Source: Streptomyces sp. TN58 (GTDB taxonomy: Bacteria > Actinomycetota > Actinomycetes > Streptomycetales > Streptomycetaceae). Taken from it: DNA of 64,000 bases. The stretch covers positions 4,842,001-4,906,000 of the forward strand of contig NZ_CP018870.1 in the NCBI RefSeq assembly GCF_001941845.1, read 5' to 3'. Below, in pieces: positions 1 to 64,000 of this stretch. Both the position numbers and the translations under genes were made by a program. Under the pieces are notes generated by a model. That model searched no databases. It saw nothing but the letters and a program-made list of their open reading frames with translations, and had not been told where the DNA came from. Within the stretch, counting starts at the first letter, position 1, and every line of letters starts with the position of its first letter.

Positions 1-879
1 GATGCCGCGGGCATAACCCTCGACGGCCCCGAACAGGTGCGAGCGCAGCCACGGGACGTGCGCGAACAGCCGGGCGTGGGCGGCCTCGCGCAGCGCCAGG
101 TACAGCCGAACCTCGTCCGAGGGAACGCCCAGGTCCTTGCCGAAGCCCGCGATGTTCAGCGGGAGCAGCGCGGCCTTGCCCGCCGGACCCAGCGGCAGGC
201 CGATGTCGGTCGAGCCGACGACCTCGCCGGCGAGCGTGCCCACGGCCTGGCCGATCTGCTGGCCGAACATGGCACCGCCCATGGAGCGCATCATGCCGAG
301 CAGCGGGCCCGCCATGGCCTGCATCTCCTCGGGCAGGACACCGCCCATGGCCGCGCCGACGCGCTCGGCGACCGGGTCCACGAGCTCCTTCCACACCGGG
401 AGGGTGGCCTCCACCCACTCGGCGCGGCTCCACGCCACCGCCGTGGTGGCACCCGAGGGCAGCGAGGTCACGCCGTCCAGCCAGTGGTCGGCCAGGCGCA
501 CGGCCTCCTCGACGGCCGACTTCTCGGCGATGCCGACGCTGGTGTCCTTCACACCGTCCGCCGTGCCCTGCGCGACGGTCTGGCGGGCGATGTTCTTGGC
601 CATGTCCCAGTTCACGGGACCGCCCTCGTAGCTGAGCATCTGGCCGAGCTGCTGGAAGGCGGCACCGAGGTCGTTGGGGTTCATCGAACCGAACATCGCG
701 GCGAACGGATTGTCCGCACCGCCGGGGCCGCCCGCGCCCGGCAGCCCCATGCCCGGGAACCCGAAGGGATTCGCGGGGCCGCCCTGACCGCCCGCGCCCT
801 GGTCGCCCTTCTTCCTGCCTTCGTCGCCGTTGTCCGGCTCCTCGGGCGGAAGGCCGAATCCGAATGGGGTGTCGCTCAC
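1..879 (-). CDS. DUF2342 zinc-dependent metalloprotease, C-terminus cut by window edge
   Basis: The N-terminal 293 codons are visible. The reading frame starts at a GTG at 879 and runs off position 1. The first 70 residues are rich in Gly, Asn and Pro (VSDTPFGFGLPPEE at the start, then a GAGGPGG stretch), followed by helical sequence with MGGAMFGQQIGQAVG and a segment resembling the DUF2342 'zinc-dependent metalloprotease' family of actinobacteria. The HExxH motif of that family lies further downstream and is not in this window, so catalysis cannot be checked. It is divergent from the epimerase gene at 1074. The assignment rests on the family-like Met/Gly-rich core and is fairly confident; the substrate is unknown. 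Confidence 0.75.
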   Translation of the reverse strand, partial: MSDTPFGFGLPPEEPDNGDEGRKKGDQGAGGQGGPANPFGFPGMGLPGAGGPGGADNPFAAMFGSMNPNDLGAAFQQLGQMLSYEGGPVNWDMAKNIARQTVAQGTADGVKDTSVGIAEKSAVEEAVRLADHWLDGVTSLPSGATTAVAWSRAEWVEATLPVWKELVDPVAERVGAAMGGVLPEEMQAMAGPLLGMMRSMGGAMFGQQIGQAVGTLAGEVVGSTDIGLPLGPAGKAALLPLNIAGFGKDLGVPSDEVRLYLALREAAHARLFAHVPWLRSHLFGAVEGYARGI

Positions 880-1073
880 GGGTTTCCTCGGCTCTTAGGG
901 CCGCCGGCGGGCGCCGGCGGGCAACGGTCGGACATCACCACCCAGCCTAGACACCGCAGCCCGCATCCGGGCTCGGTGCTCCGCCCGCTCCTGGGCTGCG
1001 GCAGGATGGACATCACCTGGTGGGGTACGCGTCACGGCGCGTCCCTACTGAAGACAACCGCTGGAGACGCCCG

Positions 1074-2252
1074 GTGAGTTCCCCAGATCCGCACGTTTCG
1101 GATAAGCGCAGCCGCGCGACGCAGGACGCAGACCGCCCCGAGCACGGTGACGGCGCCCCCGGCGTTCGCCAGCCGCGAAACCCCGAAGGCCCCCGCCGGC
1201 CCAGCCCCGTGATCGCCGTGACCGGCGCCGCCACGGGCGTCGGCGCCGCCCTCGTGAGCCGGCTCGCCGCCTCCGACGAGGTCAGGCAGGTCGTCGCCAT
1301 CGACGAGCGGCGTGGGGACTGCGCCGCCGCACAGTGGCACGTCCTCGACGTACGCGACCCCGCGATCGCCGAGAAGCTGCGCGGGGCGGACGTCGTGGTC
1401 CACCTCGCCCTCGACCTCGACCTGGAGACGGACCCGGCGGCCCGCACCGCCTACAACGTGCGCGGGACCCAGACCGTCCTCACGGCGGCCGCCGCGGCCG
1501 GCGTGCACCGGGTCGTGCTCTGTACCTCCGCGATGGTCTACGGGGCCCTGGCCGACAACGACATCCCGCTGTCGGAGGACTCCGAGCTGCGGGCCACCGC
1601 CGAGGCGACCGGCGTCGGCGACCTCCTGGAGATCGAACGGCTCGGCCGCAGGGCCCCCCGCGCCCACCCGGGCCTGAACGTCACCGTGGTGCGCCCCGCG
1701 GTCCTGGTCGGCGGCACCGACACCGCCCTGACCCGGTACTTCGAGTCCCCGCGCCTGCTCGTGGTCGCCGGCTCCCGCCCCACCTGGCAGTTCTGCCACG
1801 TGGAGGACCTGGTCAGCGCCCTGGAGTACGCGGCGCTGGAGAAGGCGGAGGGCGAGCTGGCCGTCGGCTGCGAGGGGTGGCTGGAGCAGGAGGAGGTCGA
1901 GGAGCTGAGCGGCATCCGCCGCATGGAGCTGCCCTCGGCCGTGGCGCTCGGCGCCGCGGCCCGCCTGCACCGCATCGGCCTGACCCCGTCCCCGGCCGGC
2001 GACCTCGCGTACACGATGCACCCCTGGGTGGTGAGCGTCAGCGGGCTGCACGCGGCGGGCTGGCGGCCGCGCTGGACCAACGAGGAGGTCCTGGCCGAGC
2101 TCCTGCAGGAGGTCGCGGGCCGCCACACGGTCGCGGGCCGCCGGCTCGGGCGCAGGGACGCCGCCACGGCCGCCGGCGCGGCGGGCGCGACCGTCGCCCT
2201 GCTGGGCGCGGCCGCCGCGGTACGCCTCGCCCGGAAGCGGCGCGGCCTCTGA
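1074..2252 (+). CDS. NAD(P)-dependent epimerase/dehydratase, extended SDR
   Basis: A 392-residue protein. After a charged, probably disordered N-terminus of about 40 residues comes a Rossmann start, VTGAATGVGAAL (TGxxxGxG), which is the NAD(P)-binding signature of atypical or extended SDR sugar epimerases. The following acidic residue (AIDER) suggests NAD preference. A SAMVYG stretch carries the usual catalytic Ser/Tyr region. The last 35 residues are Ala-rich and hydrophobic and end in RLARKRRGL, which looks like a C-terminal membrane anchor. I chose the GTG at 1074 because GGAGA lies about 8 nt upstream; an in-frame ATG at 1020 would overlap the promoter region. The substrate is unknown. 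Confidence 0.8.
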   Translation: MSSPDPHVSDKRSRATQDADRPEHGDGAPGVRQPRNPEGPRRPSPVIAVTGAATGVGAALVSRLAASDEVRQVVAIDERRGDCAAAQWHVLDVRDPAIAEKLRGADVVVHLALDLDLETDPAARTAYNVRGTQTVLTAAAAAGVHRVVLCTSAMVYGALADNDIPLSEDSELRATAEATGVGDLLEIERLGRRAPRAHPGLNVTVVRPAVLVGGTDTALTRYFESPRLLVVAGSRPTWQFCHVEDLVSALEYAALEKAEGELAVGCEGWLEQEEVEELSGIRRMELPSAVALGAAARLHRIGLTPSPAGDLAYTMHPWVVSVSGLHAAGWRPRWTNEEVLAELLQEVAGRHTVAGRRLGRRDAATAAGAAGATVALLGAAAAVRLARKRRGL

Positions 2253-2356
2253 GCCCGGCCGTGTGCCGGGGCGGTCCGATCCTGTAGGAGGCTCCCAAGG
2301 CGGGGGCCGCGGGCCGGGCGAATCAGCTATTTCGCCGTGTCGGCGGCTAGGGCACG

Positions 2357-2827
2357 ATGGACGGTATGGCACCGCACTTCGACCACCCCGGCGAGCAGGC
2401 CGCCCAGGACCCCGTCCGGCTGCTCGAAATCCGTGACACCCCGCTCTCGATCGACGAGGTCTTCAAGGCCGTCGGCGACGACGCCACGGGCGGCACGACG
2501 CTGTTCGTCGGCACGGTGCGCAACCACGACGGCGGGGCGGACGTCGACTCGCTCGGCTACTCCTGCCACCCCACGGCCGAGGCCGAGATGCGCAGGATCG
2601 CCGAACGCGTCGTGGCCAAGTACCCGGTCCGCGCCCTGGCCGCCGTGCACCGCGTGGGCGACCTCGCCGTCGGCGACCTGGCCGTGGTCGTGGCCGTCTC
2701 CTGCCCGCACCGCGGGGAGGCCTTCGAGGCGTGCCGGATGCTGATCGACGACCTCAAGCACGAGGTCCCCATCTGGAAGCACCAGACGTTCTCCGACGGC
2801 TCCGAGGAGTGGGTCGGCGCCTGCTGA
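2357..2827 (+). CDS. moaE: molybdopterin synthase catalytic subunit MoaE
   Basis: A 156-residue protein that transfers sulfur from thiocarboxylated MoaD to precursor Z (cPMP) in molybdenum cofactor synthesis. The family signatures are in order: FVGTVRNHDGG near residue 52, a central HRVGDLAVGD, SCPHRGEAFEAC, and the C-terminal KHEVPIWKHQ with the conserved active-site lysines, ending EEWVGAC. Length is normal for MoaE. The start could be 2357 or the second ATG at 2366 (MAPHF). No other molybdopterin gene is adjacent. The last 43 bp of the gene are repeated exactly 102 bp downstream (see the repeat entry). Confidence 0.93.
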   Translation: MDGMAPHFDHPGEQAAQDPVRLLEIRDTPLSIDEVFKAVGDDATGGTTLFVGTVRNHDGGADVDSLGYSCHPTAEAEMRRIAERVVAKYPVRALAAVHRVGDLAVGDLAVVVAVSCPHRGEAFEACRMLIDDLKHEVPIWKHQTFSDGSEEWVGAC

Positions 2828-2972
2828 GCCCGCGGCCACGACCGGCCGGCGGACGGAGTCCGACGCAGTCCCGCGCGGCCTGTGAGGCGCCCCGGCGCCG
2901 AGCAGTGCAAGGGGGACCATGGGGGAGGTGACGTTCTCCGACGGCTCCGAGGAGTGGGTCGGCGCCTGCTGA
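2785..2972 (+). repeat. 43-bp direct repeat duplicating the 3' end of moaE (2785-2827 and 2930-2972)
   Basis: The segment GACGTTCTCCGACGGCTCCG and the following 23 bases, ending in the stop TGA, occur identically at 2785-2827 and 2930-2972. The downstream copy is in frame with an ATG at 2919 preceded by AAGGGGGACC. It could therefore encode a 17-residue peptide, MGEVTFSDGSEEWVGAC, whose last 14 residues equal the MoaE tail. The flanks of the two copies differ. Confidence 0.9.
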
Positions 2973-3115
2973 CCCCGGCTGCGGGGCGGCGGCGGCCGAC
3001 GGGTAGCCTCACACCCGTTCGGCCGCGCAACACGCCCTCGATTTGCGTAACCCCCCCACGGGCACGAGCGTTGAAGCCACCAACGAAACGCACTTCGGGG
3101 TAGGGAGGCGCGCCC

Positions 3116-3331
3116 ATGGCATCTCTGGCGTGGTTGCTGATTCCGCTGTTCGCCGCGATCGGAGCGGCGATATGGGGCAGCTGGGCGGCTCGCGACCGCA
3201 CGCAGGGCGACATATCCGAGCTCGCGGGCTACGCACGGTTCCGCGAGGCCATGGGCAACGGCCAGGGTCTCGGCCCTGCCGACCGGACGGGCGCGAAGGC
3301 CGAGGCGGCCTCCGCCTCCGACGCCGTCTGA
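3116..3331 (+). CDS. small single-pass membrane protein
   Basis: A 71-residue protein. Residues 3-24 are hydrophobic (ASLAWLLIPLFAAIGAAIWG), forming one transmembrane helix or uncleaved signal anchor. A charged segment follows (RDRTQGDISELAGYARFREAM), then an Ala/Ser-rich tail. GGGAGG lies 7 nt before the ATG, a convincing ribosome binding site. It sits between moaE and the YlbL-like protease on the same strand. I recognise no functional domain; small proteins of this form are conserved hypotheticals in Streptomyces. Confidence 0.75.
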   Translation: MASLAWLLIPLFAAIGAAIWGSWAARDRTQGDISELAGYARFREAMGNGQGLGPADRTGAKAEAASASDAV

Positions 3332-3427
3332 GATTCCGCTGAGTTTCCGCTGAGAGTTTCGCGTACGAACCCCGTACGGACCGGCCCCGAGGGCCGCGCG
3401 CCGGGGCAGTCCCGTACTGTCGGAACC

Positions 3428-4519
3428 ATGCCACGCCGCACCGCGACGATGCTCGCCTCCACCCTGGTGCTGTTCGCGCTGCTCTGCGCAGGGGTGTTCA
3501 TCAAGGTCCCGTACTCCGAGATGAGCCCCGGCCCGACCGTGAACACGCTCGGTGACTCGCACGGCGAGCCCGTTCTGAACATCTCGGGACGCAAGACGTA
3601 CCCGACCAGCGGCCACCTCAACATGACGACGGTCCGCGTCACGGGCGCCGACTACGAGATGAACCTGGTGGAGGCCGTCTACGGATGGCTGGCCGGCGAC
3701 AACATCGTCGTCCCCCACGAGAACCTCTACCCCAACGGCAAGACCGACGCGGAGTCCACCCAGGAGAACGCCGAGGAGTTCAGCCAGTCGCAGCAGAGCG
3801 CCAAGGTCGCGGCCCTCAAGCAGATCGGCATCCCGGTCACCGCCCGCGTGATCGTCTCCACGGTCGTCAAGGGAAGCCCCTCCGAGGGCAAGCTGCACGC
3901 CGGTGACGTGGTCAAGGCCGTCGACGGCGCTCCCGTGACCGCCCCCGAGGACGTGGCCAAGCTCGTCACCAAGCACAAGCCCGGCGAACCGGTCGAGTTC
4001 ACCGTCGTGCCCGCGGCCGACGCCGCCGCGGCGGCGAAGGCCGGCCGGGAGCCCGCCGGCACCTCCAAGGTCACGATCACCGCGGGCAAGGCGGAGGGCG
4101 ACGGCCGTGCCATCGTCGGCATCCGGGCCGGCAGCGACCACACCTTCCCGTTCGCGATCGACATCAAGCTCGCCGACGTCGGCGGCCCGAGCGCGGGGCT
4201 GATGTTCGCCCTCGGCATCGTCGACAAGCTCACACCGGAGGACCTGACCGGCGGGAAGTTCGTCGCGGGCACCGGAACCATCGACGACGCCGGCAAGGTC
4301 GGCCCGATCGGCGGCATCCAGATGAAGACCATAGGCGCCCGCAAGGCCGGCGCCGAGTACTTCCTGACGCCCGCCGACAACTGCGCCTCCGCCGCCTCCA
4401 ACGTGCCCGACGGGCTGACGCTGGTGAAGGTCTCCACCATCGACGACGCCATGGAGTCGCTGCAGAAGATCAGCAAGGGGGACACGGCCGGGCTGCCGCA
4501 GTGCAGCGCCAAGCCCTGA
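3428..4519 (+). CDS. YlbL-type membrane-anchored PDZ / Lon-like (S16) protease
   Basis: A 363-residue protein. Residues 9-26 form an N-terminal membrane anchor; residues about 145-195 form a PDZ domain (VVKGSPSEGKLHAGDVVKAV); residues about 225-350 form a Lon-type proteolytic domain. The catalytic dyad is visible: Ser255 in GGPSAGLMF and Lys300 in GGIQMKTIGARKAGA. YlbL family proteins are predicted to face the outside of the membrane and cleave membrane-associated substrates. The transcript may be leaderless: TACTGT at 3416-3421 lies 6 nt before the ATG. The substrate is unknown. Confidence 0.88.
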   Translation: MPRRTATMLASTLVLFALLCAGVFIKVPYSEMSPGPTVNTLGDSHGEPVLNISGRKTYPTSGHLNMTTVRVTGADYEMNLVEAVYGWLAGDNIVVPHENLYPNGKTDAESTQENAEEFSQSQQSAKVAALKQIGIPVTARVIVSTVVKGSPSEGKLHAGDVVKAVDGAPVTAPEDVAKLVTKHKPGEPVEFTVVPAADAAAAAKAGREPAGTSKVTITAGKAEGDGRAIVGIRAGSDHTFPFAIDIKLADVGGPSAGLMFALGIVDKLTPEDLTGGKFVAGTGTIDDAGKVGPIGGIQMKTIGARKAGAEYFLTPADNCASAASNVPDGLTLVKVSTIDDAMESLQKISKGDTAGLPQCSAKP

Positions 4520-4540
4520 CCGGTCCGCCCGGGACAGCCC

Positions 4541-5137
4541 TCAGGCGAAGGTCGCGGCCAGCGCCTCGGCCAGGCCGGGCACCAGGCCCCCGCCGGTCAG
4601 GACCTCCGTCGAGGAGTCCTTCTCGCGCAGCCGTACGGCCGACTCGCGCGAACCGTCGCGCAGCACCGCCACGGTGATGCGGACCTCCTGCCGCTCCGGG
4701 TGTCCGGCGACCCACTTCGCCAGCTGCTTGTCGCTCAGACCCTCCGGTACGGAGGCCTCCGCGGACGGCGGCAGCATCAGGCGCTCCACGGTCAGGGCGC
4801 ACCCCGCGACGGCGTCGGGCCAGGCGATGGTGCCGAGGAACTTGTCGAGCGGGGTCCCCGCCGGGACGGTGTCCTGCTCGATGGGGGTGAAGGAGCTCTT
4901 GCCGGCGTCGTCCTGGTCGAGGCCGAGCTGCGAGGCGAGGCGTGGCTCCTGCTTCTTGAGCCGGGCGGTGTCGACCAGCGCGAACAGCCGCGCGGGCTTG
5001 TCCCAGCCGAGGCCTGCCGCGTACTCGTCGATCTCAAGGCAGGCGCGGGTCAGCGGGCTGGCCGCCATGGGGCCCGCCGACGGAGTCGGCTTGTCGGGCG
5101 GCGTGGGGGAAGGCGAAACGTTGGACATGGACAACAT
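4541..5137 (-). CDS. PPA1309-family conserved actinobacterial protein
   Basis: A 198-residue soluble protein resembling the PPA1309 family, which is found beside UPF0182 genes in actinobacteria. It has [22 protein letters not shown] in the N-terminal half, then [30 protein letters not shown] and [13 protein letters not shown]. It contains no membrane segments and no catalytic motif I recognise. The ATG at 5137 is supported by AAAGGAGG 4 nt upstream; a second ATG at 5128 is less well placed. It is divergent from the UPF0182 gene. Its function is unknown. Confidence 0.8.
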
Positions 5138-5268
5138 CCTGCCTCCTTTCCCCCGCATACCGGGAACTGACCGGAGCCTCAGTAAGTTGCATGAATGGGC
5201 TCTACGATCGGGGGTCCGTTCAATACCAGTACTCAGCGACTTTCGAGGTGCGCACCTTGGCTTTCCAG

Positions 5269-8145
5269 ATGCCGGACCGCGGCGGAGGCCCTTCCGGGCC
5301 ACGGATGAGAGTCGGACGCCCCTCCCGGCGTGCACGCACTCTCCTTATGACTTTGGGCGTGCTGGCCGTCCTGGGCATGCTCTTCATCATGTTCGCCGGC
5401 TTCTGGACGGACTGGCTCTGGTTCCGCTCCGTGAAGTACTCCACGGTCTTCACCACCACACTGTGGACCAAGATCGGTCTCTTCGCCGTCTTCGGCCTGC
5501 TGATGACGGGCGCCGTCGGGCTGAACATCTGGCTGGCGCACCGGCTGCGGCCGCCGCTCAGCGCGATGTCGATGGAGCAGCAGAGCCTCGACCGCTACCG
5601 GATGAGCATCGCCCCGTACAAGAAGTGGCTGCTGCTGGGCATCTCGGTGCTCGTCGGCCTGATCGCCGGAGCCTCGGCGGCGGGCCAGTGGAAGACCTGG
5701 CTCATGTACGTGAACGGGGTGCCCTTCGGCACGAAGGACCCCCAGTTCCACATGGACGTGTCCTTCTACACCTTCGACCTGCCCTGGTACCGCTTCCTGC
5801 TCGGCTTCGGCTTCGCCGCCGTCGTCCTGTCGGTGATCGCCGCGACCGTCGTGCACTACCTGTACGGCGGACTGCGCGTGACCAGCCCGGGCGCCCGGGC
5901 CACCGCCGCCGCGACCGGGCACCTCTCGGTGCTGCTCGGCCTCTTCGTGACGCTCAAGGCGGTCGCGTACTGGCTCGACCGGTACGGGCTGGCCGTCAAG
6001 TCCAGCGACTTCAAGGCCGCCGACAACTGGACGGGCCTGCGGTACGTCGACGCCAACGCCTACCTGCCGGCGAAGACGATCCTCGTGGCCATCGCCGCGA
6101 TCTGCGCCGTGCTGTTCTTCGCGACGCTGTGGCGCCGCACCTGGCAGCTGCCGGTGATCGGCTTCGGCCTGATGGTGCTCTCCGCGATCCTGATCGGCGG
6201 GCTCTACCCGGCGATCGTGCAGAAGTTCCAGGTCCAGCCGAACGAGCAGGCCAAGGAATCCCCGTACGTCCAGAAGAACATCAAGGCCACGCGTGACGCC
6301 TACGGGATCGCCGGCTCCGAGGTCACGGACTACCCGGGGGCCCCGCAGACGGAGGACCGGAGCAAGCTGCGGCCGCAGGCCGACACCACGGCCAGCATCC
6401 GCATCCTCGACCCCAACATCGTCTCGCCGGCCTTCCAGCAGCTCCAGCAGGTCAAGGGCTACTACGCCTTCCCGTCCACGCTCGCCGTGGACCGGTACAG
6501 CGGCCAGGACACGGTGATCGGGCTGCGCGAGCTGAACATCGGCGGCATCCCGAAGAACAACTGGATCAACGACCACTTCAAGTACACGCACGGCTACGGC
6601 GTGGTCGCGGCCAAGGGCACCACGGTCAAGGACGGCGCCCCCGACTTCACCCAGTCCGACCTCCCCTCCAAGGGGATGTTCGGCACGGACTTCGAGCAGC
6701 GCATCTACTACGGCGAGCAGACGAAGCAGTACTCGATCGTCGGCGGCCCGCAGAAGGAGCTCGACTACTCCGACGACAAGGGCGAGAAGGAGACCAGCTA
6801 CCAGGGCAACTCCGGCGTCAACCTCGCCAACCCGGTCAACCGGGCCGCCTACGCGCTGACCTTCAGCGAGCCGCAGATCCTCTACTCGGGCGCCATCGGC
6901 GACGGCTCGCGGATCCTCTACAACCGCACGCCCAAGCAGCGCGTCGAGGCCGTCGCGCCGTGGCTGACGATCGACGGGGCTCCGTACCCGGCCGTGGTCG
7001 ACGGGCGGATCAAGTGGATCGTCGACGCCTACACGACCACCAACGGCTACCCGTACGCCTCGCGCACCACGCTGGGCCAGAGCACCGCGGACTCGCTGAC
7101 CAACAGCCAGCGCGCGGTGGTCGCCCAGGAGAACCAGGTCAACTACATCCGCAACTCGGTGAAGGCCACCGTCGACGCCTACGACGGCTCGGTCGACCTG
7201 TACCAGTGGGACACCCAGGACCCGGTCCTGAAGACCTGGATGAAGGCGTTCCCGGGCACGGTGAAGCCCAAGAGCGAGATCGCCAAGCCGCTCATGGACC
7301 ACCTCCGCTACCCGCAGGACCTCTTCAAGGTCCAGCGCGAGCTGCTGACCCGGTACCACGTCACCGACCCGCAGACCTTCCTCAGCGGCAGCGAGGCCTG
7401 GGCCGTCCCCGACGACCCGACGACCAAGGCCGGTACGGCCGTTCCGCCGTACTACCTGTCGATGAAGATGCCGGGCCAGAAGGAGAAGGACCAGGTCTTC
7501 TCCCTCACCACGACGTTCACGCCGAACGAGCGGCCCAACCTCAGCGCCTTCATGTCGGTCAACGCCGATCCGGGCACCGCGGACTACGGCAAGATCAGAA
7601 TCCTGAAGATGCCGACCAGCAAGCCGCCGGACGGCCCGGGCCAGGTGCAGAGCAAGTTCCAGTCCGAACCGAAGATCGCCGAGTCCATCCGCCTGCTCCG
7701 CGGCGGCGACTCGGAGATCGAGTACGGCAACCTGCTCGCCGTGCCGCTCGACGGCGGGATGCTCTACGTCGAGCCGGTGTACGTCCGCAGCTCCGGGCTG
7801 AAGTACCCGCTGCTGCGCAAGGTGCTGGTGACCTACGGCAACCAGACCGCCTTCGAGGACACCCTGGAGAAGGCGCTGAACGTGGTCTTCGGAGCCGAGG
7901 CCCCGACCACGCCGGTGCCGCCGGCGCAGCCGCCGGGCGAAGGCACCGTCACGCCGCCGACCAACCAGGATCCGACGGTCAAGGCGGCCCTCGCCGACGC
8001 GCAGAAGGCCGTCGAGGACGCCGAGAAGGCCCGGCAGTCCGGCGACTGGGCGGCCTACGGCAAGGCACAGGACGAGATCAAGGCCGCGCTGAAGCGGGCG
8101 ATCGAGGCCGAGGCGAAGGCCACGCCCCCTCCGTCGGGCGGCTGA
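5269..8145 (+). CDS. UPF0182 family large membrane protein
   Basis: About 958 residues. The N-terminal 330 residues contain seven or so hydrophobic helices (for example [20 protein letters not shown] near residue 25). A large polar domain follows, with family hallmarks such as [13 protein letters not shown] and [22 protein letters not shown], and then a C-terminal proline-rich linker and a charged helical tail ([12 protein letters not shown]). It matches the UPF0182 family in length and layout. The start is uncertain: I prefer ATG 5269 (MPDRGGGP), though the frame stays open to 5191 and GTG 5248 or TTG 5257 are possible. The biochemical role is unknown. Confidence 0.88.
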
Positions 8146-8197
8146 TGATCAATCCGTGAGGGCTCCGTCCCGCGTCGTGATACTGTGGTTTCACCGA

Positions 8198-8271
8198 CGC
8201 GGGGTGGAGCAGCTCGGTAGCTCGCTGGGCTCATAACCCAGAGGTCGCAGGTTCAAATCCTGTCCCCGCTA
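8198..8271 (+). tRNA. tRNA-fMet (CAT), first copy
   Basis: A 74-nt cloverleaf without encoded CCA. The acceptor CGCGGGG pairs with CCCCGCT leaving a C1-T72 mismatch, the hallmark of an initiator tRNA. The anticodon stem-loop is CTGGG-CTCATAA-CCCAG with the initiator GGG/CCC pairs, and the T arm is GCAGG-TTCAAAT-CCTGT. A second identical gene lies at 10418-10491; identity between the copies covers 88 bp (8190-8277 and 10410-10497). Confidence 0.97.
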
Positions 8272-8276
8272 CTGAA

Positions 8277-8313
8277 GACGAAGGCCCGGATCCATGGGAT
8301 CCGGGCCTTCGTC
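8277..8313 (+). terminator. hairpin after the first tRNA-fMet
   Basis: GACGAAGGCCCGGATCC pairs with GGATCCGGGCCTTCGTC around the loop ATG, a perfect 17-bp stem starting 6 nt after the tRNA. The likely role is termination or 3' processing of the tRNA transcript. Confidence 0.85.
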
Positions 8314-8463
8314 ATGTCCGAACCGGACACGCGGTAGCTGGGGAGGGTGAGTTGGGGTAGGAGCGTGTTTGACTTACCTCACTGTGGGCATGTCGACAAA
8401 ACGCTGTAGTGACCTCACTGACTGCGACATACCAGGTGTACGCGGGTAGCAGGTGATGCGACG

Positions 8464-10320
8464 ATGGGATTTATGGGGGACAGGTCAACTCTGCTGGAGA
8501 CAGGGCGGTTTGTGAGGGCGCAGGCCGAAGCGGGCACAGGAGCCAACGAGTCGGCACCGGTTGCCGACACGCAGACCGCACTGACCGATGCGGATTTCGC
8601 GCAGGAGATGTTCGCCGAGACCGACGCGGCGAGCGACGCCGAACTGGAGGCCCGGCACCGGGTGGCCGCCGACAAGGGCGACCCCGGTGCCATGAGCGTG
8701 CTCGGCGCGCTCCTGCTGCGCCGCGGGGACCTGGACGGCGCCGAGCCGTACCTGCGAGGGGCCACCGCCGAGGGTGACCGCGCCGCCGCCAACAACCTGG
8801 GCGTCCTGCTGCTCCAGCGCGGCTACCCCGAGGAGGCCGCGGGCTGGTGGCGGGTCGCCGCCGTGGCCGGGTCCGCCCCCGCCGCGCACGCCCTGGGCCG
8901 CCACTTCCGCGAGCGCGGAGACGAGCCGGCCGCCGAGTACTGGCTGCGCCAGGCGGCGGAGTCCGGCCATGCACTGGGCGCCTTCGGACTGGCCGACCTG
9001 CTGGAACACCGCGGGGACAAGGGAGTGGAGCGGTGGTTCCGGGCCGCCGCCGAACAGGGCCACCGCGAGGCCGCCTACCGGCTGGCACGGCACCTGCGCA
9101 AGGGCGACCCCGCCGAGGCCGAGCAGTGGTACCGGCAGGCCGCCGCGCGCGGGCACCGGCGCGCCGCCCTGCACCTGGGCGCGCTGCTGGAGGCGCGCGG
9201 GGAGCTGAAGGAGGCGGGGCGCTGGTACCTGACCTCCGCCAAGCAGGGCGAGGCGCGGGCCGCGTGCGCGCTCGGCTTCCTGCTGCGCGACGCCGGCGAC
9301 GAGGACAGCGCGGCCGCGTGGTGGCACAGAGCGGCGCAGGACGGCGACGGCAACGCCGCGAACGCCCTGGGCGCGCTGCACGCCGCGCGGGGCGAGACCC
9401 AGACCGCCGAGCGCTGGTACCGGACCGCCATGGACGCCGGCGATCAAAACGGGGCGTACAACCTTGCTCTGCTGTGTGCGGCACAGGACCGGACCGCGCA
9501 GGCCGAGCAGTGGTACCGGCGCGCCGCCTACGCCGGACACCGCGAGGCGGCCAACGCGCTGGCCATCATGCTGCTCCAGGTCGGGGACGCTGCGGGCGCC
9601 GAGCCGTGGTTCTCGAAGGCCGCCGAGGCGGGCAGCGTGGACGCCGCGTTCAACCTCGGGATCCTCTTCGCCAGCCGCGACGAGGACCGTACGGCGCTGA
9701 AGTGGTACGAGCGGGCCGCCTCGGCCGGACACACCGACGCGGCGCTCCAGGTCGGGATCGCCCTGGTCCGGGACGGGGAGGAGCGGGCCGCCGAGCGACA
9801 CCTGCGCTGTGCGGCGGGCGGGGGCAGTGCGGAGGCGGCGTTCCGCCTGGCCGCGCTGCTGGAGTCCCTGGCTCCGCCGCCGGAGCCGCCGGCGCTGGGC
9901 GAGCCGGTGGGCAGCGCCCCCCGTACCGAGAGCGAGGAGTGGTACGAGCGGGCTGCCGAGCTGGGGCACCGCCGGGCCCAGGTGCGCGTCGGGATGCTGG
10001 CCGCCGCCCGCGGTGACATGGAGGCGGCCGCCCGCTGGTACCGGGAGGCGGCGGAGGCCGGCTCCCGCAACGGCGCGTTCAACCTGGGGCTGCTGCTGGC
10101 CCGCGAGGGCAGCGAGCCGGAGGCCGCCCTGTGGTGGACCCGCGCCGCGGTGGCCGGCCACGGCCGCGCCGCCCTGCGCCTGGGCCTGCTGGCGGCCCGC
10201 CACGGCGACCTCGCGGAGGGCCAGAAGTGGTGCGCCCGCGCCATGGAGCTGGGCCCGGCGGAGGTCTCGGAGCGTGCCGCCCGGCTGCGCGAGGCGCTGG
10301 CTGAGGAACTTTCGGCGTGA
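8464..10320 (+). CDS. Sel1-like / tetratricopeptide repeat protein
   Basis: A 618-residue soluble protein. After about 70 N-terminal residues it is built of some 14 degenerate alpha-alpha repeats of 33-36 residues, with recurring AExWYRRAAxxGHxxAAxxLGxLL consensus fragments (for example AEQWYRQAAARGHRRAALHL and AEQWYRRAAYAGHREAANAL). Such Sel1/TPR superhelices mediate protein-protein contacts; no catalytic domain is visible. Residues 475-490 are a Pro-rich linker that breaks the repeat array. It lies alone between two identical tRNA-fMet genes. ATG 8464 is chosen; ATG 8473 is also possible. Confidence 0.88.
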   Translation: MGFMGDRSTLLETGRFVRAQAEAGTGANESAPVADTQTALTDADFAQEMFAETDAASDAELEARHRVAADKGDPGAMSVLGALLLRRGDLDGAEPYLRGATAEGDRAAANNLGVLLLQRGYPEEAAGWWRVAAVAGSAPAAHALGRHFRERGDEPAAEYWLRQAAESGHALGAFGLADLLEHRGDKGVERWFRAAAEQGHREAAYRLARHLRKGDPAEAEQWYRQAAARGHRRAALHLGALLEARGELKEAGRWYLTSAKQGEARAACALGFLLRDAGDEDSAAAWWHRAAQDGDGNAANALGALHAARGETQTAERWYRTAMDAGDQNGAYNLALLCAAQDRTAQAEQWYRRAAYAGHREAANALAIMLLQVGDAAGAEPWFSKAAEAGSVDAAFNLGILFASRDEDRTALKWYERAASAGHTDAALQVGIALVRDGEERAAERHLRCAAGGGSAEAAFRLAALLESLAPPPEPPALGEPVGSAPRTESEEWYERAAELGHRRAQVRVGMLAAARGDMEAAARWYREAAEAGSRNGAFNLGLLLAREGSEPEAALWWTRAAVAGHGRAALRLGLLAARHGDLAEGQKWCARAMELGPAEVSERAARLREALAEELSA

Positions 10321-10417
10321 CCGTGGCCCGGGGGCTGTGGCCCCGGGCCACGGCCACGGGCCGCGCTCAGGCGATTTGCATCTGCCGGGGGCGTTCACGT
10401 AACGTTGGGTTCACCGA

Positions 10418-10491
10418 CGCGGGGTGGAGCAGCTCGGTAGCTCGCTGGGCTCATAACCCAGAGGTCGCAGGTTCAAATCCTGTCCCCGCTA
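10418..10491 (+). tRNA. tRNA-fMet (CAT), second copy
   Basis: Base-for-base identical to the tRNA at 8198-8271, including 8 nt upstream and 6 nt downstream. The C1-T72 mismatch and the GGG/CCC anticodon-stem pairs mark an initiator tRNA; CCA is not encoded. Confidence 0.97.
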
Positions 10492-10498
10492 CTGAAGG

Positions 10499-10533
10499 CT
10501 CAGGGCCCGGATCCAGTGGATCCGGGCCCTGAG
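10499..10533 (+). terminator. hairpin after the second tRNA-fMet
   Basis: CTCAGGGCCCGGATCC pairs with GGATCCGGGCCCTGAG around a short AGT loop. It has the same core as the hairpin after the first tRNA but different outer bases. Confidence 0.85.
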
Positions 10534-10578
10534 TCGTTTCCGGGGTCGTTTCCACCGGCGAAGCGTCCCGATACGCGC

Positions 10579-10610
10579 AGCGGCCCGGACCCCGAAGGGT
10601 CCGGGCCGCT
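10579..10610. terminator. strong hairpin between tRNA-fMet and catR
   Basis: AGCGGCCCGGACCC pairs with GGGTCCGGGCCGCT around GAA, a 14-bp perfect stem. It lies 3' of the minus-strand catR gene (stop at 10648) and probably ends its transcript. Confidence 0.75.
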
Positions 10611-10647
10611 CCCGTTGTCCGGGCCTCAGGCGCAGGCGAGCAGGTGC

Positions 10648-11064
10648 TCAGGCGCCCGCGCAGGTCGGGCAGACGCCGCGGTAGGTCACCTCGACCGCCG
10701 AGACGGAGAAGCCGAAGCGCTCCGAGTCCGGCAGGTCGGCCAGCGGGTTGCCCGCCGGGTGCACGTCCCGGATGGCGCCGCACCGGGCGCAGACCAGGTG
10801 CTGGTGGGGCCGGTGGGCGTTGGGGTCGTACCGCTTGGCGCGCCGGTCCGTGGCGACTTCCAGGACCTCGCCGAGGGAGACGAGCTCGCCCAGGGTGTTG
10901 TAGACGGTCGCGCGCGAGATCTCGGGCAGCTTGGCCACGGCGCGTGCGTGCACCTCGTCGGCTGTCAGGTGCACGTGGTCACCGTCGAGCACCTCGGCCA
11001 CGACGCGCCGCTGGGCCGTCATGCGCCAGCCGCGTCCGCGAAGTCGTTCCAGCAGGTCACTCAT
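10648..11064 (-). CDS. catR: Fur-family peroxide-sensing repressor CatR
   Basis: A 138-residue Fur-family protein. The N-terminal winged helix contains MTAQRRVVAEVL and RATVYNTLGEL. The dimerisation domain has the metal-binding HxHxxxxxC pattern (HRPHQHLVCARCG, Cys92/Cys95) and a second CxxC at Cys132/Cys135 (VCPTC), consistent with a structural zinc site. It is divergent from catA with a Fur-type dyad between them. In S. coelicolor CatR is the H2O2-sensitive repressor of catA and of itself (family knowledge); the same arrangement here supports the name. Confidence 0.9.
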   Translation of the reverse strand: MSDLLERLRGRGWRMTAQRRVVAEVLDGDHVHLTADEVHARAVAKLPEISRATVYNTLGELVSLGEVLEVATDRRAKRYDPNAHRPHQHLVCARCGAIRDVHPAGNPLADLPDSERFGFSVSAVEVTYRGVCPTCAGA

Positions 11065-11130
11065 GGACACCAGCCTAACAGTGAGGGGATTCGGTGTAAC
11101 TCCCGAACAGGTGTGGACTTGGATGCTTGC

Positions 11131-11158
11131 TTGACTTGGACTAAGTCCATTGTAGGAT
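11131..11158 (+). promoter_or_regulatory. catA promoter with Fur/CatR-type operator in the spacer
   Basis: TTGACT (11131-11136) and TAGGAT (11153-11158) are separated by 16 nt and form a vegetative-type promoter. The spacer contains the perfect dyad TGGACT-A-AGTCCA (11137-11149), so a bound Fur-type dimer would sit exactly where RNA polymerase must bind. That it is the CatR operator is inferred from position and from the divergent catR. Confidence 0.75.
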
Positions 11159-11203
11159 CGAGTACGGCGAAGGCCGAGGCAGGACACAGCACAGGACGCA
11201 GCG

Positions 11204-12673
11204 ATGACGCAGGAGGCGCACGTGACGCAGGGACCGCTCACCACGGAGGCCGGAGCGCCGGTGGCCGACAACCAGAACAGCGAGACGGCCGGTATCGGCG
11301 GTCCCGTTCTGGTCCAGGACCAGCTCCTGCTGGAGAAGCTCGCGCACTTCAACCGCGAGCGCATCCCGGAGCGCGTGGTCCACGCCCGCGGCGCCGGTGC
11401 GTACGGCACCTTCACCCTGACCCGCGACGTCTCGCAGTGGACGCGCGCCAAGTTCCTCTCCGAGGTCGGCAAGCAGACCGAGACCTTCCTGCGCTTCTCG
11501 ACCGTCGCGGGCAGCCTCGGCAGCGCAGACGCGGTGCGCGACCCCCGCGGCTGGGCGCTGAAGTTCTACACCGAGGAGGGCAACTACGACCTCGTCGGCA
11601 ACAACACCCCGGTGTTCTTCATCAGGGACGCCGTCAAGTTCCCCGACTTCATCCACACCCAGAAGCGCGACCCGTACACCGGCTCGCAGGAGGCGGACAA
11701 CGTCTGGGACTTCTGGGGCCTGTCGCCCGAGTCCACCCACCAGGTGACCTGGCTGTTCGGCGACCGTGGCATCCCGGCCTCCTACCGCCACATGAACGGC
11801 TACGGCTCGCACACGTTCCAGTGGAACAACGAGGCCGGCGAGGTCTTCTGGGTCAAGTACCACTTCAAGACCGACCAGGGCATCAGGAACCTCACCCAGG
11901 CCGAGGCCAACCGGCTCGCCGGCGAGGACCCCGACAGCCACCAGCGCGACCTGCGCGAGGCCATCGAGCGCGGCGACTTCCCCACCTGGACCGTGCAGGT
12001 CCAGATCATGCCGGCGGCCGAGGCGGCGACCTACCGCTTCAACCCGTTCGACCTCACCAAGGTGTGGCCGCACGCGGACTACCCGCCGATCGAGATCGGC
12101 AAGCTGGAGCTCAACCGCAACCCCGAGAACGTCTTCGCCGAGGTCGAGCAGAGCATCTTCTCCCCGGCCCACTTCGTCCCCGGCATAGGCCCCTCCCCGG
12201 ACAAGATGCTCCAGGGCCGCCTCTTCGGCTACGGCGACGCCCACCGCTACCGCGTCGGCATCAACGCCGACCACCTGCCGGTCAACCGTCCGCACGCCAC
12301 CGAGGCGCGCACCAACTCCCGTGACGGCCACCTGTACGACGGCCGCCACAAGGGCGCGAAGAACTACGAGCCGAACAGCTTCGGCGGCCCGCACGAGACC
12401 GGCCGCCCGCTGTGGCAGCCGATCCCCGTCACCGGGGGCACGGGCAACCACGCCGCCGCGGTGCACAGCGAGGACAACGACTTCGTCCAGGCCGGCAACC
12501 TCTACCGCCTCTACTCCGAGGACGAGAAGGCCCGCCTGATCGAGAACCTGTCCGGCTTCATCGCCAAGGTCTCCCGCGACGACATCGTCGAGCGCGCGAT
12601 CGACAACTTCCGCCAGGCGGACGGCGACTTCGGCAAGCGGCTCGACGCCGCGGTCCAGGCCCTCCGCGGCTGA
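11204..12673 (+). CDS. catA: monofunctional haem catalase CatA
   Basis: A 489-residue small-subunit catalase that converts 2 H2O2 to water and oxygen. The active-site residues are all present: His60 in [12 protein letters not shown], Asn133 in [13 protein letters not shown], and the proximal haem ligand Tyr343 in [12 protein letters not shown]. The spacing His60-Asn133-Tyr343 equals that of bovine catalase (74/147/357). It is divergent from catR, expressed from a promoter with an embedded dyad, and followed by a strong terminator. It is the major vegetative peroxide-detoxifying enzyme by homology with S. coelicolor CatA. Confidence 0.97.
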
Positions 12674-12695
12674 CGGACACCGCCTGCCGGAGCGG

Positions 12696-12739
12696 GGCGC
12701 CGGGCCGCAGTCCTCTCGGGAGGACCGCGGCCCGGCGCC
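12696..12739. terminator. bidirectional terminator between catA and the CBS gene
   Basis: A long GC hairpin: GGCGCCGGGCCGC plus GTCCTC pair with GAGGAC plus GCGGCCCGGCGCC around a TCGG loop, with one A/C bulge position. It lies between converging genes ending at 12673 (+) and 12743 (-). Confidence 0.85.
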
Positions 12740-12742
12740 GTC

Positions 12743-13135
12743 TCACGCGGGCACGCTGCGCCGCGCGGGAACCCAGCAGCGGATGACGTCGCGCACGGAC
12801 ACGATGCCCACCGGCCCGCCGTGCTCCAGCACGATCAGGTGCCGGAAGCCGCCGTGCGCCATGGCCTCGGCGGCTTCCTGCAGCGTGGCGTCGGGCGTGC
12901 AGAAGACGACGTTGTTGGTGGTGTGCGCGCCCACCGACTCCCGGTCGGGATCGTGGCCGGCGCCGACCGAGTTGAGTATGTCGCGCTCGGTCAGGATGCC
13001 GATTCCGCTGTGGTCGGGGTCGAGGACGACGGCCGCGCCGACGCGCCGGCCGGACATCAGGCAGGCCGCCTGCCGGAGGGTGTGTGCGGGTCCGAGGGTG
13101 AGGATCACGGTGCTCATTGCGTCACGGACGAGCAT
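12743..13135 (-). CDS. tandem CBS-domain protein
   Basis: A 130-residue protein made of two CBS motifs (a Bateman module) and nothing else. The first has RDAMSTVILTLGPAHTLRQA and GIGILTERDIL; the second has DATLQEAAEAMAHGGFRHL and GIVSVRDVIRC. Stand-alone CBS pairs bind adenine nucleotides or regulate partners; the ligand and partner here are unknown. The ATG at 13135 is preceded by AGGAGG at 11 nt. A CRP-like palindrome is centred about 73 nt upstream of the start. It lies downstream of hisN on the same strand, with a 200-nt gap. Confidence 0.85.
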   Translation of the reverse strand: MLVRDAMSTVILTLGPAHTLRQAACLMSGRRVGAAVVLDPDHSGIGILTERDILNSVGAGHDPDRESVGAHTTNNVVFCTPDATLQEAAEAMAHGGFRHLIVLEHGGPVGIVSVRDVIRCWVPARRSVPA

Positions 13136-13201
13136 GAAGAGAGCCACCTCCTGGGGTGATTCCGCCCGCTTGGGTGGGTGCGCAGCGCGAAGCCGCCTCC
13201 A

Positions 13202-13215
13202 GTGAAACGCTTCAC
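13202..13215. promoter_or_regulatory. CRP-like palindrome upstream of the CBS gene
   Basis: GTGAA-ACGC-TTCAC is a perfect dyad; with flanks it reads AGTGA-N6-TCACA, matching 9 of 10 positions of the mycobacterial/enteric CRP consensus TGTGA-N6-TCACA. It lies 67-80 nt upstream of the CBS start codon on the minus strand. A near-identical site precedes wblE at 46013. Confidence 0.55.
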
Positions 13216-13336
13216 AAGGGCACAAGCGGGGGGATTCTCAGATTCCCACGGACCGGGAGGGCCAGCAAGGAGGCGTACGAAAGGAGCGTGCCCGGCGCCC
13301 CCGGCAACGCCCCGCGCGCCCCGGGCATCCGGTGCG

Positions 13337-14140
13337 TCAGGCGCGCGGGCGGAGCAGGTCCAGCATCTCCTCGTGGAGCAGGCCGTTGGACGCCGCCGCG
13401 TTCCCGCCGTGCACGCCGTCGACCCCGTCCAGGCTGGTGAAGCGGCCGCCCGCCTCCTGGACGACCACCGCGATGGCCGCCATGTCCCACAGGTTCAGCT
13501 CCGGCTCCGCGCACAGGTCCACAGAGCCCTCCGCCACCATCATGTACGGCCAGAAGTCGCCGTAGCCGCGGGTGCGCCAGCACGCCCGCGTCAGGTCCAG
13601 GAAGCCCGGCAGCCGCCCCTGCTCCTCCCAGCCGCTCAGCGAGGAGTACGCGAACGAGGCGTCGCCCAGCCCCGATACGCGGGACACGCCGATCGTGGTG
13701 GTCTCGCCGAGCGCGCCGCCCGAGTACGCGCCGCCGCCCTGCGAAGCCCACCAGCGGCGGCCCAGCGCCGGCGCGGACACCACGCCGACCACGGGCCGGA
13801 ACACGCCGTCCTCGCCCTCGGCCATCAGCGAGATCAGGGTCGCCCAGACGGGGACCCCGCGCACGTAGTTCTTCGTACCGTCGATCGGGTCCACGACCCA
13901 GCGGCGCGGCCCGCTGCCCTTGAGCCCGTACTCCTCGCCCAGGATCGCGTCGTCGGGCCGGGCCGCCGTGATGCCCGCCCGGACGACCTCCTCCGCGGCC
14001 TGGTCCGCCTCGCTCACCGGGGTCATGTCCGGCTTCGTCTCGACCTTCAGGTCGAGGGCGCGGAACCGCTCCATCGTGGTGGCGTCCGCCGCGTCGGCGA
14101 GTTCGAGGGCGAGGCGCAGGTCATCGTCATACTCGGGCAT
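13337..14140 (-). CDS. hisN: histidinol-phosphatase of the inositol-monophosphatase family
   Basis: A 267-residue Mg2+-dependent phosphatase. The signatures are GEEYG (Glu metal ligand), [15 protein letters not shown] (the DPIDGT metal and substrate loop) and the C-terminal [20 protein letters not shown] (WDxAA). The [10 protein letters not shown] stretch resembles HisN-type members rather than general IMPases, so histidine biosynthesis (histidinol phosphate to histidinol) is the favoured role; a broad inositol-phosphate phosphatase is the alternative. ATG 14140 (MPEYDDDL) is selected because the upstream extension is not family-like. No other his gene is nearby. Confidence 0.82.
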
Positions 14141-14224
14141 GCCCGAACAGTATCGGGGCCCCCGGACCCCGGCCAACGGCGTCCACAGTGCGGCCGGACC
14201 CGCCCCTTGACGGCGGACGCGCCC

Positions 14225-14239
14225 TTGACAGCGCCTGTC
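14225..14239 (+). promoter_or_regulatory. dyad at the TetR promoter
   Basis: TTGACAGCGCCTGTC contains the palindrome GACAG-CGC-CTGTC (14227-14239) overlapping a TTGACA -35-like hexamer. It lies 43 nt before the ATG of the TetR gene. Autorepression is inferred from position only. Confidence 0.45.
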
Positions 14240-14281
14240 GCCCCGTCAACTCTGGCCGGAGAGCCGAGCGGGGAGGCGCGG

Positions 14282-14845
14282 ATGCCGGCAGCCCGGGATT
14301 CCTTGCTGGACGCGGCGGCAGCGGCGCTGGCGGCGCGCCCCTGGCCCGACGTGCGGATGGTCGACGTGGCCGCCGCGGCCGGTGTGTCCCGGCAGACCCT
14401 CTACAACGAGTTCGGCGGCAAGGCGGGTCTGGGCCGCGCCCTCGTGCGGAGCGCGGCCGACCGGTACCTGGAGGGGGTGGACCGGGCCCTGTCCGCCCCG
14501 GCCCGCGCCCCCGAGCGGCTCGCCGCGGTCGCGGAGTGGACCGTACGGGCGGCCCGCGCGTACCCCCTCGTACGGGCCCTGCTCACCGGCAGCTGGGAAC
14601 CGGGCCTGCCCGCCGCGGGCCGGCGCGAACCGGGCCCCGGCGAACTCGCCCGGGCCGTGCGCGACCGGGCGGCCGCCGCGCTCACCCCGGGGGAGGGTCC
14701 GCAGCGGTGCGAGCTGGCGGTACGGCTCGCCCTCTCCTACGTGATCGCCCCGGGGGAGGAGCCGGGGCCGGGGGAGCTGATCGGGCTGCTCAGTGCGCCG
14801 ACCCCGACAGCTGGAGCCCGACGACCCCCAGGATCACCAGCGTGA
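14282..14845 (+). CDS. TetR-family transcriptional regulator
   Basis: A 187-residue protein. The N-terminal helix-turn-helix is clear: RDSLLDAAAAAL, VRMVDVAAAAGVSRQTLYNEFGGKAGLGRAL (residues 5-52). The C-terminal ligand domain is Pro/Arg-rich and unrecognised. GGGGAGG lies 6 nt before the ATG. Its 3' end overlaps the converging SMR exporter gene by 56 bp. A role in controlling that exporter is plausible from position but unproven. Confidence 0.85.
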   Translation: MPAARDSLLDAAAAALAARPWPDVRMVDVAAAAGVSRQTLYNEFGGKAGLGRALVRSAADRYLEGVDRALSAPARAPERLAAVAEWTVRAARAYPLVRALLTGSWEPGLPAAGRREPGPGELARAVRDRAAAALTPGEGPQRCELAVRLALSYVIAPGEEPGPGELIGLLSAPTPTAGARRPPGSPA

Positions 14846-15113
14846 TCGAGACGATTTTGAGCGTGGAGACCAGGTCGCCGAGGAAGACCATGCCGTAGAT
14901 CGCCGTACCGGCCGCGCCGATGCCCGTCCAGACCGCGTACGCCGGACCCACGTCCAGCTTCTTCAGGGCCAGCGTCAGCAGACCGAAGCTGCCGAGCGCG
15001 AAGCACGCGAAGGCGATGGTCGGCCACAGCCGGGTGAATCCGTGGGAGAGCTTGAGGCAGACCGCGAAACCGGTCTCCAGGATTCCCGCGACCACGACCA
15101 GCAGCCACGCCAT
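14790..15113 (-). CDS. SMR-family small multidrug/guanidinium-type exporter
   Basis: A 107-residue protein with four transmembrane helices. It has the SMR signature with the essential membrane Glu (AGILETGFAVCLKLSHGFTR) and the AYAVWTGIGAAGTA stretch typical of the SugE/Gdx branch. Drug/H+ antiport versus guanidinium export cannot be settled from sequence alone. GGAGG lies 8 nt before the ATG at 15113. The 3' end overlaps the converging TetR gene. A GTGAC-N5-GTCAC dyad sits about 22 nt upstream. Confidence 0.85.
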   Translation of the reverse strand: MAWLLVVVAGILETGFAVCLKLSHGFTRLWPTIAFACFALGSFGLLTLALKKLDVGPAYAVWTGIGAAGTAIYGMVFLGDLVSTLKIVSITLVILGVVGLQLSGSAH

Positions 15114-15134
15114 GGCGATGCCTCCCCGCGTCAT

Positions 15135-15149
15135 GTGACATCACGTCAC
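15135..15149 (-). promoter_or_regulatory. palindrome upstream of the SMR exporter
   Basis: GTGAC-ATCAC-GTCAC is a 5-bp-arm dyad 22-36 nt before the start codon. This is where a repressor would block the promoter; the binding protein is unknown (the nearby TetR protein is a candidate). Confidence 0.45.
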
Positions 15150-15213
15150 TTGGTGCGATTATGCACTTGTCCAGACAGGTCCTCCGACAAACACGGCAAA
15201 CCCGCCGGGGCGG

Positions 15214-16224
15214 TCAGTCGCCCTCGCGGCGCTCCCGGGTCTGCAGCAGCCGTCGCAGCGAGTACAGCCGCGCCGGATCCGCGTGGCCCTCCTCCACCCA
15301 CCTGTCGAGTGCGCAGTCCTGCTCGTCGTGGCTGCACGCGCGCGGGCAGTCCTCCGTGCCGGGCACCAGGTCCGGGAAGGCCAGGATCACCCGGGACGGG
15401 TCCACGTGGTGCAGGCCGAAGGAGCGCACACCGGGAGTGTCGATGACCCAGCCGTCGCCCGAGGGCAGCGGCAGCGCCAGCGCGGAGGTGGTCGTGTGCC
15501 GGCCGCGGCCGGTGACCGCGTTCACGTGCCCCGTGGCGCGCTGGCGGCCCTCGGCGACCAGCGAGTTCACCAGGGTGGTCTTGCCGACGCCGGAGTGGCC
15601 CACGAAGGCGGTGATCCGGCCGGTCAGGCGCTCGCGCACCCGGTCGGCCGCGCCGCCGGCGGCCAGCTCCTCGCGGTTGGTCACCACGTAGTCCAGGCCG
15701 AAGGTGGAGTAGATCTCCAGGATCTTGTCCGCCGAGGTGAGATCCGACTTGGTGAGCACCAGCAGCGGCTCCAGCCCGGCGTCGTACGCCGCCACCAGGC
15801 AGCGGTCGATCATCCGGGGCCGCGGCTCCGGATCGGCCAGGGCCGTGACGATCGCCAGCTGGTCGGCGTTGGCGACGACCACCCGTTCGTACGGGTCGTC
15901 GTCGTCCGCGGTGCGCCGCAGGACGGACTTGCGCTCCTCGATCCGCACGATCCGCGCCAGGGTGTCCTTCCTGCCGGAGAGGTCACCGACGATCCAGACC
16001 CGGTCGCCCACGACCGCGGCCTTGCGGCCCAGCTCCCGGGACTTCATCGCGGTGATCGTGCGGCCGTCGACCAGGCAGGTCAGCCGGCCGCGGTCGACGG
16101 TCAGGACGAAGCCCTCGGAAGCGTCCTCGTGCTTGGGCCGGATGTTCGTCCGCGGCCGGTTGCCCTTGGGGTTCGGGCGCTGGCGGATGTCGTCCTCGTC
16201 GGTGTGCTTGCCGTACCTGCGCAT
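15214..16224 (-). CDS. rsgA: ribosome small-subunit GTPase RsgA
   Basis: A 336-residue circularly permuted GTPase that checks 30S subunit maturation. An N-terminal OB-fold (residues about 30-105) precedes a GTPase domain in permuted order: G4 LTKSD, then G1 GHSGVGKTTLVN, then G3 DTPGVRSFG. The C-terminal zinc knuckle is CPRACSHDEQDC. ATG 16224 lies 8 nt after the aroA stop codon, so the two are almost certainly co-transcribed. All functional motifs are intact. Confidence 0.95.
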   Translation of the reverse strand: MRRYGKHTDEDDIRQRPNPKGNRPRTNIRPKHEDASEGFVLTVDRGRLTCLVDGRTITAMKSRELGRKAAVVGDRVWIVGDLSGRKDTLARIVRIEERKSVLRRTADDDDPYERVVVANADQLAIVTALADPEPRPRMIDRCLVAAYDAGLEPLLVLTKSDLTSADKILEIYSTFGLDYVVTNREELAAGGAADRVRERLTGRITAFVGHSGVGKTTLVNSLVAEGRQRATGHVNAVTGRGRHTTTSALALPLPSGDGWVIDTPGVRSFGLHHVDPSRVILAFPDLVPGTEDCPRACSHDEQDCALDRWVEEGHADPARLYSLRRLLQTRERREGD

Positions 16225-16232
16225 GACGGGCC

Positions 16233-17591
16233 CTACGCTCCCGCACCCGCTTCGGGTCCCGCGTCCCCGGCCAGCATGTCCGTCCACATCTTCGGGAAGT
16301 CCGGCAGGGTCTTCGCGGTCGTGGCCACGTTCTCGATCTGAACGCCCTCCACCGCCAGGCCGATCACCGCGCCCGCGGTGGCCATCCGGTGGTCCTCGTA
16401 CGTGTGGAACACCCCGCCGTGCATCCGGCGCGGCCGGATGCGCAGGCCGTCCTCGGTCTCGGTGACGTCACCGCCGAGCGCGTTGATCTCCTTGGTCAGC
16501 GCGGCCAGCCGGTCCGTCTCGTGCAGCCGCAGGTGGGCGACACCGCGCAGCACGGACTCCGAGTCGGCCAGGGCCGCCACCGCCGCGATGCCCGGCGTGA
16601 GCTCGCCGACCTCGCTCAGGTCCACGTCGATGCCGTGGATCTTGCCGGTGCCGGTGAAGACCAGGCCCGCGTCCGTCAGCTCGCAGGACCCGCCCATCTC
16701 CGTGAAGATCCGGCGCAGCGCGTCTCCGGGCTGCGTGGTGCGGCGCGGCCAGTCCGGGACGGTGACCGTGCCGCCGGTGATCAGGGCCGCGGCCAGGAAC
16801 GGCTGCGCGTTGGACAGGTCGGGCTCCACGATCATGTCGCGGCCCAGCAGGGCGCCGGGGGCGACCCGCCACACGTTCTTCTCGCCGCCGGCCTCGGGGG
16901 TGTCCACCTGGGCGCCCGCCGCACGCAGCATCTCCACCGTCATCCGGATGTGCGGCATCGACGGCAGCTTGCCGCCCACGTGCCGGACCTCGACACCCTG
17001 GTTGAAGCGCGGGGCGGAGAGCAGCAGCGCGGAGACGAACTGCGAGGAGTTGCCGGCGTCGATCTCGACCGTGCCGCCCTCCAGCGCCCCGCCGCCCTGG
17101 ACGGTCATGGGCAGCGCGCCGCGGCCGTCGTCGTCGATGCGGGCGCCGAGCGTGCGCAGGGCGGTGATGACCTGGCCGAGCGGGCGCTCGTAGGAGCGCG
17201 GGTCGCCGTCGAAGCGGATGTCGCCGTCGGCGAGGGTGGCGACGGGCGGCAGGAAGCGCATGACCGTACCCGCGTTGCCGACGTCCACCGTCGTCGGGCC
17301 GTGCAGGGCCGCCGGGATGACCCGCCAGGCCTCACCGCTCGCGGCGGCGCCGGCGGAGCTGGAGGAGACGGTCTCCTCGATGCCCACGCCCATCGCGCGC
17401 AGCGCGTCCGACATCAGCTGGGAGTCGCGCGAGCGCAGCGGGCGCCGCACCCAGCCGGGCTCGGAGGCGAGCGCGGCGAGTACCAGGGCGCGGTTGGTGA
17501 CCGATTTGGACCCCGGCACCGTGACGGTGGCGTGGACGGTCCCATCGGCGAGCGGAGCGGGCCAGAGGGCAGTGGCGGGGGTCTCGGTCAT
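16233..17591 (-). CDS. aroA: 3-phosphoshikimate 1-carboxyvinyltransferase (EPSP synthase)
   Basis: A 452-residue shikimate-pathway enzyme joining PEP to shikimate-3-phosphate. Motifs: TVPGSKSVTNRALVLAAL (phosphate-binding Lys/Ser), DVGNAGTVMRFLPP (PEP site), YERPLGQVI, and near the C-terminus LRLHETDRLAALTKEI and HRMATAGAVIGLAV. Length is normal. It is the first gene of an aroA-rsgA pair. A GTG 9 nt upstream (17600) is an alternative start; MTETPAT is preferred. Confidence 0.95.
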   Translation of the reverse strand: MTETPATALWPAPLADGTVHATVTVPGSKSVTNRALVLAALASEPGWVRRPLRSRDSQLMSDALRAMGVGIEETVSSSSAGAAASGEAWRVIPAALHGPTTVDVGNAGTVMRFLPPVATLADGDIRFDGDPRSYERPLGQVITALRTLGARIDDDGRGALPMTVQGGGALEGGTVEIDAGNSSQFVSALLLSAPRFNQGVEVRHVGGKLPSMPHIRMTVEMLRAAGAQVDTPEAGGEKNVWRVAPGALLGRDMIVEPDLSNAQPFLAAALITGGTVTVPDWPRRTTQPGDALRRIFTEMGGSCELTDAGLVFTGTGKIHGIDVDLSEVGELTPGIAAVAALADSESVLRGVAHLRLHETDRLAALTKEINALGGDVTETEDGLRIRPRRMHGGVFHTYEDHRMATAGAVIGLAVEGVQIENVATTAKTLPDFPKMWTDMLAGDAGPEAGAGA

Positions 17592-17655
17592 GGCCACCAC
17601 TTTAGTGGCTTCCTCCGGACCCGGATCTTGATCGCTGTCCGGTCTCAGAGGGTGG

Positions 17656-18369
17656 TCACAGGCCGAGCAGCCAGCGGCCGCCGCCGACCAGCGAGCAGAG
17701 CGCGACCACGTGGAAGAAGAGCAGCCACACCACGGGGTGCAAGTGGGTGAGGCGCCCCAGCTGGTCGGCGTCGGAATCGGGCGCCCCGCCGTTCCTGCGC
17801 TTGGCGCCCAGCTCGAACACCGGCCGGACGCCGCCGAGCAGCAGGAACCACACGACGAGGTAGGCGAAGCCCGCCTGGACCTCCGCCGAGGTCAGCCACG
17901 ACACCAGCAGGAAGGTTCCGCCGGTCAGGATCACCGTCAGCGCCCCGTACGCGTTCCGGATCATCACGAGCATCACCACCAGCAGGGCCGTGGCCGCCCA
18001 CAGCAGCAGCGTGATCCGGTGCGCCGACAGCAGGGCCGCCCCGCCGAGCCCGAGCAGCGAGGGCGCCGTGTACCCGCCGGCCGCGGTCAGGATCATCCCC
18101 AGGCCCGTCGGCCTGCCCCGGCTGACGGTGACCCCGCTGGTGTCCGAGTGCAGCCGTATCCCGCTCAGCCGCCGCCCGGTGAGCAGCGCCAGCAGGCCGT
18201 GCCCGCCCTCGTGCGCGATGGTGATGGCGTTGCGCGAGAGCCGCCACAGCGGGCGGGGTCCCACGGCGGCCAGCGCCACCAGACCGGTCGCGATCACCAG
18301 CCACCGGTCCGGTGCGGTCTGTATGCCCGTGAGCCGGTCCCACAGGCCGGCCGTCGTGCTGCTGTCCAT
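17656..18369 (-). CDS. M50-type membrane metalloprotease
   Basis: A 237-residue integral membrane protein with about six hydrophobic segments. The zinc motif HEGGH (His53, Glu54, His57) lies at the end of the second helix, typical of site-2-protease-like M50B enzymes. The second zinc ligand usual to M50 (NPxxxD) is not obvious. The member is short and lacks a PDZ domain. The ATG at 18369 has AGGAG at 11 nt. It is divergent from the SRAP gene. The substrate is unknown. Confidence 0.82.
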   Translation of the reverse strand: MDSSTTAGLWDRLTGIQTAPDRWLVIATGLVALAAVGPRPLWRLSRNAITIAHEGGHGLLALLTGRRLSGIRLHSDTSGVTVSRGRPTGLGMILTAAGGYTAPSLLGLGGAALLSAHRITLLLWAATALLVVMLVMIRNAYGALTVILTGGTFLLVSWLTSAEVQAGFAYLVVWFLLLGGVRPVFELGAKRRNGGAPDSDADQLGRLTHLHPVVWLLFFHVVALCSLVGGGRWLLGL

Positions 18370-18422
18370 GAGGTGGCGGACTCCTTGCGGTGGTTTGCGG
18401 TGGACATGGCAGTGTGACAGCC

Positions 18423-19241
18423 ATGTGCGGACGGTATGCAGCGAGTCGTGGACCGCAGGACCTCGTGGAGGCCTTCGGCATCGAGAAGTGGGAACCCGAG
18501 GAGGCCCTGGCACCCGACTTCAACGTGGCGCCGACCAAGGAGGTCCACGTCGTCCTCGACCGCCCCCTGAAGGACGCTCCGGATCCGCGTCCGGTTCGCC
18601 AGCTGCGCGTCCTGAAATGGGGGCTCGTGCCCTCGTGGGCAAAGAACCCCGACGGCGCCGCCCGGATGATCAACGCCCGGTCGGAGACCCTGCACGAGAA
18701 GCCGTCCTTCCGCCGGGCCTTCGCCCAGCGCCGCTGCATCATCCCCGCCGACGGGTACTACGAGTGGGTCACCGCGCACGACGAGCGGCAGCTGGAGGTG
18801 GAGGGCAGGAAGAAGCGGGCCCGCAAGCAGCCCTACTTCGTGCTTCCCTCCGACGGCTCCCCCTTCGCCATGGCCGGCATATACGAGTTCTGGCGCGACC
18901 GGACCCTGCCCGACGAGCACCCCCTCGCCTGGTGGGTGACCTGCTCGGTGATCACCACCGAGGCCGAGACCGGGCCCCTGGGCGTGGCCCCCGCCGAAGG
19001 GCCGCGCTCCCTCGCCGACATCCACCCGCGGATGCCGCTGATGCTCACCCCCGACCGCTGGGACGCCTGGCTGGACCCCGCGAACACCGACACCGAGGGC
19101 TCCCTGCGGGAGCTGCTGGCACCCCCGCCGGGCGGCCTGATGCGCGCCTACCCGGTCTCGACCGCCGTGAGCAACGTACGCAACAACGGGCCCGAGCTGC
19201 TGACGGAGCTGGCCGCCCCGGAGGAGGGCACGCTCTTCTGA
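18423..19241 (+). CDS. SRAP / YedK-HMCES abasic-site crosslinking protein
   Basis: A 272-residue protein of the SOS-response-associated peptidase family, which forms a thiazolidine crosslink with abasic sites in single-stranded DNA. The start is fixed by the motif MCGRY: Cys2 must become N-terminal. Other hallmarks are FNVAPTKEV, LKWGLVPSWAK, INARSET, CIIPADGYYEW (catalytic Glu) and IHPRMPLML (catalytic His). A Lys/Arg-rich insert (EGRKKRARK) lies in the middle. It is monocistronic or paired with the following hydrolase. Confidence 0.95.
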   Translation: MCGRYAASRGPQDLVEAFGIEKWEPEEALAPDFNVAPTKEVHVVLDRPLKDAPDPRPVRQLRVLKWGLVPSWAKNPDGAARMINARSETLHEKPSFRRAFAQRRCIIPADGYYEWVTAHDERQLEVEGRKKRARKQPYFVLPSDGSPFAMAGIYEFWRDRTLPDEHPLAWWVTCSVITTEAETGPLGVAPAEGPRSLADIHPRMPLMLTPDRWDAWLDPANTDTEGSLRELLAPPPGGLMRAYPVSTAVSNVRNNGPELLTELAAPEEGTLF

Positions 19242-19278
19242 GGCCTGCCGCCGGTGGCGGGGACGGCACGATGGACCC

Positions 19279-19929
19279 ATGACCACGCGCACCGAGAGTG
19301 TCGACACCCCCGCGGGCGAGGCCCGCGTCACCTGGCACACCGCGCCCCGGGCCCGGCTCGTCCTCGCCCTGGGCCACGGCGCGGGCGGCGGCATCGAGGC
19401 CCGGGACCTCCAGGCACTGGCCGCCGCGCTCCCCGCCCGCCGGATCACGGTGGCGCTCGTCGAACAGCCCTGGCGGGTCGCCGGGAAGAAGGTCGCCGCC
19501 GCGCCCAAGACGCTGGACGAGGGCTGGCGCGGGCTGTGGCCGGCCCTGACCCGGCCCGGACTGCCGGTCGTCGCCGGCGGGCGCAGCGCCGGCGCCCGCG
19601 TGGCCTGCCGCACCGCCGGGGAACTGGACGCCGCCGGGGTGCTGGCCCTCGCCTTCCCGCTGCACCCGCCCGGCCGGCCCGAGAAGTCCCGGGCCTCGGA
19701 GCTCACCGGAGCCGGACGGCCGGCCCTCGTGGTCCAGGGCGGCCGTGACCCCTTCGGCCGCCCCGACGAGTTCCCGCCGCCGGCCGGGCGGCACCCGTAC
19801 GAACTCGTCGAGGTGGCCCACGGCGATCACGGCTTCGCGGTGCCGAAGAAGGCCGCCACCACCCAGGAGGAGGCACTGCGGACGATCACCGAGGCGGTCG
19901 GCGGATGGCTCGACCGGCTCCCCGCGTGA
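19279..19929 (+). CDS. alpha/beta hydrolase of the KANL3/Tex30 type
   Basis: A 216-residue protein. A complete Ser-Asp-His triad is visible: Ser103 in GGRSAGAR, Asp157 in [10 protein letters not shown] and His184 in [16 protein letters not shown] supplies an oxyanion region. The compact size and GGRSxGxR elbow match the TEX30/KANL3-like dienelactone-hydrolase group. The substrate is unknown. It starts 37 nt after the SRAP stop and could be co-transcribed with it. Confidence 0.82.
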
Positions 19930-19986
19930 GCCCGGCCACACCCCGCCCCCCACGGCTCGGAAAAGGCCGAAAACCCTTGGCGCAGG

Positions 19987-20014
19987 GGGAATGCGCCGCC
20001 CCGCCCCCGGCGTT
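19987..20014 (+). promoter_or_regulatory. candidate SigR-dependent promoter of sigR (sigRp2-like)
   Basis: GGGAAT (19987-19992) and GTT (20012-20014) are separated by 19 nt, matching the SigR consensus GGGAAT-N18/19-GTT. The transcript would begin before the upstream ATG at 20060 and so encode the long sigma form, as for sigRp2 in S. coelicolor (family knowledge). Confidence 0.75.
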
Positions 20015-20059
20015 GTCCCGGATGTCGGTACACACGGAACGTCGGAGGAGAGGGAGCGA

Positions 20060-20869
20060 ATGACCCAGGTCATCAGCCAGAACCGTCCGCAGGCCGCTGA
20101 CCTGGACTGGACGGTGCTGCCCGCGCCCAAGCGCAGCCCGCTTCGGGCGGCGGGGGGCCGGGAAGGTCGACTATTCTCCGATTCGAGCGGATCCGCTTTC
20201 GGAGCCGCCACGCAGTCGGAGGAGGTGGGTCCTGTCGCTGGGACCGACGAAGGCCACGCGGAGGAGACGACCCTGGAGCGCAACGCGCGCTTCGAACGGG
20301 ACGCCCTCGGCTACCTCGACCAGATGTACTCGGCCGCGCTGCGTATGACGCGCAATCCGGCCGACGCCGAGGACCTGGTCCAGGAGACGTACGCGAAGGC
20401 GTACGCGTCCTTCCACCAGTTCCGCGAGGGCACCAACCTGAAGGCGTGGCTGTACCGCATCCTGACCAACACGTTCATCAACTCCTACCGCAAGAAGCAG
20501 CGCGAGCCCCAGCGCAGTGCCGCGGAGGAGATCGAGGACTGGCAGCTGGCCCGCGCCGAGTCGCACATGTCGACCGGACTGCGCTCGGCCGAGTCGCAGG
20601 CGCTCGACCACCTGCCCGACTCGGATGTGAAGGAAGCCCTGCAGGCCATTCCGGAAGAGTTCCGTATCGCGGTCTATCTTGCCGACGTAGAGGGCTTTGC
20701 GTACAAGGAGATCGCGGACATCATGGGTACACCCATCGGAACGGTCATGTCGCGACTGCACCGTGGCCGCCGTCAACTCCGCGGAATGCTGGAGGACTAC
20801 GCCCGTGAGCGCGGGCTGGTTCCCGCGGGCGCTGGCGAGGCGAACGACCGGAAAGGCTCGGGCTCATGA
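20060..20869 (+). CDS. sigR: ECF sigma factor SigR, thiol-oxidative stress (long and short forms)
   Basis: Two in-frame starts are present. ATG 20060 gives 269 residues. GTG 20225, directly behind GGAGGAG, gives 214 residues. The difference is exactly 55 codons, the same extension known for the unstable, stress-induced SigR' isoform in S. coelicolor. Region 2 shows [34 protein letters not shown] and [14 protein letters not shown]; region 4 shows [28 protein letters not shown]. It directs transcription of thioredoxin, Clp/Lon and related genes. The stop overlaps the rsrA start (ATGA). Confidence 0.95.
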
Positions 20870-21171
20870 GTTGCGGAGAGCCGCACGAGACAGAGTGCTC
20901 TGAGGTCCTGGACCACCTGTACGAGTTCCTCGACCATGAGATGCCCGACAGCGACTGCACGAAGTTCGAGACCCACTTCGGCGAGTGCAATCCCTGTCTG
21001 GAGAAGTACGGGCTGGAACAGGCCGTGAAGAAGCTGGTCAAGCGGTGCTGCGGGTCGGACGACGTGCCGAGCGACCTGCGGTCGAAGGTGATGGGCCGGA
21101 TCGAGCTGATCCGGTCCGGTCAGGCGGTCCCCGACCACGACGTCACCGCCGACAATCCCGCTCCCGGCTGA
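20866..21171 (+). CDS. rsrA: redox-sensing zinc anti-sigma factor RsrA
   Basis: A 101-residue ZAS-family anti-sigma factor. The zinc/redox residues fall exactly at the positions known from S. coelicolor RsrA: Cys11, His37, Cys41 and Cys44 (HFGECNPC), with additional Cys3, Cys31, Cys61 and Cys62. Under thiol oxidation Cys11 and a CxxC cysteine form a disulfide and SigR is released (family knowledge). The 4-bp overlap with sigR implies translational coupling and balanced stoichiometry. Confidence 0.96.
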
Positions 21172-21203
21172 CCACTCCGAAAACAGTCGAACAGCTGAAC
21201 AAC

Positions 21204-21252
21204 CGCCCCCGGAAGATCAGTTCATTCACCCGAATGTGCTAATCCGGGGGCG
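21204..21252 (+). terminator. hairpin downstream of rsrA
   Basis: CGCCCCCGGA (21204-21213) pairs with TCCGGGGGCG (21243-21252), a 10-bp perfect stem with a 29-nt loop, 33 nt after the rsrA stop. It is probably the end of the sigR-rsrA transcript. Confidence 0.6.
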
Positions 21253-21370
21253 TCCGCATGGCGCAATACGAAAATGTGGCCCGCCCCGCTCGGAGCCCCA
21301 CCTATTCTCCCCAGTCGGTACCGATCGGATTCGGCACCCGGCTTGCCCGGCCCAGGGGGAGGAGAGCGCC

Positions 21371-23161
21371 ATGCGGGACCTTCCGCCGGCCGCGCGCGGA
21401 TTCGTCCTCTGCGCCGTCCTGGCCACGCTCGCCTGCACCGCCCCTGCCCTCACGGATTCCGCTTCCCGGCCGGCCGTGATCCTGCTCGCCGGGCTCTACC
21501 TCGGCTGCGAGCTGGCGAAGAGCTGTCCCCTGCCGGGCCTGCGGGTGCCCGAGGGCACCGGCCCCTTCCTCCCCGTGGTGCTCGCCGCCGTCTACCTGCT
21601 GCCTCCCGCGGCCGCCGCCCTCGTCGCGCTGCCCGGAGCCTTCGCCGCCCCCGCGGCCCGGCCGGCCGCCCTGCTCCGGCGGATGTGGCACGCCGCCCAG
21701 CAGTCCATCGGAGCCTGGACCGCAGGACAGGTCTTCGCACTGCTCGCCGGCCCGGACGCACTCGGCGCGGGGGCCTCCGGCGGACCAGGAGCCGCAGCCG
21801 GCGCCGGGCCCTCCGCATGGCCGGCCGACTTCCCCTACGCGCTGCTCCCCGCCACGGCGGCGGCCGCCGCCCTCTGCCTTGTGGTCACCGCGCTCGACGG
21901 GGCCATCCTGGCCGCCGCCGAGGCCAGGCTCCTCTCTTTCAGGCTCGGTTCGCCTGCGGGGCGCTTGTTGCCGGCTCGTGGGGTCGTGCGTGCTCGTAAA
22001 CCGCTCGTTCCTCGCGGTTTCCTCCGCGCGCTCGCCCCCACTCCCCGGCGCGCCCCTTCGGCTCACTCGCGCTTTCTTTCGTGGCTCGGTTCGCCTGCGG
22101 GGCGCTTGTTGCCGGCTCGTGGGGTCGTGCGTGCTCGTAAACCGCTCGTTCCTCGCGGTTTCCTCCGCGCGCTCGCCCCCGCTCCCCGGCGCGCCCCTTC
22201 GGCTCACTCGCCCGTGACCCGCGCCCTCGGCCCGTACTGCGTCCACGGGCTCGCCGGTCTGATGACGGCCGTCATGTGGCGCAGCCCGTACGGACTGCCG
22301 GCCGCGCTGCTCGTCCTGCTGCCGACGTACGTCTCCTGCCGGGTCTTCGCCCAGTACCACCGCGAGCGCGCCGCCCACCAGGCCACCATCCGCGCCCTCG
22401 TCCAGGCCGTCGACATCAAGGACCGCTACACGCGCGGCCACAGCGAACGCGTCGGCCAGGCCTCCACGATGATCGCCCGCGAGCTGGGCATGGCCGAGGA
22501 GCGGCTGGAGGTGGTGCGCATGGCCGGCGTCCTCCACGATGTCGGCAAACTCGGCGTCCCGACCCGGCTGCTGCGCAAGGACGGCCCCCTGACCCCGCAG
22601 GAGCGCCGGATCATCGAGCTGCACCCCGAGTACGGGCACGAGATGGTGCGCGGCATCGGCTTCCTGGGAGAGGCCAGGTCCGCGATCCTGCACCACCACG
22701 AACGGGTCGACGGCTCCGGCTACCCCTACGGGCTGACCGGCGAGCAGATCCCGGTGCTGGCCCGGGTGGTGGCGGTGGCCGACGCCTTCGACGCGATGAC
22801 CTCCACCCGCTCCTACAGCCGGGCCCGGCCGGTGCCCACCGCCCTCGCCGAGCTGAACCGGTGCGCGGGCGCCCAGTTCGACCCGGCGATGGTACGGGCC
22901 CTCGCCGACGCCATCGCCCGGCACGGCTGGCATCCCGCTGCCACCACCGACGACGACCTCCAGGTGATCAGCGCGGAGGCCCCCGCCCCTGCCACCGCCC
23001 CCGCCGCGGTACCGACGGGCCGGGGCCCGGTCGCACCGCCGCCTCCGCCCGGCAACGGCGGCCTCCTGCCCGAGGGGGCCCGCACCGGCGGCGGGAGGCA
23101 GGCACCGCACGTCGACGCCCGGCGCGGCCAGGGCGCGGACGGCGCCGGGGCGGGCGGATGA
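21371..23161 (+). CDS. membrane HD-GYP-type phosphohydrolase with an in-frame repeat insertion
   Basis: A 596-residue protein. About six hydrophobic segments in the N-terminal half precede an HD-GYP-type domain near residues 340-510: HSERV, GVLHDVGKLGVP (HD), HHHERVDGSGYPYG and ARVVAVADAFDAMTS. HD-GYP proteins hydrolyse cyclic dinucleotides or related phosphoesters; the target here is unknown. Between two membrane segments, residues about 191-280 are encoded by two copies of a 129-bp DNA repeat (LGSPAGRLLPARGVVRARKP twice), Arg/Pro-rich and unlike the rest. The C-terminal 75 residues are Pro/Gly-rich. GGAGGAG precedes ATG 21371. The stop overlaps the next start (ATGA). Confidence 0.85.
   Translation: MRDLPPAARGFVLCAVLATLACTAPALTDSASRPAVILLAGLYLGCELAKSCPLPGLRVPEGTGPFLPVVLAAVYLLPPAAAALVALPGAFAAPAARPAALLRRMWHAAQQSIGAWTAGQVFALLAGPDALGAGASGGPGAAAGAGPSAWPADFPYALLPATAAAAALCLVVTALDGAILAAAEARLLSFRLGSPAGRLLPARGVVRARKPLVPRGFLRALAPTPRRAPSAHSRFLSWLGSPAGRLLPARGVVRARKPLVPRGFLRALAPAPRRAPSAHSPVTRALGPYCVHGLAGLMTAVMWRSPYGLPAALLVLLPTYVSCRVFAQYHRERAAHQATIRALVQAVDIKDRYTRGHSERVGQASTMIARELGMAEERLEVVRMAGVLHDVGKLGVPTRLLRKDGPLTPQERRIIELHPEYGHEMVRGIGFLGEARSAILHHHERVDGSGYPYGLTGEQIPVLARVVAVADAFDAMTSTRSYSRARPVPTALAELNRCAGAQFDPAMVRALADAIARHGWHPAATTDDDLQVISAEAPAPATAPAAVPTGRGPVAPPPPPGNGGLLPEGARTGGGRQAPHVDARRGQGADGAGAGG
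21942..22211 (+). repeat. tandem pair of 129-bp repeats inserted in the HD-GYP gene
   Basis: Copies at 21942-22070 and 22083-22211 differ at one base (A22040 versus G22181) and are separated by 12 bp, giving a 141-bp (47-codon) period that keeps the frame. Each copy carries AAACCGC...GCGGTTT (for example 21998-22020), a 7-bp hairpin. The composition (GCTCGTTCCTCGCGG, TTCGCCTGCGGG) is unlike the surrounding codons and looks like an extragenic repetitive element. Confidence 0.9.
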
Positions 23162-24417
23162 GGGGCGCAGCCGGGTGGGCGGTGCGGGCAACCGCTGCCG
23201 TGCTGACCGCCGTGGCCCTCGCCCACACCCTGTGGCACGGACTGGCCGAGCCCGGCGCCGCCCTGGCCTTCGGCACCCTCGTCGCCGTAGGCGAACTCGC
23301 CCGCGCGGACGGGCCGGACACCCCCGGGGAGCAGCCCGCACCGCTCGGCTCGGCCGGCGCCCTCGCCTACGCCCTGTTCGGCCAGAACGCAGGCCACCCG
23401 ACCCACCACGGCGCGCTGGAGACCGTCGCCGTCGTCGTCGCGGCCGCCCTCGCGGGGATCGTCCCGCACGTCGCCCGCGGCCGCGGCCCCGCCCTGGACC
23501 ACCTCGCCCGCCGGGTGCTCACCGTCGCCTTCGCCGCGGCCTGCTTCCGGCCGCTCCACCACCCCGGAGGACTGGAAGAGCGGTTCGGTCAGGGCCCCTA
23601 CCTCGTCGTCCTCCTGCTGCTCCTGCTGGTCCTCACCACCCTGTGCGACGCCGTCCTCGCCGCCACCCTCGCCCGCGCCCGCACGGGCTCGGCGTACGGG
23701 CCCCTGTTGCGCGACGGGATGCACGCCCAGCTCGGCATCGGCTCCGCGGTGTGCGCCACCGGCGTCGTCATGGCGCTCGGCACAGCCGCCGCTGGCCTGT
23801 GGGCCGTCCCCGTCCTCGGCGTGCCCCTGCTGCTGACCCAGCTCTCCTGCCACCGGATCACCGCGATCCGCACCACCTGCCGCGAGACGGTCACCTCCCT
23901 GGCCCGGGCCACCGAGATCGCCGGGTACACGCGGCCGGGCCACTCCCGCCGGGTCGCGGCCCTGAGCTGCGCCGTCGGCCGGGAGCTGGGTCTGTCCGAG
24001 CGGGACCTCACCGTGCTGGAGTACGCCGCCCTGATGCACGACATCGGCCAGCTCTCCCTGGTCGACCCGGTGCCCGGCGGGGCGACCGCCGAGCTGCCCG
24101 CCGCCGAGGCCCGCCGGATCGCCGGGCTGGGCGGCGAGGTGGCCCGGCAGGCCGGGGTGCCCGCCGAGGTCGCCGTGGTGGTGGAACGGCAGGCGGACCC
24201 GTACCGGGAGCAGCCGCCACTGGCCCGGATCGTGCGCGCGGTGAACGCCTACGACGACCTGGCGGGCGGCGGCCGTCACCCGGGCGGCGCACTGGCCGCC
24301 CTGGAACAGCTGCGCCTGGGCACCGGGAAGGATTACCAGCCGGAGGTCGTGGAATGCCTGGCGAGGGTTCTGGCCAGGGGCGGACGTGGCAGAGTGGTGC
24401 CCGTTCCACCTGGGTAA
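23158..24417 (+). CDS. second membrane HD-domain protein, degenerate
   Basis: A 419-residue protein overlapping the preceding HD-GYP gene by 4 bp (ATGA). About seven hydrophobic helices fill residues 5-245. A C-terminal HD-like domain follows, with HSRRVAALSCAVGRELGLSE, YAALMHDIGQLSL (HD) and ARIVRAVNAYDDLAGG. The GYP loop (HHExxDGxGYP) of the first gene is reduced to VVERQADPYREQPP, so metal binding and catalysis are doubtful. It may be a sensory or regulatory partner of the upstream paralogue. The substrate and signal are unknown. Confidence 0.8.
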   Translation: MRGAAGWAVRATAAVLTAVALAHTLWHGLAEPGAALAFGTLVAVGELARADGPDTPGEQPAPLGSAGALAYALFGQNAGHPTHHGALETVAVVVAAALAGIVPHVARGRGPALDHLARRVLTVAFAAACFRPLHHPGGLEERFGQGPYLVVLLLLLLVLTTLCDAVLAATLARARTGSAYGPLLRDGMHAQLGIGSAVCATGVVMALGTAAAGLWAVPVLGVPLLLTQLSCHRITAIRTTCRETVTSLARATEIAGYTRPGHSRRVAALSCAVGRELGLSERDLTVLEYAALMHDIGQLSLVDPVPGGATAELPAAEARRIAGLGGEVARQAGVPAEVAVVVERQADPYREQPPLARIVRAVNAYDDLAGGGRHPGGALAALEQLRLGTGKDYQPEVVECLARVLARGGRGRVVPVPPG

Positions 24418-24536
24418 CCCATGGGTAATGAGCGGCCGTCCGAGTGGGCATGGTTGGATGCCAGTAAGAGTGTCCGCAAGGCTGCACCGTAGTCCCCAGC
24501 CACCCGCTGGGAGGTGCCCCCAGGCAGGCGGGAATC

Positions 24537-25541
24537 GTGAGGATCTTCGGGAAGGTACGGCATCGGCCCTCCGCCTCGTGGCGGCAGGCCACCGACCGCG
24601 CGTTCACGCTGATCGGCGACGGGCGGTACGAGGACGCGGGCGCGCTGCTGACCAGAGCCGCCGACCTGGAGCCGTGGCTCTCCGAGTCCTGGTTCAACCT
24701 GGCCCTGCTGCACAAGTTCCGGCACGACTGGGAGCAGGCGCGGGCCGCCGGGCTGCGCGCCGTGGCCCTGCTCGACCGCGAGACCGGGGCGCCCGACTGG
24801 TGGAACGTAGGGATCGCCGCCACCGCGCTCCAGGACTGGCCGCTCGCCCGGCGGGCCTGGCAGGCGTACGGGCTGAAGGTGCCCGGGGACTCCCACGGGG
24901 CCAACGGCGCCGGCGGGAACGGCGAGCCGGTCGGCATGGAGCTGGGCAGCGCCGCCGTGCGGCTGTCGCCCGAGGGCGAGGCTGAGGTGGTCTGGGGCCG
25001 CCGGCTCGATCCGGCCAGGCTGGAGGTCCTGTCGATCCCCCTGCCCTCCTCGGGACGGCGCTGGGGCGAGGTCGTCCTCCACGACGGTGTCCCGCACGGC
25101 GAACGGGTGACCGCGGCCGGACCCTCGTACCCGGTGTTCGACGAGATCGAGCTGTGGGCGCCGTCGCCCGTGCCGACCTGGGTGGTGCTGCTGGAGGCGG
25201 CCTCCGAGGCCGACCGCGACGCGCTGGAGCAGCTGGCCTCGGACGCCGGCTTCGCCGCCGAGGACTGGTCCTCGTCGGTACGGCTGCTGTGCCGGACCTG
25301 CTCGGAGAGCGAGATGCCGAGCGACGAGGGCGACGGGGAGCACCTGGACCCGCACGACCACAGCGAGCCGGGGCACCCCGGACCGCTGGGGCACCGGACG
25401 GCGGGCTCCGGCTCCCTGTGGGTGCCCGAGCGCGAGTGCGGCATCGCGGCACCGGCCGGGCTGGTGCGCGGGCTCCTCGACGGGTGGGTCGCCGACAGCC
25501 CTGACAGCCGCGAGTGGCGGGATCTCGAAGAAGTCTGCTGA
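24537..25541 (+). CDS. TPR-containing soluble protein
   Basis: A 334-residue protein starting at GTG 24537. The first 110 residues form TPR-like helices ([62 protein letters not shown]). The remainder is an uncharacterised beta-rich domain ([34 protein letters not shown]) with two cysteines in [10 protein letters not shown] and a His/Asp-rich linker near residue 265. It is followed after 83 nt by def on the same strand. I do not recognise a specific function. Confidence 0.75.
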
Positions 25542-25624
25542 GCCGGGGCCGTAGGCTGTACGGGCACATCGGTGGCCATCGGCGACCACCGGTGACCGGG
25601 ACTTACGGAAGGCGTACGGCGGAC

Positions 25625-26269
25625 ATGGCGCAGCAGGAGAACCAGGTTGTCGATGGCGGCGAGGTCGTGAACGACGGTTACGTCGTGGACACCGAGGACT
25701 GTGAGGCGCGCGAGCTGGCCCACCGGGAGCGCGGCACCGCCCGCCCCATCACGGTCGTCGGCAACCCGGTCCTGCACAGTGAGTGCAAGGACGTCACCGA
25801 GTTCGGTGACGAGCTGGCCCAGCTGATCGACGACATGTTCGCCAGCCAGAAGGCGGCCGAGGGCGTGGGCCTGGCCGCGAACCAGATCGGCGTGGACGCC
25901 AAGGTCTTCGTCTACGACTGCCCGGACGACGAGGGCGTGCGCCACACCGGTGTCGTGGTCAACCCCAGGCTCGTCGAGCTCCCGGCCGGCTCGCGGGTGC
26001 TGGACGACTCCAACGAGGGCTGCCTGTCCGTCCCGACGGCGTACGCCTCGCTGGCCCGCCCGGACTACGCCGAGGTCGAGGGCCAGGACGCCCAGGGCAA
26101 CCCGATCAAGGTCCGTGGCACCGGCTACTTCGCCCGCTGCCTGCAGCACGAGACCGACCACCTGTACGGCTACCTGTACATCGACCGGCTCTCGAAGCGG
26201 GACCGCAAGGACGCCCTGCGCCAGATGGCGGAGGGCACCCCGCGCTACGAGACCGTCCCGAACGACTGA
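25625..26269 (+). CDS. def: peptide deformylase
   Basis: A 214-residue enzyme that removes the N-formyl group from nascent proteins. All three deformylase motifs are present: [10 protein letters not shown] (motif 1), EGCLSVP (motif 2, metal-ligand Cys) and QHETDHLYG (motif 3, HExDH). The about 40-residue acidic N-terminal extension ([20 protein letters not shown]) precedes the core and is common in Streptomyces paralogues. It is the only deformylase in the window. Confidence 0.95.
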
Positions 26270-26302
26270 CCCGCGACCCCGGTCACGCCTCACGCCTCAC
26301 GC

Positions 26303-27268
26303 CTACGCCGCCTGCGGGCCCCGGAAGGCACGCCTGAAGGAGTTCGGCGTGGTGCCCAGGGTCCGCAGGAAGTGGTGGCGCAGCGCGGCCGCGTTGCCGA
26401 AGCCGGAGCGGCCCGCGATCGCGTCGACCGTGTCGTCGGTGGACTCCAGCAACTCCTGCGCCAGCATCACCCGCTGGCGCAGCACCCACTTGTACGGCGT
26501 CGTGCCGGTCTCCTGGAGGAAGCGGCGGGCGAACGTGCGCGGTGACATGTGCGCGCGCTCCGCGAGTTGCTCGACGGTGATCTCCTCCGCCAGGTGGCGG
26601 GCCATCCACTCGATCACCTCACCCACCGTGTCGCAGGACGTGCGCGGCAGCGGCCGCTGGATGTACTGCGCCTGCCCGCCGTCCCGGTGCGGCGGGACGA
26701 CCATCCGCCGCGCGATCGCGTTGGCCACCTCCGCGCCGTGCTCCTGGCGGACCACGTGCAGGCAGGCGTCGATGCCCGAGGCGGTGCCGGCCGAGGTGAT
26801 CACCGGGCCCTCGTCGACGTAGAGCACGTCCGGGTCGACCAGCGCCCGCGGGAAGCGCCGCGTCAGGGCCTGGGCGTGCATCCAGTGGGTGGTGCAGCGC
26901 CGGCCGTCCAGCAGACCCGCCGCGCCGAGCACGTAGGCCCCGCTGCACACGCTGAGCACCCGCGCGCCGCGCTCCACCCCGCGCCGCAGGGCAGCCAGGA
27001 GCGGCTCCGGGAAATCGCGCTCGGAGGCGTTGCGGAAGGCGGGCACGCAGATCAGGTCGGCGCTCTCCAGCCGCTCCGGCCCGTGGGCCGGGGTGAACCC
27101 GAAACCGGTGCCGGACATGGCCAGCGGCCCGTCCTGCCCCGCGCAGACGGCGAAGTCGTACACCGGCAGTCCGTGGTCGCTGCGGTCGATCCCGAAGACC
27201 TCGCAGAAGATCCCGAACTCGAAGGGGGCCACGTCGTCGAGGAGGGCCACGGCCACATTGGTCAACAT
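26303..27268 (-). CDS. GlxA-type AraC regulator with an N-terminal DJ-1/PfpI domain; possible nrdS
   Basis: A 321-residue protein. An N-terminal GATase1-like domain (NVAVALLDDVAPFEFGIFCE, VLSVCSGAYVLGAAGLLDG with the elbow Cys) precedes a C-terminal AraC DNA-binding domain (ITVEQLAERAHMSPRTFARRF, LLESTDDTVDAIAGRSGFGN). It lies downstream of nrdAB on the same strand, but a terminator and a small opposite gene intervene. In S. coelicolor a third gene of the nrdABS operon, nrdS, encodes an AraC-like protein (from memory); position makes this the candidate, unproven. The ATG has no strong ribosome binding site. Confidence 0.85.
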   Translation of the reverse strand: MLTNVAVALLDDVAPFEFGIFCEVFGIDRSDHGLPVYDFAVCAGQDGPLAMSGTGFGFTPAHGPERLESADLICVPAFRNASERDFPEPLLAALRRGVERGARVLSVCSGAYVLGAAGLLDGRRCTTHWMHAQALTRRFPRALVDPDVLYVDEGPVITSAGTASGIDACLHVVRQEHGAEVANAIARRMVVPPHRDGGQAQYIQRPLPRTSCDTVGEVIEWMARHLAEEITVEQLAERAHMSPRTFARRFLQETGTTPYKWVLRQRVMLAQELLESTDDTVDAIAGRSGFGNAAALRHHFLRTLGTTPNSFRRAFRGPQAA

Positions 27269-27349
27269 GCACCCAGTGTGGCAGTAATTCGCTCTTCCAT
27301 GGCAGTCCTGCCAGTGGCCGGGTCGTGTGAACGGAGCGACAGTGGATAC

Positions 27350-27577
27350 ATGAACACGTTCCTGAGCTACCTCGCCGTCCTCGCCGTCGCCGCCCTGCTG
27401 CTCGCCCCCAGCCTCTACGGGGCCCTGCGCGAACGGCGGATCGACCGGCAGATCCGGGCCGTCGAGACCCGGCTCGTGTGGCTGCCCCGGCAGAAGGCGG
27501 GCGGCATGCCGCCCACCCCGCGCCGCCGGCACGGCCCGCAGCCCGCCGGCGCGCGCCCGGGACGCCTCGCCCACTGA
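27350..27577 (+). CDS. small membrane-anchored protein
   Basis: A 75-residue protein. Residues 2-24 are one hydrophobic helix (NTFLSYLAVLAVAALLLAPS); the rest is strongly basic (RERRIDRQIRAVETRL, then a Pro/Arg-rich tail). It is divergent from the AraC-type gene and converges on nrdB across a perfect terminator. No domain is recognised. Coding is supported by third-position GC bias and position, not by homology I can name. Confidence 0.6.
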   Translation: MNTFLSYLAVLAVAALLLAPSLYGALRERRIDRQIRAVETRLVWLPRQKAGGMPPTPRRRHGPQPAGARPGRLAH

Positions 27578-27612
27578 GCCGCGACGGCGCCCGCCACCGC
27601 CCCGGGACGCGA

Positions 27613-27647
27613 AGAGCCGGGACGCGATTCGTTCGCGTCCCGGCTCT
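27613..27647. terminator. bidirectional terminator between the small membrane gene and nrdB
   Basis: AGAGCCGGGACGCGA pairs perfectly (15 bp) with TCGCGTCCCGGCTCT around TTCGT. It lies 3' of nrdB (stop 27662, minus) and of the plus-strand gene ending at 27577. Confidence 0.9.
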
Positions 27648-27661
27648 CGGTGCTTTCCGGC

Positions 27662-28732
27662 CTAGAAGTCCTCGTCCAGGTCGACCGTGCCCTCGACCGC
27701 GACCTGGTAGGCCGACGGACGGCGCTCGAAGAAGTTCGTCAGCTCCTGGACGCCCTGCAGCTCCATGAACGAGAACGGGTTCTGCGAGCCGTACACCGGC
27801 GGGAAGCCGAGGCGGACCAGGCGCTGGTCCGCGACGCACTCCAGGTACTCGCGCATCGACTCGGTGTTCATGCCCGGCAGGCCGTCACCACACAGGTCGC
27901 GGCCGAACTGCAGCTCCGCCTCCACGGCCTCCTTCAGCATGTCGGTGACCTGCTGCTGGAGCTCGTCGTCGAAGAGCTCGGGCTCCTCCTTGCGGACGGT
28001 GTCCACGACCTCGAAGGCGAAGTTCATGTGCATCGTCTCGTCACGGAACACCCAGTTGGTGCCGGTGGCCAGACCGTGCAGCAGACCGCGGGAGCGGAAC
28101 CAGTACACGTACGCGAAGGCGCCGTAGAAGAAGAGGCCCTCGATGCACGCGGCGAAGCAGATCAGGTTCAGCAGGAAGCGGCGGCGGTCGGCCTGCGTCT
28201 CCAGCCGCTCGATCTTCTCGACCGAGTCCATCCACTTGAAGCAGAACTGCGCCTTCTCACGGATGGAGGGGATCTCCTCCACCGCGTCGAACGCCGCCGC
28301 GCGGTCGTCCGGGTCGGGCAGGTAGGTGTCGAGCAGCGTCAGATAGAACTGGACGTGCACGGCCTCCTCGAACAGCTGGCGCGACAGGTACAGACGCGCC
28401 TCAGGGGAGTTGATGTGCTTGTAGAGCGTCAGCACCAGGTTGTTCGAGACGATCGAGTCGCCCGTCGCGAAGAACGCGACCAGCCGGCCGATCATGTGCT
28501 GCTCGGCGGGCGTCAGCTTCGCGAGGTCCGCGACGTCCGAGTGGAGGTCGACCTCCTCCACCGTCCACGTGTTCTTGATCGCGTCCCGGTAGCGCTCGTA
28601 GAAGTCCGGGTAGCGCATCGGACGGAGCGTGAGCTCGAAGCCCGGGTCCAGGAGGTTCTTGACTTCGGAGGTGTCGGCACGAAGTGCCGTCGTTGAGGGG
28701 CGGTGGTCGGGTGACGGGTGGGGGGAGCTCAT
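27662..28732 (-). CDS. nrdB: ribonucleoside-diphosphate reductase beta subunit (class I)
   Basis: A 356-residue R2 subunit that houses the di-iron site and tyrosyl radical. The metal and radical motif FEEAVHVQFY gives Glu, His and the radical-position Tyr (HxxxY); a second half-site is FRDETMHMNFAFE. The C-terminus is acidic (VDLDEDF), the tail that docks on NrdA. The start codon overlaps the nrdA stop by one base (TAATG), so the two are translationally coupled. Expression is expected to fall under the cobalamin riboswitch upstream of nrdA. Confidence 0.96.
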   Translation of the reverse strand: MSSPHPSPDHRPSTTALRADTSEVKNLLDPGFELTLRPMRYPDFYERYRDAIKNTWTVEEVDLHSDVADLAKLTPAEQHMIGRLVAFFATGDSIVSNNLVLTLYKHINSPEARLYLSRQLFEEAVHVQFYLTLLDTYLPDPDDRAAAFDAVEEIPSIREKAQFCFKWMDSVEKIERLETQADRRRFLLNLICFAACIEGLFFYGAFAYVYWFRSRGLLHGLATGTNWVFRDETMHMNFAFEVVDTVRKEEPELFDDELQQQVTDMLKEAVEAELQFGRDLCGDGLPGMNTESMREYLECVADQRLVRLGFPPVYGSQNPFSFMELQGVQELTNFFERRPSAYQVAVEGTVDLDEDF

Positions 28733-31119
28733 TACTGGCACGCCTCGCAGGACTCGGGGTTCTCAAGGGAGCAGGCCAGCGCCTCGGCGTCGACGGCCTG
28801 CGGGAGGGCCACCGGAGCGGCGGTGGCGGCCTGGGCGGCGCGGGCGATCTTCGTCGCCGGGCGCGAGCGCAGGTAGTAGGTGGTCTTCAGGCCCTGCTTC
28901 CAGGCGTACGCGTACATCGAGCTGAGCTTGCCGATGGTCGGCGTCTCCAGGAACAGGTTCAGCGACTGCGACTGGTCCAGGAACGGCGTGCGGGCCGCCG
29001 CCATGTCGATCAGACCGCGCTGCGGGATCTCCCACGCCGTGCGGTACAGCTCGCGCACCTCGGCCGGGATCCAGCCGAAGCCCTGCACCGAGCCCGAGGA
29101 GTCGCGCAGCGCCTCACGGGTCTGGGCGTCCCACACGCCGAGCTGCTTCAGCTCCTCCACCAGATAGCCGTTGACCTGGAGGAACTCGCCCGACAGCGTC
29201 TCGCGCTTGAACAGGTTGGAGACCTGCGGCTCGATGCACTCGTACACGCCGGCGATCGAGGCGATCGTCGCAGTCGGCGCGATGGCCAGCAGCAGGGAGT
29301 TGCGCATGCCGGTCTCGGCGACCCGGGCGCGCAGCGCGTCCCAGCGCTCCGGCCAGTTCAGCTCGGTGTCGTAGTGGTCCGGGTGCAGGACGCCACGCGC
29401 GGTACGGGTCTGCTCCCAGGCCGGCAGCGGGCCGCTGCGCTCGGCGAGGTCGCAGGAGGCCTCGTACGCGGCCAGCATGATGCGCTCGGAGAGCTTGGTC
29501 GACAGGGCCTTCGCCTCGGGGGAGTCGAAGGGCAGCTTCAGCTTGAAGAAGACGTCCTGGAGGCCCATCGCGCCCAGGCCCACCGGACGCCAGCGGGCGT
29601 TGGAGCGGCCGGCCTGCTCGGTCGGGTAGAAGTTGATGTCCACCACGCGGTCGAGGAAGGTCACCGCCGTGCGGACGGTCTCGTCCAGGCGCTCCCAGTC
29701 GATCTCGCCGGTCTCCGGGAGCACGAAGGCGCCCAGGTTGACCGAGCCGAGGTTGCAGACGGCCGTCTCTCCGTCGTTGGTGACCTCGATGATCTCGGTG
29801 CACAGGTTCGAGGAGTGGACGACGGTGCCCGGCTCGGCGGTCTGGTTGGCCGTGCGGTTGGACGCGTCCTTGAAGGTCATCCAGCCCTGGCCGGTCTGCG
29901 CGAGGGTGCGCATCATCCGGCCGTACAGGTCGCGGGCGGGCATGGTCTTGCGGGCCAGGCCGTCGGCCTCGGCCTTGCGGTAGGCGGCGTCGAACTCGTC
30001 GCCCCACAGGTCGACCAGCTCGGGCACGTCGGCCGGGGAGAACAGCGACCACTCGGCGTCGGCGTTCACGCGGCGCATGAACTCGTCCGGCACCCAGTGG
30101 GCCAGGTTCAGGTTGTGGGTGCGGCGCTGGTCCTCACCGGTGTTGTCGCGGAGCTCCAGGAACTCCTCGATGTCCGCGTGCCAGGTCTCCAGGTAGACGG
30201 CGGCGGCGCCCTTGCGGCGGCCGCCCTGGTTCACGGCGGCGACGGAGGCGTCGAGGGTCTTCAGGAACGGCACGATGCCGTTGGAGTGGCCGTTGGTGCC
30301 GCGGATCAGCGAACCGCGGGCGCGGATGCGGGAGTACGACAGGCCGATGCCGCCCGCGTGCTTCGACAGGCGCGCGACCTGGTGGTAGCGGTCGTAGATC
30401 GAGTCCAGCTCGTCCAGCGGGGAGTCCAGCAGGTAGCAGGAGGACATCTGCGGGTGCCGGGTGCCGGAGTTGAAGAGCGTGGGGGAGGACGGCAGGTAGT
30501 CGAGGCGGCTCATCAGCCGGTACAGCGAGGCCACCTCCTCGACGGCCTGGACGCTCTCGTCCGCGGCGAGGCCGCAGGCCACGCGCAGCATGAAGTACTG
30601 CGGGGTCTCGATGACCTGACGGGTGATGGGGTGGCGCAGCAGGTAGCGGCTGTGCAGGGTGCGCAGGCCGAAGAAGCCGAAGCGGTCGTCGGCGCCCTCG
30701 GCGAGGGTGTGCTCGACCAGTGCGTCCAGGCGGCTCGCGTGCGCGCGTACGAACTCGGCGGTGCGGTCGGCGATGAGGCCCTCGCGGTGGCCGACCTCGA
30801 CGGAGGCGGAGAAGGAGGTGGATCCCTGGCTCGCGGCCTCGTCCCGCACGGCCAGCGTCAGCAGGCGGGCGGCGAGCTTCGAGTAGGCGGGGTCCTCGGA
30901 GATCAGACCGGCGGCGGACTCGGTGGCCAGACCCCGCAGTTCGGCGTCGTCGGCGGCGGAGCTGCGGCCGCGGAGCGCGGCGGCGGCGACGCGGCCCGGG
31001 TCGGTGTCGGGGAGGTCCGCCGTCAGTTCGGTGAGGGTACGCAGCAGCGTGGCCCCCGGGCCCTCGGTGTTGTCGCCAGAAACGGACTCGGCGCGCGGTG
31101 CGGAAGGCGCGATGGTCAC
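28732..31119 (-). CDS. nrdA: ribonucleoside-diphosphate reductase alpha subunit (class I)
   Basis: A 795-residue R1 subunit reducing ribonucleotides to deoxyribonucleotides. Visible catalytic elements: MSSCYLLDS and AVCNLGSVNL (the redox cysteine pair), NLCTEIIEV (radical Cys and Glu), YAWKQGLKTTYYLR (the Tyr-Tyr radical path) and a C-terminal ESCEAC CxxC that accepts electrons from thioredoxin. GTG 31119 is chosen: GGAGAG precedes it at about 10 nt. A cobalamin riboswitch about 150 nt upstream implies repression when coenzyme B12, and hence the B12-dependent class II reductase, is available. Confidence 0.96.
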   Translation of the reverse strand: MTIAPSAPRAESVSGDNTEGPGATLLRTLTELTADLPDTDPGRVAAAALRGRSSAADDAELRGLATESAAGLISEDPAYSKLAARLLTLAVRDEAASQGSTSFSASVEVGHREGLIADRTAEFVRAHASRLDALVEHTLAEGADDRFGFFGLRTLHSRYLLRHPITRQVIETPQYFMLRVACGLAADESVQAVEEVASLYRLMSRLDYLPSSPTLFNSGTRHPQMSSCYLLDSPLDELDSIYDRYHQVARLSKHAGGIGLSYSRIRARGSLIRGTNGHSNGIVPFLKTLDASVAAVNQGGRRKGAAAVYLETWHADIEEFLELRDNTGEDQRRTHNLNLAHWVPDEFMRRVNADAEWSLFSPADVPELVDLWGDEFDAAYRKAEADGLARKTMPARDLYGRMMRTLAQTGQGWMTFKDASNRTANQTAEPGTVVHSSNLCTEIIEVTNDGETAVCNLGSVNLGAFVLPETGEIDWERLDETVRTAVTFLDRVVDINFYPTEQAGRSNARWRPVGLGAMGLQDVFFKLKLPFDSPEAKALSTKLSERIMLAAYEASCDLAERSGPLPAWEQTRTARGVLHPDHYDTELNWPERWDALRARVAETGMRNSLLLAIAPTATIASIAGVYECIEPQVSNLFKRETLSGEFLQVNGYLVEELKQLGVWDAQTREALRDSSGSVQGFGWIPAEVRELYRTAWEIPQRGLIDMAAARTPFLDQSQSLNLFLETPTIGKLSSMYAYAWKQGLKTTYYLRSRPATKIARAAQAATAAPVALPQAVDAEALACSLENPESCEACQ

Positions 31120-31269
31120 GGCGGGAGCTCTCCCTCGCTCGGCCCGGTCAACGGCGGGCGGGCGCGGGCGCATGCGGGCGTGGCAGGAACGGGCACACCG
31201 CATGGCGTCCACCGGCCCAACCGCGAGGCCCGGACGTGTCGGCACCCGGGTCGGTCGATCCGGGCGCGC

Positions 31270-31375
31270 TGACGGCAGGTCATCGGACTTGGCGTCCGGA
31301 TGTCGGACACTTCATACCGTTGCGGGACAGTTCCGGATTCCCACCGGATTCCCCTGCGGCGACAGCAGGCATGAG
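31270..31375 (-). promoter_or_regulatory. cobalamin (AdoCbl) riboswitch upstream of nrdAB
   Basis: The minus strand shows the conserved cobalamin core in order: GGGAATCCGGTGGGAATCCG, then the CCCGCAAC element (31319-31326), then the B12 box GCCAAGTCCGATGACCTGCC (31274-31293). It is followed by about 150 nt to the nrdA start. A B12 riboswitch controlling nrdABS is established in S. coelicolor; here the boundaries are approximate. Confidence 0.92.
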
Positions 31376-31378
31376 CAT

Positions 31379-31416
31379 ACATGTGGGGGCGGCCTCATGC
31401 GGCAGCCCCCACATGT
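31379..31416 (-). terminator. hairpin downstream of the GNAT gene, before the riboswitch
   Basis: ACATGTGGGGGC pairs perfectly with GCCCCCACATGT (12 bp) around a 14-nt loop. It sits 14 nt past the stop of the minus-strand acetyltransferase and insulates nrdAB. With the riboswitch it accounts for the 310-nt gap between 31120 and 31429. Confidence 0.8.
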
Positions 31417-31429
31417 AGTGTCGGCGCGG

Positions 31430-31927
31430 CTACAGCTTGAGTCGGTACGTCAGGAGTTTCAGGCCCTCGATGGGCGCCCAGTCCCGCTCCGGAGTGCGTA
31501 CGAAACCCAGCCGTACGTAGATCCGGTGGGCCCCGGCCATGCTGCGCTGGGTGGAGAGCACCAGGCCCGTGACGCCCTCGATCGCCCGCGCCCGCTCGAC
31601 GCACGCCCGCACCAGGGCCTCGCCGGCGCCCTGGCCCCGGGCCGCGTGGGCCACCGCCAGCATCCGGAACTCCGCCTCGTCCGGGCCGGCTATGTCGGCG
31701 AGCGGGCTGCCGGGTGCGGCGAAGGTCACCCCGCCGAGCACCCGCCCGTCACGCTCGGCGACGAGCACCTCGGCCCGGGCGGCCCGGCCGGCCACGTCGC
31801 GCAGCACGTGCAGGTACGCGTCGTCCTCGTTGAAGTCCAGGTGCCCGTCGGCGAGGTAGGCCTGCGCCGTCATCTCGCCCAGCTCGGCGTGGTCGGCGTC
31901 CCGTACCGCTCTGATCGTGATGTCCAT
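31430..31927 (-). CDS. GNAT-family N-acetyltransferase
   Basis: A 165-residue single-domain GNAT. The acetyl-CoA loop is HAARGQGAGEALV (R/QxxGxG/A) at about residues 95-107, followed by VLSTQRSMAGAHRIYVRLGFVRTPERDW, the usual motif B region. The substrate cannot be predicted. It is upstream of nrdA on the same strand but separated by a terminator; it is divergent from the Uma2-type gene. Confidence 0.85.
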   Translation of the reverse strand: MDITIRAVRDADHAELGEMTAQAYLADGHLDFNEDDAYLHVLRDVAGRAARAEVLVAERDGRVLGGVTFAAPGSPLADIAGPDEAEFRMLAVAHAARGQGAGEALVRACVERARAIEGVTGLVLSTQRSMAGAHRIYVRLGFVRTPERDWAPIEGLKLLTYRLKL

Positions 31928-32005
31928 GCGGTCGAGTGTGCAGGACGCCTGTCGGCGCCCGGCGCTATCGTCGGAGACAGCACCGTCGAGGAAGGTGAGC
32001 GAGGC

Positions 32006-32590
32006 ATGACCGTGATGACCGACAGGCCCCACATGCTGACCGAGGACTTCGAGGCTGTCGCGCGTATAGCCGCCAGAGAGGTCGAAGGTCTGCGGCTGGA
32101 GTTCATCGACGGGGTCATCAGGAGCAAGGCAGTGCCGGACGGAGATCACGACCGCATCGTTCTGTGGCTCGCACGCATCTGCATGCAGCACCGGCCCGAG
32201 CTGTGGCTTCACGTGGAGCGGGGGTTGGCTGTGGGGGACTACCGCTCGGGTCGCGCCCGTCCCGATGCCGCTCTCGCGGTCGATGACGCGTTTGTCGGCC
32301 AGGGCGAGTGGGCCGACCCCGCTCCGGTCCTGATGGTCGTAGAGGTCACCTCGTACGACACCGACACGGACCGGCGTGACCGCGTGGAGAAGCCCCTCGC
32401 CTACGCCCAGACGGGCATCCCTGTGTACCTGCTCATCGACCGGGAGGCGTGCGACGTGACCGTGTTCAGTGAACCGGACGGCCGCAGGTATGCGAACACC
32501 CGTACGGTGGAGTTCGGGAACGACGTTGAGCTCCCCGATCCGGTCAACATCACCCTTCAGACCGAAGTCCTCAAGGACTGGGTGCGCTGA
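32006..32590 (+). CDS. Uma2-family (DUF820) restriction-endonuclease-like protein
   Basis: A 194-residue protein. The PD-(D/E)xK-like Uma2 core is readable: LRLEFIDGVIRSKAVPDGDHD, then RARPDAALAVDD, then LMVVEVTSYDTDTDRRDRVEK, and AYAQTGIPVYLLIDRE. The Asp, Glu-x-(Ser) and Lys residues fit a nuclease fold, but the physiological role of this abundant Streptomyces family is unknown. It is a single gene followed by a strong terminator at 32601. Confidence 0.85.
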   Translation: MTVMTDRPHMLTEDFEAVARIAAREVEGLRLEFIDGVIRSKAVPDGDHDRIVLWLARICMQHRPELWLHVERGLAVGDYRSGRARPDAALAVDDAFVGQGEWADPAPVLMVVEVTSYDTDTDRRDRVEKPLAYAQTGIPVYLLIDREACDVTVFSEPDGRRYANTRTVEFGNDVELPDPVNITLQTEVLKDWVR

Positions 32591-32600
32591 GGAACGCCTA

Positions 32601-32629
32601 GGGCCCCGCCGCAGGACGCGGCGGGGCCC
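32601..32629 (+). terminator. terminator after the Uma2 gene
   Basis: GGGCCCCGCCGC pairs with GCGGCGGGGCCC around AGGAC, 10 nt after the stop codon. It converges with the ybdD-type gene ending at 32642. Confidence 0.8.
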
Positions 32630-32641
32630 CCTCCCCACGTG

Positions 32642-32839
32642 TCAGCAGCAGCGGAAGCCCTCGCGGGGGTCCGCCTCGCGGGCGTCGGTGCGGGCGCGTT
32701 CGAAGGCGCGCCGGGTGGGGACCTCCGCGTCCGGGTCGTGCGAGCGGGCGTGGGCCACGTACCGGTCGTAGGCTGCCTCCCCGGAGAACTCCCGTACGTA
32801 GTACCTGGCCCGGGCCAGCACGGCGCGTACGCCGCTCAT
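32642..32839 (-). CDS. YbdD/YjiX-family small protein
   Basis: A 65-residue protein of the YbdD/YjiX (DUF466) family, with the typical core YVREFSGEAAYDRYVAHARS, a PTRRAFERARTDAREA stretch and a C-terminal RCC. Members are encoded directly downstream of cstA-type transporters, as here: its ATG overlaps the cstA stop by 4 bp. In Escherichia coli such partners are needed for pyruvate uptake by the CstA-type carrier (family knowledge). Confidence 0.9.
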   Translation of the reverse strand: MSGVRAVLARARYYVREFSGEAAYDRYVAHARSHDPDAEVPTRRAFERARTDAREADPREGFRCC

Positions 32840-35058
32840 CCCACCGGCTCCTTGACCTGCCCGCCGCCGGAGTCGCGGTCCGCCGCCGCGGCGAGCTGCG
32901 CCCGCTCCTCGGCGGTCGCGATCAGACCGGCCGGGGCGACGATCTTCGACTCGGTCCACGGGACCTCGGACAGCGACGCCGACCCCGGGTCGCGGACGGC
33001 CTTGAGGCAGGTCCGCAGCGCGTCGGCGAGGACCACGATGATCAGGACGGCGAACAGGGCGCACAGCACGCCGTCGACCGTGGCGTTGGTGACGATCGTG
33101 TGCATGTCGTCCATGTTCTTCGCCGGGGCCAGAACCTTGTCGGCGTCGATGCCCGCCTGGTACTTGTCGCGCTGGGCGAAGAAGCCGACCTTGACGTCCT
33201 CGGAGAAGACCTTCTGGTAGCTGGCGGTGAGGGTCACCGTCGCGTCCCAGACCAGCGGGACGCCCGTCACCCAGGCCCACTTCAGCCGGCCGGACTTGAC
33301 CAGCAGCGTGGTGCAGACGGCCAGCGCGACCGCGGCGAGCAGCTGGTTGGCGATGCCGAAGAGCGGGAAGAGCTGGTTGATGCCGCCCAGCGGGTCCTTG
33401 ATGCCGACCCACAGGAAGTAGCCCCACGCGCCGACGACGATCGCGCTCGCGAACCACACGCCGGGCTTCCAGCTGACGTCCTTGAAGGACTTGTGGACGT
33501 TGCCGAGGGTGTCCTGGAGCATGAAGCGGCCCACGCGGGTGCCCGCGTCGAGCGTCGTCAGGATGAAGAGCGCTTCGAACATGATCGCGAAGTGGTACCA
33601 GAAGGCCTTCATCCCCGCGCCGCCCACGACGGCGGAGAAGATCTCCGACATTCCGAGTGCGAAGGTCGGCGCGCCGCCGGTGCGCGACAGCAGGCTGGAT
33701 TCCTCGACGTCCTTGGCGGCCTGGGTGAGCGCTTCGGGCGAGATGGCGAAGCCGAAGTTCGTCACCGCCTGCGAGGCGGACTCGACCGTGGTGCCGATGA
33801 CCCCGCCGGGGGAGTTGACGGCGAAGAAGAGGCCGGGCTCGATGATGCAGGCCGCGATGATGGCCATGACGGCGACGAACGACTCGGTCAGCATGGCGCC
33901 GTAGCCGATCATGCGGACCTGGGTCTCCTTCTGGATCATCTTCGGGGTGGTGCCCGAGGAGACCAGGGCGTGGAAGCCCGAGAGCGCGCCGCACGCGATG
34001 GTGATGAAGACGAAGGGGAACATCGACCCGGCGAAGACCGGGCCGTCGCCGCGGGCCGCGAAGTCGGTGATGGACGGCATCTTCAGGGTCGGCATCGCGA
34101 CGACCACGCCGATCGCGAGAAGCGCGATGGTGCCGACCTTCATGAAGGTGGACAGGTAGTCGCGGGGCGCGAGCAGCATCCAGACCGGCAGGACGGACGC
34201 CAGGAAGCCGTACACCACCATCCAGATGACGAGCGTCTCCTTCTCCAGGGTGAAGGTCCCGGCGAAGGAGGACTCGGCGACCCAGCCGCCCGCGACGATG
34301 GCGAGCAGCAGCAGGGCGACACCGATGAGGGAGACCTCGGTGACCCGGCCCGGCCGCAGGACGCGCAGGTAGAAGCCCATGAAGACGGCGATCGGGATGG
34401 TCATGCCGATGGAGAAGACGCCCCAGGGGGAGTGGGCGAGGGCGTTGACGATGACCAGCGCCAGCACCGCCAGCAGGATGATCATGATGGCGAACACGGC
34501 GACCAGGGCGGCGGCTCCGCCCACGGGGCCGATCTCGTCCCGCGCCATCTGGCCGAGCGAACGGCCGTCGCGGCGGGTGGAGAAGAACAGCGTCACCATG
34601 TCCTGGACGGCGCCCGCGAAGATCACGCCCGCGACGATCCAGATGGTCCCGGGCAGGTAGCCCATCTGCGCGGCGAGCACGGGGCCGACGAGCGGGCCGG
34701 CGCCGGCGACGGCGGCGAAGTGGTGGCCGAAGAGCACCCGGCGGTCGGTGGGATGGAAGTCGACACCGTTGTCGAGGCGTTCGGCGGGGGTGGCCCGCGT
34801 CGCGTCGACCTTCAGTACGCGGTGCGCGATGAAGCGGGCGTAGAAGCGGTAGGCGATGGCGTACGAGCCCAGTGCGGCGGCGAGCAGCCAGGCCGCGGAG
34901 ATCTCCTCGCCGCGCGAGAGCGCGAGCACGCCCCAGCCGATGGCGCCGACGAGCCCGACGAGCACCCACACGGCGATGGACTTGGGGGAGGGCGGGCCCG
35001 ATGGGGTTCCCGGACCCGCCGTGTCCCGTTGTGTCCTTGTTGCTTCCGGTTCAGGCAT
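32836..35058 (-). CDS. cstA: CstA-family carbon-starvation transporter (pyruvate/peptide)
   Basis: A 740-residue integral membrane protein with about 16-18 hydrophobic helices. Family hallmarks: the GVDFHPTDRRVLFGHHFAAVAGAGPLVGPV region, then RDEIGPVGG, FHALVSSGTTPKM, and GMSEIFSAVVGGAGMKAFWYH. Length is normal for CstA/BtsT proteins, which import pyruvate (and, in older work, peptides) during starvation. Its stop overlaps the ybdD-type gene. The N-terminal 28 residues are Pro/Gly-rich and soluble. Confidence 0.93.
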   Translation of the reverse strand: MPEPEATRTQRDTAGPGTPSGPPSPKSIAVWVLVGLVGAIGWGVLALSRGEEISAAWLLAAALGSYAIAYRFYARFIAHRVLKVDATRATPAERLDNGVDFHPTDRRVLFGHHFAAVAGAGPLVGPVLAAQMGYLPGTIWIVAGVIFAGAVQDMVTLFFSTRRDGRSLGQMARDEIGPVGGAAALVAVFAIMIILLAVLALVIVNALAHSPWGVFSIGMTIPIAVFMGFYLRVLRPGRVTEVSLIGVALLLLAIVAGGWVAESSFAGTFTLEKETLVIWMVVYGFLASVLPVWMLLAPRDYLSTFMKVGTIALLAIGVVVAMPTLKMPSITDFAARGDGPVFAGSMFPFVFITIACGALSGFHALVSSGTTPKMIQKETQVRMIGYGAMLTESFVAVMAIIAACIIEPGLFFAVNSPGGVIGTTVESASQAVTNFGFAISPEALTQAAKDVEESSLLSRTGGAPTFALGMSEIFSAVVGGAGMKAFWYHFAIMFEALFILTTLDAGTRVGRFMLQDTLGNVHKSFKDVSWKPGVWFASAIVVGAWGYFLWVGIKDPLGGINQLFPLFGIANQLLAAVALAVCTTLLVKSGRLKWAWVTGVPLVWDATVTLTASYQKVFSEDVKVGFFAQRDKYQAGIDADKVLAPAKNMDDMHTIVTNATVDGVLCALFAVLIIVVLADALRTCLKAVRDPGSASLSEVPWTESKIVAPAGLIATAEERAQLAAAADRDSGGGQVKEPVG

Positions 35059-35186
35059 GATCTCTCGTCCCCTCGTCGATCATCTGCGTAAGCAGGCGGA
35101 ATCTACGGGGGATCACCTGGTGAACGTAAGACCCCGTCCGCATTCCGGTCGGGGAATTCCGGTACGCGGGGCGGGGTCCGGCCGTG

Positions 35187-35951
35187 TCAGACGGCGGGGC
35201 GCTTGAGCCTGGCGACGAACTTGTAGCGGTCGCCGCGGTACACCGAGCGCACCCACTCCACCGGTTCGCCGTCGGCGTCCAGGGAGTGCCGGGAGAGCAT
35301 CAGCATCGGCAGGCCGACGTCCGTGCCGAGCAGGCCGGCCTCGCGGGGGGTGGCCAGGGAGGTCTCGATGGTCTCCTCGGCCTCCGCGAGGTGGACGTCG
35401 TACACCTCGGCGAGGGCGGTGTAGAGGGAGGTGTACTTGGCGAGCGAGCGGCGCAGCGCGGGGAAGCGCTTGGCCGACAGGTGGGTGGTCTCGATGGCCA
35501 TCGGCTCGCCGCTGGCGAGGCGCAGCCGCTCGATGCGCAGCACCCGCCCACCGGTGTTGATCTTCAGCAGGCCGGCGAGGGTGTCGTCGGCGGTCACGTA
35601 GCCGATGTCGAGGAGCTGTGAGGTCGGCTCCAGGCCCTGGGCCCGCATGTCCTCCGTGTAGGAGGTCAGTTGCAGGGCCTGCGAGACCTTGGGCTTGGCG
35701 ACGAAGGTGCCTTTGCCCTGGATCCGCTCCAGTCGTCCCTCGACGACCAGTTCCTGCAGGGCCTGGCGGACCGTGGTGCGCGAGGTGTCGAATTCGGCCG
35801 CGAGCGTGCGCTCCGGCGGTACCGGGGTGCCGGGCGGCAGGGTCTCGGTCATGTCGAGCAAGTGCCGCTTGAGTCGGTAGTACTTGGGTACACGCGCCGT
35901 GCGAGTGGCTGCCCCGCCGTCCGGCTCCGTGAGTGCCCCTTCGGTGGCCAT
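35187..35951 (-). CDS. dasR: GntR/HutC-type regulator DasR
   Basis: A 254-residue regulator. The winged helix [20 protein letters not shown] with [23 protein letters not shown] is followed by a UTRA effector domain ([53 protein letters not shown]). DasR is the global aminosugar repressor of Streptomyces; glucosamine-6-phosphate and related phosphosugars release it from dre sites. It is divergent from dasABCD, two dre-like sites lie between, and nagB is close. ATG 35951 gives 254 residues, my remembered length for the S. coelicolor protein; GTG 35990 is an alternative. Confidence 0.95.
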
Positions 35952-36010
35952 CGCCGCCCGCCTTCCCGACTCCAGTTTCGCTGCCGTCACCGGCTCCTCC
36001 GATATGTGCG

Positions 36011-36023
36011 GTCACATGGTGAC
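36011..36023. promoter_or_regulatory. GTCAC-ATG-GTGAC palindrome in the dasR leader
   Basis: A perfect 5-bp-arm dyad 60-72 nt upstream of the dasR start, not resembling a dre site. The binding protein is unknown; the ATG inside is not in a reading frame of note. Confidence 0.4.
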
Positions 36024-36098
36024 ACGAGTGGGGGTACAGGCCTTCTCTCTCCCCAGGTGTCGGTCCGATAACGGACCGGGCACCCGCTCATTAGACCC

Positions 36099-36127
36099 TT
36101 GACACCCCTAAAGGTCTAGGCCAAGCT
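36099..36127 (+). promoter_or_regulatory. dasA promoter overlapped by dre-like site 1
   Basis: TTGACA (36099-36104) and CAAGCT (36122-36127) are 17 nt apart. The spacer contains AGGTCTAGGCCA (36112-36123), two mismatches from the dre core TGGTCTAGACCA. DasR bound here would occlude RNA polymerase. Confidence 0.65.
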
Positions 36128-36133
36128 CCAGCT

Positions 36134-36149
36134 ACTGGTCTACACCAAT
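36134..36149 (+). promoter_or_regulatory. dre site 2 (DasR operator) before dasA
   Basis: ACTGGTCTACACCAAT closely matches the DasR-responsive element consensus ACTGGTCTAGACCACT. It lies around the expected transcription start of dasA. Confidence 0.85.
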
Positions 36150-36240
36150 ATGGATCAGATCCCAGCCCCACGGCAGTACTTCGCGTATGTCACCGCGGCG
36201 GGCAAGGGAAGTGCAGGCAGGCATCCCTGAGGAGGGTGGC

Positions 36241-37521
36241 GTGAAGCGCAAGCTCATCGCGGCGGTCGGTGTCGCGGGCATGATGGTCGGACTCGCGGCG
36301 TGTGGCAATGGGGACGACGACAAGGCCAAGGCCGACGCGGGTCCCAAGGAGATCACCGTCTGGGTCATGGACGGCTCCGCGCCGAAGGCCTGGATCGACG
36401 AGGTCAACAAGGAGTTCTCGGCCAAGCACCCCGGTGTGACGGTCAAGGTCGAGGAGCAGAAGTGGACCGGCATCCAGGAGAAGGTCACCACGGCCCTCTC
36501 CGAGAACAACCCTCCGGACGTCCTTGAGCTCGGCAACACCCAGACCGCCGGCTACGCGGTCACCGGCGGGCTCGCCGACCTGACGAAGGACAAGGCCGCC
36601 CTCGGCGCCAACGCCTGGCAGAAGAGCATGCTCGCCTCGGCCGAGGTCGACGGCAAGCTCTACTCCGCCCCCTGGTACGCCGCCAACCGCGTCGTCATCT
36701 ACGACAAGAAGGCCTTCGCGAAGGCCGGCGTCACCCCGCCCACCACCCGCGACGAGTGGGTCGCCGGCCTGGAGAAGCTGAAGGCGGCCGACCCGTCCAC
36801 CCAGCCCATCTACCTGCCCGGCCAGAGCTGGTACGTCCTCGCGGGCCTCATCTGGGACGAGGGCGGTGACCTCGCCGTCAAGGACGGCTCCAAGTGGAAG
36901 GGCGCCCTCGGCACCCCGCAGGCCGGCGCCGCGATGGAGTTCTACAAGAAGATCCAGTCCTACTCCACCGCCCCCAAGGACAAGGACGAGGCCAACCCGC
37001 AGCAGTCCACCGACATCATCCCCAAGGGCGGCGTCGCCTCCTGGATCGGTCTCGGCTGGGAGGCCGGCGGTGCCGAGAAGGCCCTGAAGGACGCGGGCAA
37101 GGAAGCCGACTTCGGCTACTTCCCGATCCCGGGCAAGACCGCCGACAAGACCAGCACCGTCTTCCTCGGCGGCTCGAACCTCGCCGTCGCCGAGCGCTCC
37201 AAGAACAAGGAGCTCGCCAAGGAGTGGCTGGCCCTCGCCGCCGGCAAGGACCAGATGACCAAGTACGCCGCCGAGACCAAGGGCGCGCTGCTGCCGAACC
37301 AGGCCGCCGCCAACTTCACCCCGGCCGCGGGCTCCTTCGCCGAGGCCATGGGCAAGGCCGGCGTCAACGGCAGGATCACCCCGGTCACCGCGGGCTGGGC
37401 GAACGTCGAGACCGAGCCGAACCCCATCAAGGAGTTCATGACCAAGGTCCTGAAGGGCGAGGACGCGGCCAAGGCCGGCGCCGAGGCGGACGCCGAGATC
37501 GCCAAGCGCATCAACAAGTAG
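36241..37521 (+). CDS. dasA: chitobiose-binding lipoprotein DasA (ABC transporter)
   Basis: A 426-residue family-1 solute-binding protein. A lipoprotein signal peptide ends in LAAC (Cys21), so the mature protein is anchored outside the membrane. The body shows the sugar-binding layout: EITVWVMDGSAPKAWIDEVN, PPDVLELGNTQTAGYAVTGG, APWYAANRVVIYDKKAF and WIGLGWEAGG. By synteny and family it binds N,N'-diacetylchitobiose and feeds DasBC. GTG 36241 has GGAGG 6 nt upstream. It is repressed by DasR through the two dre-like sites. Confidence 0.95.
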   Translation: MKRKLIAAVGVAGMMVGLAACGNGDDDKAKADAGPKEITVWVMDGSAPKAWIDEVNKEFSAKHPGVTVKVEEQKWTGIQEKVTTALSENNPPDVLELGNTQTAGYAVTGGLADLTKDKAALGANAWQKSMLASAEVDGKLYSAPWYAANRVVIYDKKAFAKAGVTPPTTRDEWVAGLEKLKAADPSTQPIYLPGQSWYVLAGLIWDEGGDLAVKDGSKWKGALGTPQAGAAMEFYKKIQSYSTAPKDKDEANPQQSTDIIPKGGVASWIGLGWEAGGAEKALKDAGKEADFGYFPIPGKTADKTSTVFLGGSNLAVAERSKNKELAKEWLALAAGKDQMTKYAAETKGALLPNQAAANFTPAAGSFAEAMGKAGVNGRITPVTAGWANVETEPNPIKEFMTKVLKGEDAAKAGAEADAEIAKRINK

Positions 37522-37685
37522 TCCCGCGCCGCAACACCCGCAGCACCCGCTGCACCCCGTAGGACCCGCAGGACCCGCACGACCCAGCAGTGTGCACGCA
37601 CCGGGGAGTGCGGCAGGTGCCCGGACACCCGCCGCGCCCCCGGTCGCGCATTTGACTCCACAGTCAACCGCGAGGAAGCCAAGCC

Positions 37686-38705
37686 ATGACCGTGCACTCC
37701 CAGGGAGCGGTGACCAGCGCTCCACAGGACGCACCACCGAAGTCCGTCGGACTGCCCGAGACACCGGCCCCAGCAGCCGGCCCCGGCACCAGCCCGCCTC
37801 GCGCGGGCGGCAGGTCGCTCCCCACCGGGTGGCTGCCCTACCTGCTGGTCGCGCCCGCGGTGCTCGCCCTCGCGACGCTCCTGCTGTACCCGCTGATCAA
37901 GAACGTGATCCTGTCCCTCCAGGACATCAACAAGGTCGAGTTCATCCAGCGGAAGTACCCCTTCGCGGGATTCGACAACTACACCGAGCTGCTCGGCGAC
38001 CCGGACTTCTGGACCGTCGTCGTCCGCAGCTTCGCCTTCACCCTGGCCAACGTCGCGCTGATCATGGCGCTCGGCAGCCTCATAGGCATCCTGCTCAACA
38101 AGCTCGGCAAGAAGATGCGCCTGGTCCTCTCGATGGCGCTGGTCATGGCGTGGGCCATGCCGATCGTCGCCTCGGTACAGGTCTTCCGGTGGCTCTTCGA
38201 CGAGCAGTTCGGCGTCATGAACTGGGTCATGCGCACCGCCGGCTTCTCCGGCTACGAACAGCACAACTGGATGGAGACCGGCCTCTCCACCATGGTGATC
38301 GTCACCATCCTGGTGGTCTGGGGCTCCATCCCCTTCGTCGCCCTCAACATGTACGCCGGCCTCACCACCGTCGGCGCCGAGCTGTACGAGGCCGCCCGCA
38401 TGGACGGCGCCAACGGCTGGCAGACCTTCTGGAAGATCGTCTTCCCGAACCTGAAGCCCTTCTTCCTCATCACCACCTTCCTTGAGGTGATCTGGGTCTT
38501 CAAGGCCTTCACCCAGGTCTACGCGATGAACAAGGGCGGCCCGGACCGCGCCTCCGAGATCCTGCCCGTCTTCGCCTACGTCGAGGGTCAGAGCCAGGCC
38601 CACTACGGCCTCGCCGCAGCGATCTCCGTCCTGACGATCGTCATCCTCGTCGTCGTCATGTCCTTCTACTTCCGCCTGATCCTGAAGCAGGAGGAGGAGC
38701 AGTGA
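37686..38705 (+). CDS. dasB: ABC sugar permease DasB (MalF-like)
   Basis: A 339-residue inner-membrane permease with six transmembrane helices after a 45-residue Pro/Ser-rich leader. The EAA loop, YEAARMDGANGWQTFWKIVFPNL, contacts the ATPase (an MsiK-type shared ATPase in Streptomyces, not encoded here). Together with DasC it forms the chitobiose channel. A 164-nt gap separates it from dasA, leaving room for differential expression of the abundant binding protein. The stop overlaps the dasC start. Confidence 0.94.
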   Translation: MTVHSQGAVTSAPQDAPPKSVGLPETPAPAAGPGTSPPRAGGRSLPTGWLPYLLVAPAVLALATLLLYPLIKNVILSLQDINKVEFIQRKYPFAGFDNYTELLGDPDFWTVVVRSFAFTLANVALIMALGSLIGILLNKLGKKMRLVLSMALVMAWAMPIVASVQVFRWLFDEQFGVMNWVMRTAGFSGYEQHNWMETGLSTMVIVTILVVWGSIPFVALNMYAGLTTVGAELYEAARMDGANGWQTFWKIVFPNLKPFFLITTFLEVIWVFKAFTQVYAMNKGGPDRASEILPVFAYVEGQSQAHYGLAAAISVLTIVILVVVMSFYFRLILKQEEEQ

Positions 38706-39592
38706 GCACGACCACCGCCCCGAAGCCCGCGGCGCCCGAGAGGCCCGCACAGCAGCTGCGCACCCGCCGCCCGGTGCGCCCCGCGGCCGTGGCCAAGAAC
38801 CTCGGCGCACTCCTGCTGGCCCTGATCTTCGTCTTCCCCGTGTACTGGATGTTCTCGTCGGCCCTCAAGCCGTCCGACCAGATGCTCACGAAGGACCCCG
38901 TCTTCGTCTTCACCCCGACGCTGGACAACTTCGACAAGGCCACCGGCGTACAGAACTTCTGGACGTACGTCACCAACAGCGTCCTGGTCACCCTCGGCGC
39001 CGTCCTGCTGGCCCTGCTCGTCGCCCTCGCCGCGAGCTTCGCCATCGCCCGGATGCGCTTCAGGGGCCGCAAGGGCCTCGTCCTGACCGTGATGATGGCC
39101 CAGATGGCTCCCTGGGAGGTCATGGTCATCGCGATGTACATGATCGCCCGCGACGGCGAGATGCTGAACAGCCTCCCGCTGCTCACCGCCATCTACTTCG
39201 TGATGATCCTCCCCTTCACCATCTGGACGCTGCGCGGCTTCATCGCCGCCGTCCCGGTGACCCTGGAGGAGGCGGCACAGATCGACGGCTGCACCCGCGG
39301 CCAGGCCTTCCGCAAGGTGATCTTCCCGCTGCTGGCCCCCGGCCTGATGTCCACCTCGCTCTTCGGCTTCATCACGGCCTGGAACGAGTTCGCCATGGTC
39401 CTGATCCTCAACAAGGAGAAGACCGCGCAGACCCTGCCCCTGTGGCTGACCGAGTTCATGTCGGCCTTCGGCAACGACTGGGGCGCCACCATGGCCGCGT
39501 CCTCGCTCTTCGCCGTACCGGTCCTGCTGATCTTCATCTTCCTCCAGCGCAAGGCCGTCGGCGGCATGACCGCCGGCGCCGTGAAGGGATGA
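38702..39592 (+). CDS. dasC: ABC sugar permease DasC (MalG-like)
   Basis: A 296-residue permease with six helices and the EAA loop LEEAAQIDGCTRGQAFRKVI. The start is a GTG overlapping dasB (GTGA). The cytoplasmic leader is Ala/Pro-rich. It is the second channel subunit of the DasABC importer; no ATPase gene is present in the cluster, in keeping with use of a shared ATPase in this genus. Confidence 0.94.
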   Translation: MSTTTAPKPAAPERPAQQLRTRRPVRPAAVAKNLGALLLALIFVFPVYWMFSSALKPSDQMLTKDPVFVFTPTLDNFDKATGVQNFWTYVTNSVLVTLGAVLLALLVALAASFAIARMRFRGRKGLVLTVMMAQMAPWEVMVIAMYMIARDGEMLNSLPLLTAIYFVMILPFTIWTLRGFIAAVPVTLEEAAQIDGCTRGQAFRKVIFPLLAPGLMSTSLFGFITAWNEFAMVLILNKEKTAQTLPLWLTEFMSAFGNDWGATMAASSLFAVPVLLIFIFLQRKAVGGMTAGAVKG

Positions 39593-39599
39593 CGCCCTC

Positions 39600-41114
39600 A
39601 TGACCGTCCTTGCGCACCGCGCCACCGCCTCCGACGAGGTGACCCGCGACGCCCTCGCCGTCCTCCAGCCCGGCTTCGAGGGCACCACCGCCCCCGCCTG
39701 GCTGCTCCGCAGGATCGGCGAAGGCCTCACCTCCGTGGGCCTCTTCGGCCGCAACATCACCTCGCCCGGCCAGCTCGCCGCACTGACCGCGCAGCTGCGC
39801 GCCGAACGCGACGACGTCCTCGTCGCCATCGACGAGGAGGGCGGCGACGTCACCCGCCTGGAAGTCCGGGGCGGTTCGTCCTTCCCCGGCAACCTGGCCC
39901 TCGGCGCCGTCGACGACACCGGCCTGACCCGGGACGTCGCCCGCGAGCTCGGCCGCCGCCTCGCCGAGTGCGGGGTCAACCTCAACTGGGCCCCCTCCGC
40001 CGACGTCAACTCCAACCCGGACAACCCGGTCATCGGCGTCCGCTCCTTCGGCGCCGACACCCACCTCGCCGCCCGGCACACCGCCGCCTACGTCGAAGGC
40101 CTCCAGGCCGCCGGCGTCGCCGCCTGCACCAAGCACTTCCCGGGCCACGGCGACACCAACGTCGACTCCCATCACGCCCTGCCGCGTATCGACGTCGACC
40201 TCGACACCCTCGCCGCACGGGAACTCGTACCGTTCAGGGCGGCCATCGAGGCCGGGACGAAGGCCGTGATGAGCGCGCACATCCTGGTGCCCGCGCTCGA
40301 CCCGACCCGCCCGGCCACGCTCAGCCCGCAGATCCTGACCGGCCTGCTGCGCAAGGAGCTCGGCTACGACGGCCTGATCGTCACCGACGGCATGGAGATG
40401 CACGCCATCGCCGGGACGTACGGCATCGAGCGCGGCTCGGTCCTGGCCATCGCGGCGGGCGCCGACGCCATCTGCGTCGGCGGCGGACTCGCCGACGAGG
40501 CCACCGTGCTGCGGCTGCGCGACGCCCTCGTGGCCGCCGTGCGGGAGGGCGCGCTCCCCCAGGAGCGCCTCGCCGACGCGGCCGCCCGGGTCCGCGCGCT
40601 GGCCGCGTGGACCGCGGGGGCCCGGCCCGACGCGCGGCCGGAGGGGAGCCGCGCGTCCGGCATCGGCCTGACCGCCGCCCGCCGGGCCCTCGCCGTCACC
40701 GGTACGGCGAGCCCGCTCAGCGGCCCGTACGTCGCGACCCTGACCCCGGTCGCGAACATCGCGGTAGGCGACGAGACGCCCTGGGGCCCGGCCGCCGAGC
40801 TGGCCGAGCTGCTCCCGGGCACCGCCTCGGGTCTCTACCCGCAGGGCGCCACCGCCGCGGAGATCCTTGCGGCGGCAGGGGAGCGCACCGTCGTCGCGGT
40901 GGTCCGCGACGCGCACCGCCACCCGTGGATGGCCGAGGTGCTGGACACGCTCGTCGAGGCCCGGCCGGACACGGTCGTGATCGAGATGGGACTGCCGCGC
41001 GCCGAGCCGCGCGGCGCCCTGCACATCGCCACGCACGGCGCCGCCCGCGTCTGCGGACGGGCCGCCGCCGAGGTCGTGGCGGGGGCCGCCGCAGGGGCCG
41101 TCACGGTCATGTGA
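39600..41114 (+). CDS. dasD: GH3 beta-N-acetylglucosaminidase DasD
   Basis: A 504-residue glycoside hydrolase family 3 enzyme without a secretion signal, so it acts in the cytoplasm. Signatures: AIDEEGGDVTRLE, NLNWAPSADVNSNP, CTKHFPGHGDTNVDSHH (the His-Asp acid/base dyad of NagZ-type members, His183/Asp185) and the nucleophile Asp263 in VTDGMEM. It would split imported chitobiose to GlcNAc. It starts 8 nt after dasC and ends at a strong bidirectional terminator. Confidence 0.92.
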   Translation: MTVLAHRATASDEVTRDALAVLQPGFEGTTAPAWLLRRIGEGLTSVGLFGRNITSPGQLAALTAQLRAERDDVLVAIDEEGGDVTRLEVRGGSSFPGNLALGAVDDTGLTRDVARELGRRLAECGVNLNWAPSADVNSNPDNPVIGVRSFGADTHLAARHTAAYVEGLQAAGVAACTKHFPGHGDTNVDSHHALPRIDVDLDTLAARELVPFRAAIEAGTKAVMSAHILVPALDPTRPATLSPQILTGLLRKELGYDGLIVTDGMEMHAIAGTYGIERGSVLAIAAGADAICVGGGLADEATVLRLRDALVAAVREGALPQERLADAAARVRALAAWTAGARPDARPEGSRASGIGLTAARRALAVTGTASPLSGPYVATLTPVANIAVGDETPWGPAAELAELLPGTASGLYPQGATAAEILAAAGERTVVAVVRDAHRHPWMAEVLDTLVEARPDTVVIEMGLPRAEPRGALHIATHGAARVCGRAAAEVVAGAAAGAVTVM

Positions 41115-41174
41115 CGCGCCGCGGTACCGGAGCCGGGCACCCGACCAGGGGTGGTGCCCGGCTCCGCCGCTCAC

Positions 41175-41218
41175 GACGCAGGGCCGGGCTCCCCTTGGGG
41201 GGAGCCCGGCCCTGCGTC
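41175..41218. terminator. 20-bp perfect hairpin between dasD and nagB
   Basis: GACGCAGGGCCGGGCTCCCC pairs without mismatch with the complementary arm at 41199-41218 around a TTGG loop. It serves both converging genes. Confidence 0.93.
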
Positions 41219-41229
41219 CGTCGTGGGGG

Positions 41230-42015
41230 CTACAGCCCCTGCCAGGACGGCTTGTCGGCGTAGGTGTGGCGGAAGTAGTCGGCCAGCTTGAGCTTCGAGG
41301 CCGCGGCCTCGTCCACGACGACGGTGGCGTGGCGGTGCAGTTGCAGCGCGGAAGCCGGCACGAGCGCGGACAGCGGGCCCTCGACGGTCTGCGCGACGGC
41401 CTCGGCCTTGCCCTCGCCGGTGGCCAGCAGCACCAGGTGGCGGGCGTCGAGGATGGTGCCGATGCCCTGGGTGATGACGTGGTGCGGCACCTGCTCCAGG
41501 TCGTCGTCGAAGAAGCGCGCGTTGTCCACGCGGGTCTGCTGCGTCAGCGTCTTGATGCGGGTGCGGGAGGACAGGGACGAGCAGGGCTCGTTGAAGCCGA
41601 TGTGCCCGTCCGTGCCGATGCCCAGCAGCTGCAGGTCGACGCCGCCGGCCTCGGCGAGGGCCCGGTCGTAGGCCTCGCACGCGGCGGCGACGTCCTCGGC
41701 CGAGCCGTCGGGGCCCATGAAGGAGGCCTCGGTCAGCCCCAGGGGCTCGACGACCTCGCGCAGGACGACGGCGCGGTAGGACTCGGGGTGCCCGGCCGGC
41801 AGGCCGACGTACTCGTCGAGCTGGCATATCCGGGCGGCGGAGACGTCGACCTCACCCGCTCCGGCCTTGCGCGCGAGCGCCTCGTAGACGGGCAGCGGGG
41901 TAGAGCCGGTCGCCACGCCGAGCAGGGCGTCGGGCTTGCGGCGTACCAGGGCGGCCATGGCCTCCGCGATGAGCTCGCCGCCTGCCTTGGCGTCCGGGAC
42001 GATGACAACTTCCAC
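41230..42015 (-). CDS. nagB: glucosamine-6-phosphate deaminase
   Basis: A 261-residue enzyme turning GlcN-6-P into fructose-6-P and ammonia, and thereby lowering the DasR effector. Motifs: LLGVATGSTPLPVYEAL (phosphate loop), ICQLDEYVGLPAGHPESY (catalytic Asp) and LLGIGTDGHIGFNEP (Asp-x-His and Glu of the ring-opening machinery). GTG 42015 (VEVVIVPDAKAGG) has AGG at 8 nt. A dre site lies about 30 nt upstream, so DasR controls it. Confidence 0.96.
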   Translation of the reverse strand: MEVVIVPDAKAGGELIAEAMAALVRRKPDALLGVATGSTPLPVYEALARKAGAGEVDVSAARICQLDEYVGLPAGHPESYRAVVLREVVEPLGLTEASFMGPDGSAEDVAAACEAYDRALAEAGGVDLQLLGIGTDGHIGFNEPCSSLSSRTRIKTLTQQTRVDNARFFDDDLEQVPHHVITQGIGTILDARHLVLLATGEGKAEAVAQTVEGPLSALVPASALQLHRHATVVVDEAAASKLKLADYFRHTYADKPSWQGL

Positions 42016-42042
42016 GCGTGGCCTGCCGATCTGGAGAGGTGA

Positions 42043-42058
42043 TGTGGTATAGACCAAT
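42043..42058 (-). promoter_or_regulatory. dre site (DasR operator) before nagB
   Basis: On the minus strand the sequence is TTGGTCTATACCACAT, matching the dre core TGGTCTAGACCA at 11 of 12 positions (minus strand TGGTCTATACCA). It is 28-43 nt upstream of the GTG. Confidence 0.85.
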
Positions 42059-42195
42059 CTAGCAGAGCGGGCCGGGTACGCGGGGGGTCCCGCCACTTTC
42101 CATGGTGATCCCGATCCGCGCCCAGGGCCTCCCGGAAAGCCGCCCGCGACCGGTGCCGGCTCCATCCCCTCCAGCGCCGTGACCCGGCACTGGGT

Positions 42196-42277
42196 GGGTG
42201 TCGTCGAAGTAGCGTCGGCCGCCCGTGAGGGCGTGCGTGCCGGGCCCCTCCACCCGGACGGGACTTCGACGACACCC
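42196..42277 (-). terminator. 15-bp inverted repeat abutting the SDR stop codon
   Basis: GGGTGTCGTCGAAGT (42196-42210) and ACTTCGACGACACCC (42263-42277) are perfect complements separated by 52 nt. The right arm ends one base before the SDR stop codon (42278-42280). It may be a long-loop transcript end; the 262-nt gap to nagB holds nothing else I can identify except the dre site. Confidence 0.5.
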
Positions 42278-43039
42278 CTAGATCAGGGCCAACTGCAGGC
42301 CGCCGGTGGCGTCCAGGTGCTGGCCCGTGACCCAGCGGGAGTCCGCCGAGGCCAGGAAGGCCACCACGTCCGCCACCTCCTCCGCCGTGCCCACCCGGTG
42401 GAAGACCGAGCGGGCGGCCAGGTGGGCCCGGGTCGCGGGGTCGCCGAGCAGGGCCGCGTTCAGGTCCGTCTCGGTGATCCCGGGTCCCACCGAGTTCACG
42501 GTGATCCCCCGCGGCGCCAGCTCGGCGGCGAGTGAGCGCGTCATCGCGTTCACCGCGCCCTTCGCCATGACCGTCGCGAGGATCGCCGGCAGTGCGAGAT
42601 CCGGGGTGCCGGTGACGTTCACGATCCGGCCTCCGTCGCGCAGCCGCGCCAGCCCGTGCCGGATCACGAAGAACGGCGCCTTGGCGTTCAGCGCGTGGGC
42701 CCGGTCGTAGGCCTCCTCGTCGGTGTCCGCGATCCCCGCGAAGGTCGCCGCCCCCGCGTTGTTGACGAGGATGTCCACGGACCCGGTGTGCGCCGGGTGG
42801 GCCTCGTACGCCGCCCAGAGGGCCTGCGCGTCCCCCGGGACCCCCAGCTCGGCCCCGATGGCGAAGGCCCGCCCGCCGGCCGCGCCGATCGCCGCGACGG
42901 TCTCCTCGGCTGCCGCCGCGTTGCGGCCGTAGTGCACGGCCACCAGGGCGCCGTCCCGCGCCAGCCGCTGCGCCACGGCCCGGCCGATGCCCCGGCTGCC
43001 GCCCGTGACCAGCGCGGTCTTCCCTTCGAGCACGCCCAT
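42278..43039 (-). CDS. SDR-family oxidoreductase lacking the catalytic Tyr
   Basis: A 253-residue classical-SDR fold. The cofactor motif TGGSRGIGR (TGxxxGxG, with Arg favouring NADPH) and VNNAGAATFAG (NNAG) are intact, and the SDR lysine is present as Lys160 in ATVMAKGAVNAM. The residue four before it, normally Tyr, is Thr156, and the usual catalytic Ser position (about 143) is Thr. Activity is therefore doubtful or the mechanism altered; a regulatory or binding role is possible. It is divergent from a TetR gene with two similar dyads between them. Confidence 0.85.
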   Translation of the reverse strand: MGVLEGKTALVTGGSRGIGRAVAQRLARDGALVAVHYGRNAAAAEETVAAIGAAGGRAFAIGAELGVPGDAQALWAAYEAHPAHTGSVDILVNNAGAATFAGIADTDEEAYDRAHALNAKAPFFVIRHGLARLRDGGRIVNVTGTPDLALPAILATVMAKGAVNAMTRSLAAELAPRGITVNSVGPGITETDLNAALLGDPATRAHLAARSVFHRVGTAEEVADVVAFLASADSRWVTGQHLDATGGLQLALI

Positions 43040-43061
43040 GACGCGCCCCCCTCCACATCGA

Positions 43062-43109
43062 TAACGGTCGCTACAGAAAGGACCGTACCAGATTCCTTAG
43101 CGCCCGCTA
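43062..43109. promoter_or_regulatory. paired operator-like sites between the SDR and TetR genes
   Basis: TAACGGTCGCTA (43062-43073) and TAGCGCCCGCTA (43098-43109) share the form TARCG-N2-CGCTA and are 36 bp apart. The second overlaps the TAGAAT -10-like hexamer (43110-43115) placed 6 nt before the TetR ATG, suggesting a leaderless, self-repressed transcript. Confidence 0.6.
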
Positions 43110-43121
43110 TAGAATGCGGGG

Positions 43122-43712
43122 ATGGTGACCGGACAGCGCGGCAGGCCGCGCTCCTTCGACCGTGACGCCGCCCTGGAGAAGGCGATGACGGCCTTCTGGG
43201 AGCGCGGCTACGAGGCGACCTCGATCTCCGACCTGACCGCCTCGATCGGCATCGGCGCCCCCAGCCTCTATGCGGCCTTCGGTGACAAGCGGAAGCTCTT
43301 CGACGAGGTCGTCGAGGTGTACGGCAGCCGGTACGGCGACTTCGCCGCCGTGGCGCTGGCCGAGGAGCCCACCGCCCGCGCCGCCGTCGGGCGCATCCTG
43401 CGCGAGGCGGCCGAGGTCTACACCGACCCGGCCCACCCGCGGGGCTGCATGGTGATCAGCGCGGCGATCAACACCACCTCCCACGAGGTGGCCCAGGCGC
43501 TGTGCGAGCGCCGCAACGCCAACCTGGAGCTCTTCGAGAGCCGGATCCGCGCCGACATCGCCAACGGCGAACTGCCCGCGGACACGGACGCGCGGGCGCT
43601 GGCCCGGTACGCCGGAGCGGTGCTTCAGGGGATGTCCCAGCAGTCGCGCGACGGGGCGACCCGGGAGGAACTGGAGGCGGTGGCGGAGCGGGCCCTGCTG
43701 GCCTGGCCGTGA
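43122..43712 (+). CDS. TetR-family regulator of the divergent SDR gene
   Basis: A 196-residue protein. The DNA-binding domain opens GRPRSFDRDAALEKAMTAFWERGYEATSISDLTASIGIGAPSLYAAFGDKRKLF, typical of AcrR-like regulators. The C-terminal domain contains HPRGCMVISAAINT, a segment common to a TetR group found beside SDR and quinone-reductase genes. The ATG lies 6 nt after TAGAAT, so the mRNA is probably leaderless. It likely represses itself and the SDR gene. Confidence 0.9.
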   Translation: MVTGQRGRPRSFDRDAALEKAMTAFWERGYEATSISDLTASIGIGAPSLYAAFGDKRKLFDEVVEVYGSRYGDFAAVALAEEPTARAAVGRILREAAEVYTDPAHPRGCMVISAAINTTSHEVAQALCERRNANLELFESRIRADIANGELPADTDARALARYAGAVLQGMSQQSRDGATREELEAVAERALLAWP

Positions 43713-43911
43713 AAGAGCCCCGGACATTCCTCTGGGCCACGGTGCAGGACGGGACCCTCAACCCGTCCGGCACCGTAGCCCGGAGTACTTACGGCCGTCA
43801 GGTGTGCGGTTCCCGGCGGCCGGTGAGAGGTGCCTGCGCGGTCAGGGCAGAGCGCGCGGCTACCTCGATCCGTCCTCCTGTGCGGGGAGGGCGGAGACTC
43901 TGAGTCAATTC

Positions 43912-43923
43912 TGGACTAGACCA
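43912..43923. promoter_or_regulatory. dre-like site upstream of the PdtaS-like kinase
   Basis: TGGACTAGACCA differs from the DasR core TGGTCTAGACCA at a single position, and the flanks (TC before, AT after) resemble other dre sites in this window. It lies 138 nt before the kinase start. Confidence 0.55.
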
Positions 43924-44036
43924 ATCTGATCTGTCCATCCAATGACGGTAGCGGGAAACCCGTCACTTCCTCCAACACTACGCGGCCGGTGCCCCTCCTG
44001 GATACTCCTGAGTACCGTCGTGGGGAAAGTCATCGT

Positions 44037-44053
44037 GCGTACCCGGGGTACGC
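44037..44053. promoter_or_regulatory. 17-bp palindrome at the kinase promoter
   Basis: GCGTACCC-G-GGGTACGC is a perfect dyad. Its right arm overlaps TACGCT (44049-44054), a -10-like hexamer 6 nt before the GTG at 44061. A repressor or autoregulator site is inferred. Confidence 0.5.
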
Positions 44054-44060
44054 TCGCAAC

Positions 44061-45539
44061 GTGCCCTCCATGAACGACCTCGTACGCCAGCACACCGCTC
44101 TCGGAGAAACCGACCTGGAGTGGCTCCACCTGCTGGTCTCGGAGTGGCAGCTGCTCTCCGACCTGTCCTTCGCCGACCTCGTGCTGTGGGTGCCCACCCT
44201 CGACGGCACGCGGTACGTCTCGGTCGCCCAGATGCGCCCCAACACCGGCCCCACCTCCTACCAGGACGACATGGTCGGCCACCTGGTGCCGCGCGGCCGC
44301 CGCCCGCTGCTCGACGCCGCGCTCGACGAGGGCCGCATCGTGCGCGAGGGCGACCCCGAGTGGCGCGAGGAGGTGCCGGTCCGCGTCGAGTCGATCCCCG
44401 TCCGCCGCGAGGGCCGTGTACTGGGAGTGATCGCGCGCAACACCAACCTGCTCACTGTGCGTACACCCAGCCGGTTGGAGCTGACCTACCTCCAGTCCGC
44501 CTCGGACCTCGCGCAGATGATCGCGGCCGGCTCCTTCCCCTTCCCCGGCCAGCAGGTCGACATGGACGCCTCGCCACGCGTGGGCGACGGCCTGATCCGG
44601 CTCGACGCCGACGGAGTGGTCACCTACGCCTCCCCGAACGCGCTCTCCGCCTACCACCGCCTCGGCCTCGCCTCCGACCTGGTCGGCCAGGACCTCGGAG
44701 CCACCACCGCCGAACTCGCCCCCTCCCGCGGCCCGGTCGACGAGGCACTGGTCAAGCTCGCCAGCGGCTGGGCCCCCCGCGAGACCGAGGTCGAGGGCAA
44801 CGGCGGCGTCATCCAGCTGCGCGCCATCCCGCTCAAGCCGAAGGGCACCCGGATCGGCTCCCTGGTGCTCTGCCGCGACGTCACGGAACTGCGCCGTCGC
44901 GAACGTGAACTGATCACCAAGGACGCGACCATCCGGGAGATCCACCACCGGGTGAAGAACAACCTCCAGACCGTGGCCGCCCTGTTGCGGCTCCAGTCCC
45001 GCCGCATGGATTCCCCGCAGGGCCGCGAAGCGCTCAACGAGGCGGTCCGCCGCGTCGGATCGATCGCGATCGTGCACGAGACGCTGTCTCAGAACCTCGA
45101 CGAGCGCGTCGAGTTCGACGAGATCGCCGACCGCGTCATCGCGATGGTCTCGGAGATCTCGCCGGGCAAGGTCGACTGCCGGCGCACCGGCCGCTTCGGG
45201 ATCCTCGACGCGGAGGTCGCCACCCCGCTGTCGATGGTGCTGACCGAGATCCTGCAGAACGCCCTGGAACACGCCTTCCCCCACGGGGAGCGCGGCACCG
45301 TGGAGGTGGCCGCGCTGCGCAGCGGGACCGGCCGCAAGGACGGCCGGCTGCTGATCACCGTGCTCGACGACGGCGACGGCCTGCCCGAGGGCTTCGACCC
45401 TCAGCGGGCCGGGAACCTCGGACTGCAGATCGTACGGACCCTCGTGGAGGGGGAACTCGGCGGCACCTTCGACATGGTCCGGGCCGAGCCACGCGGCACC
45501 AAGGTCGTCCTGGACCTGCCGTCCAGCCCGCAGAAGTAG
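44061..45539 (+). CDS. PdtaS-like sensor histidine kinase (GAF-PAS-HisKA_2)
   Basis: A 492-residue soluble kinase with no membrane segments. A GAF-like N-terminal domain (residues about 10-160) and a PAS domain (about 175-280; GLIRLDADGVVTYASPNAL) precede the HisKA_2 motif IREIHHRVKNNLQTV with phosphoacceptor His295 and a HATPase (MVLTEILQNALEHAF, VLDDGDGLPEG, NLGLQIVRTLV). This is the layout of mycobacterial PdtaS, which signals to an ANTAR-type RNA-binding regulator; no such partner is in the window. GTG 44061 or ATG 44070 starts it; TACGCT 6 nt before the GTG suggests a leaderless mRNA. Confidence 0.9.
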   Translation: MPSMNDLVRQHTALGETDLEWLHLLVSEWQLLSDLSFADLVLWVPTLDGTRYVSVAQMRPNTGPTSYQDDMVGHLVPRGRRPLLDAALDEGRIVREGDPEWREEVPVRVESIPVRREGRVLGVIARNTNLLTVRTPSRLELTYLQSASDLAQMIAAGSFPFPGQQVDMDASPRVGDGLIRLDADGVVTYASPNALSAYHRLGLASDLVGQDLGATTAELAPSRGPVDEALVKLASGWAPRETEVEGNGGVIQLRAIPLKPKGTRIGSLVLCRDVTELRRRERELITKDATIREIHHRVKNNLQTVAALLRLQSRRMDSPQGREALNEAVRRVGSIAIVHETLSQNLDERVEFDEIADRVIAMVSEISPGKVDCRRTGRFGILDAEVATPLSMVLTEILQNALEHAFPHGERGTVEVAALRSGTGRKDGRLLITVLDDGDGLPEGFDPQRAGNLGLQIVRTLVEGELGGTFDMVRAEPRGTKVVLDLPSSPQK

Positions 45540-45613
45540 CAGCCGTACGATGACGCAGCGTGATCGGGGACCCGCGGGTCCTGGTCTACGCAGCGTAGTC
45601 GCGGCACAGCACT

Positions 45614-45646
45614 GAGCCCCGGACCGAATACTTCGGTCCGGGGCTC
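45614..45646. terminator. bidirectional terminator between the kinase gene and wblE
   Basis: GAGCCCCGGACCGAA pairs perfectly with TTCGGTCCGGGGCTC around TAC (15-bp stem), between genes converging from 45539 and 45712. Confidence 0.92.
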
Positions 45647-45711
45647 AAGAGCACGTTGCTGAGCGCTTTTCGGTTACTGCGCGCTGCGCGTCGAGGCTCG
45701 AAAGTCGTTTG

Positions 45712-45969
45712 TCAGGCGCTGGCGTTGCGCGCCCGGTTGCGAGCGGCGCGGCGCTTCATGGCGCGGCGCTCGTCCTCGCTGAGACCGCCCCAGACGCCGG
45801 AGTCCTGACCGGACTCAAGCGCCCACTGCAGGCACTGCTCCATGACGGGGCAACGGCGGCAGACGGCCTTGGCTTCCTCGATCTGCAGCAGCGCAGGACC
45901 GGTGTTGCCGATGGGGAAGAAGAGTTCCGGGTCTTCCTCGCGGCAAACGGCGTTGTGACGCCAGTCCAT
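45712..45969 (-). CDS. wblE: WhiB-like iron-sulfur regulator WblE (WhiB1 orthologue)
   Basis: An 85-residue Wbl protein. The four [4Fe-4S] ligands are Cys9, Cys37, Cys40 and Cys46 (CRRCPVMEQC), identical in position to mycobacterial WhiB1. The GVWGGLSEDERR turn and a basic C-terminal tail (KRRAARNRARNASA) follow. WhiB1-type proteins bind the primary sigma factor and respond to NO. GGAG lies 5 nt before ATG 45969. A CRP-like palindrome lies 44-57 nt upstream, of interest because whiB1 is CRP-regulated in Mycobacterium tuberculosis. Confidence 0.95.
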   Translation of the reverse strand: MDWRHNAVCREEDPELFFPIGNTGPALLQIEEAKAVCRRCPVMEQCLQWALESGQDSGVWGGLSEDERRAMKRRAARNRARNASA

Positions 45970-46293
45970 GGCTGCTCCATCTCCTTGTATTGCGGGCACT
46001 TTGCTTGTGAATGTGAACGCTTTCACGAATCCCCCCGTGAGGGAAGGGCGACCGCCCGGTTTCACGCGGGTGATCAGTCTGAGATTCGTGGAGGGGTTCT
46101 GGCGGTCTGTGTGGGTGCCGGGTCCTGCGGGCTGTCCCGATCGCCATGAAGAGATTCGCAAACCTCGGACGGGGATACAACCCCTTCCGGAAAGTTTTTT
46201 TTGATTCGTCGGTGTCTACTAGGTCACAGCCCTACATCGTGAGGGTGGACCGGCGTGTAAACGTTCGAGTGAAAGGCCTGGGGGCCCTTCTAC
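45970..46293 (-). other. 324-nt wblE upstream region
   Basis: No gene was found. It contains the CRP-like dyad at 46013-46026 and an A/T-rich patch with TTTTTTTTGATTCG at 46195-46207, unusual for this genome, then the 3' end of the converging lipid kinase. The wblE promoter hexamers are not clear to me. Confidence 0.6.
46013..46026. promoter_or_regulatory. CRP-like palindrome upstream of wblE
   Basis: GTGAA-CGCT-TTCAC; with flanks TGTGA-N6-TCACG, matching 9 of 10 positions of TGTGA-N6-TCACA. It is 44-57 nt upstream of the wblE start. It resembles the site at 13202 before the CBS gene. Confidence 0.6.
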
Positions 46294-47259
46294 TCACACA
46301 ATCACACGCAGTGCACGGCGTACGCCTGTGAACCGAACGCTGGTGCGCAGTCCGAGGTGATCGCCGTCCATCTGGAACGGGAGGGGAACCTTCGAATGCA
46401 AGGTGAAGTCGGTCAGATCGTGCAGAGACACCGCGTGCTTGCCGTGCGGACCCCGCTCAGGAGTGGAGGTCAGGAGCTGTGTGGCGTAGCGCGCGACGGC
46501 CGGAGTTGACAAACGGTTGAGTGCCAATACGTCAAGCGCAGTATCGAACGACGCCTCCGGAGAGGCGTAAAGCGGACGATTCCCCAGATACGTCCAGGGT
46601 GACGTGTTGCACACTATCGACAGCACCAGGTCCGTCACCGGATCCGCGCCGGGGCGCTCCAGCGTCACCGTCCCGTGCCGGCGGTTGGGCTCCTCCCAGA
46701 ACTGGCGCATCAGCTGTCGTACATACAGTGCGTGCGTCGAACGCTTGCCGCGCTCCCGCTGCTGCTCCACCCGTCCCACGACACCCGCGTCGAAACCGAA
46801 GCCCGCGCAGAAGGTGAACCAGCGCGCCGGGACCGACTCGTCCTCCGTCCCCGGAGTCCCCGCCGCCAGTCCGAGGCCGACCGTCCGCTCGCGTTCCTCG
46901 CGCAGCGCGTCCAGCAGTGCGCCCGTCGCCTCGACCGCGTCGTTGGGCAGCCCCAGGGCGCGGGCGAACACGTTGGTGGAGCCGCCGGGGACCACCGCCA
47001 GCCGCGGGAGCCGGTCCGGGTCGGGCCCGTCGTGCAGCAGCCCGTTCACCACCTCGTTGACCGTGCCGTCGCCGCCCAGGGCGACCACCAGGTCCAGCCC
47101 CTCGTGCACGGCCTTGCGCCCCAGGTCCCGGGCGTGCCCGCGGTACTCGGTGGTGACCGCCTCCAGCTTCATCTCGCTGGCCAGGGCATGGATCAGGACG
47201 TCGCGCGTGCGCGCACTGGTGGTCGTCGCTGCTGGGTTGGCCACGAGAAGTGCACGCAT
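46294..47259 (-). CDS. diacylglycerol-kinase-family lipid kinase
   Basis: A 321-residue protein of the DAGK catalytic (YegS/BmrU) family. It begins MRALLVANPAATTTSARTRD, followed by the nucleotide-binding VVALGGDGTVNEVVNGLL, and then VPGGSTNVFARALGLP, both family signatures. A C-terminal beta domain has the usual PFQMDGD turn. It phosphorylates diacylglycerol or a related lipid; specificity is undetermined. ATG 47259 is chosen over an upstream frame extension. Confidence 0.9.
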   Translation of the reverse strand: MRALLVANPAATTTSARTRDVLIHALASEMKLEAVTTEYRGHARDLGRKAVHEGLDLVVALGGDGTVNEVVNGLLHDGPDPDRLPRLAVVPGGSTNVFARALGLPNDAVEATGALLDALREERERTVGLGLAAGTPGTEDESVPARWFTFCAGFGFDAGVVGRVEQQRERGKRSTHALYVRQLMRQFWEEPNRRHGTVTLERPGADPVTDLVLSIVCNTSPWTYLGNRPLYASPEASFDTALDVLALNRLSTPAVARYATQLLTSTPERGPHGKHAVSLHDLTDFTLHSKVPLPFQMDGDHLGLRTSVRFTGVRRALRVIV

Positions 47260-47344
47260 GTGCGCCAGACTACCCACCCCCTCGCGGGCCGACCCTACTG
47301 CCCGTCCCCTCCGGCTCCCGCCGGGGCGCCGCTACCCTGCATGG

Positions 47345-47791
47345 GTGAGTAAGAAGCAGCCCGCGAAGGCCCCCGCCCCCACCGTCGAAGCGCCCACCGC
47401 GCTGCCCCGCCGGCTGACCGCCGCAGCCGCGCTCACCGCCCTGGAGGGCCTGGCGCTCGCCGGCCTCGGCGTGTACATGCTGTTCGTCGGCATCGCCGGC
47501 GACCCCGACTCCCCGCAGCAGGCCGAGACGGGCGGCATCACCCTGCTCGCGCTCGCCGCGCTGCCGCTGATCGCGGCCCGCGGCCTGCGCCTGGGCCGCC
47601 GCTGGAGCCGCGGCCCGGCACTGATCACCCAGCTGATGGCGCTGCCGGTGGCCTGGACGCTCTACACCACCGGCGGTGCCATGACCGCCGCCGCAGCGGC
47701 GCTCGCGGTGGCCGCGGTGGCCGTCGTCGCACTCCTCGTGAACCCGACGGCGACCGAGGCCCTCGGCATCGGAGGGCCGTCCTCCTCCTGA
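47345..47791 (+). CDS. integral membrane protein, four helices
   Basis: A 148-residue protein. A Lys/Pro/Ala-rich cytosolic leader of about 20 residues is followed by four hydrophobic segments (ALTALEGLALAGLGVYMLFVG, ITLLALAALPLIAARGLRLG, LITQLMALPVAWTLYTTGGA and the Ala/Val-rich fourth). No motif points to a function. GTG 47345 lies 6 nt after TACCCT, so a leaderless mRNA is likely. It is divergent from the lipid kinase. Confidence 0.75.
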   Translation: MSKKQPAKAPAPTVEAPTALPRRLTAAAALTALEGLALAGLGVYMLFVGIAGDPDSPQQAETGGITLLALAALPLIAARGLRLGRRWSRGPALITQLMALPVAWTLYTTGGAMTAAAAALAVAAVAVVALLVNPTATEALGIGGPSSS

Positions 47792-47810
47792 CCCCGGTCC
47801 CGGCGCACGC

Positions 47811-47837
47811 CCCGGCCCGGCGCACGGCCGGGCCGGG
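47811..47837. terminator. terminator between the membrane protein gene and sigH
   Basis: CCCGGCCCGGC pairs with GCCGGGCCGGG around GCACG (11-bp stem), between genes converging from 47791 and 47839. Confidence 0.8.
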
Positions 47838-47838
47838 C

Positions 47839-48702
47839 TCACTCCTCGACGAGCAGCTTCTCGCGGAGCTGGGCCAGGGTGCGGGCCAGCAGACGGGAGA
47901 CGTGCATCTGGGAGATGCCGACCTCCTGCGCGATCTGCGACTGCGTCATGTTGCCGAAGAACCTCAGCAGCAGGATCCGCTTCTCCCGCGGGGGCAGTCC
48001 CTCCAGCAGCGGCTTGAGCGACTCGCGGTACTCGACGCCCTCCAGGGCCTCGTCCTCCGCACCCAGCGTGTCCGCGACCGCCGGCGACTCGTCGTCGGTG
48101 TCGGGGACGTCCAGGGAGAGCGTGCTGTAGGCATTGGCCGATTCCAGCCCCTCCAGCACCTCCTCCTCGGAGATGCCCAGCCGCTCGGCCAGCTCGTGCA
48201 CCGTCGGGGAGCGGCCGTGCTGCTGGGAGAGCTCGGCGGTGGCGGTCGTCAGCGAGAGCCGGAGCTCCTGCAGGCGCCGCGGCACCCGCACCGCCCAGCC
48301 CTTGTCGCGGAAGTGCCGCTTGATCTCGCCGACCACCGTGGGCGTGGCGTACGTGGAGAACTCGACCCCGCGGTCCGGGTCGAACCGGTCCACCGACTTG
48401 ATCAGGCCGATCGTCGCGACCTGGGTCAGGTCGTCCAGGGGCTCACCGCGGTTGCGGAACCGCCGCGCCAGATGCTCGACCAGCGGCAGGTGCATCCGTA
48501 CCAGCCGGTTGCGCAGCTCCGCCTTCTCCGCCGAGCCGTCGGGCAGCGCCCGCAGCTCGACGAACAGGGCCCGCGCGCTGCTGCGGTCGCGCGGATCGGG
48601 CAGCGCCGCGGGCGCCGGAGATCCCGGGAACGCCGCCGGGGCCGGCGCAGCGGCCTCCGGTGGCTGTACCGGCTGTGCCTGGTCGTGCTGGTTCTCGCTC
48701 AT
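47839..48702 (-). CDS. sigH: SigB-like stress/development sigma factor SigH
   Basis: A 287-residue sigma factor from ATG 48702. The disordered Pro/Ala-rich N-terminus is followed by region 2 (LVEHLARRFRNRGEPLDDLTQ, IGLIKSVDRFDPDRGVEFSTY), region 3 (AELSQQHGRSPTVHELAERL) and region 4 (LPPREKRILLLRFFGNMTQSQ, GISQMHVSRLLARTLAQLRE). It lies downstream of the anti-sigma gene ushX, the arrangement of S. coelicolor sigH (osmotic stress and aerial development). The same frame stays open upstream to 49404, through ushX in another frame, allowing longer isoforms. Confidence 0.9.
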   Translation of the reverse strand: MSENQHDQAQPVQPPEAAAPAPAAFPGSPAPAALPDPRDRSSARALFVELRALPDGSAEKAELRNRLVRMHLPLVEHLARRFRNRGEPLDDLTQVATIGLIKSVDRFDPDRGVEFSTYATPTVVGEIKRHFRDKGWAVRVPRRLQELRLSLTTATAELSQQHGRSPTVHELAERLGISEEEVLEGLESANAYSTLSLDVPDTDDESPAVADTLGAEDEALEGVEYRESLKPLLEGLPPREKRILLLRFFGNMTQSQIAQEVGISQMHVSRLLARTLAQLREKLLVEE

Positions 48703-48857
48703 AGGGCCCGCCCGTCGCTCCGCCGAGTCCAAAAAGCCGTCTTCCGCATCCGCGTCAGCCGGGTGCGGCCGGGCGTGCTGCTGCTCCGGGATGCCGCCGT
48801 CGACCTCGTGCCGTACCCGGGGCCGATCCCCGCCCCGCACCGGGATCTCCCCGCCGC

Positions 48858-49271
48858 TCACGCCGGGCCTGGCCCCGCGCCGCGTTGTTTGTAAAGGCTG
48901 ATGCTCACCGTCCGGTTCTCCTCGACCGTGGCCTCGACCTTGCCGGCCAGTGCCGACAGGACCGTCCACGCGAACGTGTCCCGCTCCGGCGCGCGCCCGT
49001 CCGTGGTCGGCGCCGAGACGGTCACTTCCAGCGAATCGTCGATCAGCCGGAAGACGCAACTGAGGACGGAGCCCGGCACGGCCTGCTGGAGCAGGATCGC
49101 GCAGGCCTCGTCCACCGCGATGCGGAGGTCCTCGATCTCGTCGAGGGTGAAGTCCAAACGTGCCGCGAGGCCGGCCGTGGCCGTCCGCAGCACCGACAGG
49201 TAGGCACCCGCAGCGGGCAGCCGGACTTCCACGAAGTCCTGAGTCCCGGGCTCGCCTGCGATCTGGGACAC
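48858..49271 (-). CDS. ushX: anti-sigma factor UshX/PrsH (RsbW-like kinase fold)
   Basis: A 137-residue HATPase_c_2 protein. The N-box region is FTLDEIEDLRIAVDEACAILL; the rest is VFRLIDDSLEVTVSAPTTDG and FAWTVLSALAGKVEAT, as in RsbW-type switch kinases, though the glycine-rich G boxes are weak. It binds and silences SigH (family and synteny). GTG 49271 (VSQIAGEPG) is chosen because GGAGG lies 5 nt upstream; in-frame TTG 49283 and GTG 49277 are alternatives. The stop is 155 nt before the sigH ATG. Confidence 0.88.
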   Translation of the reverse strand: MSQIAGEPGTQDFVEVRLPAAGAYLSVLRTATAGLAARLDFTLDEIEDLRIAVDEACAILLQQAVPGSVLSCVFRLIDDSLEVTVSAPTTDGRAPERDTFAWTVLSALAGKVEATVEENRTVSISLYKQRGAGPGPA

Positions 49272-49476
49272 CCTCACCTCCAAGGTGGTACGAGCTCTTT
49301 TCGCCGGTGACGCTACCGCGATCCGGGCGATCGTGTCGCGGCACCCCTCGTGACGCCCGCTCTGAGCACCCTGTCCTGCGCCCAGTGACTGATGGTAAGC
49401 CCATGGGTACGCACAGTGGCTAGGGGTCTGCGGGGATCAAATCAGGGGAACCGGCGGAGGGTTGAACTACCCCGCC

Positions 49477-49737
49477 TCACACGATCGAACCGTCGACAAA
49501 ACACCATCGCCAGGTCTCGCCCGGCTCGAAGCTCCGCATCACCGGATGGCCGCTCTCGTGGTGGTGCGCCGTGGCGTGCCGGAGCGGCGAGGAATCGCAG
49601 CACGCCACATGCCCGCAGCCCAGGCACATCCGCAGCTGCACCGGGTGGCTGCCGAGCGCCAGACATTCGGCGCAGGTCTGAGCAGACGGGACCGGCTCGG
49701 GGCGCGGCAGTTCGGCAACGTGCGTGCACTCGCTCAT
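49477..49737 (-). CDS. UBP-type zinc finger protein
   Basis: An 86-residue protein that is essentially one ZnF-UBP domain: CTH near the N-terminus, CAEC (Cys22/Cys25), MCLGCGHVACCD (Cys38/Cys41/Cys46) and HATAHHHESGHPV, with a final WRWCFVDG. In eukaryotes this fold binds ubiquitin tails; the bacterial ligand is unknown. It is divergent from the antiporter gene, with both starts within 56 nt. Confidence 0.88.
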   Translation of the reverse strand: MSECTHVAELPRPEPVPSAQTCAECLALGSHPVQLRMCLGCGHVACCDSSPLRHATAHHHESGHPVMRSFEPGETWRWCFVDGSIV

Positions 49738-49792
49738 GATGGCCAGCGTACGGCCAGGGTGCGGGCGCGCGACGAAGGAGGACCGATCCTCG

Positions 49793-51373
49793 ATGGACGT
49801 ATTGCAGCTGGTGGCGCTGGTCGCGGGCAGCGCGGCCGTGGCGGGGCTCGCGCGGCGCACACCGGTACCCGCGCCGCTCCTGCTCGTCGCCGCCGGGCTG
49901 GCGGCCTCGTACGTCCCCGGCGTGCCCGCCTACACCCTCGACCCGCACATCGTGCTGCCGCTGCTGCTCCCGCCGCTGCTGTACACCGCCTCCGTGGACA
50001 GCTCGTACCTGGACCTGCGCGCGAACATCAGGCCCATCGCGATGCTGTCGGTCGGCTACGTGCTCTTCGCGACCGTCGTCGTCGGGTACGCGGCGTACCT
50101 GCTGGTGCCGGGGCTGTCCCTGCCGGTGGCGCTGGTGCTGGGTGCGGTGATCGCGCCGCCCGACGCGGTCGCGGCGACGGCCATCGCCCGCAAGCTGGGG
50201 CTGCCGAACCGGCTGACGACCATCCTTCAGGGCGAGTCCCTGGTCAACGACGCCACCGCGATCACCGCGTACAAGGTGGCGCTGGCGGCGGCGGTCGGGG
50301 TGAGCGCCGGCTGGGCGGGCGGCATCGCGGAGTTCCTGCTTGCCTCGGTGGGCGGGGTCGGTGTCGGCCTGCTGCTGATGGTGCCGATCCACCAGCTGCG
50401 CAAGCGGATGAGGGAGCCGCTGCTGCAGAACACCCTCTCGCTGCTGATCCCCTTCGTGGCCTACGCGGTGGCAGAGCGGGTGCACGCGTCGGGGGTGCTG
50501 GCCGTGGTCGTGGTCGCGCTGTACCTCGGGCACCGCAACTGGCAGGTCGACTTCGCCACCCGGTTGCAGGAGGAGGCGGTGTGGAAGATGGTCGCCTTCG
50601 TCCTGGAGTCGGTCGTCTTCGCGCTGATCGGCCTCCAGCTGCCGGTGGTCCTCAGGGGGCTGGGGGAGTACGAGGGCGCCGCCGTGGGCTGGTACGCGGT
50701 CGCGGTGTTCGCCGTGGTGGTGGTGGCCCGCTACGTGTGGGTGTTCCCGGCGACCTTCGTACCGCGTTGGCTGTCGCCCCGGGTGCGGGCGCGCGAGCCG
50801 GAGACGGACTGGAAGTCCCCGGTGATCGTGGGCTGGGCCGGGATGCGCGGTGTGGTCTCGCTGGCCATCGCCTTCTCCGTGCCGGTCTCGGTGCCGCACC
50901 GGAACCTGATCCTCTTCCTGACCTTCACGACGGTCATCGGGACGCTGGTGGTGCAGGGGCTGACGCTGCCGCCGCTGATCAAGGTGCTGAAGCTGCCGCC
51001 GAAGGACGTGCGGGCCGAGACGCTGGCGGAGGCGCAGGCGCAGAGCGAGGCCTCGCGGGCGGCGGAGGAACGGCTGGCGGAGCTGCTGGAGGAACCGGAG
51101 AACGCCACGCTGCCGCCGCCGCTGGCGGACCGGCTGCGGACGGTGCTGGAACGGCGGCGCAACGCCGTGTGGGAACGGCTCGGCGAGGTCAATCCGCTGA
51201 CGGGGGAGTCCGCGGACGACATCTACCGGCGGCTCGCCGGGGAGATGATCGAGGCGGAGCGGGAGGTGTTCGTCGCGCTGCGGGACGGCCGGCGGATCGA
51301 CGACGAGATGATGCGGGCGCTGCTGCGCAGGCTGGACCTGGAGGAGGCGGCGGCTTACCGGGAGTCGACGTAG
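49793..51373 (+). CDS. CPA1-family Na+/H+ antiporter
   Basis: A 526-residue protein. About twelve membrane helices carry the CPA1 signatures: LLLPPLLYTASVDSSY, LGAVIAPPDAVAATAIARKL (ion-binding Asp) and LQGESLVNDATAITAYKVAL. A charged coiled-coil-like cytoplasmic tail of about 110 residues follows (AEAQAQSEASRAAEERLAEL). It exports Na+ or K+ in exchange for protons. GGAGG lies 11 nt before ATG 49793. It is not obviously in an operon. Confidence 0.92.
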   Translation: MDVLQLVALVAGSAAVAGLARRTPVPAPLLLVAAGLAASYVPGVPAYTLDPHIVLPLLLPPLLYTASVDSSYLDLRANIRPIAMLSVGYVLFATVVVGYAAYLLVPGLSLPVALVLGAVIAPPDAVAATAIARKLGLPNRLTTILQGESLVNDATAITAYKVALAAAVGVSAGWAGGIAEFLLASVGGVGVGLLLMVPIHQLRKRMREPLLQNTLSLLIPFVAYAVAERVHASGVLAVVVVALYLGHRNWQVDFATRLQEEAVWKMVAFVLESVVFALIGLQLPVVLRGLGEYEGAAVGWYAVAVFAVVVVARYVWVFPATFVPRWLSPRVRAREPETDWKSPVIVGWAGMRGVVSLAIAFSVPVSVPHRNLILFLTFTTVIGTLVVQGLTLPPLIKVLKLPPKDVRAETLAEAQAQSEASRAAEERLAELLEEPENATLPPPLADRLRTVLERRRNAVWERLGEVNPLTGESADDIYRRLAGEMIEAEREVFVALRDGRRIDDEMMRALLRRLDLEEAAAYREST

Positions 51374-51436
51374 CCCCTGCGGTTCCCCTGCGGGGGGCTC
51401 GGCGGGTGGGGTGGCTTTGCCGGGGCGGGGCGGGGC

Positions 51437-51450
51437 GGGGGGGGGGGGGG
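51437..51450 (+). repeat. 14-G homopolymer in a G-rich tract
   Basis: An uninterrupted run of 14 G sits within 51417-51468, which also contains several GGGG blocks separated by single C bases. It lies 64 nt after the antiporter stop, in a 201-nt gap between converging genes that otherwise shows no feature. Confidence 0.9.
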
Positions 51451-51574
51451 CGGGGCCGGGGTGGGGGGACGTCCGGGACTCATGATTTATGGCGCCCGGT
51501 CCGGGTCCGGTCGTGCGGGCTGCGTGGACGCCACAACACGTTTCACGTCCCGGAGATCCCTCCGTCCCCGTCCC

Positions 51575-52525
51575 CTACGGGCGGCCGGTGATGATCGCGG
51601 TGACGGTCGTGCCGGGCCGGAAGGCGCCGGCGGCGGTGAGGGTGGTCAGGGCCCAGAGGAGCTTGGCCACGTAGATCCGCTCCACCGGGAAGCCGTGCCG
51701 GGAGGCGAAGTCGGCGGCGAAGGACTCCAGGGCGGCGGGGACGCGGGCGTAGCCGCCGTGGTGGAAGTCCTCGGCCAGGGACCAGCGCCCGGCCGGACCA
51801 CCGTACGCCTCGGTCTGGAGGGAACGTATCTCCTCGGACAGGAAGCCGCCGGCGAGGACCGGGACGCCCAGCGCGCGCTGCCCGGGCGCCAGGCCGGCGG
51901 CCAGGCCCGCCAGGGTGCCGCCGGTACCGCAGGCCACCGCCGCCACGTCGGTGACGCCACGGAGCTCACGGCCCAGCTCGGCGCAGCCCGCGAGGGCGAG
52001 TGCGTTGCTGCCGCCCTCGGGGACGACGTACGCCCCGACCGCGCCCGCCTCCTCCAGCAGCAGGGGCAGTGCCCGCGGGTCGGCCTTGCCGCGGTAGCGG
52101 GAGCGGGAGACGAAGTGCAGCCGCATGCCGTCCGCCGCGCACCGGGCGAGGGAGTCGTTCAGCGGCCGGCCGGCCAGCTCGTCGCCGCGCACGACGCCGA
52201 CCGTCTCGATGCCGAGCAGCCGCCCGGCGGCCGCGGTGGCCCGCAGGTGGTTCGAGTACGCCCCGCCGAAGGTGACCAACCGGTCGTGCCCCGCCTCCAG
52301 GGCGGCCCGCAGGTTCGGCGCGAGCTTGCGCCACTTGTTGCCGGGAGGGTACAGGTCCACTGGTCCAAACAGATCCGTGTCCCACGGAATGGTGGTGTGG
52401 ATCAGGTCGTCCCGCTTCAGCAGCAGGCGGACTCCGTGTCGCTCGAACCGCTCGTCATGGATCTCCTGCAACGGGGACGGCGGGCGGGGCTGCAAGAGCA
52501 CGTCAAGGTTCGCGGGGCGGTTCAC
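51575..52525 (-). CDS. PLP-dependent ACC deaminase / D-cysteine desulfhydrase-like enzyme
   Basis: A 316-residue fold-type II PLP enzyme. The Schiff-base lysine is in PPGNKWRKL; TFGGAYSNHLRATAAAG and ACGTGGTLAGLAAGL bind the cofactor ring and phosphate. The family normally reads KRDDLIHPELPGNKWRKL; here about 16 extra residues (TTIPWDTDLFGPVDLY) sit between RDDLIH and PPGNKW. Substrate choice between 1-aminocyclopropane-1-carboxylate and D-cysteine cannot be made safely; D-cysteine desulfhydrase is the commoner bacterial role. The start is GTG 52525. Confidence 0.85.
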   Translation of the reverse strand: MNRPANLDVLLQPRPPSPLQEIHDERFERHGVRLLLKRDDLIHTTIPWDTDLFGPVDLYPPGNKWRKLAPNLRAALEAGHDRLVTFGGAYSNHLRATAAAGRLLGIETVGVVRGDELAGRPLNDSLARCAADGMRLHFVSRSRYRGKADPRALPLLLEEAGAVGAYVVPEGGSNALALAGCAELGRELRGVTDVAAVACGTGGTLAGLAAGLAPGQRALGVPVLAGGFLSEEIRSLQTEAYGGPAGRWSLAEDFHHGGYARVPAALESFAADFASRHGFPVERIYVAKLLWALTTLTAAGAFRPGTTVTAIITGRP

Positions 52526-52657
52526 CCGTCCATTGTGGGGCGCGCCCGTCCTCGCCGTCGCACGTCAGAGCCCCGCCCGCACGGTTCGGGTCGTGTGAGC
52601 GGGGCCGAAGCCGGCGCGCTGGACTGCCTTGCTCGCCGTCGCCCAGCGGGCCGGGGT

Positions 52658-52873
52658 CTACGCGTCGCGGCTGACCCGGGCGTGATCGGTGAACACGCGC
52701 CGGAACAGGTCGTGCCCGGTCCGCCCGGCGTGCCGTAGCGCCCAGTCCTGCGGCCCTTCCTGTTCGACGTGCGCGCCCGACTCGGCTCCGCAGCCTTCGG
52801 CGACGCAGAACGCCTCGTAGGTCACCCCGCCCTCTGGGGCGTGCCGGATGGTGTGGGGGACGTAGCGCAGCAC
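52658..52873 (-). CDS. DUF7848-type small protein, start region possibly damaged
   Basis: About 71 residues from GTG 52873: VLRYVPHTIRHAPEGGVTYE, CVAEGCGAES, HAGRTGHDLFRRVFTDHARV. This matches the short Streptomyces DUF7848 family often encoded near XRE-type regulators. Family members usually begin MTRAVLRYV; here the codon at the Met position reads ACG (..ACG ACC CGC GCC GTG..), so the native ATG appears lost and GTG, if used, removes four residues. It abuts a truncated regulator gene on the other strand. Confidence 0.65.
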   Translation of the reverse strand: MLRYVPHTIRHAPEGGVTYEAFCVAEGCGAESGAHVEQEGPQDWALRHAGRTGHDLFRRVFTDHARVSRDA

Positions 52874-53279
52874 GGCGCGGGTCGTCGGCTCCCGCCTGAA
52901 CGAATTCCTTCGGGAACGTGCGGCGGACGGCTGCACGGTCCGGATCGCCATCGGTGACGCGGACAGCGAGAACGTCCGGCAGCGTGGACAGGAAGAGAGA
53001 TTCGGGCACGGCATCGAATCCCGCTGCCGTCTCGCCCTCATGCACTACCGACCCTTGGCCGACGTTCCCGGCATCGCGCTTCGAACGCACGACACGACGC
53101 TCTACAACAGCGTGTACCGGGCGGACGACGAAGCCTTGGTCAACGCCCACGTGTGGGGCGTGAACGCGTACGGTGCGCCCGTGTGGCACCTGCGCCGCCA
53201 CGACGCCGGGGGCCTGTTCGACACCTACGCCGACAGCTTCGACGCGGTGTGGGAGACGGCCCGTCCCGTGGAGGAGTGA
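52866..53279 (+). pseudogene. N-terminally truncated XRE-type regulator (DUF5919-like C-terminal domain)
   Basis: From an in-frame TAG (52863-52865) to the stop at 53279 the frame encodes NEFLRERAADGCTVRIAIGD, then MHYRPLADVPGIALRTHDTT, LYNSVYRADDEALVNAHVWG and LFDTYADSFDAVWETARPV. This is the C-terminal half of the Streptomyces HTH regulators that sit beside Nudix genes. The helix-turn-helix domain and start are missing; the first ATG (53040) is inside the conserved domain. A Nudix gene follows at 53284, as in intact loci. Confidence 0.7.
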
Positions 53280-53283
53280 CCCG

Positions 53284-53754
53284 ATGGCCCGCACCGAGTA
53301 CTACGACGATCCCCACGCGCCCGCACCCAACAGCATGGTCGTGGCAGCGTCCGCCGTCGTCACGGACGACCAGGGCCGCATCCTGCTGCAACGGCGCCGC
53401 GACAACGACCTGTGGGCCCTCCCCGGAGGCGGGATGGACCTCACGGACTCCCTCCCCGGTACGGCTGTCAGAGAGGTCAAGGAGGAGACCGGCCTCGACG
53501 TGGAGATCACGGGACTGGTCGGCACCTACACGGACCCGAAGCACATCATCGAGTACAGCGACGGCGAGGTCCGCCGCCAGTTCAACGTCTGCTTCACGGC
53601 CCGCATCACCGGGGGCGCGCCGGCGATCTCGGACGAGAGCACGGAACTGCGGTTCGTGGCACCGGCCGACCTCGACCCGCTGCCCATGCACCACACCCAA
53701 CGGCTTCGCATCCGGCACTTCTTGGAACACCGGCCTACGCCCCACCTCGGCTGA
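53284..53754 (+). CDS. Nudix hydrolase
   Basis: A 156-residue protein. The Nudix box is readable as LPGGGMDLTDSLPGTAVREV followed by KEETGLD: the REVKEE metal-binding part is intact, while the first Glu of GX5E is replaced by Asp. AASAVVTDDQGRILLQRRRD and FNVCFTARITGG complete the fold. It likely hydrolyses a nucleoside diphosphate derivative; the substrate is unknown. ATG 53284 is 4 nt after the truncated regulator, its usual operon partner. Confidence 0.9.
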   Translation: MARTEYYDDPHAPAPNSMVVAASAVVTDDQGRILLQRRRDNDLWALPGGGMDLTDSLPGTAVREVKEETGLDVEITGLVGTYTDPKHIIEYSDGEVRRQFNVCFTARITGGAPAISDESTELRFVAPADLDPLPMHHTQRLRIRHFLEHRPTPHLG

Positions 53755-53793
53755 GCGGCGGCCAGGACCACGGCGCCGCCGGCGGGCCAGCCG

Positions 53794-54114
53794 TCAGAGG
53801 GCTGTCCAGGGGACGGTGCAGGTGTGGGGGCCCTCGGGGCAGAGGGAGGTGAGCACCGTGCGGCGGAGGGATCGCCAGGTGCGCAGGGAGCAGGTCAGGC
53901 GGACGCGGAGTTCGACCGGTCGGCGGGTGCCGCTGTCGTGGCCGGGGTTCTCCACGGCCCACTGCTGCTCCAGGAAGTCGTACGGGCAGGGGTCCACGAC
54001 GGTCACGCCGACGATCCGGGCGCTCCGGGCGGCCACGGCAGTTTCGACGAGCTTCGTCACGCCGGCCAGTCCCTGGTCGTCCGCGTACAGGCCGAAGGCC
54101 AGGTCTCGTGTCAT
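53794..54114 (-). CDS. conserved hypothetical protein
   Basis: A 106-residue soluble protein: MTRDLAFGLYADDQGLAGVT, VAARSARIVGVTVVDPCPYD, FLEQQWAVENPG. There is no membrane segment or motif I can tie to a function. The frame has genome-typical codon bias. It converges with the Nudix gene (39-nt gap), and its upstream side faces the IS element. Confidence 0.6.
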   Translation of the reverse strand: MTRDLAFGLYADDQGLAGVTKLVETAVAARSARIVGVTVVDPCPYDFLEQQWAVENPGHDSGTRRPVELRVRLTCSLRTWRSLRRTVLTSLCPEGPHTCTVPWTAL

Positions 54115-54143
54115 GTCCCCACCCTGTCAGGCGTGTTCCCGAG

Positions 54144-54176
54144 CCCGGCACCGGGAAAGGGCTTCCCGGTGCCGGG
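54144..54176 (-). terminator. strong hairpin left of the IS element
   Basis: CCCGGCACCGGGAA pairs perfectly with TTCCCGGTGCCGGG around AGGGC (14-bp stem). It would end minus-strand transcription from tnpA, or may be the original terminator of the amidase gene now displaced by the IS. Confidence 0.7.
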
Positions 54177-54296
54177 GCCGGGGGCTACCGGGACTATTCG
54201 CAGTGCACCGGGCTTCAGCCCGGTGGTGAAGCGAATCTGAGGGCTGCTCTGACCTCAGCTGCGTGCACGGATCCGCATTGTTCCCCTCAGCCCAGG

Positions 54297-54713
54297 TCAG
54301 AGCGGCCGGTTCTGCTGCTCGATGTACTGCTTCACGATGCTGAGCGGTGCGCCGCCGACGGAACCGGCGAAGTACGAGCCGGACCACAGGCGTTGTGCCC
54401 GCCAGTAGTGGCGGACGAGGTCGGGGAACTCCTGGCGCAGCCGCCGGGAAGAGACGCCCTTGAGGCTGTTGACCAGCTTGGACACGGCGACCTTCGGCGG
54501 GAAGTTCACAAGGAGGTGGACGTGGTTGTTCTCGCCGTTGAACTCGACCAGCTCGGCCTCGAAGTCCTCGCACACGGCCCGCATGATCTCCTCGCACCGC
54601 GTCAGGTGCCGGTCAGCGAAGACTTTGTGTCGGTACTTTGTCACGAAAACCAAGTGGACGTGCATGCGGAAGACACAGTGACGACCAGGACGAACGTTCT
54701 CATCGATGCTCAT
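54297..54713 (-). CDS. tnpA: IS200/IS605 Y1 transposase TnpA
   Basis: A 138-residue HUH single-strand transposase. The HUH pair is His64-Val-His66 (NNHVHLLVNF) and the catalytic tyrosine is Tyr130 (IVKQYIEQQ). MHVHLVFVTKYRHKVF and SLKGVSSRRLRQEFP are standard family segments; length is normal. It cuts and joins the element's hairpin ends on single-stranded DNA. It is divergent from tnpB, with 25 nt between the starts. It appears functional. Confidence 0.95.
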   Translation of the reverse strand: MSIDENVRPGRHCVFRMHVHLVFVTKYRHKVFADRHLTRCEEIMRAVCEDFEAELVEFNGENNHVHLLVNFPPKVAVSKLVNSLKGVSSRRLRQEFPDLVRHYWRAQRLWSGSYFAGSVGGAPLSIVKQYIEQQNRPL

Positions 54714-54738
54714 AAACCAATTGTGTATCGTGATCCGC

Positions 54739-55947
54739 GTGCAGCTTCGGTACAGCTTCCGCCTGTACCCGAGCGCCGGTCAGCGCAGCGTGTTGGCGAG
54801 GGCGTTCGGGTGTGCGCGGGTGGTCTACAACGACGCGCTCCGCGCTCGGGAGACCGCCCGCAGCGAAGGCATGCCGTTCCCGAAGACCGCAGACCTGTCC
54901 AAGGCGCTGATCACCGAGGCGAAGAACACCCCGGAACGGGCCTGGCTCGGCGAGGTCTCGGCGGTCGTCCTCCAGCAGTCCCTGCGCGACCTGGACACCG
55001 CGTACCGGAACTTCTTCGACGGGCTCAAGGGCAAGCGCCCCCGTATGGGCGCACCCCGGTACAAGTCGAAACGGGACACCCGGCAGGCCGTCCGCTTCAC
55101 CGCGAACGCCCGCTGGTCGATCACGACCGGCGGGAAGCTGCGCCTGCCGAAGATCGGCGACGTCAAGGTCAAGTGGTCCCGCAGTCTGCCCTCCGCGCCG
55201 TCGACGGTGACGGTGGTCAAGGACAGCGCGGACAGGTACTTTGCGAGCTTCGTCGTGGAGACCGGCCCGGAGGAAGTCCTTCCCGAGGTCACACCCGAGT
55301 TGGGCATCGATCTCGGGCTCGGGCACTTCGCGGTCCTCTCCGACGGGACGAAGGTCGACAGCCCGCGCTTCCTGCGCCGCGCCGAGAAGCGCCTGAAGAA
55401 GGCACAGCGCGCCCTCTCCCGCAAGGAGAAGGGCTCCAGCAACCGGAACAAGGCCCGGATCAAGGTCGCCCGCGCACACGCGAAGGTGGCCGACGCGCGC
55501 CGCGAGTTCCACCACCAGCTCTCCACGAAGCTGATCCGCGAGAACCAAGCGGTCGCCGTGGAGGACCTGGCGGTGAAGGGACTCGCCCGCACGCGCCTGG
55601 CCAAGTCCGTCCACGACGCCGGATGGTCGGCGTTCGTGAACATGCTGGAGTACAAAGCCGCCCGGTACGGGCGCACCTTCGTGAAGATCGGCCGCTTCGA
55701 GCCGACCTCCCAGGTGTGCTCGCAGTGTGGCGTGAAGGACGGCCCGAAGCCGCTGCACGTCCGTGTGTGGACGTGTGGGGCGTGCGGGGCGGTCCTGGAC
55801 CGGGACATCAACGCGGCGGTCAACGTCGCCAAGGCGGCCGGACTGGCCGTGCCAGCCTGTGGAGCGCAGGTAAGACCGGGACTCGTCCCGGCACCGCGCA
55901 GCGAACCAGGAACCCACCCGACACCGCAGCCTTCAACGGCGCGGTAG
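54739..55947 (+). CDS. tnpB: RNA-guided endonuclease TnpB (IS605 OrfB)
   Basis: A 402-residue protein from GTG 54739. The RuvC catalytic triad is intact: Asp191 in LGIDLGLGHFAVLS, Glu275 in AVEDLAVKGLART and Asp356 in DRDINAAVNVAKA. The zinc finger is CSQCG...CGACG (Cys327/330/346/349). The N-terminal HTH-like segment QLRYSFRLYPSAGQ is typical. TnpB cleaves DNA using an RNA transcribed from the tnpB 3' end and the element's right end (established for ISDra2). GTG 54730 is an alternative start. Confidence 0.93.
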   Translation: MQLRYSFRLYPSAGQRSVLARAFGCARVVYNDALRARETARSEGMPFPKTADLSKALITEAKNTPERAWLGEVSAVVLQQSLRDLDTAYRNFFDGLKGKRPRMGAPRYKSKRDTRQAVRFTANARWSITTGGKLRLPKIGDVKVKWSRSLPSAPSTVTVVKDSADRYFASFVVETGPEEVLPEVTPELGIDLGLGHFAVLSDGTKVDSPRFLRRAEKRLKKAQRALSRKEKGSSNRNKARIKVARAHAKVADARREFHHQLSTKLIRENQAVAVEDLAVKGLARTRLAKSVHDAGWSAFVNMLEYKAARYGRTFVKIGRFEPTSQVCSQCGVKDGPKPLHVRVWTCGACGAVLDRDINAAVNVAKAAGLAVPACGAQVRPGLVPAPRSEPGTHPTPQPSTAR

Positions 55948-56005
55948 GCGGGAATCGCCGTCCACCAGGGCGGCGAGGATGTCAATTCAGGCGTTCCGCG
56001 ATGCG
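55870..56005 (+). ncRNA. candidate TnpB guide RNA (omega/reRNA), scaffold plus guide
   Basis: By analogy with ISDra2, the RNA should span the tnpB 3' end and the right-end hairpin (55956-55975) and end its scaffold at GATGTCAA (55985). The next bases, TTCAGGCGTTCCGCGATGCG (55986-56005), would be the guide; they lie in the 3' end of the amidase gene. The 5' boundary is a guess. Confidence 0.5.
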
Positions 56006-56572
56006 GTTGCGGAGGGAGTCCATCGTGAAGCCGCGGGGGTCGACCTTGCCCGGCTGCCATTCGCGGTGGCCGATGACCGAGCGGGCCGTCCAGCGGTGGA
56101 CCCGGCACACGGCCGCCGCCGCGCGGGCGATGGCGTCGATCTGGGCCGGGGGCCAGGGGTCCGCGCCGTCGCCGAGGTTCACGCACTCGAAGCCGTAGAA
56201 GTGGCGGTTGCCGTCGGTGGTCGCCTCGTTGTCCGGCGGGAGCCGCCGTTCCGCGATCACCGCCGCCAGGACGTCGGGGTCGCCCAGGCCGGCGTGGTTG
56301 GCGCGGCCGTAGCCGACCAGGTGGACGCGGCCGTCCTTGCCGATCACGCCGTGGCACAGAGGTCCCGGGAGGGCGCTGTGGCCGTCGCGGCAGAGCTCGA
56401 CGGAGTAGGCGGTGCCGCGGGTGACGGTGTGGTGGATCATCACCCCGTGCAGGGGGCCCCAGGGGCCCTTGTGGTTGCGGTTGTGAGTGCGCCAGGCGCC
56501 GACCTCGACGACGGTCAGCCCTTCGTTCCTCAGTGCGTTGACGAACCGGTCCGCGGACATGGGTGCGGCCAT
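55982..56572 (-). CDS. N-acetylmuramoyl-L-alanine amidase (amidase_2/PGRP fold)
   Basis: A 196-residue peptidoglycan amidase without a signal peptide. Zinc ligands are suggested by VMIHHTVTRGTA, by CHGVIGKDGRVHLVGYGRANH and by the C-terminal HREWQPGKVDPRGF. This is the layout of phage-type and Streptomyces short amidases cleaving the MurNAc-L-Ala bond. The stop codon (55982-55984) falls inside the right end of the adjacent IS element, so the last residue or two may be altered by the insertion. Confidence 0.88.
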   Translation of the reverse strand: MAAPMSADRFVNALRNEGLTVVEVGAWRTHNRNHKGPWGPLHGVMIHHTVTRGTAYSVELCRDGHSALPGPLCHGVIGKDGRVHLVGYGRANHAGLGDPDVLAAVIAERRLPPDNEATTDGNRHFYGFECVNLGDGADPWPPAQIDAIARAAAAVCRVHRWTARSVIGHREWQPGKVDPRGFTMDSLRNRIAERLN

Positions 56573-56700
56573 GGCCGCCTCCTTCGTGGCGGTGCGGGTC
56601 GGACACCCTTTGTGTCCGACCCATCACTCTCCGGTTTAGTGGAGGCGAGCCTTCCGCGGCTAGTGTTTTCGTACGCCGAGCGAGCCGATCCGGACAGGGC

Positions 56701-57897
56701 TCAAGCGGAAGCGAGCCACAGGTCCGGGCCGAACACCTCGTAGTGGATGTCGCTCGCCGGCACGCCCTTGGCGAGCAGCTGCTCGCGCACGGACCGCATG
56801 AAGGGCAGCGGTCCGCACAGGTAGGCGCTGGTGCCCGGGGCGACCGCGACGTCGGTCAGGTCCATGAGGCCCGTGCCGTCGCCCGGTTCGGCGTCCTGCT
56901 CGTACCAGAAGCGGGCCGAGGCGTCGGCGAGCTTGTGGGTGAGGGCCCGGTGGTCGGCCCGCAGGGGGTGGTCCGCGGGGGAGCGGTCGGCGTGCAGGAC
57001 CGTGACCGGGGCGGCGTATCCGGTGTCGGCCAGGTGCTCCAGCATCGAGAGCATCGGCGTGCAGCCGATGCCCGCCGACGCGAGCAGGACCGGAGCGCCG
57101 GAGTCCGCCAGGACCAGGTCTCCGTACGGGGCGGAGACGCGCAGGGTGTCGCCGGGCCGGACGTGGGCGTGCAGGTGGTTGGAGACCTCGCCGTCGGGGC
57201 CTCCCGCGGCCGGTCCGTGGACCCGCTTCACGGTGATCGCGCGGACCGCGGAGCCGGGCGGGGAGGACAGGCTGTACTGGCGGATCTGGCGGGCGCCGTC
57301 CGGCAGTTCGACCTGCACCGAGACGTACTGGCCGGGCAGGTGCGCGGGAGCGGCGGCGCCGTCCGCGGGGACCATGTGGAAGGTGGCGCAGTCGGCCGTC
57401 TCCTCCGACCGGCCGGTGACCGTCCACTCGCGCCACACGTCGCCGGCGGCGATCCGGTGCCCGGCGTAGAGGCGCTCCTCGATGGCCACGAGGGCGTTCG
57501 CCATCAGCCAGTAGACCTCGTCCCAGGCCCGGGCGACCTCGGGCGTCACGGCCCCGCCGAGAACTTCGGCGATCGCGGCGAAGAGGTGCCGGTGGACGAC
57601 GGTGTACTGCTCCCGGGTGACGCCGAGGCTGGCGTGCTTGTGCGCGATGCGGCCGAGCATCACGTCGGGGCGGGTGTCCGGGTGCGCGACGAGGTGGGTG
57701 GCGAAGGCGGCGATGGAACCGGCGAGCGCCTGCTTCTGCAGGCCCGCCGCCTGGTTGCCCCGGTTGAAGAGGTCGCGGAGCAGCTCCGGGTGGGCCGCGA
57801 AGAGCTTGGTGTAGAAGAGCTCTGTTATGTCCCCGATGGCCGCTCCGACGGCGGGCAGAGTGGCTCGGACGGTCGCGGTCGACTGCTCGGACAGCAT
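56701..57897 (-). CDS. hmpA: flavohaemoprotein nitric oxide dioxygenase
   Basis: A 398-residue enzyme converting NO and O2 to nitrate. An N-terminal globin (Tyr29 in ELFYTKLF at B10; proximal His88 in IAHKHASLGV) is followed by an FAD domain (RQYSLSSPPG) and an NAD(P)H domain (ASAGIGCTPMLSMLEHL, CGPLPFMRSV). It is downstream of nsrR on the same strand, with an NsrR-like operator about 43 nt before the start at 57928-57952. Confidence 0.95.
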   Translation of the reverse strand: MLSEQSTATVRATLPAVGAAIGDITELFYTKLFAAHPELLRDLFNRGNQAAGLQKQALAGSIAAFATHLVAHPDTRPDVMLGRIAHKHASLGVTREQYTVVHRHLFAAIAEVLGGAVTPEVARAWDEVYWLMANALVAIEERLYAGHRIAAGDVWREWTVTGRSEETADCATFHMVPADGAAAPAHLPGQYVSVQVELPDGARQIRQYSLSSPPGSAVRAITVKRVHGPAAGGPDGEVSNHLHAHVRPGDTLRVSAPYGDLVLADSGAPVLLASAGIGCTPMLSMLEHLADTGYAAPVTVLHADRSPADHPLRADHRALTHKLADASARFWYEQDAEPGDGTGLMDLTDVAVAPGTSAYLCGPLPFMRSVREQLLAKGVPASDIHYEVFGPDLWLASA

Positions 57898-57927
57898 GTG
57901 GAACTCCTTGCGTGGTGGAACTGGTCC

Positions 57928-57952
57928 AAATTGGCATCTGAGATGCGTATTT
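57928..57952. promoter_or_regulatory. NsrR-like operator before hmpA
   Basis: An imperfect dyad, AAATTGGCATCTGAGATGCG followed by TATTT: GCATCT-GAG-ATGC is the core. It aligns with the element upstream of nsrR at 58531 (AAATT-x-GCATCT). It lies 31-55 nt before the hmpA start. Confidence 0.7.
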
Positions 57953-58057
57953 TTGAGTGCAGAGGCCCGCCAGAGTGCGGACTTCCGTTCGAGATCCCGT
58001 CGGGGAGAGGCTATGGCGCCCGACGGGTAGCGGTAACCGGCCATTCGGCCCTGCGGG

Positions 58058-58516
58058 TCAGGGACCTTCGGCCTTCGTGGGCGCCCGGCTCGAAATGCCC
58101 AGCAGGAGCGGCCCGGTCGGCGCAGCCACCAGGTCGTCCACCGTCAGCGGGTCCAGGGCGGCGAAGAACGCCTCCTGGGCGCGGCGCAGCGCACCGCGCA
58201 GCACGCACGCCCCGCGCAGCGGGCAGGGGGCCGTTCCGTCGCAGTCCACGACGTCGCCGTCGCCCTCCAGTTCGCGCACCACCGCACCCACCGAGGCGGC
58301 CCGTCCCGCGGTGGTCAGGGTGAGCCCTCCGCCGCGCCCGCGCCGCGCCTCGACAAGGCCGAGGTGCTGGAGCCTGGCGACCACCTTGGCCGTGTGGGTG
58401 TAAGGGACCTCCATCGTCGCCGCCACGTCGCGCGTGGTCGGCAAGTCCGTCTCCTCGACCACGGCCAGGCGCATCAGGGTGCGCAGGGCCAGGTCGGTGA
58501 ATCGCGTCAGCCGCAT
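58058..58516 (-). CDS. nsrR: Rrf2-family NO-sensing repressor NsrR
   Basis: A 152-residue regulator. The winged helix MRLTRFTDLALRTLMRLAVV and VARLQHLGLVEARRGRGGGL is followed by the three-cysteine cluster Cys92, Cys98, Cys104 (DCDGTAPCPLRGAC), one residue from the cluster ligands of S. coelicolor NsrR (93/99/105). NO damage to the [4Fe-4S] cluster releases DNA and induces hmpA. An operator-like dyad overlaps its own promoter. Confidence 0.93.
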   Translation of the reverse strand: MRLTRFTDLALRTLMRLAVVEETDLPTTRDVAATMEVPYTHTAKVVARLQHLGLVEARRGRGGGLTLTTAGRAASVGAVVRELEGDGDVVDCDGTAPCPLRGACVLRGALRRAQEAFFAALDPLTVDDLVAAPTGPLLLGISSRAPTKAEGP

Positions 58517-58530
58517 GAGGTCACCGTAGA

Positions 58531-58554
58531 AAATTCGCATCTCACATACAAATT
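58531..58554. promoter_or_regulatory. NsrR-like operator before nsrR
   Basis: AAATTCGCATCTCACATACA followed by AATT, sharing AAATT-x-GCATCT with the hmpA operator. It lies 15-38 nt upstream of the nsrR ATG, fitting autoregulation. Confidence 0.65.
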
Positions 58555-58751
58555 AAGGCTCGGGTGCGATCGCGGCTTGGCCGAAAACAATCGCCGGCCC
58601 GGACTCCCCGCCCCTCGTGGTAGGGAGTTCGGTCCGAGAGGGTGCCCAGTCCGGAGCGGCTGTAGTCCCACCCTTTTGTGTAATGGTCCAACCACGCTGC
58701 GTACTGAAAGGCTGCCTTCGCAGATCCATGGAGTGATCGAAAGGGAAAGAC

Positions 58752-60158
58752 ATGTCGGTCCAGGCAGGTTCCGAGTCCGAGGCCCAGACACCGCAGCGCA
58801 GTCTGGGTACGGCGGCCGCACGGAACTTGGCAACCACGACCAAGTCCGCGCCGCAGATGCAGGAGATCACTTCGCGGTGGCTGCTGAAGATGCTGCCGTG
58901 GGTGTCGGTGCAGGGTGGCACCTACCGGGTCAACCGCCGGCTGACCTACTCGGTCGGCAACGGCATCGTGGAATTCGTCAAGACCGGGACCCAGGTGCAG
59001 GTCATCCCGGCCGAGCTCGGCGAACTCCCGCTGCTGCGCGACTACGAGGACCTCGACGTCCTCGGCGAGCTCGCCCAGCGGTGCCGCCAGATCGACTTCG
59101 AGGCCGGCCAGGAGCTCACCTCCTTCGGCAGCCCCTCCGGCGAGGTCTTCCTGCTCGCGCACGGCCGCATCGACCAGATCGGCCCCGGCCCCTACGGGGA
59201 CGACGCCGTCCTGCGGACCGTCGCCGACGGCGCCTACTTCGGCGAGGATTCGCTCGTCGATGAAGAATCGATTTGGGAGTACACCGCCCGCGCCGCCACC
59301 CCCGGCACCGCGCTCGCCCTCTCCCGGCAGGACTTCCAGCTGCTGGCCGACCGGGTCCCCTCGCTGCGCGAGCACCTGGACCGCGTGTGCTCCATGCCCG
59401 CCCAGCGCACCAACAAGTACGGCGAGGCGGAGATCGACCTCTCGGCCGGACACATGGGCGAAGCCGTTCTGCCCGGCACCTTCGTGGACTACGAGGCCCG
59501 CCCGCGCGAGTACGAGCTGTCCATCGCCCAGACGGTCCTGCGCGTGCACACCCGCGTCGCCGACCTCTACAACCAGCCGATGAACCAGACCGAGCAGCAG
59601 CTGCGGCTCACGGTCGAGGCGCTGCGCGAGCGCCAGGAGCACGAGATGCTCAACAACCGCGACTTCGGCCTCCTCCACAACACCGACTACGACCAGCGCA
59701 TCCAGCCGCACGACGGCGGCCCCGGCCCCGACGACATGGACCAGCTGCTCAGCATGCGGCGGGGCTCCAAGCTCTTCCTCGCGCACCCCGAGGCCATCGC
59801 CGCCTTCGGCCGTGAGTGCAACAAGCGCGGGATCCACCCGGGCACGGTGGACGTCGACGGCACCCGGGTGACGACCTGGCGCGGGGTGCCGATCTTCCCG
59901 AGCAACAAGATCCCGATCAGCGACGCCCGCACCACCTCCATCCTGTGCATGCGCACCGGCGAGGACGAGCAGGGCGTGGTCGGCCTGCACCAGCCGGGCA
60001 TCCCGGACGAGATCGAGCCGAGCATGTCGGTCCGCTTCATGGGGATCAGCGAGCAGGCGATCATCTCGTACCTGGTCACCGCCTACTTCTCCGCCGCGGT
60101 GCTGGTACCGGACGCGATCGGCGTACTGGAGAACGTCGAGATCGGCCGCCGGCGCTGA
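58752..60158 (+). CDS. family 2B encapsulin nanocompartment shell protein
   Basis: A 468-residue shell protein with an HK97-type fold. After a disordered N-terminal arm (residues 1-35), the capsid fold is split by a cyclic-nucleotide-binding-like insert at about residues 95-215 ([32 protein letters not shown]); the capsid fold resumes with [50 protein letters not shown] and ends in an Ile/Val-rich segment. The insert defines subtype 2B. Its phosphate-cassette Arg-Ser/Thr-Ala is not seen (SIWEYTARA), so nucleotide binding is doubtful. A polyprenyl synthetase, a known family 2 cargo class, follows after 5 bp. Confidence 0.92.
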
Positions 60159-60163
60159 GCGAG

Positions 60164-61207
60164 GTGAACACCATCGCGACCGGCGAGGGCCAGGAGGCCG
60201 CGGCCCTGCTGGAACGTACGAGAGAGGCGGTCGACCCGGAACTGCGCCGCACCGTCGAGAGCCTGCCGGGCGGCATGCGGCGCGTGGCGATGTACCACTT
60301 CGGCTGGGAGCACGCGGACGGCACCCCGGCCGAGGGCAGCGCCGGCAAGGCCATCCGGCCGGCCCTGGTACTGGCCGCGGCCCAGGCCCTGCAGGACCAC
60401 GGCCTCGGCCCCGTCGACCACGCCGTACGGGCGGCCGTCGCCGTGGAGCTGGCACACAACTTCACGCTGCTCCACGACGACGTCATCGACAAGGACGTCC
60501 GCCGGCGGGGCCGGGCCACCGCGTGGACCGTCTTCGGCACACCGGACGCGATCGTCACGGGCGACGCCATGATGGCGCTCGCGCTGAGACTGCTCGCGCA
60601 GGACCCGCACCCCGCCGCGGCGGCGGCCTCGGCCCGGCTCTCCGCCTGCACCATCGAGCTGTGCGCCGGCCAGCAGGCCGACTGCGCCTTCGAGCAGCGC
60701 CCGGACGTCTCGCTCGACGAGTGCCTGACCATGGCGACGGCCAAGACGGGGGCGCTGCTGGGCTGCGCGTGCGCGCTGGGCGCGCTGTACGCGGGGGCCG
60801 GACCGGACGAGGTCGACGCCATGGACGCCTTCGGCCGGGAGGCGGGCCTGGCCTTCCAGCTGATCGACGACCTGATCGGCATCTGGGGGGATCCGGGGCA
60901 CACCGGCAAGGCGGCCGGGGCCGACCTGATCGCCCGCAAGAAGTCCCTGCCGGTGGTGGCGGCCCTCACCTCGGGCACCCGGGCGGGCCAGGAGCTGGCC
61001 GAGCTGTACGCCGGCCCCATGACCGGGGACGACGTCCGCAGGGCGGCCGACGCCGTGGACCGGGCCGGCGGCCGCGACTGGGCGCAGGCCCACGCCGCCG
61101 ACCGGATGGGCCGGGCGGTCCAGCAGCTGTCCCGGGCCGTTCCGGACCTCGGGGCGGCGGGCGGGCTGCTGGCGCTGGCGGAGTTCGTGACGCGCCGTAC
61201 GAGGTGA
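60164..61207 (+). CDS. polyprenyl synthetase, predicted encapsulin cargo
   Basis: A 347-residue trans-isoprenyl diphosphate synthase. The first Asp-rich motif is LLHDDVIDKDVRRRGRATAW (DDxxD), the second FQLIDDLIGIWGDPG (DDxxG, common in Streptomyces); GKAIRPALVLAAAQAL gives the KxxRP substrate loop. Phe at five residues before DDxxD suggests a short-chain (C15-C20) product. GTG 60164 lies 5 nt after the shell stop; the ribosome binding site is weak, implying coupling. The 30-residue N-terminus is acidic and helical, with no long disordered targeting arm unless translation starts further upstream. Confidence 0.9.
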   Translation: MNTIATGEGQEAAALLERTREAVDPELRRTVESLPGGMRRVAMYHFGWEHADGTPAEGSAGKAIRPALVLAAAQALQDHGLGPVDHAVRAAVAVELAHNFTLLHDDVIDKDVRRRGRATAWTVFGTPDAIVTGDAMMALALRLLAQDPHPAAAAASARLSACTIELCAGQQADCAFEQRPDVSLDECLTMATAKTGALLGCACALGALYAGAGPDEVDAMDAFGREAGLAFQLIDDLIGIWGDPGHTGKAAGADLIARKKSLPVVAALTSGTRAGQELAELYAGPMTGDDVRRAADAVDRAGGRDWAQAHAADRMGRAVQQLSRAVPDLGAAGGLLALAEFVTRRTR

Positions 61208-61242
61208 GCGCCACGGCGTGGTGACGCATCCCCGCACGGGGG

Positions 61243-61281
61243 AGGCCCGTTTCCGGTACCGCACGGTGCCGGAACGGGCCT
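61243..61281 (+). terminator. terminator after the encapsulin-polyprenyl synthetase operon
   Basis: AGGCCCGTT-T-CCGGTACC pairs with GGTGCCGGAACGGGCCT around GCAC, with one bulge and one wobble, 36 nt after the stop codon. Confidence 0.8.
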
Positions 61282-61348
61282 TACCGCATCCGGGCGCCAA
61301 CTCTAGGATCGCTGACGGTTGTTGACACGTGAGCGAAGGGTGAGGCCA

Positions 61349-61942
61349 GTGGCGCTGGAGATACGTCGGGCGGATCAGTCGGACCGGGACGCGGTGGCGC
61401 GGCTGCTCGACCAGGCCTTTCGCACCGACCCGGTGAGCAGCTGGGTCTTCCCGGACCCGGTCCACCGGGCGGCCGTGCACGAGAGGTTCCTCGGCGTCTT
61501 CGTGGACGTCGCGCTGGCCGAGGGCCGGATCGACTACGCCGCGGACGGCTCGGCGGCCGCCCTGTGGCTGCGGATCCCGGCGGGCGAGCCGGAGGGGGAG
61601 GACGACGTACCGGCGCGGATGCGGGCCGTGGCGGACCCGGACAACGAGCGGTGCGAGCTGGTGGGGCGGCTGACGGGCGCCGTACATCCGACCTCGGAGG
61701 AGCACGAGTACCTGCTGATGATCGCGGTCGCCCCGGACCGGCAGGGGGAGGGGCTGGGCACCGAGCTGATGCGGCCGGTGCTGGAGCGCTGCGACCGTGA
61801 GGGCGTGCCGGCGTACCTGGAGGCGAGCAGCGAGCGCAGCAGGGGCCTGTACGAGCGGCTGGGCTGGGAGCTCACCGGTGAGGCGGTACGGCTGCCGGAC
61901 GGGCCCCTGATGTGGCCGATGTGGCGCAAGCCGAGGGGCTGA
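61349..61942 (+). CDS. GNAT-family N-acetyltransferase
   Basis: A 197-residue single GNAT domain. ALEIRRADQSDRDAVARLLD begins the fold; the acetyl-CoA loop is VAPDRQGEGLGTELM (QxxGxG), and YLEASSERSRGLYERLGWEL is motif B. The MWPMWR tail is typical of a Streptomyces GNAT group of unknown substrate. GTG 61349 is preceded by GAAGGGTGAGG. A terminator separates it from the encapsulin operon. Confidence 0.87.
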   Translation: MALEIRRADQSDRDAVARLLDQAFRTDPVSSWVFPDPVHRAAVHERFLGVFVDVALAEGRIDYAADGSAAALWLRIPAGEPEGEDDVPARMRAVADPDNERCELVGRLTGAVHPTSEEHEYLLMIAVAPDRQGEGLGTELMRPVLERCDREGVPAYLEASSERSRGLYERLGWELTGEAVRLPDGPLMWPMWRKPRG

Positions 61943-62037
61943 GAGCCCGCAGACCCTCGGCGGCGGCCGGATCGTGAGCACCTACCTCCGCAAGGACTTA
62001 CCCGCCAAACGTGCGAAAACCGGCCTACCGTGTAGGT

Positions 62038-62244
62038 ATGGCCGGTGAGCAGCAGCACGAACACGAGCGGGTGGCCCCGCAGGCCGGGCACGAACAGCAG
62101 ACGTGCCCGGCCTGCGGGCTCCGCGTCGACACGGTGGTCAGGCGGCGCAAGTCCCTCGGGGTCTTCATCCCGGTGTGGAGCCGGGGTCCCTGCCGGAACC
62201 CCGACTGCACGGCATACGCGGGCGCGGAGCACGAGGAGCGGTGA
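62038..62244 (+). CDS. small zinc-ribbon protein
   Basis: A 68-residue protein. A His/Glu/Gln-rich N-terminus (AGEQQHEHERVAPQAGHEQQ) precedes a four-cysteine ribbon, CPACGLRVDTVVRRR followed by CRNPDC. It probably binds zinc; its partner is unknown. TACCGT lies 6 nt before the ATG, so the mRNA may be leaderless. It ends one base before the stop codon of the converging snpA gene. Confidence 0.75.
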   Translation: MAGEQQHEHERVAPQAGHEQQTCPACGLRVDTVVRRRKSLGVFIPVWSRGPCRNPDCTAYAGAEHEER

Positions 62245-62245
62245 C

Positions 62246-62914
62246 TCAGCCGGTGGGCGCGAGCTCCTTCGCGCCCAGGCCGGAGGCGAAGCCGTTGGCC
62301 CAGAGCTGGTTGACGCGTGCCCGCTCGGCGGAGTTCGGGGTGGCGTTCTGGCACGAGGTGCCCGGGCCGCCGCCCGACATCAGCTCGCTGCACGGGCCCG
62401 AGTAGTGGTCCGGCAGGCCCAGCACGTGGCCGGTCTCGTGCGAGGTCACCCGGGTGGAGTTGTACTGCTGGTTCTGCCGGTAGTCGAGGAAGATGTAGCC
62501 CCGGCCGTGCCCGTCGGTGCTCGCGTACGAGCCCCGTGAGTCGTTGCCCTCGCGGTAGGAGAAGTTCCCGCCGGAAGACACCTCCTGCAGCCTCACGTTG
62601 CTCACCGAGCTGTTCCAGATGCGGGTGGAGGCGGCTATCTGGGAGCGGAAGCTCGGCGCGTTGCGGGTGTTGTACGTGACGGTGACGGCGAGGGCGCCCG
62701 GGTTCGCGGCACGCTGTTCGGCGACCGAGCGCTGCACGGCCTCGAAGAAGGCGCGGTTGGCGGCCGCGTTCTCCGGCGAGCGCTCGTACGCCGCGAAGCT
62801 CGCGGCATTGCCGACGGGGGCGGGAGCGGCGGCGGCGGTGGGGACGGCGCCGAGCGCGGCGGCGAGACCGATGCCGACGGCGGTCGACAGAACGGCCTTA
62901 CGGGAGTGGCGCAT
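62246..62914 (-). CDS. snpA: secreted snapalysin-type metalloprotease (M7)
   Basis: A 222-residue preproprotein. A signal peptide (basic RHSRK then hydrophobic to AAAAP, cleavage near residue 30) and a short pro-segment precede the M7 protease domain: [34 protein letters not shown], then the zinc motif [16 protein letters not shown] (HExxHxxGxxD, His, His, Asp ligands), and a Cys pair near the end. Snapalysin hydrolyses milk proteins. It is divergent from a LysR gene, with AGGAG 9 nt before the ATG. Confidence 0.95.
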
Positions 62915-63008
62915 GTGGGGGAGCTCCTACTCATCCGGTGCGGTGGGGGGTGGGTCTTTCGGTACCGGAGTCTGCGGGAGCGGAACTGGCCGGCGGATGA
63001 TGTCACTG

Positions 63009-63031
63009 CCCGATAGCGCCGGCCTATCGGG
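63009..63031. promoter_or_regulatory. LysR-type operator between snpA and snpR
   Basis: CCCGATAG-CGCCGGC-CTATCGGG is a perfect 8-bp-arm dyad containing a T-N11-A core (63014 to 63026), the LysR signature. A further half site, CTATCGG, lies at 63079-63085. It is centred 106 nt from the snpA start and 105 nt from the snpR start. Confidence 0.8.
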
Positions 63032-63124
63032 AAGATTTCGACAGCCCAACTAGCGTGAGAATGGCGGGATTCGGGGGGCTATCGGTGGCTGGTGCGGTCC
63101 CCGGGCCCGGCCTACCCTCGGGGC

Positions 63125-64000
63125 ATGGAGCTTGAGGTCAGGCACCTGCGCGCGCTGTGCGCCATCGCCGACGCCGGAAGTCTGCACAAGGCTGCCCGGC
63201 AACTCGGCGTGAGCCAGCCCTCGTTGACCACGCAGTTACGCCGCATCGAACGCGCCCTGGACGGCGAGCTGTTCCTGCGCGAACGGACCGGCTGCCGGCC
63301 CACCCCTTTCGGCCGCACCGTCCTGGGCCGGGCCCGGCCCTTGCTCGCCGACATGGCCGCCCTGGTGGCGGAGGCCCGCGCACAGGCCCACGGCCCGCGG
63401 CTGCGCATCGGATCGACGGCCAGCCGGGCACTGCCGGGATGGCTGCGCCGGCTCCACCGGCGGCTCCCGGACACCGAGACCTCCCTCCTGGTGGACGTCT
63501 CCGCGAACGCGCTGCTCAGGATGGTGGCGGCGGGGCAGCTGGACGTGGCGTTCGTGCACGAGGTGGAGGGCAGCCCGCTGCGGGTGCCCGAGGGGCTTCA
63601 GACGCACGTGCTGATGGAACGTGAGCCGCAGTTCGTCTCGATGCCGAGGGACCATCCCGCGGCGGGGCAGGAGATCGTCTCCTTACGGGATCTGGCGGCC
63701 GACCGCTGGGCGGTGGACCCCTCCGTCGACGGTGAATGGGACGGCCTGCGGCGGGTCTTCGCCGGGGCCGGGCTCGACCCGCCGGTGCTGCACACGGACT
63801 ACCACACGGCGACCTCGCTGATCATCTCCGGCGAGGCGGTCGCCCCCTGCCAGCCCACCTCCGGGCCGCGCGAGGACATGGCCATCCGGCCGCTGTGCGG
63901 GGACCCCCTCGCCGTGCGGCTGCTGCTGGCGACCCGCCCCGGCGCACACGCCGAGGTCTACGAGGACCTGCGCGACGCCTACCGCGAGGCCGCCCTGCGC
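63125..64000 (+). CDS. snpR: LysR-family activator SnpR, cut by window edge
   Basis: 292 codons are visible, running off the end. The N-terminal winged helix is MELEVRHLRALCAIADAGSL, HKAARQLGVSQPSLTTQLRRIERAL; the effector domain follows (LRIGSTASRALPGWLRRLHR, LDVAFVHEVEGSPLR). In Streptomyces snpA is activated by the divergent LysR gene snpR; the intergenic T-N11-A dyad fits. Only a few C-terminal residues can be missing. Confidence 0.92.
   Translation, partial: MELEVRHLRALCAIADAGSLHKAARQLGVSQPSLTTQLRRIERALDGELFLRERTGCRPTPFGRTVLGRARPLLADMAALVAEARAQAHGPRLRIGSTASRALPGWLRRLHRRLPDTETSLLVDVSANALLRMVAAGQLDVAFVHEVEGSPLRVPEGLQTHVLMEREPQFVSMPRDHPAAGQEIVSLRDLAADRWAVDPSVDGEWDGLRRVFAGAGLDPPVLHTDYHTATSLIISGEAVAPCQPTSGPREDMAIRPLCGDPLAVRLLLATRPGAHAEVYEDLRDAYREAALR

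Follow-up and report, generated by a model that had tools for sequence, protein, structure and literature searches.

The window, i.e., the whole 64,000-nucleotide stretch of Streptomyces sp. TN58 DNA that was analysed, carries towards its end the shell gene of a family 2B encapsulin and, 5 bp behind it, the gene of a polyprenyl diphosphate synthase. The features of this locus are as follows:

58667..58686, + strand: conserved upstream element CCCACCCTTTTGTGTAATGG, likely part of a promoter or operator, found at 79 of 79 loci with an intact shell
58752..60158, + strand: family 2B encapsulin shell protein, 468 aa (NF041163, 754.8 bits; closest solved chain 9bhu)
59049..59393, + strand: cNMP-binding-like insert of the shell, about residues 100-214, with Trp175 in place of the phosphate Arg (PF00027; alignment to solved inserts)
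59397..60149, + strand: HK97-fold C-terminal part of the shell, residues 216-466 (PF19307, 456.7 bits)
60164..61207, + strand: polyprenyl (isoprenyl) diphosphate synthase, family 2 encapsulin cargo, GTG start, 347 aa (NF041169, PF00348)
60476..60490, + strand: first Asp-rich motif of the synthase, DDVID, whose three catalytic Asp are unchanged across all 81 rows
60866..60880, + strand: second Asp-rich motif, in the variant form DDLIG, with both Asp and the Gly unchanged across all 81 rows (DDLLG in 3nf2)
61244..61281, + strand: GC-rich hairpin, a probable terminator without a T-run (folding z -4.0; T-tail scan negative)

The shell ORF closes with the TGA at 60156-60158, and the ORF at 60164-61207, with its NF041169 match over cut-off, bears out the original prediction of an intact isoprenyl diphosphate synthase 5 bp past the shell gene. 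A GNAT acetyltransferase gene lies downstream of the unit and a divergent Rrf2 regulator gene upstream; no terpene cyclase, methyltransferase or second shell gene was seen in the unit, again as predicted. Further upstream, at window 54297-55947, is an IS200/IS605-type pair, with a Y1 transposase on the minus strand and a TnpB-like protein on the plus strand.

The available text of a 2021 survey (PMC8346489) counts 900 polyprenyl transferase operons of family 2B, nearly all in Actinobacteria, and the operon of the window resembles them in its shell with an insert, its adjacent polyprenyl synthase and its actinobacterial host. The pair is therefore of an already described kind, widespread in Streptomyces and ordinary in the genus. 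In a genus sample of 246 genomes, the cargo family was found over cut-off in 186, and a 2B shell, with any type of cargo, in 240. Linkage was counted among close relatives, i.e., the window and 80 fetched loci (81 together), the 80 being the best 30 enzyme matches after the window and 50 chosen manually among the remaining entries of a match list covering at least 392 genomes. An intact shell gene stands directly upstream of the synthase gene in 79 of these 81 loci, the adjacency by which a family 2 cargo is recognised, and the pairing is kept down to about 70% identity in the shell and 69% in the synthase. In the other two loci the shell is lost or broken: L067, from a draft genome of about 720 contigs, has a clean shell deletion, so that the upstream element is now followed by the intact synthase, whereas L098 (genome G371) lacks most of the middle of the shell but has kept its synthase intact.

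The 79 loci with an intact shell, a set that excludes L067 and L098 even though both hold the upstream element, all match its consensus, CCCACYCTTTTGTGTAATGG, with 0-4 mismatches at 81-121 bases before the shell start, against 7-11 mismatches in a shuffled control (one shuffle per locus, with base composition alone kept). A scan of the genome at three mismatches or fewer returned a single match, that of the window with 0 mismatches, and a backwards control pattern also returned one. On the other side of the operon, the region 61225-61305 folds at -47.1 kcal/mol (z -4.0). The terminator that had been predicted after the synthase thus stands as far as a strong GC-rich hairpin goes, but the hairpin has no T-run and a T-tail scan downstream of the synthase called no terminator, and its role as a terminator is plausible. 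At the level of sequence, the shell and synthase genes sit close together as a two-gene unit, preceded by a conserved upstream element. Both genes are under purifying selection, with dN/dS values, each against six relatives, of 0.10-0.26 for the shell and 0.16-0.22 for the synthase.

The placement of the shell was examined from several directions. The NF041163 model (encap_f2b) matched residues 17-466 at 754.8 bits (cut-off 400), PF19307 matched residues 216-466 at 456.7 bits, and ahead of this part PF00027 matched the insert, residues 115-199, at 46.8 bits. The closest solved chain, 9bhu (657 bits), is co-linear over residues 1-465 and, like 9bhv and 9bi0, has an RRRG motif in common with the shell of the window. 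All of the nearest solved structures are 2B chains, and two of them match the motifs printed for the S. lydicus shells Sl-Enc1 and Sl-Enc2; it was by these motifs, as given in the available text of PMC12407261, that 9bje/9bix were assigned to Sl-Enc1/Sl-Enc2. The protein therefore lies inside family 2 by NF041163, PF19307 and the solved 2B chains, and the original call of a subtype 2B shell with a cNMP-binding-like insert holds. In its A domain it has the RR-type motif of Sl-Enc2, where Sl-Enc1 has TVWK, and the RR type was present in 80 of 80 shells compared. By this first motif the shell is of the Enc2 type, and Sl-Enc2 is described in the same text as assembling alone (PMC12407261). The S. 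lydicus operon is there a two-component one of the xylulose kinase type, whereas the shell of the window has no second shell gene beside it.

Two further observations concern the shell gene. Its N-arm contains SLGTAAAR (window 58800-58823), a stretch that recurs as SLGT[A/S/T]AAR in 74 of 80 shells and is similar to the cyclase consensus GPTGLGTSAAR given in the accessible part of PMC8346489; cargo may mimic the shell arm. An Rfam match to RF02735 (Sernc350 antisense RNA) at window 58783-59290 on the minus strand lies antisense to the gene, but the same model matched all five further shell-bearing loci searched (L011, L051, L075, L121 and L131) and not the shell-less L067, and the match most likely reflects coding homology of the shell gene. 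SACE_3976, a published Sernc350 target, may itself be a 2B shell.

The insert had been singled out because it lacks the phosphate-binding Arg-Ser/Thr-Ala, and alignment to the solved inserts agreed: the signature of a canonical cyclic-nucleotide sensor is missing, the site reading W-E-Y-T-A-R-A in the window and W-S-Q-T-A-T-A in 9bhu. The lack is nevertheless no oddity. Trp at the phosphate-Arg column (residue 175) and Arg at residue 180 were present in 79 of 79 intact shells linked to the polyprenyl transferase (PT), the sole exception at these positions in an 80-row shell alignment being the 2-MIB shell of the same genome. The solved chains 9bhu, 9bix and 9bje likewise have Trp at the phosphate-Arg column, and the family 2B shells Sl-Enc1 and Sl-Enc2 share the W and R at the same positions. 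The accessible text of PMC12407261 states, citing a preprint, that the 2B insert does not bind cyclic nucleotides. With Trp in every intact PT-linked shell examined and in the solved chains, and with this reported non-binding, the missing Arg reads from the alignments as a trait of the family.

The synthase matched NF041169 ("family 2 encapsulin cargo polyprenyl transferase") at 486.4 bits (cut-off 450) and PF00348 at 193.4 bits, and the latter match together with the two Asp-rich motifs identifies a trans-isoprenyl diphosphate synthase. Several Streptomyces virginiae records, at 94-95%, are among its closest named relatives in the matches listed, and most of the named orthologues listed carry the NCBI name family 2 encapsulin cargo polyprenyl transferase. 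The solved polyprenyl synthetase 3nf2 aligns with residues 12-346 and has the DDLxG variant in common with it; a look-alike of 3nf2 in the same genome (L007, recognised by eye) lies away from both 2B shells. A Phe at position -5 and a Thr at -4 of the first DDxxD motif, both invariant among the rows compared, suggest a C20 product by the chain-length rules, and on these rules the synthase is probably a short-chain prenyl diphosphate synthase that makes C20. Against the C20 model of NCBIfam, geranylgeranyl diphosphate synthase IdsB (NF045549), it scored 361.6 bits, under the cut-off of 475. The 2-MIB pathway needs C10, and a supply of GPP to that pathway was disfavoured by the same chain-length residues.

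How such an enzyme would enter the shell is the question on which its N-terminus bears. In the available survey text, the polyprenyl transferases of family 2B are given disordered N-terminal domains of 50-100 residues (PMC8346489). Unlike these, the synthase of the window has 15 residues ahead of residue 16 and no such domain, and most of the fetched relatives are similarly short. The tail before the residue corresponding to residue 16 was at most 25 residues in 66 of 78 loci, 26-49 in eight and at least 50 in four, in a sample of relatives where more distant, possibly armed enzymes are under-represented. These lengths came from a simple ribosome-site start score, and 78 of the 81 loci were counted, L073 and L084 (no start candidate) and L067 (no shell) being outside the count. 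The original description of a cargo without a long arm was thus correct, but what it took for an oddity is the rule among the fetched relatives. NF041169 itself begins near residue 13 here, and the long domain is usual without being defining. Ten arm-bearing rows, labelled by eye and including L128, added by hand against a score that chose a short start, came together as a single, fully supported branch of the enzyme tree; three of the 12 longer tails, those of L088, L112 and L118, fall outside this clade and may be miscalled. In four of the ten arm-bearing relatives (L121, L123, L127 and L129), the arms have a common ERR/RR stretch followed by Ile, perhaps a loading signal. It is our inference that part of the domain described in the survey may stem from start calls that are too long.

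A test of upstream starts had been proposed as a check. Among eight close loci, fourfold-site divergence was not lowered at the 3' end of the shell gene (the final two windows gave 0.285 and 0.224, the remaining ten 0.074-0.252), which gives no sign of an overlapping arm, and a hidden start was rejected. A database relative at 99% (P0001) starts three residues further upstream, at a codon that is CTG in the window; the tail could be longer by these three residues, and nothing would change. None of the 80 upstream tails contained a GLGT-type targeting motif like that of terpene cyclases. For the window and ten of its clade relatives, the distance from the shell stop to the first synthase start is at most 5 bp, or the two overlap, which suggests that the genes are coupled in translation.

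Taken together, these features make it fairly probable that the locus is a one-component family 2B operon that makes a T = 1 shell with a short-chain, probably C20, prenyl synthase inside. Sixty copies of the shell protein would come together unaided as a T = 1 particle of about 28 nm, the insert lying on its outer face above the two-fold pores; this size, the symmetry and the place of the insert are taken from other 2B shells as published in the accessible text of PMC12407261. The synthase, produced by coupled translation, would be captured not by a long arm but through its surface or its short N-tail (VNTIATGEGQEAAALL). Its substrates IPP and allylic diphosphates would pass in, and its product, a prenyl diphosphate that is most probably C20, would pass out through pores gated by the insert, which would sense something other than a cyclic nucleotide. 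The weak step is loading, with neither a GLGT-type motif nor a long arm present, and the isoprenoid nanocompartment with the synthase inside remains a prediction.

It is at this weak step that the idea of an operon partner that is no cargo, free in the cytosol while the shell encloses something else or nothing, finds its footing. The absence of both recognised means of loading would suit it, and so would L067, with its synthase behind the old upstream element after shell deletion, and L098, with its broken shell. These intact synthases suggest that the enzyme may work outside a shell and, on two cases only, favour a synthase that is free or one that is helped in trans. Set against this are the adjacency of the two genes, with the synthase second, in 79 of the 81 loci and the rarity of loss, the shell being missing or broken in just two of 81, both from genomes with another 2B shell. 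We regard a free synthase as unlikely.

Help in trans raises the matter of the second shell. The sole other 2B shell over cut-off in the genome (7.585 Mb, one contig) lies at C1:6940777, about 2.04 Mb away, and no second shell gene lies within 10 kb, where a two-component 2B system would have one. The distant shell belongs to a 2-MIB-type operon (L011:7727-11678, i.e., G000:C1:6940726-6944677) with the order shell, 2-MIB synthase (GPSGLGT in its N-terminal region) and GPP methyltransferase, the enzyme names being a reading of the translations by eye. The shells of the PT and 2-MIB loci might then co-assemble, and the synthase could share a mixed shell with the 2-MIB synthase. The two shells of the genome are 73.5% identical over the HK97 part and 47.3% over the insert, near the averages of published Enc1/Enc2 sets (70.3-74.6% and 48.5-51.9%), and one such pair is reported to co-assemble in the available text of PMC12407261. 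In addition, the genomes of L067 and L098, without a working shell at the PT locus, each hold an intact 2-MIB-type shell elsewhere with a 2-MIB-synthase-like gene beside it, though the two cases may mean nothing. Both shells of the genome are moreover of the RR type, like the self-assembling Sl-Enc2, so neither should need the other, and a predicted C20 product sits poorly with the C10 of 2-MIB. Co-assembly is accordingly judged quite improbable.

The neighbours with a possible role in the response to nitric oxide were taken in the original prediction to be there perhaps by chance. The divergent Rrf2 regulator is similar to NsrR but under the cut-off of the NsrR model, and the flavohaemoglobin-like protein upstream is under the cut-off of the NO-inducible model. 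That the operon is part of a nitric-oxide response through these divergent nsrR-hmp genes would accord with their adjoining the shell-synthase locus in 38 of 81 loci (they are 2.8 kb away in two more, and in L093 nsrR is present but the contig ends before hmp), and with nsrR being adjacent in 23 of 26 rows of the clade of the window. Against it, 40 of the 81 loci showed neither gene within the stretch fetched (that of L082, one of the 40, is just 5.4 kb long), and the cassette label, with L093 counted, needs at least eight changes on the tree. The upstream element meanwhile is kept in 38 of 38 NO-adjacent and 41 of 41 non-adjacent loci, and from this retention the regulation of the shell operon looks independent of the NO genes, as chance neighbourhood would have it. 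The nitric-oxide connection is thus very improbable. An imperfect 11-1-11 inverted repeat seen by eye at window 58532-58554, at the 5' end of nsrR, could be the operator of nsrR itself.

Scarcely tenable is the older EshA/CAP-family view of the shell protein as a cAMP-responsive regulator and not a compartment, for which the PF00027 match, the PDB depositors' description of 9bix and 9bje as Crp/Fnr regulators and a 2013 paper (in its available text) that terms the cyclic nucleotide-binding-domain gene of a terpene cluster, a Sernc350 target, a CAP-family factor can be cited, but which has to face a Pfam search at E 0.001 that matched the shell and insert domains only, with no DNA-binding domain, a shell model spanning residues 17-466, the absent phosphate Arg, and the reported failure of 2B inserts to bind cyclic nucleotides (PMC12407261).

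The older literature, in the portions available, offers context for the operon. The S. coelicolor gene eshB (SCO5249) has been described as paralogous to eshA (SCO7699), with both up-regulated in development (PMC3878966); SCO5249 has been named as a possible AtrA target (PMC13170358). SCO5250, the next locus tag, is mentioned with isoprenoid-pathway genes (PMC7494193). From description and numbering, eshB-SCO5250 is likely the orthologue of the operon of the window. In S. venezuelae, eshA, which is activated by BldC, shares an operon with the 2-MIB genes (PMC6428758).

For the genus more widely, a bolder reading would be that in most Streptomyces the enzyme is loaded without an arm, by a short conserved tail or its own surface, that the insert has a pocket, marked by the invariant Trp and Arg, for a ligand other than a nucleotide, and that 2-MIB and PT shells may mix in trans, a reading that we hold to be unlikely. 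What the locus does offer is a set of comparative targets for testing: a short N-tail in place of an arm, the Trp175/Arg180 pocket, the upstream element, and two strains that have naturally lost a working shell at the locus while keeping the enzyme.
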